Position numbers and translations under genes: made by a program | Shown here: positions 1 to 38,749 of the stretch, piece by piece | How positions within the stretch are numbered: the stretch's first letter is position 1 | How the letters are laid out: the number at the start of each line of letters is the position of its first letter | Notes under the pieces: model-generated | Seen by the model: only the letters and a program-made list of their open reading frames with translations | What the model was told of the DNA's origin: nothing | Databases searched by the model: none | Source of the DNA: Actinomycetes bacterium | GTDB lineage: Bacteria > Actinomycetota > Actinomycetes > Propionibacteriales > Propionibacteriaceae | Length of the DNA stretch: 38,749 bases | Assembly: GCA_021781735.1 (NCBI GenBank) | Contig: JAJXWF010000010.1 | Span: 1 to 38,749 of the forward strand | Direction: 5' to 3'

Positions 1-2
1 TC

Positions 3-494
3 GTGGCCGGTGTCCTCATCGCCGGACGCCGCAAGCCTCACGCCGCAAGCCCCACCATCACCATGGCCCTGCACCGGTGGATCGCCCTCGGCATGGTCGT
101 GTTCCTGCTCGTGCACATCACCACGGCCATCGCCGAGACCTTCGTCAACATCAACTGGATCTCCTTCATCGTGCCGTTCACCAGCGGATACTCGCCCTTC
201 TGGGTGGGCCTCGGCACCCTGGCCTTCGACCTGCTGGCCGTGGTGGTGGCCACCTCGTACCTGCGCCACCGGATCCCGGAGCGGAACTGGAAGCTCGTGC
301 ACTGGCTGGCTTACGCGTTCTGGCCGATGGCGATCGTCCACGGCTTCGCGCTCGGCACGAGTCAGGAATGGGTGCTGCGTGTCATCACCCTGGCCTGCGG
401 CGTCGTGGGCCTGCTGGCCATCGCGTGGCGGGTCAACGCCCGCCACCACGACCGTGAGCGCCGCGACGTCATCCTCGAACAGGAGTGGTCATGA
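3..494 (+). CDS. Ferric-reductase-like transmembrane protein (5' partial)
   Basis: This is the C-terminal part of a multi-pass membrane protein; the window begins inside the gene, so the GTG at position 3 is probably not the true start. At least four hydrophobic segments can be read. Histidines lie in or next to membrane segments (HRW and LVHI in one helix pair, LVHW and IVHGF further on), the arrangement of b-type haem ligands in ferric-reductase-like or cytochrome b domains. The tail is charged and cytoplasmic-looking (ARHHDRERRD). The stop overlaps the next start as ATGA, so it is coupled to a NuoF-like flavoprotein and then a ferredoxin. The inferred role is a membrane haem subunit passing electrons between a soluble flavin/Fe-S module and an unknown acceptor. 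The domain call is fairly secure; donor and acceptor are not known. Confidence 0.7.
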   Translation: MAGVLIAGRRKPHAASPTITMALHRWIALGMVVFLLVHITTAIAETFVNINWISFIVPFTSGYSPFWVGLGTLAFDLLAVVVATSYLRHRIPERNWKLVHWLAYAFWPMAIVHGFALGTSQEWVLRVITLACGVVGLLAIAWRVNARHHDRERRDVILEQEWS

Positions 495-1606
495 CCCCCG
501 CAACGCTGAACTCGACCGGCGTCCAGTTGCTCGACTCTCTCGAGGCCGCCGGGCTCACCGGACGCGGCGGGGCGGCCTTCCCGTCCGCCGTGAAGCTCCG
601 GGCGCTGACGAGGCGCCGCACGGGGGTGATCGTCAACGCCTGCGACGGTGAGCTCGGTGCGGTCAAGGACGGCTGGGTCGTCGCCAACCACCGCGACGAC
701 CTGCTGCGCGGCGCCACCATCGTCGGACGGCTGGCGCGCGGTCAGGTGAGCTTCGCGGCCCACCGCGGCTCCGCCACCGAGGAGCGGCTGCGGCGGGCCG
801 GCGTCGACACGCTCGACGTGCCCGGCCGCTACGTGTCCTCGGAGGAGAGTTCGCTGATCAACTTCGCCGAGGGCGGTCTGGCGCGCCCGATGACCAAGCG
901 GCCGCTGTACATCCAGGGTGGCCGCGATTCGACCGGACGGCGTATCCCGCCGACGGTCGTGCTCAACGCGGAAACGGTCTGGCGGATCGCCCAGATCGCC
1001 GAGCATGGGCCGGAGTGGTTCCGCCGCTACGGCACCGCGGCCGAGCCCGGGCCGCGGCTCGCCTCGGTCGGCGGCTACGTCGGTCGCCCCGTGGTCATCG
1101 AGACCCAGGCCGGCGTCCCGATCGGCGACCTGCTCGCGGCCGCGCACACCCGCTCCGACGCCGAGTATGTGCTGATCAACGGCCTGGGCGGCGCGTTCGC
1201 GCCGATTGTCGCCATCACCTCGTCGCCCTGGTCTCGCGAGGGTCTGGCCCGCTTCGACGCCCGCCTCGGCCCCGGAATCATCGAGGTGCTCGATCCCCGG
1301 CGCTGTCCCCTCGACATCGTCGGCGACCTGCTGTCCTACGCGTCCGGGGAGTCGGCCGGCCAGTGCGGGCCGTGCATGTTCGGCGTCCCCGAACTGTCGG
1401 CGCTGTGGCAGCAGTTCGTGCGCAGCCCGTCGGCGAGGCACCGCCGGGCTCTCGAGGTCAACCTCGGGCTGCTGCCGGGACGCGGCGGCTGCAAGTTCCC
1501 TGACGGCGTCGCCGGGGTCGCCCGCAGCGCTCTCGCCGTGTTCTCCGACCACATCGCCGAGCACGCCGCCGGGCGTTGCCGCTACGCCGCGAGGAGATCG
1601 TCATGA
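491..1606 (+). CDS. NuoF-like flavoprotein with incomplete Fe-S cysteine set
   Basis: A 371-residue relative of the NADH-binding subunit of complex I (NuoF/51 kDa). The FMN-site motif GRGGAAFP is at about residues 24-31, a YVSSEES stretch at about 114-120 corresponds to the GEE nucleotide-binding loop, and an SLBB-like segment follows. NuoF normally ends with C-x2-C-x2-C plus a distant cysteine for cluster N3. Here the motif reads ESAGQCGPC at about 287-295, so the first cysteine is Ala289; Cys292, Cys295 and Cys334 (GRGGCKFP) remain. The ATG at 491 is chosen over GTG 485 because it has AGGAG five bases upstream and overlaps the previous stop. It lies between a haem membrane protein and a ferredoxin, so it probably moves electrons between a nicotinamide or ferredoxin and the membrane. 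It is not part of a complex I operon here. Confidence 0.75.
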   Translation: MTPATLNSTGVQLLDSLEAAGLTGRGGAAFPSAVKLRALTRRRTGVIVNACDGELGAVKDGWVVANHRDDLLRGATIVGRLARGQVSFAAHRGSATEERLRRAGVDTLDVPGRYVSSEESSLINFAEGGLARPMTKRPLYIQGGRDSTGRRIPPTVVLNAETVWRIAQIAEHGPEWFRRYGTAAEPGPRLASVGGYVGRPVVIETQAGVPIGDLLAAAHTRSDAEYVLINGLGGAFAPIVAITSSPWSREGLARFDARLGPGIIEVLDPRRCPLDIVGDLLSYASGESAGQCGPCMFGVPELSALWQQFVRSPSARHRRALEVNLGLLPGRGGCKFPDGVAGVARSALAVFSDHIAEHAAGRCRYAARRSS

Positions 1607-1818
1607 GTTCCGGGATGAGGGCCGAGGAGATCGTCCCCCTTCAGATCGATCGGATGGCCTGCACCGGACACGGCGTCTGCGCCCAGATCCTGCCGCGCAA
1701 CCTCACGCTCGATGCGCACGGCTACCCGATCCTGCTTGACGCCCTCGTCGACCCCGACGACGGGGACACGGCGATCCGCATGTGCCCCGCGCGTGCGCTC
1801 TACTGGAAGGGCAGCTGA
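1603..1818 (+). CDS. Small ferredoxin, three-cysteine [3Fe-4S]-type
   Basis: A 71-residue acidic protein. Cluster ligands are Cys20 and Cys26 (CTGHGVC, C-x5-C) and Cys61 followed by Pro (MCPARAL). The middle cysteine of a [4Fe-4S] motif is absent, as in [3Fe-4S] ferredoxins that often serve cytochromes P450. The start is the ATG overlapping the NuoF-like stop by four bases; an upstream in-frame ATG at 1576 lies inside the previous gene and is less likely. No P450 is in view. The natural partner from context is the NuoF-like protein just upstream, giving a flavoprotein-ferredoxin-membrane haem chain. Confidence 0.85.
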   Translation: MSSGMRAEEIVPLQIDRMACTGHGVCAQILPRNLTLDAHGYPILLDALVDPDDGDTAIRMCPARALYWKGS

Positions 1819-1827
1819 GAGCTCGGT

Positions 1828-1833
1828 TAGTAT
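1828..1833 (+). promoter_or_regulatory. Candidate -10 of the terC riboswitch leader
   Basis: TAGTAT fits the actinobacterial TANNNT pattern and lies about ten bases before the first riboswitch stem, where a leader transcript would have to begin. No convincing -35 hexamer is seen 16-18 bases upstream. Confidence 0.4.
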
Positions 1834-1841
1834 GGGATGCC

Positions 1842-1943
1842 TTGAGGGGAGTACTTCGCGAAGTTCGCCCGGTCAGTACGGACGGTTCCGCAACCGCCCC
1901 GGGTGACGCCCCACACGCGATGTGGTGGTGAAGGAGACCTCGG
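1842..1943 (+). ncRNA. yybP-ykoY (Mn2+) riboswitch upstream of terC
   Basis: The leader carries both conserved halves of the yybP-ykoY aptamer: GGGGAGTA at 1846-1853, followed by a small hairpin (ACTTCGCGAAGT), and AGACCT at 1935-1940. The closing P1 stem pairs TTGAGG (1842-1847) with CCTCGG (1938-1943) with no mismatch, using two G-U pairs. A GC-rich variable arm lies between. The family is known to sense Mn2+ and to sit upstream of TerC, MntP and P-type ATPase genes, so the gene context agrees. The aptamer ends 26 bases before the terC ATG, leaving little room for a terminator; control of translation start is the likelier output. That last point is inference. Confidence 0.75.
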
Positions 1944-1969
1944 ACCGTTCACCGATCTGAGGATTTCCC

Positions 1970-3004
1970 ATGACCCGCCTCCTCGCGCCCCTCGCCGGCG
2001 CTGTTCCCCTCACTCCGGGGGCGGCGCTCCCACCTCTGCAGACCATCGCCACCCCGGCTCTGTGGGGCTGGACCATCGGTGGGATCCTCCTGCTGTTCGC
2101 CCTCGACTTCGTCATCACCCGGCGTCCCCACGAGGTGGGCATCCGGGAGTCGGTGGGCTGGTCGGTGTTCTACGTCGCGCTGCCCCTCGGGTTCGGCGCC
2201 TGGGTGTGGATCCGCTTCGGCGGTGACGCCGGCCTGAAGTTCCTGTCGGGGTACGTCGTCGAGAAGTCGCTGAGCGTCGACAACCTGTTCGTGTTCATGC
2301 TGCTGCTCGGCGGCTTCGCGGTGCCACGGGCGTTGCAGCAGCGGGTGCTGTTGATCGGGGTGGCCGGGGCGCTCGCCCTGCGCGCGGTGTTCATCGCCGT
2401 CGGCGCGGTGATGCTGGCGCGTTTCGGGATCACGTTCCTGGTGTTCGGCCTGGTGCTGCTGGTGAGCGCGGTCAAGGTGTGGCGGGACGCCGTCCGAGGC
2501 CACGATGACGAGCCCGACGTCAACGATCTGGCCGTGGTGCGCGGGATCCGTCGGGTGGTCCCAGTCACCGACGGCTACCGGGGCTCCGCGATGGTCGTCA
2601 CCGAGGGCGGACGCCGCGTCGTGACCCCGCTGTCCGTGGCCGTGCTCGCGATCCTCGCGGTCGACGTGCTCTTCGCCGTCGACTCGGTGCCGGCGGTGTT
2701 CGGCATCACCGACGACGCGTATCTCGTGTTCGCGACCAACGCCTTCGCGCTGATGGGCCTGCGGGCGCTCTACTTCCTCATCTCCGGTGTCCTCAGCAGG
2801 CTCGTGCATCTCGGCCACGGCATGGCACTGATCCTCGCGCTCATCTCGGTCAAGCTGATCCTGCACTGGGCGCACACCGTATGGCCGCGGGTGCCCACGA
2901 TCTCGACGCTATGGTCCCTGGCGCTCATCGTGCTGATCCTCGCGGCCACCACATTCACGAGCCTCGCGGCGTCCCGGCGGGCCCGGGCGGGTGCACCTGG
3001 CTGA
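1970..3004 (+). CDS. terC: TerC/Alx family membrane protein, probable Mn2+ exporter
   Basis: A 344-residue integral membrane protein with about nine hydrophobic helices. The paired TerC signatures are present: EKSLSVDNLFVF near residue 98 and ILAVDVLFAVDSVPAVF near 228-244. Their aspartates lie inside membrane segments and are thought to bind the transported metal. Family members (Alx, MeeF/MeeY, plant PAM71 relatives) export or metallate with Mn2+; the older tellurite-resistance name is less informative. A Mn2+-type riboswitch immediately upstream supports manganese homeostasis. It appears monocistronic: upstream is a stop-to-leader gap, downstream a tandem repeat and a degraded gene. Confidence 0.88.
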   Translation: MTRLLAPLAGAVPLTPGAALPPLQTIATPALWGWTIGGILLLFALDFVITRRPHEVGIRESVGWSVFYVALPLGFGAWVWIRFGGDAGLKFLSGYVVEKSLSVDNLFVFMLLLGGFAVPRALQQRVLLIGVAGALALRAVFIAVGAVMLARFGITFLVFGLVLLVSAVKVWRDAVRGHDDEPDVNDLAVVRGIRRVVPVTDGYRGSAMVVTEGGRRVVTPLSVAVLAILAVDVLFAVDSVPAVFGITDDAYLVFATNAFALMGLRALYFLISGVLSRLVHLGHGMALILALISVKLILHWAHTVWPRVPTISTLWSLALIVLILAATTFTSLAASRRARAGAPG

Positions 3005-3010
3005 CGCCCG

Positions 3011-3050
3011 GGGTCGGGCCGAGGCGCCGGGGGTCGGGCCGAAGCCCCGG
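3011..3050 (+). repeat. 20-bp tandem repeat, two units
   Basis: Two adjacent 20-base units at 3011-3030 and 3031-3050 share GGGTCGGGCC and differ at two positions in the second half. The array starts seven bases after the terC stop codon. It is one of several short tandem repeats found in gaps of this window. Confidence 0.8.
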
Positions 3051-3142
3051 AACTCGTCCCCGGGTCCGCAGGCGGCCTGCCCACTGTCGTCGGTGCTCGC
3101 GTTCGCGGGGCCCGGTCGCCTGCCGATTCCGAGGTGTCCCGG

Positions 3143-3180
3143 TCGTCCACAGGCCGCTCCGGCGCCCCTGATCATCCACA
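3143..3180 (+). other. Two DnaA-box-like nonamers
   Basis: TCGTCCACA (3143-3151) and TCATCCACA (3172-3180) each differ by one base from the actinobacterial and general DnaA-box forms TTGTCCACA and TTATCCACA, in the same orientation. Two boxes 20 bases apart are not an origin; they might titrate DnaA or affect the downstream gene, or be chance. Confidence 0.3.
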
Positions 3181-3219
3181 GATGCCGCATCTCGGCCACT
3201 CGGCACCGGTGTCTGTGCC

Positions 3220-3225
3220 CACAAT
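3220..3225 (+). promoter_or_regulatory. -10-like CACAAT, leaderless spacing to GTG 3232
   Basis: CACAAT followed by six bases (CCGGTC) and then the GTG start. There is no Shine-Dalgarno sequence, so the transcript probably begins at the start codon. Confidence 0.4.
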
Positions 3226-3231
3226 CCGGTC

Positions 3232-4312
3232 GTGACTACCCGACGGAGCGAGCTCGATCGGCGTCTTGCCCGTGCGGGCGGCGCTCTGCGCATCCGCGAC
3301 CACCCGGACCTCGACTGGACCATCCGCGCCGGGCTGCGTGCGGGGACGCTGGCGCGCCCGCTTCCCGGCGTGGTCGTTGCGTCCGCCCTCGTCGACGACC
3401 CCGACGTCCGGATCGTGGCAGCCGTCCGGTGGCGTCCCGGCGGAGTCCTGCCGGGCCGAGCCGCCGCCAGAGTGGGCTTTCGACCCCGGCATCCGCGTCG
3501 ATGACGTGACGGTCACCGGACGCCGAACGGCTGCGCATCCGGGGTTCCGCGTGGTCGAGGACTCCCCCGATCCCCGGTACATCCGCATCCGAGGGCCGTT
3601 GAGGTTCTCGGCCCCCAGCCTCACGGTGATCGATCTGCTGCGTGACGGTGACGACGACCCGCTCTACGATGCGCTGCGCCGACGCGTCGTCGGCCTGCAC
3701 TCGGTGCGACGCGCCCTCTCCGCCCACCCCCAGCGCGCGGGCAACGCCGAGGTTCGGCGGCTGTTGTGGCGTGCGCGGGAGAATGCCTGGTCACGCGGCG
3801 AAGCGGAACTGCACGACTTCCTCCGCAGGCTCGCCATCGCGGGCTGGAACGGCAACGTGCGGCGTGAGATGCGGGGCAGCGTCCACTACATCGACGCGCT
3901 GTTCGGTCGCGAGCGCCTCGCACTTGAACTCGACGGCGTCGAACACCACAGCAGCACCATCGACCGCGAGTACGACTACCGACGGCGCGCCCTGCTCATG
4001 GCCCACGGCTACCGCGTTCTCGGCCTCACGCTGGGGATGCTCCGCACCGACCCCGAACGCGTCGCGTGGGAGATCGGCGCAGCCCGGGCGATCACCCGGC
4101 CACCGGATCCGGGGCGACCGGAGTCCCGTGGGGCAATGGCCGCTGAAAGCTCCGCGGTTACCGGCAGATTCGCAGCCCGCGTCACACCGCGGCGGACGCG
4201 GCCTCCCGCACGGCCCACGCCGGGGGCACGTAGGCGCAGGTGGGGTCCGATGCCAGGTAGTTGCCCGTCAGCGCGTAGGCGGTGGATCGCGATCCGCCGC
4301 ACAGCAAGTTGA
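3232..4312 (+). pseudogene. AbiEi-like/DUF559 endonuclease-fold protein, frameshifted
   Basis: Two reading frames together make one recognisable protein. From 3232 the first frame encodes an N-terminal helix-turn-helix-like part (SELDRRLARAGG, TIRAGLRAGTLARPLPGVVV) similar to AbiEi-type antitoxin N-termini. After about 3480 the homology continues one base later with IRVDDVTVTGRR and then a DUF559/Vsr-like PD-(D/E)XK domain: YIDALF, LALELDG, and HGYRVLGL. Removing one T from the TTT run at 3478-3480 restores a continuous frame reading VGFDPGIRVDD. In the second frame the stop is at 4310-4312, overlapping the convergent radical SAM gene by 131 bases; the recognisable domain ends near 4110. It is either a real one-base insertion or a sequencing error. 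Such proteins are common, poorly characterised accessory proteins of actinobacteria. Confidence 0.7.
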
Positions 4313-5420
4313 ACTCGCACACGCCGCACTTGCCCTCGAACTCCTGGGGACGCCGCAACGCCTGGAACACGGGGGAGTCGCGATAGATCTCGCTGAACCG
4401 CTGCTGCGTGACGTTGCCGCAGTGCACCGGCAGGAAGCCATTGGGGTAGACGTCGCCGATGTGATCAATGAACGCGAATCCCGATCCGGAGTTCACGGCC
4501 ATCGGGGGGCGGGGCGGACGCGGTCGCTCGGCGTGGGCGCCGAGCAGGCGGGTGGTCTCCTCGGTGAGGTAGTGGTAGAGCTCGCCGCGCGGCTGAAGGG
4601 GTTCGCCGGCCTCCCGGGCCCGGTCGCGCTCGATCGCGATCCGCCGGTACTGGGGCGCCTCGGTGGTCTTGATCGCGATCCGGTCGCTCACGTCGTGCAG
4701 CCAGTGCATGACGTCCTCGCGCTCGTCGGGGCTGAGGGCCTGCAGGTCGGCGCCGCGTCCGGTCGGGACGAGGAGGAATGTGTAGAACATGAACGCGCCC
4801 ATCTCGAGCACGGTCTTCAACAGGGCCGGCGCCTCGTGGATGTTGCCCTTGGTGAACGTCGAGTTCACCTGCAGCCGGAAGCCGGCGTCGGTGATCCACT
4901 TCGCGGCCCGCAGCGTGGCCTCGAACGTGCCCGCGAAACCGCGGAACGCGTCGTGGGTCTCGGCTGTCGCGCCATCGAGGCTCACCGACATGGCCCTGCC
5001 GCCGGCGTCGCGCAGTTCGGCGAGCAGCGCCGGCGTCATGAGGGGAGTCACCGACGGGGAGAGTGAGACGTTGAGTCCGAGGCCGGTGCCGTAGCGGACC
5101 AGTTCGGCGAGGTCACGACGCTCGAACGCGTCGCCGCCCGTGAACACGACGAGCGGACGCGGCGCCTCGTACGAGGCGAGTTCGTCGAGCAGCGCCTTGC
5201 CCTGGTCGGTGGTCAGCTGGCGGGGGTCCGGGGTGTGCTGCGCGTCCGCGCGGCAGTGCTTGCACACGAGCTGGCAGGCCCGGGTGACCTCCCAGATCAC
5301 GATGAACGGCTTCACGTTGATGTCGTGCTTGATGGTGCGCACGAGCGGGTGGTGCGACGGCCCCCGCGTCGCGAGAGCGTCCGCTGCTGGTTGCGTCTCC
5401 GGCTCGGTGACTGTGCTCAT
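4182..5420 (-). CDS. Radical SAM/SPASM protein, NirJ/AhbD-like (probably TIGR04053 family)
   Basis: A 412-residue enzyme. The SAM-cluster motif C-x3-C-x2-C is Cys49, Cys53 and Cys56 (RACQLVCKHC). A TGGD stretch for SAM binding is near residue 95. A SPASM-type C-terminal region has cysteines in HCGNV, GKCGVCEFNLLCGG and DPTCAY for auxiliary cluster(s). The architecture and the VWEVTRACQLVCKHC start resemble haem d1/alternative-haem enzymes NirJ and AhbD and the TIGR04053 group. The ATG at 5420 has GGAGAGG upstream. It follows a porphyrinogen oxidase gene on the same strand across a 110-base gap, so a tetrapyrrole or haem role (for example an AhbD-like coprohaem decarboxylase) is a reasonable inference. 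A peptide-modifying SPASM enzyme is the alternative, but no precursor peptide is seen. Confidence 0.75.
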   Translation of the reverse strand: MSTVTEPETQPAADALATRGPSHHPLVRTIKHDINVKPFIVIWEVTRACQLVCKHCRADAQHTPDPRQLTTDQGKALLDELASYEAPRPLVVFTGGDAFERRDLAELVRYGTGLGLNVSLSPSVTPLMTPALLAELRDAGGRAMSVSLDGATAETHDAFRGFAGTFEATLRAAKWITDAGFRLQVNSTFTKGNIHEAPALLKTVLEMGAFMFYTFLLVPTGRGADLQALSPDEREDVMHWLHDVSDRIAIKTTEAPQYRRIAIERDRAREAGEPLQPRGELYHYLTEETTRLLGAHAERPRPPRPPMAVNSGSGFAFIDHIGDVYPNGFLPVHCGNVTQQRFSEIYRDSPVFQALRRPQEFEGKCGVCEFNLLCGGSRSTAYALTGNYLASDPTCAYVPPAWAVREAASAAV

Positions 5421-5455
5421 GGCCTCTCCACCCTCGCTGATCGTTTGCCCGTCAA

Positions 5456-5468
5456 CTACTTCGTGTAG
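5456..5468. promoter_or_regulatory. Small inverted repeat upstream of the radical SAM gene
   Basis: CTAC-TTCGT-GTAG is a four-base inverted repeat centred 42 bases upstream of the radical SAM start. On the minus strand a -10-like TATGCT (5473-5478, plus-strand AGCATA) lies next to it. It could be an operator over the promoter, or chance. Confidence 0.25.
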
Positions 5469-5530
5469 GAGAGAGCATAACTCGGATGCGGGAGAGTGCG
5501 GACGGCGCCCTCCCCTCGGGCGGACGCCGC

Positions 5531-6964
5531 TCAGCCCACCAGCGTCCGCGCCACCTGAACGCCGGAGGCGATCGTCGACGTGAGGCCCAGGCCGTCGGCG
5601 GCCGAGCCGGCCAGGTGCAATCCGGGGATGCCCGCGAGCTCGGCGCGCGCGGCGGCCATCCGCCCGGGATGACCCACGGTGAGCTGGGGCATCGCGTCGG
5701 GCCAGCGCACGACCGTGGCGAACACCGGCGTCGCGTTGAGCCCGATGAGCGTGGCCAGTTCGCCCGAAGCGGCCGCGATCATCTGCGCGTCGGACAGGTC
5801 GACCGCCACCCGGGATCCCGCCCGGCCGACCGACACGCGCACGATGTGCCACGACGGATGGCCGAGGGGCCACTTGCGGGACATGTTCGTCATCGCCTTG
5901 AGCACGCCGGACTGGCTGGAGTTGAGCAGCAGCCCGTTGGCGTCGCGCAGCACCGGGTTCTGCTCGGCCGCCTCGCGTTCGTAGGCGAGCACGACGGTGG
6001 CGACCGAGGCGGTGTCGACCGCCTCCAGCGCCCGCGCAGTGGCCGGCGAGTGGGGGCCCAGCAGGACAGCCGCCGGCCGCGGTCCCACCGCGACCACGAC
6101 GGCGTCGGCTTCGACCGGCCCCTCGCCGGTGTCGACCCGCCACGTGTCTCCGGTGCGCCCGATTGCCTCGACGCGAACCGCGGTGCGCACGGTGGCATGT
6201 CCCTCGAGCGAGGAGGCCAGCGCGTCCACCAGGGCGCCGAGGCCGCCGGGCCAACTGGCGAACATCGGCAGGGGCGCCGGTTCGTCGGGGCGCCGCGGCG
6301 GTGGGGTCGGCTTCCTCAGCGCACGGAGCAACAGGGAGGTGCCCGATTCGGCGACCGGGACGAGTTGCTTGGCCGTGGCCTGCAGGCTCAGCCGGTGGAT
6401 GTCGCCCGAGTGCAGGTTGCCGAGCAGGGGGTCGACGAAGGTGTCGGTGACCTCGCGGCCGAACCGTCCCTGGACGAAGTCGCCGACCGCGACGTCGGCG
6501 GCCTGGCGGCGGCGGGTGAGCGGCTCGAGGCCCGCGCGCACGATGGCGTGCCAGGAGAGGATCCCCGAGCGCAGCACCGGGCCCACCCGGGTGGGTCCCG
6601 TGGGACCGACACCCGCCGGGAGTGGACGCAGACCCCTGCGGGTGAGCAGCACCGACTGTCCCCGGCGGGCGGCGATCACCGTCGCGTCGAGGCCGAGGGC
6701 CCGCGCGAGGTCGGCCGCCGCGGGAGCGCCCAGATGGATGGCCTCGGCCCCGACATCGACCGCGACACCGTCCACGTCGATCGCCAGCACCTGGCCACCC
6801 AGCCGTTCGGACGCCTCGAGTACGGTGACGGTGGTCTCGGGGCGGTCGCGAAGGATCTGTCGGGCCGCGACGAGGCCGGTGACCCCGCCCCCCACGATCA
6901 CGACACGGTGGGGCGCGGGCCGGGCTGCGGGTCCGGTCGGGCCGCCGGCTGTCTCAGTGGTCAT
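5531..6964 (-). CDS. hemY: Coproporphyrinogen/protoporphyrinogen oxidase, HemY/CgoX type
   Basis: A 477-residue FAD-dependent oxidase of the amine-oxidase fold. The N-terminal dinucleotide motif GGGVTGLVAAR is near residue 26, followed by TVLEASERLGGQV, the second FAD contact of this family. A C-terminal FAD-binding end is seen (IPGLHLAGSAADGLGLTSTIASGVQVA). Length is usual for HemY/CgoX. In actinobacteria this enzyme generally oxidises coproporphyrinogen III in the coproporphyrin-dependent haem pathway. No other hem genes are present except the possible radical SAM partner downstream. The start ATG lacks a Shine-Dalgarno sequence but has TAGAGT seven bases upstream, so a leaderless transcript is likely; that hexamer contains the TAG stop of the preceding response regulator gene. 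Confidence 0.88.
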   Translation of the reverse strand: MTTETAGGPTGPAARPAPHRVVIVGGGVTGLVAARQILRDRPETTVTVLEASERLGGQVLAIDVDGVAVDVGAEAIHLGAPAAADLARALGLDATVIAARRGQSVLLTRRGLRPLPAGVGPTGPTRVGPVLRSGILSWHAIVRAGLEPLTRRRQAADVAVGDFVQGRFGREVTDTFVDPLLGNLHSGDIHRLSLQATAKQLVPVAESGTSLLLRALRKPTPPPRRPDEPAPLPMFASWPGGLGALVDALASSLEGHATVRTAVRVEAIGRTGDTWRVDTGEGPVEADAVVVAVGPRPAAVLLGPHSPATARALEAVDTASVATVVLAYEREAAEQNPVLRDANGLLLNSSQSGVLKAMTNMSRKWPLGHPSWHIVRVSVGRAGSRVAVDLSDAQMIAAASGELATLIGLNATPVFATVVRWPDAMPQLTVGHPGRMAAARAELAGIPGLHLAGSAADGLGLTSTIASGVQVARTLVG

Positions 6965-6971
6965 CGCTGGA

Positions 6972-6977
6972 ACTCTA
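6972..6977 (-). promoter_or_regulatory. -10-like TAGAGT for hemY, overlapping a stop codon
   Basis: On the minus strand TAGAGT lies seven bases before the hemY ATG. Its TAG is the stop codon of the upstream regulator gene (6975-6977), so one triplet serves both functions if the promoter is real. Confidence 0.45.
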
Positions 6978-7721
6978 CCCAGCGTCGGCCTCGAGCCCTC
7001 CTTGGGGCAGGACAGCCTCGGGCCGCAGGAGGACCCGTCCGACCTGGGGTGTCATGTTGTGGCGCAACCCCCACGCGACCGCCTGCGAACGGCGGGTCAC
7101 ACCGATCTTGCGGTAGGCCGCGCGGATGTACGACTTCACGGTGTTGCCGCTGATGAACGCGCGGCGGGCGATCTCGACGTTGGTGAGTCCCTGGGTGATG
7201 AGCGCGATCATCTCCGCCTCACGCATCGTGAGCCCGTACTCCCGTCCCGGCCAGTCGGCGTAGCTGGCGGCGCTCGTGGGCGCGGTGGGGTCGGACTCGC
7301 GCAGTGACCACCCGTTGGCGGCGACGACCGTGCGTCCGGCGGCGACGTCGAGCAGTGCGCTCGCGAGCCGGGCTGCCGGGAGGCGCTTGGAGATGACCGC
7401 CGAGACGCCGACACCGAGCATCGCCTGGGCGGCCTCGCGGGTGAACTGCCACGAGTAGACGACGACTCGTTGGACTCCGGCGTCGCGCAGGTGGAGTCGG
7501 ACCTTCTGGATCGCTGATCGATCCTGACCGAAGGTGTCGTACAGGGCGATGTCCACGGAGCGGCGCACGCTCGCGTTGAGGTCGAGTTCGACCACCTGGA
7601 TCCGATCCGCCCAGGGGGCGAGCATCATCCGAACGCCCTGAACGACGAGTTCGTAGTCGTTGACGATGGCGATGCGCACGGGCGTGGATACGGCTGCGAG
7701 GGCGGTCGGGTCCGGGGTCAC
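6975..7721 (-). CDS. Orphan LuxR/NarL-type response regulator
   Basis: A 248-residue two-domain regulator. The receiver domain (about residues 15-130) has the acidic pocket (NDYE), a candidate phospho-acceptor Asp in DIALYDTFG, Ser in VVVYSW and Lys in ISKRL. The C-terminal LuxR-type helix-turn-helix (about 165-225) reads LTMREAEMIALITQGLTNVEIARRAFISGNTVKSYI in overlapping pieces, ending RKIGVTRRSQAVAWG. No histidine kinase gene is adjacent. It starts with GTG; no good Shine-Dalgarno is visible, and CATACT lies six bases upstream, so a leaderless message is likely. It precedes hemY on the same strand with ten bases between, and its upstream region is shared with the divergent 2-oxoacid dehydrogenase operon. 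Its target is unknown. Confidence 0.85.
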   Translation of the reverse strand: MTPDPTALAAVSTPVRIAIVNDYELVVQGVRMMLAPWADRIQVVELDLNASVRRSVDIALYDTFGQDRSAIQKVRLHLRDAGVQRVVVYSWQFTREAAQAMLGVGVSAVISKRLPAARLASALLDVAAGRTVVAANGWSLRESDPTAPTSAASYADWPGREYGLTMREAEMIALITQGLTNVEIARRAFISGNTVKSYIRAAYRKIGVTRRSQAVAWGLRHNMTPQVGRVLLRPEAVLPQGGLEADAG

Positions 7722-7727
7722 GTTCGG

Positions 7728-7733
7728 AGTATG
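7728..7733 (-). promoter_or_regulatory. -10-like CATACT, leaderless spacing to GTG 7721
   Basis: On the minus strand CATACT is followed by six bases (CCGAAC) and then the GTG start of the response regulator. This matches the arrangement seen before many other genes of the window. Confidence 0.4.
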
Positions 7734-7777
7734 TCATCGGCGGACCCCCGGCCACCATGAAAAACCCTGAGGAATCA

Positions 7778-7787
7778 CCCCTAGGGG
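7778..7787. promoter_or_regulatory. Palindrome CCCCTAGGGG, possible operator
   Basis: A perfect ten-base palindrome 57 bases upstream of the response regulator start. Its position suits autoregulation by the LuxR-type protein, whose sites are often short dyads, but binding is inference only. Confidence 0.3.
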
Positions 7788-7868
7788 GGGTCCGTCTAAT
7801 CCTCCAAAATCTGGCGATCTGGAGTACACCCTAATGAAGGCACTATCGGAGCGGCGTTCTGGCTGATC

Positions 7869-7888
7869 GAAAGATGAGTGAAAGATGA
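7869..7888 (+). repeat. GAAAGATGA direct repeat with 11-bp period
   Basis: GAAAGATGA occurs at 7869-7877 and again at 7880-7888, exactly one helical turn apart. Direct repeats with this period are typical of response-regulator binding sites. It lies within a locally AT-richer stretch. Confidence 0.35.
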
Positions 7889-7952
7889 ACAAATCTCAGG
7901 ATCCGTCTCTCCCGCAGGCCTTTCGGGACGCCGGGAGCCCCCTGGCGGCACT

Positions 7953-7995
7953 GGTTACGGTGTAGTAACCTTCGGTTCCGTAGGTTCGAGGAACC
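7953..7995. promoter_or_regulatory. Stacked inverted repeats, probable operators of the bkd operon
   Basis: GGTTAC-GGTGTA-GTAACC (7953-7970) is a perfect six-base dyad. It is followed at once by TTCGGTTCCGTAGG (7971-7984) and by a second dyad GGTTCC (7974-7979)/GGAACC (7990-7995). The middle element resembles actinobacterial TetR-type lipid/acyl-CoA operators of the TACGG-N2-CCGTA kind. The cluster lies 27-69 bases upstream of the candidate -10 at 8022, which suits a repressor or activator of branched-chain keto-acid oxidation. Confidence 0.5.
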
Positions 7996-8021
7996 CGCCC
8001 CGTCACCCGTGGTCGTGCAAC

Positions 8022-8027
8022 TAGGCT
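8022..8027 (+). promoter_or_regulatory. Candidate -10 TAGGCT of the bkd operon
   Basis: TAGGCT fits TANNNT. Transcription from about 8034 would give a 65-base leader before the ATG at 8100, or an almost leaderless message if GTG 8037 were used. Confidence 0.4.
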
Positions 8028-8099
8028 CGGTCCATCGTGCCGCTGACCGATGGGGGAGGGGTCATCGCCGCGCCTACGATGCCGCCGGAAAGGATCTCG

Positions 8100-9269
8100 A
8101 TGAGTCAACCCGTCCAGCCCTGGAGTGGTCCGCCCGTAACCGCCGGCCTCGCCGACGCCGTGACCGCGTCCGACGAGATGGTGCAGTTGCTCACTCCCGA
8201 GGGTCGCCGTGTGCAGCATCCCGAGTTCGCCTTCACCGGTGACGACGCCGAGATCGCCGGCTACCTGCGCGAGATGGTGCTAGCCCGGCGCTACGACCAG
8301 GAGGGCACGAGCCTCCAGCGGCAGGGGGAGTTGGGACTGTGGCCTCCGCTGCTCGGCCAGGAGGCCGCCCAGATCGGCTCCGGTCGGGCGGTCCGGGATA
8401 CCGACATGATCTTCCCCACCTACCGCGAGCACGGGGTGGCGATGTTGCGCGATGTCCCCGTCGCCAACATGCTCGGCCTGTTCCGGGGGACCTCGATGGG
8501 CGACTGGGACATCGAGGCCACCCGCTTCGCCCAGTACCAGATCATCATCGGCGCCCAGACGCTGCACGCCACCGGCTACGCGATGGGCATCCAGCACGAC
8601 GGGGCCGTCGGCAATCCCGATCCGGAGCGCAACGCGGCCGTGCTGGCGTTCCACGGCGACGGAGCGTCCAGCCAGGGTGACGTCAACGAGTCCTACGTCT
8701 TCGCCGCGAGCTTCCGGGCCCCGGTCGTGTTCTTCTGCACCAACAACCAGTGGGCGATCAGCGAGCCCACCATCCGGCAGAGCCGGATCCCCCTCTACCA
8801 GAGGGCGTGGGGATACGGGTTCCCGGGGATCCGGGTCGACGGCAACGACGTGCTCGCCGTGAAGGTGGTCACCGACTGGGCGATGGAGCGGGCCCGTGAG
8901 GGTCAGGGGCCGGCGTTCATCGAGGCGTTCACCTACCGGATGGGCGCTCACACGACCTCCGACGACCCGTCGAAGTACCGCCTGTCCGAGGAGACGGAGG
9001 CATGGCGGCGCAAGGACCCCATCGAGCGGGTCAAGACCTACCTGCTCGGCGTGGGAGCCATCGATGAGGCCTGGCTGGCCGACCTGGACGCCGAGGCCGA
9101 CGAGTTCGGCGAACACGTCCGCGCCGCCTGCAAGTCCCTGCGCAGCGAGCCGCTCGCGCACCGTTTCGACAAGGTGTTCCGCGTGCCGACGGCCGAGGTC
9201 GAGGACCAGCGCGACGCCCACATCTCGTACCTTGCCGGCTTCGAGGCCGCCGAAGGGAGTTCCCGATGA
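8100..9269 (+). CDS. bkdA: 2-oxoacid dehydrogenase E1 component, alpha subunit (branched-chain type)
   Basis: A 389-residue thiamine-diphosphate enzyme subunit. The ThDP motif GDG...NN runs from HGDGASSQGD to CTNNQWAI. PLLGQEAAQIGSG and DMIFPTYREHG are typical of E1 alpha, and YRMGAHTTSDDPSKYR is the usual phosphorylation-loop region. It decarboxylates a 2-oxo acid and passes the acyl group to E2 lipoate. The ATG at 8100 is preferred because GGAAAGG lies seven bases upstream; GTG 8037 would add 21 residues without family resemblance. It overlaps the E1 beta start by ATGA. Operon order E1a-E1b-E2 matches bkdABC (Rv2497c-Rv2495c type), so branched-chain substrates are favoured, although pyruvate cannot be excluded. 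Confidence 0.88.
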   Translation: MSQPVQPWSGPPVTAGLADAVTASDEMVQLLTPEGRRVQHPEFAFTGDDAEIAGYLREMVLARRYDQEGTSLQRQGELGLWPPLLGQEAAQIGSGRAVRDTDMIFPTYREHGVAMLRDVPVANMLGLFRGTSMGDWDIEATRFAQYQIIIGAQTLHATGYAMGIQHDGAVGNPDPERNAAVLAFHGDGASSQGDVNESYVFAASFRAPVVFFCTNNQWAISEPTIRQSRIPLYQRAWGYGFPGIRVDGNDVLAVKVVTDWAMERAREGQGPAFIEAFTYRMGAHTTSDDPSKYRLSEETEAWRRKDPIERVKTYLLGVGAIDEAWLADLDAEADEFGEHVRAACKSLRSEPLAHRFDKVFRVPTAEVEDQRDAHISYLAGFEAAEGSSR

Positions 9270-10240
9270 GCACGATGACCCTGGCCAAGGCCCTCAACGC
9301 GGGCCTGCGCCGCGCCCTCGACGCCAACCCCAAGGTGCTTCTCTACGGCGAGGACATCGGCAAGCTCGGCGGGGTGTTCCGCATCACCGAGGGACTCCAG
9401 AAGGACTTCGGCGAGGACCGCGTCATCGACGCCCCGCTGGCCGAGTCCGGGATCGTCGGCACGTCGTTCGGCCTGGCCCTGCGCGGCTACCGACCCGTGG
9501 TCGAGATCCAGTTCGATGGTTTCGTCTACCCGGCGTTCAACCAGATCGTCAGCCAGGTGGCCAAGTTCCACAACCGCACCGAGGGACGCCACGCGGTACC
9601 GATGGTCATCCGGATCCCCTACGGCGGCGGCATCGGCGCGATCGAACACCACTCCGAGTCTCCCGAGGCCTACTTCGCGCACACCGCCGGACTCAAGGTC
9701 GTCACGTGTTCCACACCCAACGACGCGTACTGGATGATTCAGCAGGCGGTGGCATCCGAGGATCCGGTGATCTTCCTCGAGCCCAAGCGGCGCTACCACG
9801 ACAAGGGCGAGGTGGTGCACGACACGAAACCGCTGCCACTGCACCAGGCACGGGTCGTGCGCGGGGGAACCGACGCGACCCTCATCACCTACGGGCCGAT
9901 GGTGAAGATGTGCGCCGAGGCCGCCGCTATCGCCGAGGACGAGGGGCGTTCCCTCGAGGTGGTCGACCTGCGCAGCCTCTCGCCGATCGACATGGTGACG
10001 CTCACCAACTCGGTGCGGCGCACCCGGCGGGCGATCGTCGTGCACGAGGATGTCCAGACGCTCGGCCTCGGGGCGGAGATCGCCGCCCGGCTGTCCGAGG
10101 ACCTGTTCTATCTCATGGAATCACCCGTGCTCCGGGTCACCGGACACGACATGCCCTACCCGAACTCACGCGTCGAGAACGACTTCCTGCCCGACGTCGA
10201 CCGGATCCTCGACGCCGTCGACCGGTCGCTGGCCTACTGA
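9266..10240 (+). CDS. bkdB: 2-oxoacid dehydrogenase E1 component, beta subunit
   Basis: A 324-residue transketolase-like beta chain. It begins MTLAKALNAGLRRAL and has YGEDIGKLGGVFRITEGL, DAPLAESGIVG, EIQFDGFVYPAFNQI and IPYGGGIGAIEHHSESPEA, all typical E1 beta blocks that complete the ThDP site of the alpha2beta2 enzyme. A C-terminal transketolase-C domain contains VVDLRSLSPIDM and VVHEDVQTLGLGAEIAA. The start codon overlaps the E1 alpha stop (ATGA), giving translational coupling and presumably equal amounts of both chains. Confidence 0.9.
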   Translation: MSTMTLAKALNAGLRRALDANPKVLLYGEDIGKLGGVFRITEGLQKDFGEDRVIDAPLAESGIVGTSFGLALRGYRPVVEIQFDGFVYPAFNQIVSQVAKFHNRTEGRHAVPMVIRIPYGGGIGAIEHHSESPEAYFAHTAGLKVVTCSTPNDAYWMIQQAVASEDPVIFLEPKRRYHDKGEVVHDTKPLPLHQARVVRGGTDATLITYGPMVKMCAEAAAIAEDEGRSLEVVDLRSLSPIDMVTLTNSVRRTRRAIVVHEDVQTLGLGAEIAARLSEDLFYLMESPVLRVTGHDMPYPNSRVENDFLPDVDRILDAVDRSLAY

Positions 10241-10258
10241 GCACCAAAGGGAGAAGCG

Positions 10259-11860
10259 ATGTTCCAGTTCCGACTTCCCGACCCGGGGGAGGGCCTCGTC
10301 GAGGCCGAAATCATCCGGTGGATGGTCGCCGAGGGCGACTCCGTCAAGGTCAACGACATCATCGTGGAGATCGAGACGAGCAAGTCGCTCGTCGAGTTGC
10401 CTGCGCCCGTGTCGGGCACCGTCACAGCGTTGCTGGTGCCCGAAGGCACCACGGTCGAGGTCGGGACGCCGATCATCACCATCGACGACGGCTCCGCGGA
10501 TGAGCCGCCCTCGGACGCCCCGCAGCAGCAGGCGTCCGACAACGGCGGCGACGTTCCGGGCCCCAACCTCGTCGGTTACGGGCCGAGCGGGTCATCGTCG
10601 CGTCGCCGCCGCCGGCACGCCGGGGCCGACACCGATGGCCGACAGGTGCACGAGGCGTACAACGCGGGTTACGAGCAGAGCGAGCATGGGCGCCGCGCCG
10701 ACGAGGTGATCCCCGGGGGGCCGGTCACCGCCGAGGCTCATGGGGATCCGTTGCCCGACCCGGGCAAGGCCCCTCGCGGCACCGATATCGTGCCGGCCCG
10801 CGGATCGGGCCCCAAACTCGCCAAGCCACCCGTGCGCCATCTCGCGAAGCTGCTCGGCGTCGACCTCGAGACGGTCACCGGGACCGGACCCGACGGGCGC
10901 ATCACCCGCGGCGACGTCGAGGCCGCCGCCGCGATGCAGACACTCGCCTCCGGCCGGGTCATGAGCGACGACGAGGCTGCCGCCAACGGCCAGTTCGGTC
11001 AGGGCAGCCGGGCCGAATACGCGGGTGGGCGGTTCGGTGAGCAGAGCATCGGTGCCGACTCCTACGTGCACGACGCCGGGTTCGGCGGTTCGGCCTTCGA
11101 CGACGGCTCCGATCACAGCTACGGCGGCTCGTTCCGGTCCGGGAGCGTCGGGGGCGAGCGACGCGAGCCGATCCGCGGCGTCCGCAAGGTCACCGCGCAG
11201 GCGATGGTCGACTCGATCACCACCCACGTCCACGTCACCGAGTGGGTGACCATCGACGTCACCGCCATGATGGAGATGGTCGAGCGGATCAAGTCACGCC
11301 GCGAGTTCGCCGGGCTGCGGATCTCGCCGTTGCTGCTGCACGCGAAAGCGGTGTGCCTGGCGATGGAGGCCACTCCGGTGATCAACGCGTCGTGGGACGA
11401 GGAGAACCAGGAGATCGTCTACCACGACGACGTCAACCTCGGCGTCGCCGCGGCCACGCCACGCGGGCTGATGGTGCCCAACATCAAGGGCGCCCAGCGG
11501 ATGTCGCTGCTCGAACTCGCCCGGGCCACCAACCAGCTCGTGCAGGTGAGCCGCGAGGGCAAGCTACAGCCCGCCGACTACGCCAACGGCACGTTCACCA
11601 TCACCAACGTCGGAGTCTTCGGCATCGACGCGGGCACGCCGATCATCAACCGCAACGAGTCGGCGATCCTGTGCATGGGGGCGATCCAGCGGCGTCCGTG
11701 GGTGATCGGGGAGGGAGCCGCCGAGCGGGTGGAACCCCGCTGGGTCACCACCGTCGGTCTGTCGTTCGACCACCGACTCATCGACGGCGAGCAGGGCTCG
11801 AAGTTCCTGTACGACGTCGCGGCGATCCTCAACGATCCGACCCTCGCCCTGTTGTACTGA
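10259..11860 (+). CDS. bkdC: 2-oxoacid dehydrogenase E2 component, dihydrolipoyl acyltransferase
   Basis: A 533-residue E2. One N-terminal lipoyl domain (about residues 1-77) carries the lipoylated lysine at Lys42 in ETSKSLVEL. The peripheral subunit-binding domain is at about 183-220 (PPVRHLAKLLGVD, GPDGRITRGDVEAA). The acyltransferase core fills the C-terminal part, with catalytic His505 and Asp509 in DHRLIDG. The linker between lipoyl and binding domains contains an arginine run (SRRRRRH) instead of the usual Ala/Pro-rich spacer. The linker before the core is rich in Gly, Ser and Asp (about 235-290). GGGAG precedes the ATG. No dihydrolipoamide dehydrogenase gene follows, so E3 must be encoded elsewhere. 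Confidence 0.9.
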   Translation: MFQFRLPDPGEGLVEAEIIRWMVAEGDSVKVNDIIVEIETSKSLVELPAPVSGTVTALLVPEGTTVEVGTPIITIDDGSADEPPSDAPQQQASDNGGDVPGPNLVGYGPSGSSSRRRRRHAGADTDGRQVHEAYNAGYEQSEHGRRADEVIPGGPVTAEAHGDPLPDPGKAPRGTDIVPARGSGPKLAKPPVRHLAKLLGVDLETVTGTGPDGRITRGDVEAAAAMQTLASGRVMSDDEAAANGQFGQGSRAEYAGGRFGEQSIGADSYVHDAGFGGSAFDDGSDHSYGGSFRSGSVGGERREPIRGVRKVTAQAMVDSITTHVHVTEWVTIDVTAMMEMVERIKSRREFAGLRISPLLLHAKAVCLAMEATPVINASWDEENQEIVYHDDVNLGVAAATPRGLMVPNIKGAQRMSLLELARATNQLVQVSREGKLQPADYANGTFTITNVGVFGIDAGTPIINRNESAILCMGAIQRRPWVIGEGAAERVEPRWVTTVGLSFDHRLIDGEQGSKFLYDVAAILNDPTLALLY

Positions 11861-11869
11861 TTGGGGCCC

Positions 11870-11895
11870 GCGGACGCCGGAGCCTCGGCGTCCGC
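11870..11895. terminator. Perfect hairpin after bkdC made of two GGACGCCG copies
   Basis: GCGGACGCCG (11870-11879) and CGGCGTCCGC (11886-11895) form a perfect ten-base stem with a six-base loop, nine bases after the bkdC stop. There is no U tract, as is common for actinobacterial hairpin terminators. The stem is built from two inverted copies of an octamer that recurs throughout the window. Confidence 0.6.
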
Positions 11896-11966
11896 TCCCA
11901 GGCCCGGGGGCGTCCCGGCGTCCATGCGCTCGGGCAGCGTTCGACCCCGGCGTTCCCCGAGATCGA

Positions 11967-12016
11967 CACGTCCTGCATGGCAGCCCCTCCTGGGTGCCTG
12001 ATCCCTGCAGGACGTG
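11967..12016. repeat. Large dyad, 11-base perfect stem with structured loop
   Basis: CACGTCCTGCA (11967-11977) pairs perfectly with TGCAGGACGTG (12006-12016). The 28-base loop can itself pair GGCAGCCC with GGGTGCC. It lies between the ends of the convergent bkdC and DUF4282 genes, 28 bases from the latter's stop. It may be a bidirectional terminator or a dispersed palindromic element. Confidence 0.55.
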
Positions 12017-12043
12017 CGAATCCTGGGGGATCGGGCGGTCACC

Positions 12044-12835
12044 TCACAGCGTCGCGGCCGTCTCGTCGGCCCGACCGGTGGCCTCGCCGGCCCCGAGGTG
12101 GGCGTGGATGTCGCGGGCGTACTCGCTGGTGCGGATCATCGCGGTCATGAACTCGTACTGCATGCGGATCAGCGCGATCACCGCGAGCGCGAAGATCCAG
12201 CCGAACAGCAGGTCGAGCACCGCGAGGAACACCACGCCACCGTTGGTCGTCTGGGTCCCGGTGAACACCGAGGTGCTGTGCGCCGAGGCGAACAGCACGA
12301 ACACCGAGCCGATCCAGTAGAGGCCGACCGCGACGATCGACAGGATGTAGAGGATCCTGACGATTTGCGGCGTGACGTAGCTGCGGAAGTCGAGGTCGAA
12401 AAGTGCCCGGAAGAACCGGCCGAACGCGCCCTCGCCGCGGGGCGCTCGGGCAGGCGCCGGCGCCCACTGGCCGCCGGCGAACTCCTGGCCCGCGGGGGGT
12501 TGCTGCTGCCAGCCCTGGGGCGGCTGTTGCTGTTGTTCGGGGTACTGGGTGCTGGAGTTCCAGCCGGTCTGCCACTGGCCCTGCGGCGGGGCACCCCACC
12601 CGGAGTTCTCCCAGCCGGCGGGGGTGGGTTGCGACGCGCTGGGCTGCGACGAGGGGGTGCCCTGTGACGCCGGGGGTCCGGGCTGAGGCCCGGGAGCGCC
12701 CTGCGGGGCACCGGGCGCGCCCGGCGGCTGCTCGGGCTGCGATCCTCCCGGCTGTCCGACGGCATCCCACGAGGACCCCCAGGGACGCTGGGCGTTGGGA
12801 TCGTTCGGGTTCTGGTTCCAGTTCTCGTTGGACAT
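12044..12835 (-). CDS. DUF4282 domain membrane protein
   Basis: A 263-residue protein with two parts. Residues 1 to about 135 are a low-complexity, probably disordered cytoplasmic segment rich in Pro, Gln, Gly, Trp and Asn (repeated GW, QQPP and PQG motifs). The C-terminal part is DUF4282: FDLDFRSYVTPQIVRILYIL, two hydrophobic helices and a polar loop between them, ending with an amphipathic tail. The ATG at 12835 follows CAGAAT by six bases, so a leaderless transcript is likely; GGGGCAG also lies upstream. It is divergent from alr. Function is unknown; proline/glutamine-rich N-termini in such proteins often mediate protein contacts at the membrane. Confidence 0.8.
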   Translation of the reverse strand: MSNENWNQNPNDPNAQRPWGSSWDAVGQPGGSQPEQPPGAPGAPQGAPGPQPGPPASQGTPSSQPSASQPTPAGWENSGWGAPPQGQWQTGWNSSTQYPEQQQQPPQGWQQQPPAGQEFAGGQWAPAPARAPRGEGAFGRFFRALFDLDFRSYVTPQIVRILYILSIVAVGLYWIGSVFVLFASAHSTSVFTGTQTTNGGVVFLAVLDLLFGWIFALAVIALIRMQYEFMTAMIRTSEYARDIHAHLGAGEATGRADETAATL

Positions 12836-12841
12836 GCAGCA

Positions 12842-12847
12842 ATTCTG
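12842..12847 (-). promoter_or_regulatory. -10-like CAGAAT before DUF4282 gene
   Basis: On the minus strand CAGAAT is followed by six bases (TGCTGC) and the ATG at 12835, the leaderless spacing. Confidence 0.4.
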
Positions 12848-12899
12848 CCCCGAGTCCGCGTTCGGTCGCCGGTGTATCGCACCGCCGCGCCGTGTGCGG

Positions 12900-12905
12900 G
12901 ACAAT
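12900..12905 (+). promoter_or_regulatory. -10-like GACAAT before alr
   Basis: GACAAT is followed by six bases (GGCCGG) and the GTG start at 12912. No Shine-Dalgarno sequence is present, so initiation on a leaderless mRNA is likely. Confidence 0.45.
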
Positions 12906-12911
12906 GGCCGG

Positions 12912-14018
12912 GTGCTCTACCCGACCCACGCCGTCATCGACCTCGGCGCGATCGCGCACAATCTCCGCGGCGTCCGCGACCGGGTCGGCGACCGCGCCGT
13001 CCTCGTGGCGGTGAAGGCGAACGGCTACGGCCATGGGGCGGTCGAAGTGTCGCGGTTCATCGAGTCCGCGGCACTCGCCGATTGGCTCGGGGTCGCGACG
13101 GTCCCCGAGGGGATCGAGTTGCGTCGAGCAGGGGTCCGGTTGCCGATCCTCAAGCTCTCGCACGCCGCCCCGGCGGAGGTCGACGCCGCGCTCGATGCCG
13201 GCATCACGCTCACGGTCGTCGACGCCGACTCGATCGACCAGGTGGCCCGGAGGGCCCCGGCCGGCACGCCCGTCCACCTCGTGCTCGACACCGGCATGCG
13301 CCGGATCGGCGCCGAACCGGACGCCGCCGTCGACCTCGCCCGCCGGATCGACGCCTCCGGGCTCGGCCTGCAGGGCCTGATGACCCACCTGCCGATCAGT
13401 GACGTCCCCGAGGGCGCCGAGTTCACTCGCAACCAACTGGCGAGGTTCCGTCGCGCCGTCGCCGAGGTCGAGGACGCCCGCGGCCCGGTGCCGCTCGTTC
13501 ACGCGTCGAACTCGGGTGCCGTGCTCGGTCACGACCTCGCGGGCATGACGCTGGTGCGTCCCGGCGTGATGGTCTATGGCTACTACCCCGACCCCCAGGC
13601 CGAGCGCAGCGTCGTGCTGCGTCCCGCCATGGAACTGCGCACCCGGGTGACGTTCATCAAGCCGATCCGAGCCGGCGAAACCGTCGGCTATGGCCGCACG
13701 TGGACCGCGCCCCGCGACACCTGGATCGCCACGGTTCCCGTCGGGTACGGCGACGGCTACTCCCGCAAGCTGTCGAACCGGGGGCTGATGAGCATCCGGG
13801 GTCGCTGCTACCCGGTCGTCGGGCGCGTGTGCATGGACCAGACGATGCTCGACCTCGGCCCCGATACGCCCGAGGTGCACGTCGGCGACGACGTGATCGC
13901 GATGGGGGAGGCGTCGCTGGGAATCGAACCGACCGCCGCCGCGATGGGAACCATCCCCTACGAGGTCACCTGCCTGATCACCGCGCGGGTGACCAGGCAC
14001 TACACCGGCGGGGCCTGA
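12912..14018 (+). CDS. alr: Alanine racemase
   Basis: A 368-residue PLP enzyme making D-alanine for peptidoglycan. The PLP-binding lysine is Lys35 in VAVKANGYGHG, and the second catalytic base is the Tyr near residue 279 in PVGYGDGYSR. RVCMDQTMLDLG is the usual conserved C-terminal block. The GTG start puts the protein at normal family length (LYPTHAVIDLGAIAHNL); an upstream ATG at 12904 is out of frame. It is divergent from the DUF4282 gene and convergent with the EcsC gene, whose end is only 21 bases away, so it is transcribed alone. Confidence 0.93.
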   Translation: MLYPTHAVIDLGAIAHNLRGVRDRVGDRAVLVAVKANGYGHGAVEVSRFIESAALADWLGVATVPEGIELRRAGVRLPILKLSHAAPAEVDAALDAGITLTVVDADSIDQVARRAPAGTPVHLVLDTGMRRIGAEPDAAVDLARRIDASGLGLQGLMTHLPISDVPEGAEFTRNQLARFRRAVAEVEDARGPVPLVHASNSGAVLGHDLAGMTLVRPGVMVYGYYPDPQAERSVVLRPAMELRTRVTFIKPIRAGETVGYGRTWTAPRDTWIATVPVGYGDGYSRKLSNRGLMSIRGRCYPVVGRVCMDQTMLDLGPDTPEVHVGDDVIAMGEASLGIEPTAAAMGTIPYEVTCLITARVTRHYTGGA

Positions 14019-14039
14019 GCGTCGCGGCGTCCGCCGGGC

Positions 14040-14732
14040 TCAGCGGTGGCGGCTCACGAACTGGCGTTTGGCGAACTGGGCGATCGTGTAGGTCGACCAC
14101 CCGTCGGCCACCGCCCCGACCCCACCGCCCACCACCGGAACCCGCTTGGTGACGGCCACCGCCATCCGGCGTCCGGTCGCGTTGGCCACGAGGGCCGACA
14201 TGACCTTCTCGGCGATCGTCGCGTGCAGGGAGTCGTCGAGCACCGGCGCGGTGGCCACCACCATCGGGCTCGGCAGGTCGCCCTTGTCAACGAGTTCCTG
14301 CACCCCCCTGTCGCCGAGCAGGCACATCATCACCGCACCCCGGACGCGGGGATCGTCGATGTCGTAGCCGCGCAGGTGGGCGACGCAGGCGACCATCCGC
14401 GCCTGGACGATGGCGATGCCCGTGACGTTGGCCGGCATCGTGAGCGCCATCACCTCGAACCCGCCGAGGTTGGTGACGAATCCCTGGGCGCCCGCCATCG
14501 CGAGGTGCTGCTTGACCAGCGCATCGATCGCCGGCTCGCTCGAACTGTGTTTCTGCAGCGCCGCGCCCGCGGCCTGTTTGGCGCCGGGAAGACGTGAGTA
14601 CCCGTCGATCCCGAGGTCGACGATGCGGCGCAGGGCGCTGACCGCGACAGCCGGCGCCATGGCCGGAGCGGCGGCCATCAGCGCCTTGCCCAGGCCGCTC
14701 ATCGTCTGCCTGTTCACCGGCATTTTCGCCAT
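14040..14732 (-). CDS. EcsC family protein
   Basis: A 230-residue protein. An N-terminal Ala-rich helix is followed by LGIDGYSRLPGAKQAAGAAL, the EcsC-like region FVTNLGGFEVMALTMPANVTGIAIVQARMVACVAHLRGYD, and a Gly-rich segment VVGGGVGAVADGWSTYTIAQFAK near the C-terminus. The two hydrophobic stretches could associate with the membrane. EcsC proteins have no established biochemical function; the name comes from a gene next to an ABC transporter in Bacillus. GAAGGGAT precedes the ATG. It stands alone, convergent with alr and divergent from citrate synthase. The 253-base gap upstream (14733-14985) shows only a possible -10 for gltA and one GGCGTCC motif. Confidence 0.75.
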   Translation of the reverse strand: MAKMPVNRQTMSGLGKALMAAAPAMAPAVAVSALRRIVDLGIDGYSRLPGAKQAAGAALQKHSSSEPAIDALVKQHLAMAGAQGFVTNLGGFEVMALTMPANVTGIAIVQARMVACVAHLRGYDIDDPRVRGAVMMCLLGDRGVQELVDKGDLPSPMVVATAPVLDDSLHATIAEKVMSALVANATGRRMAVAVTKRVPVVGGGVGAVADGWSTYTIAQFAKRQFVSRHR

Positions 14733-14985
14733 CGGGATCCCTTCCGTGGGAGTGCTCGGACACGTCGACCGTCACCTCGCGGCGTCCGCCGGTCGTGCCC
14801 GGGTGTCTCTCCAGGGTATTCGGCACCGGAGCACCGCCCACCCCCGCTCGTCCCTGATTCGTGATCGCCCCCGGCCGGTTGGACAGCGTGCCCAGATCGC
14901 GGACCGCGTCGGTCTTCGGTCCCTCGGGCGGTCAGGATGAGGGTGGATCGGAACCGGTTCACGATGCTCAGGAAGGCCGACAGAC

Positions 14986-16284
14986 ATGGCAGCTCCCACC
15001 CCAGTAGGTACCGCGAAGCTCGAGATCGACGGCGTCGTCCATGAACTGCCGGTCGTGATCGGAAGTCAGGGGGAACGAGCCATCGACATCTCGCGGTTGC
15101 GCGCGGAAACCGGCTACATCACCCTCGACGACGGTTACGGCAACACCGGCTCGTGCGTGTCCGACATCACCTACATCGACGGCGAGAACGGTATCCTGCG
15201 CTATCGGGGAATCGCCATCGAGGATCTGGCCGAGAAGCGCTCCTCGTTCGTCGAGACCGCGTGGCTGCTGATGTTCGGCAAGCTGCCCAACGAGGAGGAA
15301 CGCACCCGGTTCGCGGCGCTGCTCTCCGACAATGCGGCGCTGCACCACGACATGAACAAGCACTTCGATGCGTTCCCCGCCAACGGTCACCCGATGGCGA
15401 TCATGTCGAGCATGATCAACGCGATGGGCACGTTCCACCGGCCCCGCATCGTCGACGACGAGACGTTCCTGCTGGCGGCGGCCCGGCTGCTGAGCCGCGT
15501 GCGGTCGATCGCGGCGGCGTCCTACAAGGCGTCGATCGGCGAGCCGCTGATCTACCCGCGTCCGGACCTCAGCTACGTGCGCAACCTGCTGCACATGATG
15601 TTCTCGGTGCCCTACAACGAGTTCGAACCGAGCCACGAGGCGTCCCGGGCGCTGAACCTGTTCTTCGTGCTGCACGCCGACCACGAACAGAACTGCTCCA
15701 CCTCGACCGTGCGCATGGTCGCCTCGTCGAAGGCCAACCTGTACGCCGCCTGCTCTGCAGGCGTGTCGGCGTTGTGGGGACCGCTTCACGGTGGAGCGAA
15801 CATGGAGGTCATCCAGATGCTGCAGCGCATCCAGGCCGACGGCACGTCGATCCCCGACATCATCAACCAGGTCAAGGACAAGAAGTCCGGGGTCAAGCTG
15901 ATGGGCTTCGGCCACCGCGTCTACCGCAACTTCGACCCGCGGGCGAAGATCCTCAAGAAGGCCGCCGACGACCTGCTCGAGTCGATGCACGTCAACGACC
16001 CGTTGCTGCCGCTCGCCAAGGAACTCGAGGAGGCGGCGCTGGCCGACGACTACTTCGTCGAGCGCAAGCTCTACCCGAACGTCGACTTCTACTCGGGCAT
16101 CATCCTGCGGGCCCTGGGCATTCCGCTCGACATGTTCACGGTGATGTTCGCGATCGGACGCACGCCCGGTTGGATCGCCAACTGGAAGGAAGTCAACGAC
16201 AACCCCGAGCAGCGCATCTACCGGCCGCGGCAGATCTACACCGGCGCGCCCGACCAGCTCTGGGTGCCGCGGTCGCAGCGCTGA
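14986..16284 (+). CDS. gltA: Citrate synthase
   Basis: A 432-residue type II (hexameric, long-form) citrate synthase condensing oxaloacetate and acetyl-CoA. Catalytic residues are recognisable: His in VLHADHEQNCSTSTVR, His in GPLHGGAN, and Asp in PNVDFYSG. The N-terminal beta-rich segment typical of Gram-negative and actinobacterial forms is present (AKLEIDGVVHELPVVIGSQG). GFGHRVYRNFDPRA is the usual CoA/citrate loop. AGGAAGG lies about ten bases before the ATG. A weak CAGGAT at 14933-14938 could be its -10. It is monocistronic and convergent with the fpg gene. Confidence 0.95.
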   Translation: MAAPTPVGTAKLEIDGVVHELPVVIGSQGERAIDISRLRAETGYITLDDGYGNTGSCVSDITYIDGENGILRYRGIAIEDLAEKRSSFVETAWLLMFGKLPNEEERTRFAALLSDNAALHHDMNKHFDAFPANGHPMAIMSSMINAMGTFHRPRIVDDETFLLAAARLLSRVRSIAAASYKASIGEPLIYPRPDLSYVRNLLHMMFSVPYNEFEPSHEASRALNLFFVLHADHEQNCSTSTVRMVASSKANLYAACSAGVSALWGPLHGGANMEVIQMLQRIQADGTSIPDIINQVKDKKSGVKLMGFGHRVYRNFDPRAKILKKAADDLLESMHVNDPLLPLAKELEEAALADDYFVERKLYPNVDFYSGIILRALGIPLDMFTVMFAIGRTPGWIANWKEVNDNPEQRIYRPRQIYTGAPDQLWVPRSQR

Positions 16285-16336
16285 CGACTGGGGGTCGAGC
16301 CGGGCGGGGGACCCTCGGGGAGGGCGGCGTCGGCGA

Positions 16337-17200
16337 CTACTTGAGTAGGCGCGACAGCCGCCGGTCGGCCAGCGTGCGACCGCCGGTCTGGCAGGTGGGG
16401 CAGTACTGCAGGGACGAGTCGGCGAAGCTCACCTCGGCGATCGGGGTGCCGCACACCGGGCACGGCCAGCCAGTTCGTCCGTGCACGGCCAGGTTGCCGC
16501 GCTTGTCGTCCCTGAGATCCTTGGCCGCGAGGCCATCGGCCCGCGCGATCGCGTCGGTGAGGCAGGACCGGATCGCGTCGAACAGCACCCGCCGGTGCGC
16601 CGGGTCGAGCGCGGACGCCGGCTGGAAGGGGCTGAGCCGGGCGGCGTGGAGAATCTCGTCGCTGTAGGCGTTGCCGATCCCGGCGATCACCCGCTGGTCG
16701 CGCAGCACTCCCTTGAGCTGCGCGCGCCCGGCCGCGTCGAGGATGCGGTCGAGCACGTCGGGGGTGAAGCCCGGAGACAACGGGTCGGGCCCGAGGGTGC
16801 GCACCCGCTCGATCTGCTGCGGGTCGGTGACCACGTGCACCGCAAGCTTGCGTTGGGTTCCGGCCTCGGTGAGGTCGAACCCCGAGTCGTCGTCGAGAAC
16901 CAGCCGCAGGCTCAGCGGGCCCTTCCCGGGCCGGGGAGTGGGTGCCGGCATCGTGTCGCGCCACACCAGCCACCCGGCGCGGGCCAGGTGCATCACGAGG
17001 TGCAGGCCCTGGGCCCCCACGTCGAGGTACTTGCCGTGACGCTCGACACTGTCGATCTCGAGCCCGGTCAGCGCCTCCAGCGGGGGTTCGACGGTCTTCA
17101 AGGCGGTGAACGCGGTGAGGTGGACGCGTGCGATCGCGCGTCCGACCAGGCGCGGCACGAGGAACCGGCGCAGCGCCTCGACCTCGGGAAGTTCAGGCAT
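16337..17200 (-). CDS. Fpg/Nei family DNA glycosylase/AP lyase
   Basis: A 287-residue base-excision repair enzyme. After Met removal the N-terminus is PELPEVE, with catalytic Pro1 and Glu2. A helix-two-turn-helix region contains LKGVLRDQRVIAGIGNAYSDEIL. The C-terminal zinc finger has four cysteines, CPVCG and CPTCQ, with GGRTLADRR after it. These features fit formamidopyrimidine or endonuclease VIII-like glycosylases acting on oxidised bases; I cannot assign Fpg versus Nei subtype securely. Its start overlaps the aat stop by eight bases, so the two form an operon. Confidence 0.9.
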   Translation of the reverse strand: MPELPEVEALRRFLVPRLVGRAIARVHLTAFTALKTVEPPLEALTGLEIDSVERHGKYLDVGAQGLHLVMHLARAGWLVWRDTMPAPTPRPGKGPLSLRLVLDDDSGFDLTEAGTQRKLAVHVVTDPQQIERVRTLGPDPLSPGFTPDVLDRILDAAGRAQLKGVLRDQRVIAGIGNAYSDEILHAARLSPFQPASALDPAHRRVLFDAIRSCLTDAIARADGLAAKDLRDDKRGNLAVHGRTGWPCPVCGTPIAEVSFADSSLQYCPTCQTGGRTLADRRLSRLLK

Positions 17201-17891
17201 GGCGGCCCTCCCGGGCGGTGGGGTCGGGAGGGGGCCAGTCGACGGAGGGTTGCCCGAGGGCGGCATCGAGACGCGCCAGGTAGGTGTCGCGGGGGATCTC
17301 GATGGCGCCGAGACTGCCGAGGTGGTCGGTGCGCCACTGCACGTCGAGCAGCCGGTCGTGCCCGTCGGACAGGATCCCGACCAGCCGCAGCAGCGCCACC
17401 TTGCTCGCGTCGCGGCCCAGGGCGGCGTCGTGGAACATCGACTCGCCCGCGAAGAGCCCGTTGAGCGAGACGCCGTAGAGTCCCCCGACCAGCCGGCCCT
17501 CGGCGTCCCAGGTTTCGACCGAGTGCACGAGTCCGGACCGGTACATGTCGGTGTAGGCCCCGATGATCGCGTCGTCGATCCACCCGCCCGGACGCCGCGG
17601 GTCGCCGCAGTGGCGGATGACTTCGTCGAACGCGGTGTCGACGCTCGTGCGGTACTTCTTCGCCGATTGGCGCAGGCTGTGGCTGACGCGGACTCCGGCG
17701 AGCGGCAGAACTCCCCGGTGGACGGGCGACCACCAGCCCATCTGCTGGTCGAAGCCCCGGACGTGCAGCGGCATCGGGAATACGCCGGATCGGTAGCCGG
17801 CCAGGGCCAACCCGGCGTCGAACTCGTCACTGAACGCGATGAGGTCAGCCGAGGGCCAGTCGTCGGGCGGCCCGAACAGGTGCGCCAGCAT
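17193..17891 (-). CDS. aat: Leucyl/phenylalanyl-tRNA--protein transferase
   Basis: A 232-residue aminoacyltransferase that adds Leu or Phe to N-terminal Arg/Lys of proteins, creating destabilising residues for ClpS-ClpAP/ClpCP (N-end rule). The diagnostic block GGLYGVSLNGLFAGESMFH followed by ASKVALL is at about residues 137-168, and SGVFPMP and WWSPVHRGVLPL are in the N-terminal domain. The Gly in the family motif GVxxGxxFxGESMF is replaced here (GVSLNGLF retains the second Gly). TAGCCT lies six bases before the ATG. Cotranscribed with the downstream glycosylase. Confidence 0.9.
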   Translation of the reverse strand: MLAHLFGPPDDWPSADLIAFSDEFDAGLALAGYRSGVFPMPLHVRGFDQQMGWWSPVHRGVLPLAGVRVSHSLRQSAKKYRTSVDTAFDEVIRHCGDPRRPGGWIDDAIIGAYTDMYRSGLVHSVETWDAEGRLVGGLYGVSLNGLFAGESMFHDAALGRDASKVALLRLVGILSDGHDRLLDVQWRTDHLGSLGAIEIPRDTYLARLDAALGQPSVDWPPPDPTAREGRHA

Positions 17892-17897
17892 GGATTC

Positions 17898-17903
17898 AGG
17901 CTA
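17898..17903 (-). promoter_or_regulatory. -10-like TAGCCT before aat
   Basis: On the minus strand TAGCCT, six bases (GAATCC), then ATG. Leaderless spacing; no Shine-Dalgarno. Confidence 0.45.
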
Positions 17904-17963
17904 CTGGCCGGGTCCGACATCGGGGGGCGGGGGCACGGAGCGATCCCGGTGGCGGGTCAGGGC

Positions 17964-18004
17964 ATAGACATAAACATAATAAACATATATATTATATTGA
18001 TGTG
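17964..18004 (+). promoter_or_regulatory. AT-rich promoter/operator of the MarR gene with repeated TAAACA
   Basis: A 41-base island with very few G or C bases in otherwise GC-rich DNA. ATAAACATA occurs twice end to end (17970-17978 shifted, 17979-17987), preceded by ATAGACATA. TATATT (17993-17998) is followed by six bases (GATGTG) and the ATG at 18005, so the transcript is probably leaderless; TAAACA at 17971-17976 has 16-base spacing as a -35. Such an AT-rich, repeat-bearing promoter is a natural target of the MarR protein it precedes. Confidence 0.6.
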
Positions 18005-18457
18005 ATGACGCCCGACGAACTGGCCGACGCCGTGCTGCGTACCGTGGCCCGGCTGAACCGCTGGGCCAACATGCATGCCGTCTCGGAACTGCCGGCTGCC
18101 CAGATGAGGCTGCTCGCCCTCATTGAGCAGCTCGAACCGGTCCGCATCGGCGACCTCGCGCAGGCCGACCACACGAGCCAGCCGGGCATCACCGCCCAGA
18201 TGAACCGTCTCGACGCCGCCGGGCTCGTCGTCCGGGCCCCCGGTGCCCACGACGCCCGCGTCCACCGGGTCACGCTCACGCCCACCGGGCGCGCGGTGCT
18301 GCATCGGGCCCGGCTGGAGCGTGCCACGATCCTCGCCCCCGCGCTGGGCCGGCTGGACGCCGATGATCTCGCGGCGCTGCAGCGGGCGCATGAGGTGCTC
18401 TCGTCGCTCATCGACGAGCCTCCCGCTGATCCGGGCCCACCTCGGGCCGACCGGTAG
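18005..18457 (+). CDS. MarR family transcriptional regulator
   Basis: A 150-residue winged-helix regulator. The core is at about residues 25-105: LPAAQMRLLALIEQLEPVRIGDLAQADHTSQPGITAQMNRLDAAGLV as the helix-turn-helix (in pieces), and the wing GAHDARVHRVTLTPTGRAVL. It contains no cysteine, so thiol-based redox sensing as in OhrR or RosR is excluded; a small-molecule ligand is likelier. ATG 18005 is preferred over GTG 18002 because of the leaderless -10 spacing. The following genes, an MFS exporter, an LLM monooxygenase and an FMN reductase, are candidate targets. Confidence 0.88.
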   Translation: MTPDELADAVLRTVARLNRWANMHAVSELPAAQMRLLALIEQLEPVRIGDLAQADHTSQPGITAQMNRLDAAGLVVRAPGAHDARVHRVTLTPTGRAVLHRARLERATILAPALGRLDADDLAALQRAHEVLSSLIDEPPADPGPPRADR

Positions 18458-18526
18458 ATCCCCGCTCGGCCCGCTGCGGTCGCGCGCGTCCGAGCTTGTC
18501 AATCCGATCCCGATGGGAGTTTCCCC

Positions 18527-19744
18527 GTGCGTACCCGTCAACCTGCCATTGTCTGGTCGGTCGCCTTCGCCTGCGTCATCGCGTTCATGGGCATCGGCCT
18601 GGTCGACCCGATCCTCAAGCCGATCGCCGACGAACTCGGGGCGAGCCCGTCCCAGGTGTCGCTGCTGTTCACCTCGTACAACGCGGTGATGGCGGTGGCC
18701 ATGCTGGTCACCGGCTGGGTGTCGAGCCGGATCGGGGCCAAGCGGACCCTGCTGTTCGGGCTCGCCGTCATCATCATCGGCGCCGGATTGGCCGGGGCCC
18801 AGAACTCGGTGCCGGCGATTGTCGCGTTCCGCGCGGTGTGGGGGCTCGGCAACGCCCTGTTCATCGCCACCGCCCTGGCCACGATCGTGTCGTCGGCGGT
18901 CGGCTCGGTGAGTCAGGCGATCATCCTCTACGAGGCCTCCCTCGGCCTGGGCATCGCCGCCGGACCCCTGCTCGGCGGTGTCCTCGGGGCGCTGTCGTGG
19001 CGGTTCCCGTTCTTCGGAGTCAGCGCGTTGATGACCCTCGCCCTGGTCGCCACCGCGTTGACGCTGCCCGCCACCCCGCCGAGTGGGCGCCCCACGCCGA
19101 TCTCCGCACCGCTGCGCGCCCTGCGCCACCGGGGGCTGCTCACCGTCGGGCTCACCGCGTTCCTCTACAACTTCGGCTTCTTCACCCTGCTCGCCTTCAC
19201 TCCGTTCCCGCTGAACATGGACGCCCACGGCGTCGGCCTGGTCTTCTTCGGCTGGGGGCTGCTGCTGGCGATCTCCTCGGTACTGGTCGCGCCCTGGGTG
19301 CAGCGCCGGGTGGGCACGGCGGTCGGGCTGGTCGGGGCGCTCGCGGTGTTCGCGCTGCTGCTCGCAATCATGGGGCGCTACACCGGTGAGCGCCCGGTGC
19401 TCGTCGCCTGCACGGTTCTGGCCGGCGCGGCCCTCGGCATCAACAACACCCTGATCACCGAGACGGTGATGAAGATCTCCCCCGTGGAGCGGAGCGTCGC
19501 CTCGTCGGCGTACAGCTTCGTCCGGTTCATCGGCGGGGCGATCGCCCCCTGGCTGGCGGGGCGCCTCGGCGAGACCTCGGTGCACCTCCCGTTCTATGTC
19601 GGCGCGGTGGCGGTGGTCGCGGCGATGGCCGTGCTCTGGACCGCCCGGGCCGCGATCCACGTGATCGATGCCGGCCCCGGTCACGGTGCCGAGCCTGTCG
19701 ATTCGGAGGTCGAGGCCCAGGCGGTCACGCTGGGAGACTCGTGA
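18527..19744 (+). CDS. MFS drug-efflux-type transporter
   Basis: A 405-residue major facilitator with about twelve hydrophobic helices. The helix 2-3 loop signature reads GWVSSRIGAKRTLLFG, and the helix 5 region AASLGLGIAAGPLLGG is close to motif C of drug:H+ antiporters (DHA1). DPILKPIADELGASPSQV in the first loop is typical of the family. The GTG start has GGGAG upstream. It follows the MarR gene by 69 bases, a common regulator-exporter pair. Substrate unknown. Confidence 0.87.
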   Translation: MRTRQPAIVWSVAFACVIAFMGIGLVDPILKPIADELGASPSQVSLLFTSYNAVMAVAMLVTGWVSSRIGAKRTLLFGLAVIIIGAGLAGAQNSVPAIVAFRAVWGLGNALFIATALATIVSSAVGSVSQAIILYEASLGLGIAAGPLLGGVLGALSWRFPFFGVSALMTLALVATALTLPATPPSGRPTPISAPLRALRHRGLLTVGLTAFLYNFGFFTLLAFTPFPLNMDAHGVGLVFFGWGLLLAISSVLVAPWVQRRVGTAVGLVGALAVFALLLAIMGRYTGERPVLVACTVLAGAALGINNTLITETVMKISPVERSVASSAYSFVRFIGGAIAPWLAGRLGETSVHLPFYVGAVAVVAAMAVLWTARAAIHVIDAGPGHGAEPVDSEVEAQAVTLGDS

Positions 19745-19759
19745 CGGGGAATACCCCGT
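19744..19759. terminator. Short hairpin at the MFS stop codon
   Basis: ACGGGG-AATA-CCCCGT forms a six-base stem beginning in the last base of the stop codon. No U tract follows; it is a weak or processing hairpin separating the exporter from the LLM gene. Confidence 0.4.
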
Positions 19760-19771
19760 GCCGATCAATGG

Positions 19772-19783
19772 TTGAATAGTCAA
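19772..19783. promoter_or_regulatory. MarR-type operator TTGA-N4-TCAA before the LLM gene
   Basis: TTGAATAGTCAA is a dyad with the TTGA-N4-TCAA core typical of MarR-family sites; it resembles the RosR/CosR sites of corynebacteria, where homologous LLM and FMN reductase genes (cg1848, cg1850) are regulated. It is 20 bases upstream of the LLM start and would cover its promoter. Confidence 0.5.
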
Positions 19784-19802
19784 TTACAGATTGGGGATCA
19801 CC

Positions 19803-20957
19803 ATGCAGATCGGCATCTTCACCGTGGGCGACGTCACGACCGACGCCGCCACCGGTCGCACCCCCACCGAACACGAGCGGATCAAGGCCACCATCGAGAT
19901 GGCCAGGTTGGCCGACGAGGTGGGACTGGACGTCTTCGCCACCGGCGAGCACCACAACCCGCCGTTCGCCGCGCCGGCCAGCCCGCCTGTCCTCCTGGCG
20001 CATCTGGCGGCGGTGACCCAGCTCATCGTGCTCACCACCGCGACCACCCTGATCACCACCAACGATCCGGTTCGCCTGGCCGAGGACTACGCCTACCTGC
20101 AGCACCTCGCGGATGGTCGCGTCGATCTCATGCTCGGGCGGGGCAACACCGGGCCGGTCTACCCCTGGTTCGGTCGTGACATCCGCGACGGCATCGGCTT
20201 GGCCGTCGAGAACTACGCGCTGCTGCACCGGCTGTGGCGCGAGGAGAACGTGAGCTGGTCGGGCAGACACCGCACCCCGCTGGAGTCGTTCACCTCGACC
20301 CCCCGCCCGCTCGACGGCGTCCCCCCGTTCGTGTGGCACGGATCCATCCGCAGCCCCGAGATCGCCGAGCAGGCCGCCTTCTACGGTGACGGGTTCTTCT
20401 CGAACCACATCTTCTGGCCCCCGGAACACACCAAGCAGATGGTGGGTCTGTATCGGCGTCGCTTCGAGCACTACGGGCACGGGCGCGCCGACCAGGCGAT
20501 CGTCGGGCTCGGTGGCCAGGTGTTCATGGCCGCCACCAGCCAGGACGCCGTGCGCCGGTTCCGCCCCTACTTCGACCGTGCGCCGGTCTACGGCGGCGGT
20601 CCCAGCCTCGAGGAGTTCGCCCGCGCTACGCCCCTTACCGTCGGCACCCCCGAACAGGTCATCGAGCGCACGCTCGGCTTCCGCGACTACGTCGGCGACT
20701 ACCAGCGCCAGTTGTTCCTGGTCGACCATGCCGGCCTGCCGCTGGCGGAGGTACTGCACCAGATCGAACTGCTGGGCACCGAAGTCGCCCCCGTGCTGCG
20801 CCGCGAGTTCGACGCGCTGCGTCCGAGCGACGTACCCGACGCTCCGACCCACGCGTCCCGGCGTCCCGCGGTCGTGGACGCCGCGCCCGCCATTCCCAGC
20901 GCCGACCACTTCACGGGCACCCGCGCCGAGGACGGCAACGTCCTCGCCGGGGCCTGA
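19803..20957 (+). CDS. LLM-class FMN-dependent monooxygenase, CE1758-like
   Basis: A 384-residue luciferase-like monooxygenase with the TIM-barrel start MQIGIFTVGD, GLDVFATGEHHNPPF (flavin-side loop), LTTATTLITTNDPVRLAEDYAYLQHLADGRVDLMLGRGN and a C-terminal domain. The combination with the adjacent FMN reductase identifies the CE1758/CE1759 pairing, from recall of those family models. The ATG at 19803 has GGGGAT upstream. The C-terminal 35 residues are Pro/Ala-rich and look disordered. It uses reduced FMN and oxygen on an unknown organic substrate. Confidence 0.87.
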   Translation: MQIGIFTVGDVTTDAATGRTPTEHERIKATIEMARLADEVGLDVFATGEHHNPPFAAPASPPVLLAHLAAVTQLIVLTTATTLITTNDPVRLAEDYAYLQHLADGRVDLMLGRGNTGPVYPWFGRDIRDGIGLAVENYALLHRLWREENVSWSGRHRTPLESFTSTPRPLDGVPPFVWHGSIRSPEIAEQAAFYGDGFFSNHIFWPPEHTKQMVGLYRRRFEHYGHGRADQAIVGLGGQVFMAATSQDAVRRFRPYFDRAPVYGGGPSLEEFARATPLTVGTPEQVIERTLGFRDYVGDYQRQLFLVDHAGLPLAEVLHQIELLGTEVAPVLRREFDALRPSDVPDAPTHASRRPAVVDAAPAIPSADHFTGTRAEDGNVLAGA

Positions 20958-20991
20958 CCGCCCCACCCACAGCCACCGTCAGGAGGCCGCC

Positions 20992-21591
20992 ATGTCCGCC
21001 ACCATCACCGTCCTGAACGCCGGGTTGCGCGTGCCCTCGTCGTCCCGGCTGCTCGCCGAGCGCATCGCCGAGGCCGTCGGCGCGCGCCTGGCCGGCGCCG
21101 ACCTGCGGATCGTCGACCTGCGATCGTTCGCGCATCCGATCATGGACGCCCTCCTCACCGGGTTCCCCGCCGGCGACCTCGCCGAGGTGGTGCAGCGGGT
21201 CGGCCGCTCCGACGCGCTCGTCGTGGTCACCCCGACCTTCCAGGCGGGCTATTCGGGGCTGTTCAAGTCGTTCATCGACCTCCTGGACGCCGACATGGTG
21301 CGGGGCACGCCCGTGCTGCTGGCGGCCACCGGCGGCAGCGAACGCCACTCGCTGATGATCGACCACGCACTGCGCCCCCTCTTCGCCTACCTCGGGGCCG
21401 AGCCCGTGCGGACCGGCATCTTCGCGGCCACGTCGGACTTCGGCGGGGGAGAGGGCCTGCAGGCCCGCATCGAGCGGGCCGCGGGCGAACTCGTGGGTCG
21501 ACTCGGCGTCGTCAGCGCGACGTCCGACCCGACGACATCCGGGGGCGAGGTCGTGGCGTTCGAGCAGCTGTTGCGCCGCTACAGCGCGTGA
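20992..21591 (+). CDS. NAD(P)H-dependent FMN reductase, CE1759-like LLM partner
   Basis: A 199-residue flavodoxin-fold reductase. The FMN phosphate loop is near VPSSSRLLAERIAEA, followed by SDALVVVTPTFQAGYSGLFKSFIDLLD and LLAATGGSERHSLMIDHALRPLFAYLGAEPV, characteristic of the NADPH:FMN reductase family. AGGAGG precedes the ATG at 20992, 34 bases after the monooxygenase gene, so the two are cotranscribed and this enzyme supplies FMNH2 to it. Confidence 0.88.
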   Translation: MSATITVLNAGLRVPSSSRLLAERIAEAVGARLAGADLRIVDLRSFAHPIMDALLTGFPAGDLAEVVQRVGRSDALVVVTPTFQAGYSGLFKSFIDLLDADMVRGTPVLLAATGGSERHSLMIDHALRPLFAYLGAEPVRTGIFAATSDFGGGEGLQARIERAAGELVGRLGVVSATSDPTTSGGEVVAFEQLLRRYSA

Positions 21592-21630
21592 TTGGCGCCC
21601 CTCCGGGACGGAAAGGGTCGTCGACGGCGC

Positions 21631-21927
21631 TCACTGGCGGCCGGCGTCGTCACCCCGCACGCGGGCGATCGTGGCGTCCATGCGCTTCAGGGATGCCTGC
21701 CATTCCTGCTGCATCCGCTGGTGGGCTGCCCGCGTCGGCTCGTCCCACAGGTCTCGAGACGCCTGAAGCTGACCGCTGAGCGAAGCGAGCGCGGCGACGA
21801 TCCGCTGCTGGGCGTCGGCCAGGTCGTCGGCGCCGACCGTGATCCGGTCGTCGGATGCGGCACCGACCGCGGGCGCGGAGCCATCGGCGGCCTGGTCGGC
21901 TCGACGAAACCATCGCGTGAGGTTCAC
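21631..21927 (-). CDS. WXG100/ESAT-6-like small protein B (variant motif)
   Basis: A 98-residue, mostly helical protein. After a short basic start (LTRWFRRADQ) and a linker comes a helix-turn-helix hairpin: DLADAQQRIVAALASLSGQLQASRDLWDE then PTRAAHQRMQQEWQASLKRMDATIARV, overlapping pieces of about residues 40-90. The spacing of helix, W-x-x turn and a second helix with Trp matches WXG100 proteins, but the turn is WDE instead of WxG. It starts with GTG overlapping the stop of the upstream gene (GTGA). Both members of the pair have 98 residues, as for EsxA/EsxB heterodimers. No ESX secretion genes are visible, so secretion is unproven. Confidence 0.6.
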   Translation of the reverse strand: MNLTRWFRRADQAADGSAPAVGAASDDRITVGADDLADAQQRIVAALASLSGQLQASRDLWDEPTRAAHQRMQQEWQASLKRMDATIARVRGDDAGRQ

Positions 21928-22220
21928 CGGTCGGCCTTCGCCGGGTGGTGGGAGCGGTGCGCCGCGACGAGATGGCCGTGCATGAGGTCGAGGGACTCCT
22001 TGATGCGTTCGATGGCGCCGTCGAAGAGTTCGTAGTCGCGGTAGAACCCCGCCGCATCGGCGGTGCTCCATCCCGCGCGCAACTGTTCGATCCGGTCGCC
22101 GAGTTCGAGCTGGATCCGGTAGATCTCCTGGTGGCCGGCCTCGACCCGGCGGGCGTCCTGCAGGAGATCAGGCGCCCCACCGCCGGCCTCATGCCGCCGG
22201 GTATCGCCCGTCTCGCCCAT
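21924..22220 (-). CDS. WXG100/ESAT-6-like small protein A (variant motif)
   Basis: A 98-residue helical protein. The first helix is LQDARRVEAGHQEIYRIQL, followed by ELGDRIEQLRAGW, the turn WST where WxG is expected, then ADAAGFYRDYELFDGAIERI and a final helix. AGF after the turn and the length are typical of the WXG100 superfamily; the glycine of the motif is lost. AGGGGAG lies upstream of the ATG. It is the first gene of a two-gene operon with protein B, overlapping by four bases. The obvious inference is a heterodimer, of unknown function. Confidence 0.6.
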   Translation of the reverse strand: MGETGDTRRHEAGGGAPDLLQDARRVEAGHQEIYRIQLELGDRIEQLRAGWSTADAAGFYRDYELFDGAIERIKESLDLMHGHLVAAHRSHHPAKADR

Positions 22221-22318
22221 GTGATCTCCCCTTGCGCCACGGCACCGGTGGGCCGATGTCGACGTCTCCGGTGGGGTTGGCTTCAGTCTGCTGGAGCGAG
22301 CCTAACCCCGGGCGGGCT

Positions 22319-22346
22319 CAGCTCATCCCGCGTCGGGATGACGCTG
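22319..22346 (-). terminator. Hairpin downstream of arginine deiminase gene
   Basis: TCATCCCG-CGT-CGGGATGA is a perfect eight-base stem, extended by CAGC/GCTG past a one-base bulge. It lies 39 bases after the arcA stop on the minus strand and before the WXG100-like pair. No U tract on the minus strand. Confidence 0.6.
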
Positions 22347-22384
22347 GGACAGCCCCGCAGGGGTGGCCGCCCGCTCTGCGCGTC

Positions 22385-23575
22385 TCACCCCTCGCGGGCG
22401 ATCGGGCAGCTCATGCAGCGTGGGCCGCCGCGCCCGGAACCCAGTTCGGAGCCGCTGATCGCAAGCACGGTGATGCCGGCCTCGGCCAGGCGTCGGTTGG
22501 TCTGCACGTTCCGCTCGTAGGCGACGCACACGGTGGGGGCGATCGCCAGCGTGTTGTTGCCGTCGTCCCACTGCTCGCGTTCGGCGGTCACCGGGTCGAG
22601 CCCCGTGTCGATGTTGCGCAGCCGGGCGATGCCCATGGCGCGCGCGGCGGCGGTGAGGAACGGTTCGGGGTCGCTGATCCGCAACTCTCCGGCGTCCCCG
22701 GCCGTGACCGTGAACGCCGTCAGATGGTCGGCGACGTTCGGGTACATCACCACCGCGTCGACATCGACCATGGTGCAGATCGTGTCGAGGTGCATGGTGG
22801 CCCGCTGCTGGTGGATCGGCACGGCGAGCACCGTGTGCACGAGGTCCTCGGCCAGCAGTGTGGTGGCGAGCCGCTCGACACCCGCCGGCGAGGTGCGCTC
22901 GCCCACGCCGATCGCGACCACGCCCTCGGCGAGGAGCATGACGTCGCCCCCCTCGACGAACTCGAAGGCCGGGCCGTGGATCGGCCGGCAGCCGGCGAAG
23001 CGGGGGTGATGGGTGTAGACGAGTTCGGTGAGCTGCGACTCGCGCCGCCTTGCCGGCATCGCGAGCGAGGTGATCACCGGGCGGTCGCCGATCCACACCG
23101 ACGAGTCTCGGGTGAACAACAGGTTCGGCAACGGGTCGATGACGAAGTCGTCAGCCGCCTTCATGGCGGTGACCAGCGATCTCACCCCGCCGATCTCGTC
23201 GTTGCGCAGACCCGCAATCAGTGTGGTGGCGAGTTCTTCGGGCGCGAGGGTGAGCAGCTCCCGGCTGAGGTGCCGCCGCAGAGTGTCGCCGAGCCGCAGA
23301 TCGGCCAACGTTCGGGCGACGGCGTCCGCACGGGCCTCTGGGACGCCGAGCGTCTCACCGAGCAGGTCGGCCAGCAGCAGCACCTCGACGCTATGGCCGC
23401 GCAGCACCTCGGCGAATGCGTCGTGCTCCTGTTGGGCACGCTCGAGCCACGGGATCGCGTCGAACAGCAGCGCGTCGTTGTTGCGGGGGGTGAGCCGGCT
23501 CAGTTCGGCCCCCGGACGGTGGAGCAGCACGGTGCGCAGGCGTCCGGTCTCGTTGCGCACTCCCGGCTTGATCAT
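22385..23575 (-). CDS. arcA: Arginine deiminase
   Basis: A 396-residue enzyme hydrolysing arginine to citrulline and ammonia. The active-site set is complete: [10 protein letters not shown] (Asp), EGGD (Glu), [11 protein letters not shown] (His and Asp), and the nucleophile Cys387 in [20 protein letters not shown] precedes the ATG. No ornithine carbamoyltransferase, carbamate kinase or arginine/ornithine antiporter gene is adjacent, so the usual arc operon is split or incomplete. Its role may be acid resistance or nitrogen/energy supply. Confidence 0.93.
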
Positions 23576-23598
23576 CGCGTCCTTCCGACCTGCCCCGC

Positions 23599-23620
23599 CC
23601 GCCCGGTGCGCGCCGGGCGG
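23599..23620 (-). terminator. Hairpin downstream of pheA
   Basis: CCGCCCGG-TGCGCG-CCGGGCGG is a perfect eight-base GC stem 16 bases past the pheA stop. It also lies in the leader region of arcA. It has no U tract. Confidence 0.5.
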
Positions 23621-23636
23621 CGCGTCCGGTCACCGC

Positions 23637-24557
23637 TCAGCCCCGCGGCGCCTCCCCGCGCAGTCCCGCCAGCCACGCGGCCGCCCGATCGTAATCGGTG
23701 TCCCGTCCGCCGTGCGGCACCTTGGGTTCGACCCGATCGGCCCGCGGGTAGGACCCGAGGAACACGACGTCCTGGCAGATGCGGTGCAGGCCCATCAGTG
23801 CCTCGCCCATCCGGGCGTCGAGCACGTGGCCCTCGGCGTCGATCGAGAAGCAGTAGTCGCCGAGGCGGTGCTTGGTGGGGCGGGACTCGATCCGGCTGAG
23901 GTTGACGCCGCGTCCGGCGAACTGTTCGAGGATCTCGAGCAGCGCGCCGGGGTGGTCCTTGCGCATGTAGGCGACCAGCGTGGTCTTGTCGGCTCCCGTC
24001 CGAGGGGGCACTGCACCGGTGCGTCCGACCAGCACGAACCGGGTGATCGCCGTGTCGTTGTCGGCGATGTCGGACGCCGCCGCGGTGAGGCCGTACATCT
24101 GACCGGCCACCGCGGCGCAGATCGCGGCGTCGAATCGCGAGTCGGGACGCGACACTTCCTGGGCTGCGCCCGCCGTCGAGCCGCCCTCGGTCACCTGGGC
24201 CAGCGGCAGATGCTCAGCCACCCAGCCGCGGGTCTGCGCGTAGGCGTGAGGGTGGGTGATGACGTGGCGCACGTCGTCCAGCTGTGTACCCGGCCGCACG
24301 TAGAGGCCGAACTGCACCGCCAGCAGCACCTCGCGTTCGATCGTCAGCACCTCGCCCGTGGCGAGCGCGTCGAGGGTGGCCGAGACGCCCCCCTCGACGG
24401 AGTTCTCGATGGGCACCAGCGCGGCCTCGACCTCACCCCGGCGGGCCGCGTCGATCGCCGCCACCACGGTGGGGTAGGGGCGGGTCGGCGAGTCGACCCC
24501 GAGGCTCAGCAACGCCTGGTGGGTGAACGTGCCTTCAGGTCCGAAGTATCCGAGCAC
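23637..24557 (-). CDS. pheA: Prephenate dehydratase
   Basis: A 306-residue enzyme converting prephenate to phenylpyruvate for phenylalanine synthesis. The catalytic domain starts LGYFGPEGTFTHQAL and contains DTAITRFVLVG, the TRF catalytic motif. A C-terminal ACT domain (about residues 190-270) has DHPGALLEILEQFAGRGVN and the ESRPTK allosteric phenylalanine-binding motif. There is no chorismate mutase domain, as usual in actinobacteria. GTG start with GGAG upstream and TAGCAT seven bases before the start. Confidence 0.93.
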   Translation of the reverse strand: MLGYFGPEGTFTHQALLSLGVDSPTRPYPTVVAAIDAARRGEVEAALVPIENSVEGGVSATLDALATGEVLTIEREVLLAVQFGLYVRPGTQLDDVRHVITHPHAYAQTRGWVAEHLPLAQVTEGGSTAGAAQEVSRPDSRFDAAICAAVAGQMYGLTAAASDIADNDTAITRFVLVGRTGAVPPRTGADKTTLVAYMRKDHPGALLEILEQFAGRGVNLSRIESRPTKHRLGDYCFSIDAEGHVLDARMGEALMGLHRICQDVVFLGSYPRADRVEPKVPHGGRDTDYDRAAAWLAGLRGEAPRG

Positions 24558-24564
24558 GGCTCCG

Positions 24565-24570
24565 ATGCTA
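24565..24570 (-). promoter_or_regulatory. -10-like TAGCAT before pheA
   Basis: On the minus strand TAGCAT lies seven bases before the GTG start, compatible with a leaderless or near-leaderless transcript. Confidence 0.4.
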
Positions 24571-24623
24571 TTGGACGCCGGCGGGCCCCACCCCGTGCGA
24601 GCCGCATCTGATCTCGGCGGCGG

Positions 24624-26246
24624 TCATCCCCGTGGCGGGACGGGCCGGGCGTTCGCGGTCCGCCGGACGCCGACGGGTGCGGGCAGTCGCCTCGGCAGCC
24701 GGATGGTCAGCGCCCCCCGTTCGATCGTGGCGTCGAAGCGGGTGGCGACCCCGCCCGTGTCGCCGTCGAGTTCGAAGGGGACGGGCTCAGGCACTTCGAA
24801 GCTCACGTGGCGTCCCGTGAGTTCGGTGACGCGCGGGTCGCTTCGCCGAAGTCGGAGCAACACCCGGCCGACGAGCTGCGCCCAGTCCCGCCGACCCGTG
24901 GTTGAGGCGACCATGACGTCGAGGCGTCCGTCGTTGGGCTGGGCCCGGGGGAACATCTGGATGTTGCCCTGCAGCAGGCCGACGTTGCCCACCAGCGCCA
25001 GCGACGCCTCCTGCTCCACGGGGGGCTGGTCGTCGACGCGGTACCGCAGGGGGGTCGCCGGGATCGTCGCCTGTTGGGCCGCGGCGATGAAGTAGGCCGC
25101 CGAACCCACGGCGCGTTTCAGTTCGAGGTTGGTGGCCGACAGGATGCGCGCGTCGATGCCGAGTCCGGCCATCACCGCGAAGTGGGTGGGCGGCTGGTCG
25201 TCGACCCGCACGCGGACGAGGTCGATGCGGTCGGTGACGCCCCCGAAGGCAACGTCGACGGCGGTGGGCTCGTCGAGCGGGATGCCGAGATTGCGCGCCA
25301 GAAGGTTGCCCGTCCCGGCTGGGACGATGGCGAGGGGGATGCCGGTGCCGGCGAGGCCCGAACACACCGCTCGCACGGTCCCGTCCCCTCCGGCGACGAT
25401 CACGAGGTCGACCCCCGCCTCGACCGCCTGCAGGGTCATCGCGACTCCCGGATCGTCCCGCGTGGTCTGCAGCCACAGCGCGTCGTACCAGCCCCGGGAC
25501 GTGAGCTCCCAATCGATGTGACGCCGGAAGGTCGACATGTCGGTGACCTTGGTCGGGTTGTGGATCACCGCGCACACCGGACGCTCCCCGCTCACCTTCG
25601 GCGGCGAGATCAGGTCGGGCAGCATCCGGACCCCGGCGACCACCAGCCCGGTGACGGCCGCGAACAGGCCGAGCAGCCAGCCCCCGATGATGTCCGACAC
25701 CCAGTGGGCGTTGGTGAGCCAGCGGTCGTAGGCGACGATCATGACACTCAGGACGCCGATGATCCGCCAGGTGAACACGCTGGCGCGGGACTGGCGCGTG
25801 GTCGTGGTCGTGGCGATCACGAGAATGGCGGCTGCGGTGGCCATCGACGTGTGGGTGCTGGGGTACGAGAACCCCTGGAAGGTCAGCGACTCGAGCGCCG
25901 TCGTCGGCCGCGGACGCCGCGCCAGGAGCTTGATGATGGTGTCGAGCGGCCAGGCGAGCAGGACGCCGATGACGATCGCGACGCTGATGTTGCGCAGCCG
26001 GCGCCGCCAGGCCCAGACCGCCAGCCCGGCGAGCAACACCGCCAGCACGACCGGATGGGTGTCCAGCGCGATCGTGGTGGAGATCTCGGCCCATCGGGTG
26101 TCGGGCCGCAGGTGCAGGCGCAACTGGCTGCTGTCGACCCACCCGGGTAGCAGGTGGCCGAGGGTGAGCCACGTCCAACCGGCGAAGGCCAGGCCCAGCA
26201 CGAGCACGAGCAGGCCGCGCAGGTGCCGCCGGCGTCCGAATCTCAC
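24624..26246 (-). CDS. PAP2 phosphatase-diacylglycerol kinase fusion membrane protein
   Basis: A 540-residue fusion. Residues 1-210 form a membrane PAP2 lipid phosphatase with all three motifs: K-x6-RP (Lys106 to Pro114), PSTH with His132, and R-x5-H-x3-D (Arg175, His181, Asp185). Residues 223-530 form a DAGK/NAD-kinase-like catalytic domain with GGDGT at 286-290 and PAGTGNLLARNLG at 309-321. It could dephosphorylate a lipid phosphate or pyrophosphate and phosphorylate a lipid alcohol, acting at the membrane in lipid or isoprenoid recycling. I chose GTG 26246 over ATG 26285: GACAAT lies six bases before it, and the extra 13 residues come from an upstream tandem repeat. Confidence 0.85.
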   Translation of the reverse strand: MRFGRRRHLRGLLVLVLGLAFAGWTWLTLGHLLPGWVDSSQLRLHLRPDTRWAEISTTIALDTHPVVLAVLLAGLAVWAWRRRLRNISVAIVIGVLLAWPLDTIIKLLARRPRPTTALESLTFQGFSYPSTHTSMATAAAILVIATTTTTRQSRASVFTWRIIGVLSVMIVAYDRWLTNAHWVSDIIGGWLLGLFAAVTGLVVAGVRMLPDLISPPKVSGERPVCAVIHNPTKVTDMSTFRRHIDWELTSRGWYDALWLQTTRDDPGVAMTLQAVEAGVDLVIVAGGDGTVRAVCSGLAGTGIPLAIVPAGTGNLLARNLGIPLDEPTAVDVAFGGVTDRIDLVRVRVDDQPPTHFAVMAGLGIDARILSATNLELKRAVGSAAYFIAAAQQATIPATPLRYRVDDQPPVEQEASLALVGNVGLLQGNIQMFPRAQPNDGRLDVMVASTTGRRDWAQLVGRVLLRLRRSDPRVTELTGRHVSFEVPEPVPFELDGDTGGVATRFDATIERGALTIRLPRRLPAPVGVRRTANARPVPPRG

Positions 26247-26252
26247 TCGACC

Positions 26253-26258
26253 ATTGTC
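26253..26258 (-). promoter_or_regulatory. -10-like GACAAT before the PAP2-DAGK gene
   Basis: On the minus strand GACAAT, six bases (GGTCGA), then GTG 26246. It decides the start chosen. The same hexamer and spacing precede alr. Confidence 0.45.
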
Positions 26259-26267
26259 GCTGGTCGG

Positions 26268-26345
26268 CCCCCGCCCCAGTGACATCGTGCCGTCCCGGCG
26301 TCCCCCGCCCCAGTGACATCGTGCCGTCCCGGCGTCCCCCGCCCC
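26268..26345. repeat. 34-bp tandem duplication upstream of the PAP2-DAGK gene
   Basis: Two identical 34-base copies (26268-26301, 26302-26335) plus ten bases of a third. Each copy contains a minus-strand ATG, out of register with each other, and one GGCGTCC. The first copy begins nine bases upstream of the candidate -10, so the duplication places repeated sequence across the -35 region. Confidence 0.85.
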
Positions 26346-26372
26346 GTCCCCTGTCCCAGCCCCGCGTTCGGC

Positions 26373-26523
26373 CGGCGTAGGAAGTGGTCATCGGCGTAGG
26401 AGCTGGCCGGCGGTATGGGCCGGGTCGTACGCCGCGGGTAACAGGTCGTACGCCGCCGACGGCAGTTGGTCCGCCGCGGGTGCTGGCCGGACGACGCGGG
26501 TGCTGGCCGGACGACGCGGGTGC
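26373..26523. repeat. Degenerate 19-21-bp minisatellite
   Basis: About seven units. CGGCGTAGGA recurs at 26373 and 26392; GGTCGTACGCCGC at 26423 and 26444; two perfect 20-base units occupy 26475-26494 and 26495-26514, with nine bases of another. With the 34-bp duplication this accounts for most of the 314-base gap 26247-26560, which has no credible gene. Confidence 0.7.
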
Positions 26524-26560
26524 GGGATCCCGTGCGCCGCGGAACCGCGGCGGGAACGGC

Positions 26561-27334
26561 TCAGCCGAGCAGGTCGCTGACGCCGTCGAGCACCTCGTCG
26601 GGGCGGAACGGGAAGCGCGCGATGTCGTCGCGGGTCGAGATGCCGCTGAGCACCAGGATCGTGTGCAGGCCGGCCTCCATGCCGGCGACGACGTCGGTGT
26701 CCATCCGGTCGCCGATCATGCCGGTGACCTCGCTGTGCGCGTGCAGCCGGTTGAGGGCCGAGCGGAACATCATCGGATTGGGCTTGCCGACGACGTACGG
26801 GCTGCGTCCGGTGGCCTTGGTGATCATCGCCGCGACGGCTCCGGTGGCCGGCAGGATGCCGCCGACGCTCGGCCCGGTGGAGTCCGGGTTGGTCGAGATG
26901 AACCGCGAGCCGGCTGCGATGAGGCGGATTGCCCGGGTGATCTGCTCGAACGAGTAGGTGTGGGTTTCGCCGAGCACCACGAAGTCGGGCTCGGTGTCGG
27001 TGAGCACGAACCCGGCGCTGTGCAGCGCGGTGACCAGCCCCGCCTCGCCGATGACATATGCCGTGCCGCCGGGCTGCTGAGCCCGGACGAAGTCGGCGGT
27101 GGCCAGTGCCGACGTCCAGATGCGCTCCTCGGGCACGTCGAGGCCCGAGATCCGCAGCCGGGCCGCCAGGTCGCGTGGCGTGAACATCGAGTTGTTCGTG
27201 AGCACGAGGAACTCGGTGCCGGCCTCGAGCCAGTGACGGATGAGCTCCGGTGCCCCCGGCAGGGCCTGGTTGCCGTGCACGAGGACGCCGTCCATGTCGG
27301 TGAGCCAACACTGGATGTCGGCGCGGGTTCGCAT
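26561..27334 (-). CDS. HAD-IIA (NagD-like) phosphatase
   Basis: A 257-residue haloacid-dehalogenase-fold phosphatase. Motif I is DMDGVL (Asp13 nucleophile, Asp15), motif II is LTNNS, and motif III/IV are KPNP and GDRMDTD. The C2A cap between motifs II and III is of NagD type. Likely substrates are small phosphates such as nucleotides or glycerol/glycolate phosphates; none can be assigned. TAGGCT lies six bases before the ATG and there is no Shine-Dalgarno. It is divergent from the epimerase gene. Confidence 0.88.
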   Translation of the reverse strand: MRTRADIQCWLTDMDGVLVHGNQALPGAPELIRHWLEAGTEFLVLTNNSMFTPRDLAARLRISGLDVPEERIWTSALATADFVRAQQPGGTAYVIGEAGLVTALHSAGFVLTDTEPDFVVLGETHTYSFEQITRAIRLIAAGSRFISTNPDSTGPSVGGILPATGAVAAMITKATGRSPYVVGKPNPMMFRSALNRLHAHSEVTGMIGDRMDTDVVAGMEAGLHTILVLSGISTRDDIARFPFRPDEVLDGVSDLLG

Positions 27335-27340
27335 GCGGCC

Positions 27341-27346
27341 AGCCTA
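27341..27346 (-). promoter_or_regulatory. -10-like TAGGCT before the NagD-like gene
   Basis: On the minus strand TAGGCT, six bases (GGCCGC), then ATG 27334. Leaderless spacing. Confidence 0.5.
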
Positions 27347-27414
27347 TCGGGGGTCCCGCGGCGTCCCGGACGCCCGCATGGCGTGCGGGTGGCTCGGCCG
27401 CTCCTGCCCGCCGG

Positions 27415-27420
27415 TAGCGT
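27415..27420 (+). promoter_or_regulatory. -10-like TAGCGT before the epimerase-like gene
   Basis: TAGCGT, six bases (GGGGCC), then ATG 27427. Leaderless spacing. Confidence 0.45.
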
Positions 27421-27426
27421 GGGGCC

Positions 27427-28398
27427 ATGCGGATCGTCGTCATCGGAGGCAGTGGTCACGTCGGCACGTTCCTCGTCCCCCGGCTCGTACGGGCCGGTCA
27501 CGAGGTTGTCACGATCAGCCGAGGGCAGCGCGCGGCCTACCTCGACGACGACGCGTGGCGCGACGTCCGGCAGGTGCGGGCCGACCGCGAGGCCGAGGAC
27601 GCCGCCGGCACCTTCCCCGGGCGGGTCGCCGCTCTGGCCCCCGACGCCGTCGTCGACATGGTGTGCTTCACGCCCGAGTCGGCGTCCGCCCTCGTCGACG
27701 GCCTGCGCGGCCGGGTGGGCCACCTTGTCACCTGCGGCACGATCTGGCGCTACGGTCCGAGCGTCAAGGTGCCGGTCACCGACGCCAACGCCACCCCGCC
27801 GGTCGGTGACTACGGCACCGGCAAGCACGCGATCACCGAGTTGCTCCGGCGCGAGACCGCCTCCGGAGGGCTGCTCACCACCACGCTGCATCCCGGCCAC
27901 ATCAGCGGCCCCGGCTGGCATCCGATCGGCCCGCTCGGCAATCTCGACCCGAGGGTGTGGCGCGCGTTGTCCGCCGGCGACGAGCTGCTCGTCCCGGGTC
28001 TCGGGGCCGAACTCATGCACCACGTGCACGCCGACGACGTCGCCCAGGCGTTCCAGCTCGCCCTCGAGCGCCGCGCCGCCGCCGCCGGCGGCTCGTTCAA
28101 CGTGGTGGCGCCCTCGGCGCTCACCGCCCGCGGCTTCGCCCAGATCGCCGCGGGCTGGTTCGGGCAGGAGGCCCGACTCCGGTCGGTCGGGTGGGACGAG
28201 TTCCGCGCCCACGTCGGCGACCAGCATGCCGACACCAGCTGGGATCACCTGTGGCGCAGCCATTGCGCGTCGATCGACGACACCCGCGCCGTCCTCGGAT
28301 ATCGGCCCGCCCACGAGCCCGAGGACGCCGTGCACGAGGCGATCGCCTGGCTGATCGAGCACGGTCAGCTCGACGTCGCGCGTCCGATGGTCGGCTGA
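27427..28398 (+). CDS. NAD(P)-dependent epimerase/dehydratase-like protein (extended SDR)
   Basis: A 323-residue Rossmann-fold protein. The N-terminal cofactor motif is GGSGHVG at residues 7-13. YGTGK (YxxxK catalytic pair) is near residue 135. VDMVCFTPESASAL and LHPGHISGPGWHPIGPLGN follow the extended SDR pattern, and HVHADDVAQAFQLAL is the common late motif. Resembles sugar-nucleotide epimerases and mRNA-binding CSP41-like proteins of plants and bacteria; the substrate cannot be read. The following nucleotidyltransferase gene starts 49 bases after its stop on the same strand. Confidence 0.83.
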   Translation: MRIVVIGGSGHVGTFLVPRLVRAGHEVVTISRGQRAAYLDDDAWRDVRQVRADREAEDAAGTFPGRVAALAPDAVVDMVCFTPESASALVDGLRGRVGHLVTCGTIWRYGPSVKVPVTDANATPPVGDYGTGKHAITELLRRETASGGLLTTTLHPGHISGPGWHPIGPLGNLDPRVWRALSAGDELLVPGLGAELMHHVHADDVAQAFQLALERRAAAAGGSFNVVAPSALTARGFAQIAAGWFGQEARLRSVGWDEFRAHVGDQHADTSWDHLWRSHCASIDDTRAVLGYRPAHEPEDAVHEAIAWLIEHGQLDVARPMVG

Positions 28399-28446
28399 CC
28401 CGCACGGGTGGTGGCGAGCCGGGCGCTGGATCCGGAGAATGAGGCC

Positions 28447-29178
28447 ATGCGCTTCGACGAGCACCTTCACGCCCTGATCGCGGCCTGCCGCGCCACCGAT
28501 GGGGTCACCAGCCTCACCACATTCGGCAGCACCGCGGCGTCCGAGGCGGGTCGTCGCGACGAGTGGTCCGATCTCGACTTCTGCGTGTTCCTGAGCCCCG
28601 GCCGCAGCGACGACCTGAGGGCGTCGTGGGCGTTCCTGCCACAGCGCGACCACGTGGTGCTCGAGGCCCGCGAATACGACAACGGGGGAGTCGTCATCTA
28701 CGACGACGGCATGCTCTACGAGTTCGGCGCGGGGACGCCGTGGCCCTTCAGTGACCCCCACCGGGACGTCGTCATCGACGGCGGCGACCTCACGCTCACC
28801 GATCCTCCGGCCCTGCCCGACCCGGCGCAGTCGGTCCGGCTGTTCCTGGCGAAGCTCTATATCGGCATGGGACGTCTCCGTCGCGGCGAGCGGGTGGCGG
28901 CGAACGCACACATCCGCTGCCATGCCCTCACCGGGCTGGCCGAGGCACTGCGCCAGCGGCTGGCGCCCGAGGCTCCGCGCAGCCCGTTCGACCCGTTCCG
29001 ACGCCTCGAGCAGGCTCTGCCCGGTCCGGCGGCACGCATCGCCTCCGCCCTCGACGGCGATCTCGGGGCCTGTGCCCGCGACCTGCTCGCCCTGTCCCGT
29101 GAGGAGCTCGAACCCGACTGGGACGCCTTTCCCTCGCGGGCCGCCGACGTCGTCGCGGGCCGGCTCGGCTGGGCGTGA
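28447..29178 (+). CDS. Nucleotidyltransferase-fold protein
   Basis: A 243-residue protein with an N-terminal polymerase-beta-like nucleotidyltransferase domain: FGSTAAS (Gly27-Ser28) and SDLDF with metal-binding Asp42 and Asp44. The C-terminal half is helical (LFLAKLYIGMGRLRRGERVAANAHIRC, ALTGLAEALRQRL, ALPGPAARIASAL), like the helical domain of lincosamide or aminoglycoside adenylyltransferases. It might modify an antibiotic or another small molecule, but the subfamily is not recognised. The ATG at 28447 is preferred over an earlier GTG at 28408 because GGAG and GAGG lie just upstream. Confidence 0.72.
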   Translation: MRFDEHLHALIAACRATDGVTSLTTFGSTAASEAGRRDEWSDLDFCVFLSPGRSDDLRASWAFLPQRDHVVLEAREYDNGGVVIYDDGMLYEFGAGTPWPFSDPHRDVVIDGGDLTLTDPPALPDPAQSVRLFLAKLYIGMGRLRRGERVAANAHIRCHALTGLAEALRQRLAPEAPRSPFDPFRRLEQALPGPAARIASALDGDLGACARDLLALSREELEPDWDAFPSRAADVVAGRLGWA

Positions 29179-29243
29179 GCTGGGTGGTGCGGCGTCCGGT
29201 GGACGGGCCGGCTCACGGCGCCGATCGGACGCCGCTGCGTCGC

Positions 29244-29249
29244 TAGGAT
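29244..29249 (+). promoter_or_regulatory. -10-like TAGGAT before serS
   Basis: TAGGAT is eight bases before the serS ATG, giving an mRNA with at most a few leader bases. No Shine-Dalgarno beyond GTGAG. Confidence 0.4.
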
Positions 29250-29257
29250 CGTGAGAC

Positions 29258-30532
29258 ATGATCGATCCGTACGTTCTCCGCACCGACCCCGACCGAATCC
29301 GCCGTTCCCAGCTGGCACGCGGCGAGTCGGACGCGATCGTCGACCAGCTGCTCGCAGCCGATGGCGAGCGTCGCGCGAGCATCCAGGCGTTCGAGACGAT
29401 GCGCGCCGAGCAGAAGGACCTCGGCAAGCAGGTCGCCCGCGCCACCGGTGACGAGAAGTCGGCCCTGCTCTCCCGGACCAGGCAGCTGTCCGCCGACGTC
29501 AAGACCGCGCAGACGGCCTCCGACGAGGCCAAGGTGCGCTTCGACGATCTCATGAAGCAGGTGGGCAACCTCGTCATCGATGGGGTCCCGGCCGGGGGGG
29601 AGGACGACTTCACCGTCGTCGAGACCCACGGCACGCCGCGCGACTTCGCCGCCGAGGGCTTCGTACCGCTCGACCACCTCGAGATCGGCGAGGCGCTCGG
29701 TGCGATCGACATGGAGCGCGGCACGAAGATCTCGGGCTCCCGGTTCTACGTGCTCACCGGCGCGGGCGCGCAACTCGAACTCGCCCTGCTCAACCTCGCG
29801 ATGGCCAAGGCCACCGAATGGGGTTTCACGCCGATGATCCCGCCGGCGCTGGTCAAGCCGTCGGCGATGGAGGGCACCGGGTACCTCGGCCAGGCCGCCG
29901 ACGACGTCTACTTCCTGCCCAAGGACGACCTCTACCTCGTCGGTACCTCCGAGGTGGCGCTCGCGGCCTACCACAGCGACGAGATCCTGGACGCCGGGCG
30001 GTTGCCGCTGCGCTACACGGCGTTCAGTCCGTGCTTCCGCCGTGAGGCCGGCAGCTACGGCAAGGACACCAAGGGCATCTTCCGGGTGCACTGGTTCGAC
30101 AAGGTCGAGATGTTCGTCTACTGCGACCCGGCCGATGCCCAGGCCTGGCACGACCGGCTGCTCGGCTACGAGAAGGCGTTCATCGAGGCGCTCGAACTGC
30201 CGTTCCAGGTGCTCGATGTCGCCTCCGGTGACCTCGGGCTCAGCGCCGCCCGCAAGTACGACTGCTACGCCTGGCTGCCGACCCAGAACCGGTATCGCGA
30301 GATCACCTCGACGTCCAACTGCACCGAGTTCCAGGCGCGCCGGCTCAACATCCGCGGCCGTTTCGACGACGGCGTCCGGCCCCTGGCAACGCTCAACGGC
30401 ACCCTGTGCGCGATGACCCGGATGATCATCATGCTGCTCGAGAACCACCAGCAGGCCGACCGATCGGTGCGCGTCCCGGCGGCGCTGCGGCCGTACCTCG
30501 GGGGTCAGGAGTTCCTCCGTCCCCTGAGTTGA
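29258..30532 (+). CDS. serS: Seryl-tRNA synthetase
   Basis: A 424-residue class II synthetase. The N-terminal long coiled-coil arm that grips tRNA-Ser spans about residues 30-105 ([22 protein letters not shown] and the returning [17 protein letters not shown]). Class II motif 2 is [28 protein letters not shown] in pieces, and motif 3 is [28 protein letters not shown] is the serine-binding TxE region. Normal length. A strong terminator follows. Confidence 0.96.
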
Positions 30533-30574
30533 CGGGGTCCGAACCTCCGCGTCCGCCCACGTGAGTGAGCGGAT

Positions 30575-30642
30575 CGGCGGTCCAGACGGCCGGTCCGTGC
30601 TCCGATCAACTCGGAACCCCCGGTCTGGACCGCCGTTTCTCT
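30575..30642 (+). terminator. Strong terminator after serS
   Basis: A perfect 13-base stem, CGGCGGTCCAGAC (30575-30587) with GTCTGGACCGCCG (30623-30635), followed by TTTCTCTC. The 35-base loop contains its own hairpin, TCCGA-TCAAC-TCGGA (30601-30615). It is the only terminator in the window with a T-rich tail. Confidence 0.85.
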
Positions 30643-30697
30643 CGCCTCGGCGCGCAGCGTCGGCGAAAACCGGTGGAGCCTGACCCGTCGGGCTCCC

Positions 30698-30703
30698 TAT
30701 GGT
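30698..30703 (+). promoter_or_regulatory. -10-like TATGGT before the ABC exporter operon
   Basis: TATGGT, six bases (TCTCAG), then GTG 30710. Leaderless spacing; no Shine-Dalgarno sequence. Confidence 0.45.
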
Positions 30704-30709
30704 TCTCAG

Positions 30710-32737
30710 GTGGCCGTGTTCCCGCCGTCTGTCGGTGCCTTCCGGTCGCGGACCCGCTCGTCCGCGATCCTGACCGGCGACCCCGACACCCGGACGCCGA
30801 CGCGCTTCCTCCTGTGGTTGCTGCGTGACCAGTCGCGCATCCTCGCGATCAACGCCGGAGTCGGGCTGCTGTGGTTCCTTCCCGGCACGGTCGGGCCGTT
30901 CTTCATGGGCAAGGCGATCGATCGCGGAATCCTGCAGCACGACATGGGTGCCACCCTCACGTGGGCGGCGCTACTGTTCGCGGCGATCACCGTCGGCGTG
31001 TTCGCGGGCATCGGCATGCACACCGCGGCCGTGTCGGGCTGGCTCGTCGCCCTCTACAAGACGATGCTGCTCGTGGCCCGCAAGGTGGCCCAGATGGGTC
31101 ACGTGCTGCCACGCCGGACGCCGACCGGTGAGATCCTGTCGGTCGCCTCGAGCGACTCTGACACCTTCGGCGCGCTCACCGAGGTGGTCGCCCGCGCGGT
31201 GGCCGCCGCCTGCGCCTTCCTCGTGGTGGCGGCGATCGTCGTCAGCGCGTCACCCCTGCTCGGGCTTGTGACGCTGGTCGCGGCGCCGCTGCTCGTCGGC
31301 GCGGCGAGCCCGCTGCTGCGTCCGCTGCAGCGCGCGCAGGCCGTCGAGCGCACCCGGTCGAGCGAGCTCACCGGCAGGGCCACCGATATCGTCGCGGGCC
31401 TGCGGATCCTGCGCGGGATCGGTGGTGAGCGCACGTTCGGCGACAACTACGCCGCCCAGTCGCGGCGCACCCGCGAGGCCGGCGTCCGGGCGGGGGTCTG
31501 GCAGGCGGGAGTCGACGCCGTCGGCACGCTGTTGTCGGGACTGCTACTCGTCGTGCTCACCTGGCTCGGCACCCGCGAAATGCTCGCCGGGCGCCTGAGT
31601 CTCGGCCAACTGGTGAGCTTCTTCGGCTACGCGGTCTTCATGGTGTGGCCGATCCAGACGATCTTCGAACTTGCCCAGAAGTGGATCCAGGCCCTGGTGG
31701 CAGCGGGGAAGACCCTCGCGGTGCTCGGTCAGCAGCCGCCCTGGTCGAGCGTCGAGCATCCGGAACCGTTGCCCGCGGACGCCGAGATCGTCGACGAGGC
31801 CTCGGGGTTCCGGGCCCGGCCCGGCGAGCTGACCGTGATCGTCAGCGCGGTGCCTGACGAGTCGGCTGCCATCGCCGACCGTCTCGGGCGCTACCTCGCC
31901 ACCGCCGTGGAACCGATGTCGAGCGACGTCGGCGACGAGCTCAGCGGGCGGGCCGCGCGGCGCGTCCGGCAGGAGCGGGCCCGCCGCCGGGCCGAGCGGG
32001 CCCGCGCCGACGAGGCGCTGGCGGCGCGGCCGTGGGGTGTCACGATCGGCGGGATCGACGTGTCCCGGTTCGACCTCAGCGAGTTGCGCTCGCGGGTGCT
32101 GGTCAGCGACACGTCGTCGCTGGTGTTCGCCGGGACCCTGCAGCGCCTGCTCGATCCCCATGGACGCCGCACCCGTGCGCAGGCCGAGCAGGCCATCCGG
32201 GTGGCGAACGCCGAGGACGTCTACGACGCGCTCCCCGGTGGTTGGCAGGGGGTCCTCGATGAGCGTGGACGCGGGTTGTCCGGCGGCCAGCGCCAGCGGC
32301 TGGTGCTGGCCCGGGCGGTGCTGAGCGATCCCGAAGTGCTCGTCCTCGTCGAGCCGACCTCGGCGGTCGACGCGCACACCGAGGTGCGGATCGCCGAGCG
32401 GCTCGCCGCTCACCGGCGAGGCCGCACGACGATCGTCACGACCGTCTCTCCGTTGGTACTGCATCACGCGGACACGGTCGTGCTGATCCGGGACGGCGTC
32501 GCGGTGGCCCGCGGACGCCACCATGACCTGTTGGCGTCCAACGACGACTACCGCGCCGTCGTCGCACGGGGTATGGACCCCGTCCCGCCGCCGGGCCATC
32601 GGCTCGACGCCACGTCCAGGCGCCCCGACGGCGACGACGAGCCGGTGCCGCTCGACGAGCCCCTGCTCGTCGCACCGTACGGGCCCGTGCCGATGGCCGA
32701 CCGCGTCCGTGACGATCACTGGGAGGTGAGCGAATGA
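30710..32737 (+). CDS. ABC exporter half-transporter with degenerate ATPase domain
   Basis: A 675-residue membrane-ATPase fusion. Six transmembrane helices lie in about residues 40-330. The nucleotide-binding domain (about 355-620) is degenerate: no Walker A (VSAVPDESA at 379-387), no Q-loop glutamine (VSDTSS), Walker B Asp replaced by Val547 (LVLVEPTSAVD) and H-loop His replaced by Pro581 (TTVSPL). The signature LSGGQ at 523-527 is intact. An Arg/Ala-rich helix of about 40 residues (405-440) is inserted after the missing Walker A. It overlaps the next ABC gene by ATGA; the intact frame and signature argue for a functional non-catalytic partner. Substrate unknown. Confidence 0.88.
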   Translation: MAVFPPSVGAFRSRTRSSAILTGDPDTRTPTRFLLWLLRDQSRILAINAGVGLLWFLPGTVGPFFMGKAIDRGILQHDMGATLTWAALLFAAITVGVFAGIGMHTAAVSGWLVALYKTMLLVARKVAQMGHVLPRRTPTGEILSVASSDSDTFGALTEVVARAVAAACAFLVVAAIVVSASPLLGLVTLVAAPLLVGAASPLLRPLQRAQAVERTRSSELTGRATDIVAGLRILRGIGGERTFGDNYAAQSRRTREAGVRAGVWQAGVDAVGTLLSGLLLVVLTWLGTREMLAGRLSLGQLVSFFGYAVFMVWPIQTIFELAQKWIQALVAAGKTLAVLGQQPPWSSVEHPEPLPADAEIVDEASGFRARPGELTVIVSAVPDESAAIADRLGRYLATAVEPMSSDVGDELSGRAARRVRQERARRRAERARADEALAARPWGVTIGGIDVSRFDLSELRSRVLVSDTSSLVFAGTLQRLLDPHGRRTRAQAEQAIRVANAEDVYDALPGGWQGVLDERGRGLSGGQRQRLVLARAVLSDPEVLVLVEPTSAVDAHTEVRIAERLAAHRRGRTTIVTTVSPLVLHHADTVVLIRDGVAVARGRHHDLLASNDDYRAVVARGMDPVPPPGHRLDATSRRPDGDDEPVPLDEPLLVAPYGPVPMADRVRDDHWEVSE

Positions 32738-34677
32738 GCATCCAGCTCGACGATCCGATGGCGAGTTCGGCCACCACCTGGCTCGACCGGCCGGACGCCG
32801 CCCCGCGTGTTCCTGCGCTGCTCACCGAGCGTCGCGGCGGGGCCGCCGAGCGGTTCGTCGCCTGGCGCGCACGGCACGCGCTGAGAGCGCAGCGGGCCCG
32901 GGACTTCTATGCCGGGTCGCGCAATCCCGAGCGCGGACTCCCCGTGGCCGCGAACCGATCCGTGATCGACTTCCTGTCCCGTCTCATGGCCACTCGTCGC
33001 CGGGTTTTCGTCGGTCTGGTCGTGGCGAACATCGCCGCGGCCGTCGCGGGCCTGGTCGTGCCGCGGCTGCTCGGCGACCTCGTCAACAGGGCGGCGTCCG
33101 GCGTCTCGCGCGGTGACCTCGCCGGGTCGCTCAACGCGATCGCGCTGGCTGTGGGCGGGGTCGTCCTCGTGCAGACCGTGCTCACCTTCGCCGCCCGATG
33201 GATGTCGGCGGTCTTCGGGCAGGACCTGCTCGCCGAGGCGCGCGAATACATCGTGCGCACCGTCCTGCGGTTGCCGCTGTCAAGGGTGGAGCAGGCGTCC
33301 TCCGGCGATCTGGTCACCCGGGTGACCCGCGACGTCAGCACGATGTCCGGAGCGGTGCGGTGGGCTCTGCCCCAGCTCGTCATCGCCTCCACCCTCACCG
33401 TGCTCACGCTGGCGGCGATGATCTTCAACGCGTGGCTGCTCGCGATCCCGTCGCTGCTGTCGTTGGTCGTGCTGTTCTTCTCGGTGCGCCATTACCTGGC
33501 CAGTGCGCCGATGGGCTACATCACCGAGGGCGGCACCTACTCGACGATCAACTCGACCCTCACCGAGACCGTCGAGGGTGCGCGGACGCTGGAGTCGCTC
33601 GGCCTGCAGGAGCTGCGCCTCGCCCAGACCGAGGGCGACATCGCGGTGTCTGCCCAGGCCGAGCGCTACACGATGTCGCTGCGCAACCTCATGTTCCTGG
33701 TGATGGATTTCGCCTACAACGGCCCGCTGGTACTGATCCTGCTGCTCGGCGGATGGGGCTATGCGAAGGGCTGGGTGAGCCTCGGCCAGATCACTGCGGC
33801 CACCATCTACACCCAGCAACTCGTCGAGCCGATGGACCGCCTCGTCCAGACCCTCGACCGGCTGCAGGTGGGCATGGCGTCGACCACCCGGCTCCTCGGG
33901 ATCGCCGACGTGCCCGCCGACCGGACGGAGGGCGACGCGCGTCCGCACGGCACCGACGTCGTCGGACGCGACCTGCGCTTCGCCTACCGCGAAGGTCACG
34001 ACGTGCTGCACGGTGTCGACCTCGTGCTCAGGCCGGGGGAGCGGCTGGCGATCGTGGGGCCGTCCGGGTCGGGCAAGTCGACCCTGTCGCGACTGATCTC
34101 GGGCATCAACCGGCCGCGAACGGGACTGGTCAGCGTCGGTGGGGTCGACGTGATGGACCTGCCGCTCGACCTGCTGCGCACCGAGGTGGCCCTGGTCACC
34201 CAGGAGCATCACGTGTTCGTCGGCAGCATCCGCGACAACATCGTCCTGGCCCGCGAGAACACCGCCACCGACGACGAGGTGCGCCAGGCTCTGGCGGCGG
34301 TCGATGCCCTCGACTGGGTCCAGCGGCTGCCTGCGGGCCTCGACACCCTGATCGGGTCGGGCAACCAGGCGCTCACCCCGGCGCAGGCTCAGCAGGTCGC
34401 GCTGGCGCGGCTCGTCATCGCCGACCCGCACACGCTGGTGCTCGACGAGGCGACCTCGCTCATCGATCCGCGCACGGCCCGGCACCTCGAGGGGGCGATG
34501 GCGACCCTGCTCACTGGCCGCACGGTCGTCGCGATCGCGCACAGGCTGCACACCGCCCACGACGCCGACCGGATCGCGGTGGTCGTCGACGGGCGGATCG
34601 CCGAACTCGGCAGTCACGACGAGCTGATGGTCCGCGACGGCGAGTACGCCGCGCTGTGGCGGGCCTGGACGAGCTGA
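32734..34677 (+). CDS. ABC exporter half-transporter, catalytic partner with altered signature
   Basis: A 647-residue membrane-ATPase fusion. A polar N-terminal extension (about residues 1-80) precedes six membrane helices (about 85-360). The ATPase has intact Walker A GPSGSGKS (442-449), Q-loop Gln490, Walker B LVLDE (568-572) and H-loop His603. The ABC signature LSGGQ is replaced by LTPAQ (547-551). With the upstream subunit it forms one composite ATP site (its Walker motifs plus LSGGQ of the partner) and one dead site. Coupled by ATGA overlap. The last base of the stop codon is the first base of a 14-bp tandem repeat. Confidence 0.9.
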   Translation: MSIQLDDPMASSATTWLDRPDAAPRVPALLTERRGGAAERFVAWRARHALRAQRARDFYAGSRNPERGLPVAANRSVIDFLSRLMATRRRVFVGLVVANIAAAVAGLVVPRLLGDLVNRAASGVSRGDLAGSLNAIALAVGGVVLVQTVLTFAARWMSAVFGQDLLAEAREYIVRTVLRLPLSRVEQASSGDLVTRVTRDVSTMSGAVRWALPQLVIASTLTVLTLAAMIFNAWLLAIPSLLSLVVLFFSVRHYLASAPMGYITEGGTYSTINSTLTETVEGARTLESLGLQELRLAQTEGDIAVSAQAERYTMSLRNLMFLVMDFAYNGPLVLILLLGGWGYAKGWVSLGQITAATIYTQQLVEPMDRLVQTLDRLQVGMASTTRLLGIADVPADRTEGDARPHGTDVVGRDLRFAYREGHDVLHGVDLVLRPGERLAIVGPSGSGKSTLSRLISGINRPRTGLVSVGGVDVMDLPLDLLRTEVALVTQEHHVFVGSIRDNIVLARENTATDDEVRQALAAVDALDWVQRLPAGLDTLIGSGNQALTPAQAQQVALARLVIADPHTLVLDEATSLIDPRTARHLEGAMATLLTGRTVVAIAHRLHTAHDADRIAVVVDGRIAELGSHDELMVRDGEYAALWRAWTS

Positions 34678-34760
34678 CCCCGGCACGCCGACCGCGGTAC
34701 GCCGACCGCGGTACGCCGATCCCGGCACGCCGCTCCCGGTGCGCCCATCCCAGCACGCCC
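34677..34760. repeat. 14-bp tandem repeat, six units
   Basis: Six consecutive 14-base units with core CCGCGGTACGCCG-like sequence: the second and third are identical (34691-34704, 34705-34718), the others differ at a few positions. The array begins with the last base of the ABC stop codon. It occupies about half of the 181-base gap before the convergent kinase gene; I see nothing else there. Confidence 0.85.
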
Positions 34761-34858
34761 ACCGGGAGGGTCGCCGCGTCGGGATCCTGCGAAATCGACC
34801 CCACCTGCCCCACCTGGCGGCCTGAGGGTCGGGTGTGGCGGGTGAGGGACGTTTCGGG

Positions 34859-36046
34859 TCAAGGGCCGACGCTGTGTGCGGCCTCGCTCGGGCGGGTGAC
34901 GATCGTCTCGGCGGCGTCCCCCTCGGTGCGGAAGGTCTGGCGGTACTCCTCGAGCCAGTCCCGGGCGAAGCCGTCGGCGTCCGCTCGCGGCACGACCGCC
35001 CAGACGCTGCCGCCGAACCCCGCCCCGAACGCGGACGCCGCCGGCGCTCCGAGACGCCGGGCCGAAGCCACGAGGTGGTTCGTCTGGGGGATCTGGTTGC
35101 CCAGCAGTTCGGACGCCAGCCGGTGCGACTCGGCGGCCACCACCCCGAGGGCCGCGGCGTCGCCGGCCGCAACGGCTTCCGCGCCGGCCGGCACCAGCCG
35201 TTCGGACTCGGCCAGGAAGTGCTGGAGTCGTCGGGTGAGCGCGGGCGAATCGGCCACGGCCCCGAGCACGGCTTCGGCCCCCGCGGCCCCGACCAGCCCG
35301 GCCAGCGTCCGCTCGCGCGACCCCAGCGCCGCCCCCGCCCGCAGGACGATCTCGCCGACCATCGCGGATGCCGCGTTGTAGGCGTCACGGGCAGCCCCGG
35401 TCTTCTCGGCGCGCACTCCGCTGGAGGCGACGACGAAGGCCCAGTCGCCGGGGAAGGCGACGGTGCCCTCGGCGGCCATCGGGTCGAATCGGAACCGGCT
35501 CAGTCGGTCCTGCTCGCCGCACAGCATCGCGCAGTGGTCCTCCGATCCGCCGCGGGTGCCGACCCCGGCGTCCCCCACCAGCCCCCCGAACGCGCTGCCG
35601 TTCTCGACACAGGCCAGATACCCGGCAAGGTCGAGTCGGGATCGGATTTCCGCCGTCCACGGCGGCTTGTCGGGGAGGCCGGCGGCCTCGGCGAGCGCCA
35701 GGGCGCAGCCGACGAGCAGCGCAGATGAACTGCTCATGCCCGAGGCGAGCGGCAGGTCGGACTCGACCCGCAGCCGGGTGGGTGGGAGCGGGCCGAAATT
35801 GCGGGTGAGCCGGTCGAGCACCGTCTGCAGGTAGCGGCCCCAGTGCCCTGCCGGCAACCCGGGATCGCGCCCGGCCTCCAGCCGAACGGGGTCGCCGTGC
35901 GCGCTGGTGGCTTCGACCCCCCGCGCCCCGGGCAGGGTGCGCACGGTGACGCCGCGGTCGACCGCGCACACGAGCACCCGACCGCCGGCGTAGTCGGTGT
36001 GTTTGCCGAGCACCTCGATCCGCCCGGGTACGAACCAGGTGGTCAC
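34859..36046 (-). CDS. Galactokinase-like GHMP sugar kinase
   Basis: A 395-residue GHMP kinase. Motif 1 is PGRIEVLGKHTDYAGG at residues 7-22; galactokinases usually have GEHTDY, so Lys15 replaces Glu. Motif 2 is LPLASGMSSSSALLVG (ATP loop), and motif 3 is AFGAGFGGSVWAVVP near the C-terminus. It should make a sugar 1-phosphate from ATP; galactose is not assured given the variant motif. It starts with GTG overlapping the nucleotidyltransferase stop (GTGA), the last gene of a three-gene set. Confidence 0.82.
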   Translation of the reverse strand: MTTWFVPGRIEVLGKHTDYAGGRVLVCAVDRGVTVRTLPGARGVEATSAHGDPVRLEAGRDPGLPAGHWGRYLQTVLDRLTRNFGPLPPTRLRVESDLPLASGMSSSSALLVGCALALAEAAGLPDKPPWTAEIRSRLDLAGYLACVENGSAFGGLVGDAGVGTRGGSEDHCAMLCGEQDRLSRFRFDPMAAEGTVAFPGDWAFVVASSGVRAEKTGAARDAYNAASAMVGEIVLRAGAALGSRERTLAGLVGAAGAEAVLGAVADSPALTRRLQHFLAESERLVPAGAEAVAAGDAAALGVVAAESHRLASELLGNQIPQTNHLVASARRLGAPAASAFGAGFGGSVWAVVPRADADGFARDWLEEYRQTFRTEGDAAETIVTRPSEAAHSVGP

Positions 36047-36864
36047 AGCCGCACCTCATGGCCGGCCAGGGCCCTGGTGACCGAGGACACGTCGTCGCGG
36101 CGCGACAGGTCGAGCACGCCGTCGTACACCGGGACGAGCCGGACACCGGCCCCGTCGGTGATCAGCGTCCGCACCGCGTCCGTGATCTCCAGTTCGCCGC
36201 GCGGAGAGGGTGAGATGCGCCGGGCGGCCGCGAAGATCTCGGGGGTGAACGCGAAGCAGTTCATGCTCACCCGTGCATCCGGTCCGAGCATGTCGGCCTG
36301 CTCGGGGGAGGGTTTCTCGACGATGTCGCGCACCTGCCCGTCGGGTCCGGCCGCGATGAGGGCGAACGCGTGCACGCGCTCGGCCGGCACATTGCTCATC
36401 TCGACGAGCCCACTCCGGTCGTAGCCGACCACCGCGTTACCGGGCGTCGCGCGCAGCGTCTGGAGGGTGGCGGCCGTATAGAAGTTGTCGCCGTTGACGA
36501 CGACGAACCGGTCCCCGCCGACGAAGTCCTCGGCCGCCAGCACGGCGTCGGCGGTCCCGCGGGGTTCGGCCTGCTCGGCGAACGTCACGGTGATCCGGCT
36601 CATCGGCTGCGATCCGTAGTAGTCGCGGATCGCCCGATGCTCGGGCCCGATCACCAGGCAGGCCTCGCGGAAACCCGCGTCCGCGTACGTGCTGAGGCAG
36701 TGGTCGAGGAACGGGCGTCCGACCGGCATCATCGCCTTCACCCCCGCCGCCGCGGCCCGCCGCTGCTCCTCGGTCAGCGGGACGCCGGTGTCCTCGCGCA
36801 TGCGGGATCCGAGCCCGCGCGCCAGGACGACGATCTTCACGGTCGGGGCGGTGTCGGGAACCAT
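36043..36864 (-). CDS. Sugar-1-phosphate nucleotidyltransferase
   Basis: A 273-residue NTP_transferase-fold enzyme. The N-terminal nucleotide loop reads VVLARGLGSRMRED (variant of LAGGxGTR), followed by KAMMPVGRPFLDHCLSTYADAGF, VVNGDNFYTA (catalytic/metal Asp) and VEKPSPEQ. There is no C-terminal hexapeptide repeat, so not GlmU. ATG 36864 is chosen because GAGGA lies upstream; ATG 36924 would overlap the phosphomutase end. It is between a phosphohexomutase and a GHMP kinase, which can both supply sugar 1-phosphate. Confidence 0.82.
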   Translation of the reverse strand: MVPDTAPTVKIVVLARGLGSRMREDTGVPLTEEQRRAAAAGVKAMMPVGRPFLDHCLSTYADAGFREACLVIGPEHRAIRDYYGSQPMSRITVTFAEQAEPRGTADAVLAAEDFVGGDRFVVVNGDNFYTAATLQTLRATPGNAVVGYDRSGLVEMSNVPAERVHAFALIAAGPDGQVRDIVEKPSPEQADMLGPDARVSMNCFAFTPEIFAAARRISPSPRGELEITDAVRTLITDGAGVRLVPVYDGVLDLSRRDDVSSVTRALAGHEVRL

Positions 36865-36910
36865 CGGTGTCCTCACTGCTGGAGTCGGTTGCCGGGCTGA
36901 TGCGCGCGTG

Positions 36911-38326
36911 TCAGGAGAGCCCATAGTGGTCGGCGACCAGCGCCGTGATCTCCTCTGCTTCCCGCTCGGTCGGCATCTCGCAGAACACTCGCAGCAACGG
37001 CTCGGTGCCCGAGAACCGGATCGTCACCCAGCCGCCGTTGCCGAAGTAGACCTTGCAGCCGTCGTCCCAGCGGACCCGTTCGACGTCGATGCCGAACGCA
37101 GGCAGGTCGTGGTGGGTGAAGATCCGCTGCTGGAGTTCTTCTCTGCGGGACGCGCTGAACCCGTAGCCGCGCTCCACCATGTCGAGCCGTCCGTACAGTG
37201 CGGTGATGTCGGCCGACAGCTCGCTCAGCCGCTTGCCGCTCGCGGCGACCGCCTCGACGAGGAGCGAGCCCGCGTAAATGCCGTCCTTGCCCGCGATGTG
37301 CCCGCGCACGGTCAGGCCGCCCGACGATTCGCCGCCGATCACCGCGTCGGTCTCGGCCATCTTCGCCGAAATGTGCTTGAAGCCCACCGGCACCTCGTAG
37401 CACTCCTCGCCGTGGGCGGCGGCCACCCGGTCGAGCAGGTGCGTGGTCGACATGTTCCGCACTGCCGGACCCGTCCAGCCCTTGACCGTGAGCAGGTAGT
37501 GGTAGAGCAGCACCAGGATCTCGTTGGCGTGCAGGTAGCGGCCGGTGTCGTCGATGATGCCGAGCCGGTCGGCGTCCCCGTCGGTGGCGATGCCGAGGTC
37601 GGCGTGCTGCTCGATCACCGCCCGCCGCAGCCCGTCGAGCGCGGACGCCGTCGGCGACGGCACCCGTCCCCCGAACAGCGCGTCGTGCCGGTCGTTGATC
37701 ACGTCGACCTGGCAGCGTGCCGTCATCAGCACGGTCTGCAGGCAGGTCTGCGCCACCCCGAACATCGGGTCGAGGACGATGTGCAGATGCCGGTGCCGGA
37801 TCGTCTCCATGTCGAGCTGGTCGATGATCGAGTCGATGTACCAGTTGAGTGACGGCTGAACCGTGACCAGCGAGGACGCCTTCGCCTCCTCCGGCTCGAG
37901 GGACTTCACGTCGGTCCCGGTGAGGGCGTTGACGGCCACCGTGAAGTCGTCGGTCACCTCGATGTCGGCGTCCCGGCCGCCCTCGGTGAACAGTTTGATG
38001 CCGTTGTAGAGCGCCGGGTTGTGGCTCGCGGTGACGGCGATGCCGTAGGCGCAGCCGAGGTTGCGCACCGTCCACATGAACATCGGCGTCGGGGCCGGGC
38101 GGCCGATGATCGTTACCGGGACGCCGTTGCCGACGAACACCTCGACCGCCCACCACGCGGCCTCCTGGGACAGGAACCGCCGGTCGAAGCCGACCACGAT
38201 GCCGCGGTCGCTCACTCCCTCGCGGTGCATGCGGTCGGCCAGGGCCTGGGCGATGAGCCGGACGTTACCGCGCGTGAAGCCGTCGCCGATGATCTCGCGC
38301 CAGCCGCCGGTGCCGAAATGGATCAT
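36911..38326 (-). CDS. Phosphohexomutase (phosphoglucomutase/phosphomannomutase family)
   Basis: A 471-residue alpha-D-phosphohexomutase with four domains. Phosphoserine is Ser101 in TASHNP, the metal loop is DGDADR at 249-254, the sugar-specificity loop is GGESSGG, and the phosphate-binding loop is RFSGTEP near the C-terminus. It interconverts sugar 6- and 1-phosphates. First gene of the minus-strand set. TTGACC (38358-38363), a 19-base spacer, TAGGAA and six bases precede its ATG. Confidence 0.88.
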   Translation of the reverse strand: MIHFGTGGWREIIGDGFTRGNVRLIAQALADRMHREGVSDRGIVVGFDRRFLSQEAAWWAVEVFVGNGVPVTIIGRPAPTPMFMWTVRNLGCAYGIAVTASHNPALYNGIKLFTEGGRDADIEVTDDFTVAVNALTGTDVKSLEPEEAKASSLVTVQPSLNWYIDSIIDQLDMETIRHRHLHIVLDPMFGVAQTCLQTVLMTARCQVDVINDRHDALFGGRVPSPTASALDGLRRAVIEQHADLGIATDGDADRLGIIDDTGRYLHANEILVLLYHYLLTVKGWTGPAVRNMSTTHLLDRVAAAHGEECYEVPVGFKHISAKMAETDAVIGGESSGGLTVRGHIAGKDGIYAGSLLVEAVAASGKRLSELSADITALYGRLDMVERGYGFSASRREELQQRIFTHHDLPAFGIDVERVRWDDGCKVYFGNGGWVTIRFSGTEPLLRVFCEMPTEREAEEITALVADHYGLS

Positions 38327-38332
38327 GTCACG

Positions 38333-38363
38333 TTCCTACCGGGATGGGGCCTGGTCAGGTCAA
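38333..38363 (-). promoter_or_regulatory. Promoter of the sugar-nucleotide operon
   Basis: On the minus strand TTGACC (38358-38363), 19-base spacer, TAGGAA (38333-38338), then CGTGAC and ATG 38326. AGGA could also serve as a ribosome site, so leadered initiation is not excluded. Confidence 0.45.
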
Positions 38364-38397
38364 CTATCGCGCACTCTCGCTGACGAGATGGGCACTC

Positions 38398-38466
38398 ACC
38401 GTGAGCGGACGCCGCCGCGCCGGGGCGGGGTCAACCGGGACCGGACGCCACCGCGCTGGGGGGTCA
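38398..38466. repeat. Imperfect 36/33-bp tandem repeat ending at a stop codon
   Basis: Units at 38398-38433 and 38434-38466 share ACCG..., CCGGACGCC or GCGGACGCC, ACCGCGC-like and GGGGTCA blocks. The last TCA of the second unit is the stop codon of the HAD gene on the minus strand. Confidence 0.65.
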
Positions 38467-38749
38467 GCCGTGAGCGAACCAGCGGTCGAGCTCGTCTGCC
38501 AGCCCGTCGGCGTCCACCGGTGCGGTCACGGCGTCGGCCGCGGCCCGCACAGGGGCGGGCGCCTGGCCCATCGCCACACCGCGGCCGGCCCAGCGCAGCA
38601 TCGCGATGTCGTTGTGGCCGTCGCCGATGGCGAGCACCTCCGTGGCGTCCACCCCAAGCTGTTCGCACACGACCATGAGGCCGTCGGCCTTGCTCACATT
38701 GCGCGGCGCGATGTCGAGCCACGCGGTCCACCCCACGAAGTACTCGACG
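38464..38749 (-). CDS. Cof-type HAD phosphatase, C-terminal part (5' partial)
   Basis: The C-terminal 94 or so residues of a HAD-IIB phosphatase; the window ends before the start. The conserved VSKADGLMVVCEQLGV and the metal-binding GDGHNDIAML (motif IV) identify the Cof family, followed by GVAMGQAPAPVRAAADAVT. The catalytic N-terminal Asp is outside the window. Substrate class is small sugar or nucleotide phosphates. Confidence 0.85.
   Translation of the reverse strand, partial: VEYFVGWTAWLDIAPRNVSKADGLMVVCEQLGVDATEVLAIGDGHNDIAMLRWAGRGVAMGQAPAPVRAAADAVTAPVDADGLADELDRWFAHG

Follow-up and report, generated by a model that had tools for sequence, protein, structure and literature searches.

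Three coupled genes and their upstream partners

The window analysed here, 38,749 nt running from base 1 of contig C36 in a 3.19 Mb genome (98.9% complete, 285 contigs), opens with three overlapping genes for a haem membrane protein, a NuoF-like flavoprotein and a small ferredoxin. The arrangement raises the question of where such a set would send its electrons, and whether an alanine found in place of a cluster cysteine in the NuoF-like protein is more than an accident of one sequence. An earlier note on this DNA had read the three genes as coupled. ATGA overlaps at both junctions (491-494 between the msrQ-like and nuoF-like genes, 1603-1606 between the nuoF-like and ferredoxin genes) bear this out and point to translational coupling; the three assignments are backed by Pfam matches. 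The alanine and the three cysteines also stand, codon by codon, where the note had placed them. The features are as follows:

3..494, + strand: MsrQ-like haem membrane protein (Pfam Ferric_reduct PF01794, 33.9 bits, cut-off 28), 5'-truncated by the contig start
3..199, + strand: stretch overlapping the terminal part of contig G000:C171 (locus L004), 97% match
491..1606, + strand: NuoF-like flavoprotein, 371 aa (PF01512, Complex1_51K, 64.6 bits; PF10589, NADH_4Fe-4S, 36.7 bits; both above cut-off)
1355..1357, + strand: Ala289 codon, where complex I has its first N3-cluster Cys
1364..1366, + strand: Cys292 codon, read from the sequence
1373..1375, + strand: Cys295 codon, read from the sequence
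1490..1492, + strand: Cys334 codon, read from the sequence
1603..1818, + strand: ferredoxin, 71 aa (PF13459, Fer4_15, 35.2 bits, above cut-off), with CXXHXXC...CP

The N-terminus of the MsrQ-like protein, cut off in the window, is present on contig C171 and in relatives. Upstream of it, C171 carries genes for three small proteins, hereafter called tail proteins (ORF ends at positions 1075, 1535 and 2764 of L004), followed by apbE (L004 2768-3712). Two of these three tail proteins are repeated on a second, strain-variant contig (C207). In the relative L005, whose NuoF-like protein is 96% identical, the tail, apbE, msrQ-like, nuoF-like and ferredoxin genes follow one another unbroken on a single contig. 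We joined C171 to C36 because of the 97% overlap and this unbroken order; the three genes at the start of the window are probably the second half of an operon with the order tail - apbE - msrQ-like - nuoF-like - ferredoxin. An ApbE-type gene, which the earlier note had suggested looking for upstream, is accordingly located on C171 and in relatives. Both the tail protein and the unusual ApbE described below are encoded outside the window, beyond the view of that note.

A NuoF-like protein with a three-cysteine site

Homologous loci were gathered in a scan of species-representative genomes, from which the best 80 of 101 loci were kept, and further ones came from a search of 57 relatives. The six seed peptides used in the scan included GQCGPCMF, a sequence that leaves residue 289 out; the seed-free search of relatives agrees with the scan. 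In a first alignment the position held Ala in 98 of 100 rows and Cys in two (L103 and L104), which we took as genuine NuoF because of their 26% identity and because no other cassette gene was found in their short loci. The final set left out these two and two repeats (L008, L087), and longer loci replaced short ones; it counts 96 rows that still include three repeats, hence 93 distinct sequences. Ala289, Cys292, Cys295 and Cys334 are each present in 96/96 rows, and all four were likewise invariant (35/35) in alignment A1. Thus, the alanine is a mark of the family and no chance mutation. A cassette homologue retaining all four cysteines, which the earlier note had named as evidence against its reading, was found in none of the 96 rows.

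The protein otherwise resembles its complex I counterpart. Its AlphaFold model (pLDDT 89.1) has the full NuoF fold, with a best Z of 39.5 and an rmsd of 2.5 to 8olt_F over 353 residues, and the residues GRGG, F30, N49, E54, K59-D60, Y114, E118, N159 and E161, which we take to be the FMN and NADH contacts of NuoF, are invariant or nearly so in the cassette alignments. While fold, FMN/NADH motifs and three of the four N3 cysteines are shared with complex I NuoF, the first N3 cysteine is not, and no other complex I subunit is encoded in the window's own cassette. The window protein scores 126.9 bits against TIGR01959, the model of complex I NuoF, well below its curated NCBIfam cut-off of 558.65. 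The earlier note was right to see here a compact chain of electron transfer that is separate from complex I.

A fourth fully conserved Cys column is absent from the 96-row alignment. Cys272 was considered as a fourth cluster ligand and rejected: the position is Cys in 76/96 rows and Asp in 17/96, and since the residue immediately precedes the helix leading to the cluster (273-288), the length of this helix should place it out of reach.

Ferredoxin and MsrQ-like protein

The small ferredoxin does have the three cysteines to which the earlier note drew attention; they are, however, nothing unusual, as crystallographically characterized [3Fe-4S] ferredoxins have the motif CXXHXXC(X)nCP (PMC9868604). 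CX5C..CP occurs in 94/95 rows, the exception (L046) being a protein without its N-terminal part from a locus with an incomplete nuoF and no msrQ-like gene. His occupies the second-Cys position in 82/95 rows, and the window protein fits the motif, by which it would be of the [3Fe-4S] type. The Mycobacterium tuberculosis [3Fe-4S] ferredoxins Fdx and FdxE share this motif but have a P450 neighbour (PMC9868604), whereas the neighbours here are the NuoF-like and haem membrane proteins. In the MsrQ-like protein, His 24, 38, 100 and 113 (numbering of the truncated product) are conserved in 88/89, 88/89, 90/91 and 90/92 rows, respectively, a pattern compatible with the putative binding of two haems.

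A small protein with a conserved C-terminal end precedes apbE

In relatives, the gene directly before apbE encodes a protein of 71-180 aa (median 100 in a set of 45 nonredundant tails, which excludes three repeats as well as L038 and L115). It is built of one N-terminal hydrophobic helix and a low-complexity remainder rich in Ser/Thr/Gly or Pro/Lys. Tail ORFs were picked by position, size and helix alone, and the C-terminus was examined afterwards. An adjacent small single-helix ORF was found in 75 of the 80 apbE loci having 350 nt of upstream sequence (three of the loci are repeats, fetched twice); in L012, L060 and L062 an ORF with the C-terminal motif is present but falls below the helix threshold of the script, and the search next to apbE yielded no tail in L014 or L040. 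The distance from the tail stop to the apbE start is 30 nt or less in 71/74 cases, and the two genes overlap in 46. None of ten tails searched gave a Pfam or NCBIfam match over cut-off.

What these proteins share is their end. A C-terminal [ST]x[GA][ST] occurs in 69/80 loci, as against 25/933 similar control ORFs elsewhere. In the nonredundant set it is found in 42/45 tails (42/47 if L038 and L115 are counted), while random 4-mers drawn from the linkers matched in 1.9 cases on average and 8 at most (2000 draws). The motif sits within Ser/Thr-rich sequence, and the linker controls are far lower. Among the 45 tails, the last residue is Ser in 44 and Thr in one, position -3 is Ser or Thr in all, position -1 is Gly in 35 and Ala in seven, and position -6 is Gln in 18, His in 13, Asp in four and Lys in three (Gln or His in 31). 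Conservation peaks at 0, -1, -3 and -6, the same spacing as in D-x-x-[ST]-G-A-[ST], the motif targeted by ApbE, whose seven residues are enough for modification and are most effective when placed at a terminus (PMC12052999). The tails agree with this motif in having [ST] at -3 and 0 (45/45) and mostly depart from it at -6 (Asp in 4/45), -2 (Gly in 9/45) and -1 (Ala in 7/45, with Gly prevailing). Exact canonical ends are SGAT (L078), TGAS (L072) and SGAS (L106); all three tails of the window's own genome end in T-x-T-x-G-S. Six adjacent ORFs end differently: THTS, THSS and SHSS (L041-L043) and SGVS (L117), while the ends of L038 and L115 are acidic or Lys-rich; in L038 the apbE-adjacent ORF ends in ..KEDD and a motif-bearing ORF lies further upstream.

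The flank N-terminal to the helix is the more positive one in 43/45 tails, which by charge predicts an N-in, C-out orientation. In the tails of eight Nocardia species the first 45 residues are strongly constrained (pN/pS 0.12) and the linker is almost unconstrained (0.78); their last seven codons are unchanged even at synonymous sites, an observation that alone proves little.

The cassette ApbE has Asn in place of the triad Asp

The cassette ApbE matches PF02424 with 166.1 bits, and its model has the ApbE fold (Z 33.7, rmsd 2.5 to 1vrm over 295 residues). ApbE of Vibrio cholerae uses a catalytic triad, Asp285-Ser241-His257 (PMC12052999). The equivalents of His257 and Ser241 are invariant in cassette ApbEs; that of Asp285 is Asn267, with Asn in 33/33 rows of alignment A2 and in 80/81 cassette rows, the remaining one (L115) having Glu. 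As the residue missing belongs to the catalytic triad, activity could be lost or changed.

ApbE types sort with their neighbours. We compared 105 ApbE loci, a non-random set made of 18 hand-picked from relatives, the best-scoring search loci (minus three repeats) and a further 60 that follow the list order approximately; here and in a second set, FMN_bind-like denotes a regular-expression match rather than a family search. Of the 56 Asp-type loci, 44 have an FMN_bind-like neighbour and none a tail; the 32 Asn-type loci have 23 tails and no FMN_bind-like neighbour. Glu-type loci (17) are mixed: five have terminal and five near-terminal motifs (e.g. TGASGAKP), one has an FMN_bind-like gene and six have nothing. 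Nine Asn-type loci are without a tail according to the script, of which L168 has one by eye; deviant ends occur in L141 (..KTTTT), L169 (..SASTKPSGG) and L184 (..NRSAG), Asn-type loci that carry msrQ-like and nuoF-like genes. In a set of 114 loci, where the ORF that fitted best in the vicinity of apbE was used whatever the ApbE type, the terminal motif was present in 0/42 Asp-type and 23/33 Asn-type loci (L179, Asn-type with offset 5, looks spurious), and the 39 Glu-type loci gave 15 terminal motifs and 12 with 1-5 extra residues, some of which may be due to chance. In a phylum sample of ApbE ranked by similarity to the cassette protein, and thus non-random, Glu-type tails extend to other classes. 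Several Glu-type relatives have a canonical TGAS or SGAS near the C-terminus.

When the triad column was masked for tree building, the Asn-type sequences, 116 in number, grouped in a single clade (support 0.81), and a split with support 0.93 set all 64 Asp-type sequences and two Glu rows apart from the others. Since the Asn-type is one clade, its link with the tail amounts to one evolutionary event, long kept. Some independence is lent to the link by what appears to be joint loss of motif and enzyme: the genomes of L067 and L069 yielded no ApbE and that of L077 only an Asp-type one, and in all three the small protein in the place of the tail is without the motif, whereas in L071, L073 and L083 the motif is retained and an Asn-type ApbE is encoded at another place in the genome. 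The motif is missing from L051, a second cassette copy whose genome has another one that bears it.

A proposed route for electrons to a flavin on the tail

Altogether, these data make it likely, in our judgement, that the cassette is an operon for NAD(P)H-driven electron export in which FMN sits on the C-terminal residue of a membrane-tethered tail, attached there by the cassette's own Asn-type ApbE. NAD(P)H would reduce the FMN of the NuoF-like protein, from which electrons would pass through the three-cysteine cluster to the [3Fe-4S] ferredoxin; the haems of MsrQ-like would receive them next and hand them across the membrane to the FMN of the small tail protein. The latter, with no recognised flavin-binding domain, would consist of a membrane helix, a tether and the end [ST]-x-[GA]-[ST]-COOH, preceded at -6 by a preferred Gln or His, and the Asn-type ApbE would attach FMN to its last residue. 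Gene order, motifs, conservation, the lack of a PF04205 match in the window's own genome and the sorting of ApbE types are read directly from sequence; flavinylation, topology, the direction of flow and the cluster and haem content are what we infer. A strong N-terminal hydrophobic stretch is absent from 78/80 cassette ApbEs; the enzyme thus looks cytosolic and the tail C-terminus is predicted to be outside, so that addition of FMN would precede export. General twin-arginine export of pre-flavinylated tails was considered and rejected, as RR precedes the helix in 23/45 tails only.

The Asn found in nearly every cassette row, and the same want of a hydrophobic stretch in the enzyme, would also suit an ApbE that is an inactive flavin-binding scaffold or an FAD pyrophosphatase, with the tail end serving as a docking peptide and the haem protein reducing its acceptor directly. 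We hold this to be unlikely: the triad His and Ser and the ApbE fold are kept, Glu-type relatives retain a carboxylate and include several with TGAS or SGAS near the C-terminus, and docking does not predict Ser/Thr as the last residue in the ApbE register.

Returning to flavinylation of the tail, a bolder form of the proposal can be put forward tentatively: that Actinomycetota possess a dedicated system in which FMN is carried by the final residue of a disordered string, tethered to the membrane and devoid of a flavin-binding fold, that the carboxylate missing from the Asn-type ApbE is supplied by the C-terminus of its substrate, and that many actinobacterial 'orphan' apbE genes are accounted for in this way. 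Replacement of the triad carboxylate by the C-terminal one would explain why motif-bearing Asn-type tails end exactly on the target Ser and Glu-type ones may run on for 1-4 residues.

Candidate acceptor and direction of flow

ORF clustering of 95 loci, which includes many spurious antisense ORFs of high-GC DNA, revealed no family beyond the cassette that is common to most loci among the top 40 clusters; Lcp is found in 13 loci and other neighbour families in at most 14. The Lcp rubber-oxygenase homologue carries a twin-arginine motif and KTRxIHAAVRHLL. Its gene, present in 12 Nocardia records and one Gordonia MAG, lies upstream of the tail gene and on the same strand, and in the 11 loci measured the distance to the tail start is 51-112 nt. 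No Lcp was seen in the window's own lineage. Purified Lcp contains ferric haem (PMC6311187), so a reductant would make sense. As a lead, Lcp is thus a candidate extracytosolic acceptor in the 13 loci that carry it.

Enzymes of such an electron-transfer kind are reversible in principle, and the absence of an acceptor gene common to most neighbourhoods would fit the opposite direction of flow, in which the tail flavin would take electrons from an extracytosolic donor and pass them inward to NAD+ or ferredoxin. We regard this as quite unlikely, given that NAD(P)H has been inferred to be the donor of MsrQ-like systems (PMC8238504) and that the gene found upstream in those 13 loci encodes an oxygenase.

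Relation to known flavinylation systems

The earlier note had allowed that an upstream gene might reveal a known complex. This holds in part. With a PF01794 protein beside a flavinylation gene, apbE directly upstream, the cassette can be placed among the MsrQ-like flavinylation clusters already described, which combine a PF01794 protein with apbE, are common in Actinobacteria and in 31 cases include a NuoF-like PF10589 protein (PMC8238504). The typical carrier of such clusters is an FMN_bind domain (PMC8238504), whereas the cassette apparently has a short C-terminal tail and an ApbE with Asn for the triad Asp. The window's own genome contains one ApbE and no match to PF04205 (FMN_bind), a model that can miss diverged domains; such a carrier gene is typical of MsrQ-like clusters, not defining. 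Where a target gene of these clusters would have a signal peptide or lipidation site, the tail shows its N-terminal hydrophobic helix with the more positive N-flank. In the loci examined, FMN_bind-like genes adjoin a separate Asp-type ApbE or, in L135 and L138, a Glu-type one outside the tail-type group. An FMN_bind-like regular-expression match also stands beside the Glu-type ApbE of L177. Among 57 genomes sampled, 39 have ApbE, 25 have FMN_bind and 14 have ApbE only; eight of these 14 carry an Asn-type ApbE and a tail (G000, G012, G019, G029, G034, G037, G039 and G054), the pair in G029 having no NuoF cassette nearby. That the cassette is an ordinary MsrQ-like cluster with its FMN_bind substrate encoded elsewhere and the tail an unrelated small membrane protein, as the usual pairing of apbE with an FMN_bind gene (PMC8238504) and the occurrence of FMN_bind somewhere in 25/57 genomes might suggest, is very unlikely in view of the lack of any FMN_bind match in so complete a genome, the association of FMN_bind-like genes with other ApbEs, and the loss of the tail motif where the tail-type ApbE is missing.

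Known ApbE substrates are FMN_bind, NqrB/RnfD, DUF2271, DUF3570, Flavodoxin_4 and FMN_red (PMC8238504; PMC11334425). As proposed for the tail, they present a Ser/Thr target in an [ST]GA[ST]-like motif, and the FMN_red sites lie on an unstructured C-terminal extension; these substrates are, however, named folded domains, whereas the tail is only a helix and a low-complexity tether whose target would be the last residue. The Flavin-tag, an artificial 7-residue ApbE tag (PMC12052999), resembles the proposed tail target in that a terminal peptide is enough for ApbE, but it is engineered, while the tail is apparently natural and comes with an altered motif and enzyme. In the open-access literature other than preprints, we found no description of C-terminal or tail flavinylation or of its ApbE clade. 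In conclusion, an MsrQ-like ApbE system with a NuoF-like protein is already known; the C-terminal tail carrier and the Asn-type ApbE clade are the parts for which no description was found.

Significance

For actinobacteria, the tail protein is a further candidate carrier, eight of the 14 genomes with ApbE and no FMN_bind match having one. Its shared C-terminal ending makes these small unannotated proteins recognisable. If the proposal is true, covalent flavin carriers need no flavin-binding fold, ApbE chemistry tolerates the loss of a triad Asp, and in Nocardia the secreted oxygenase Lcp gains a candidate reductant.

Surroundings of the cassette

In the genome that holds the window, contigs C36 (the window's own), C171 and C207 (loci L004 and L247) seem to be strain variants of one region that were assembled separately; strain variation therefore probably broke the assembly where the window's contig starts. 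In L004 (the C171 locus carrying the upstream genes), an additional reading frame separates the second tail gene from the third; its product might, from its sequence resemblance, be a peptidyl-tRNA hydrolase:

L004 1725-2378, ORF, possible peptidyl-tRNA hydrolase

In several loci (L038, L139, L140, L142, L255, L261, L262 and L269), a further small membrane protein is encoded near the tail or apbE; its C-terminal end is acidic (..EDGGVDD, ..DDDD). In L141, the Asn-type ApbE is preceded by a longer, seemingly secreted-type protein ending in NSTGSSKTTTT; it may be a tail joined to a folded domain.

Downstream in the window, a TerC/Alx family gene lies immediately 3' of the cassette, and haem-related genes occur near the proposed haem-dependent electron exporter:

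1970-3004, metal membrane protein, TerC/Alx family (TIGR03718 at 324.9 bits)
4182-6964, minus strand, TIGR04053 radical SAM protein and TIGR00562 protoporphyrinogen oxidase

An Lcp-like gene upstream of the cassette

Thirteen loci (L047, L048, L049, L051-L057, L059, L060 and L066) carry an Lcp-like rubber oxygenase gene upstream of the tail-apbE-msrQ-nuoF-ferredoxin cassette, for example:

L047 2792-4105, Lcp-like rubber oxygenase (KTRxIHAAVRHLL, twin-arginine motif)

Both motifs are found in the Lcp-like proteins of the 13 loci; those of L054 and L059 were checked for PF09995. The position of this gene suggests that a reductive chain may serve a secreted oxygenase.
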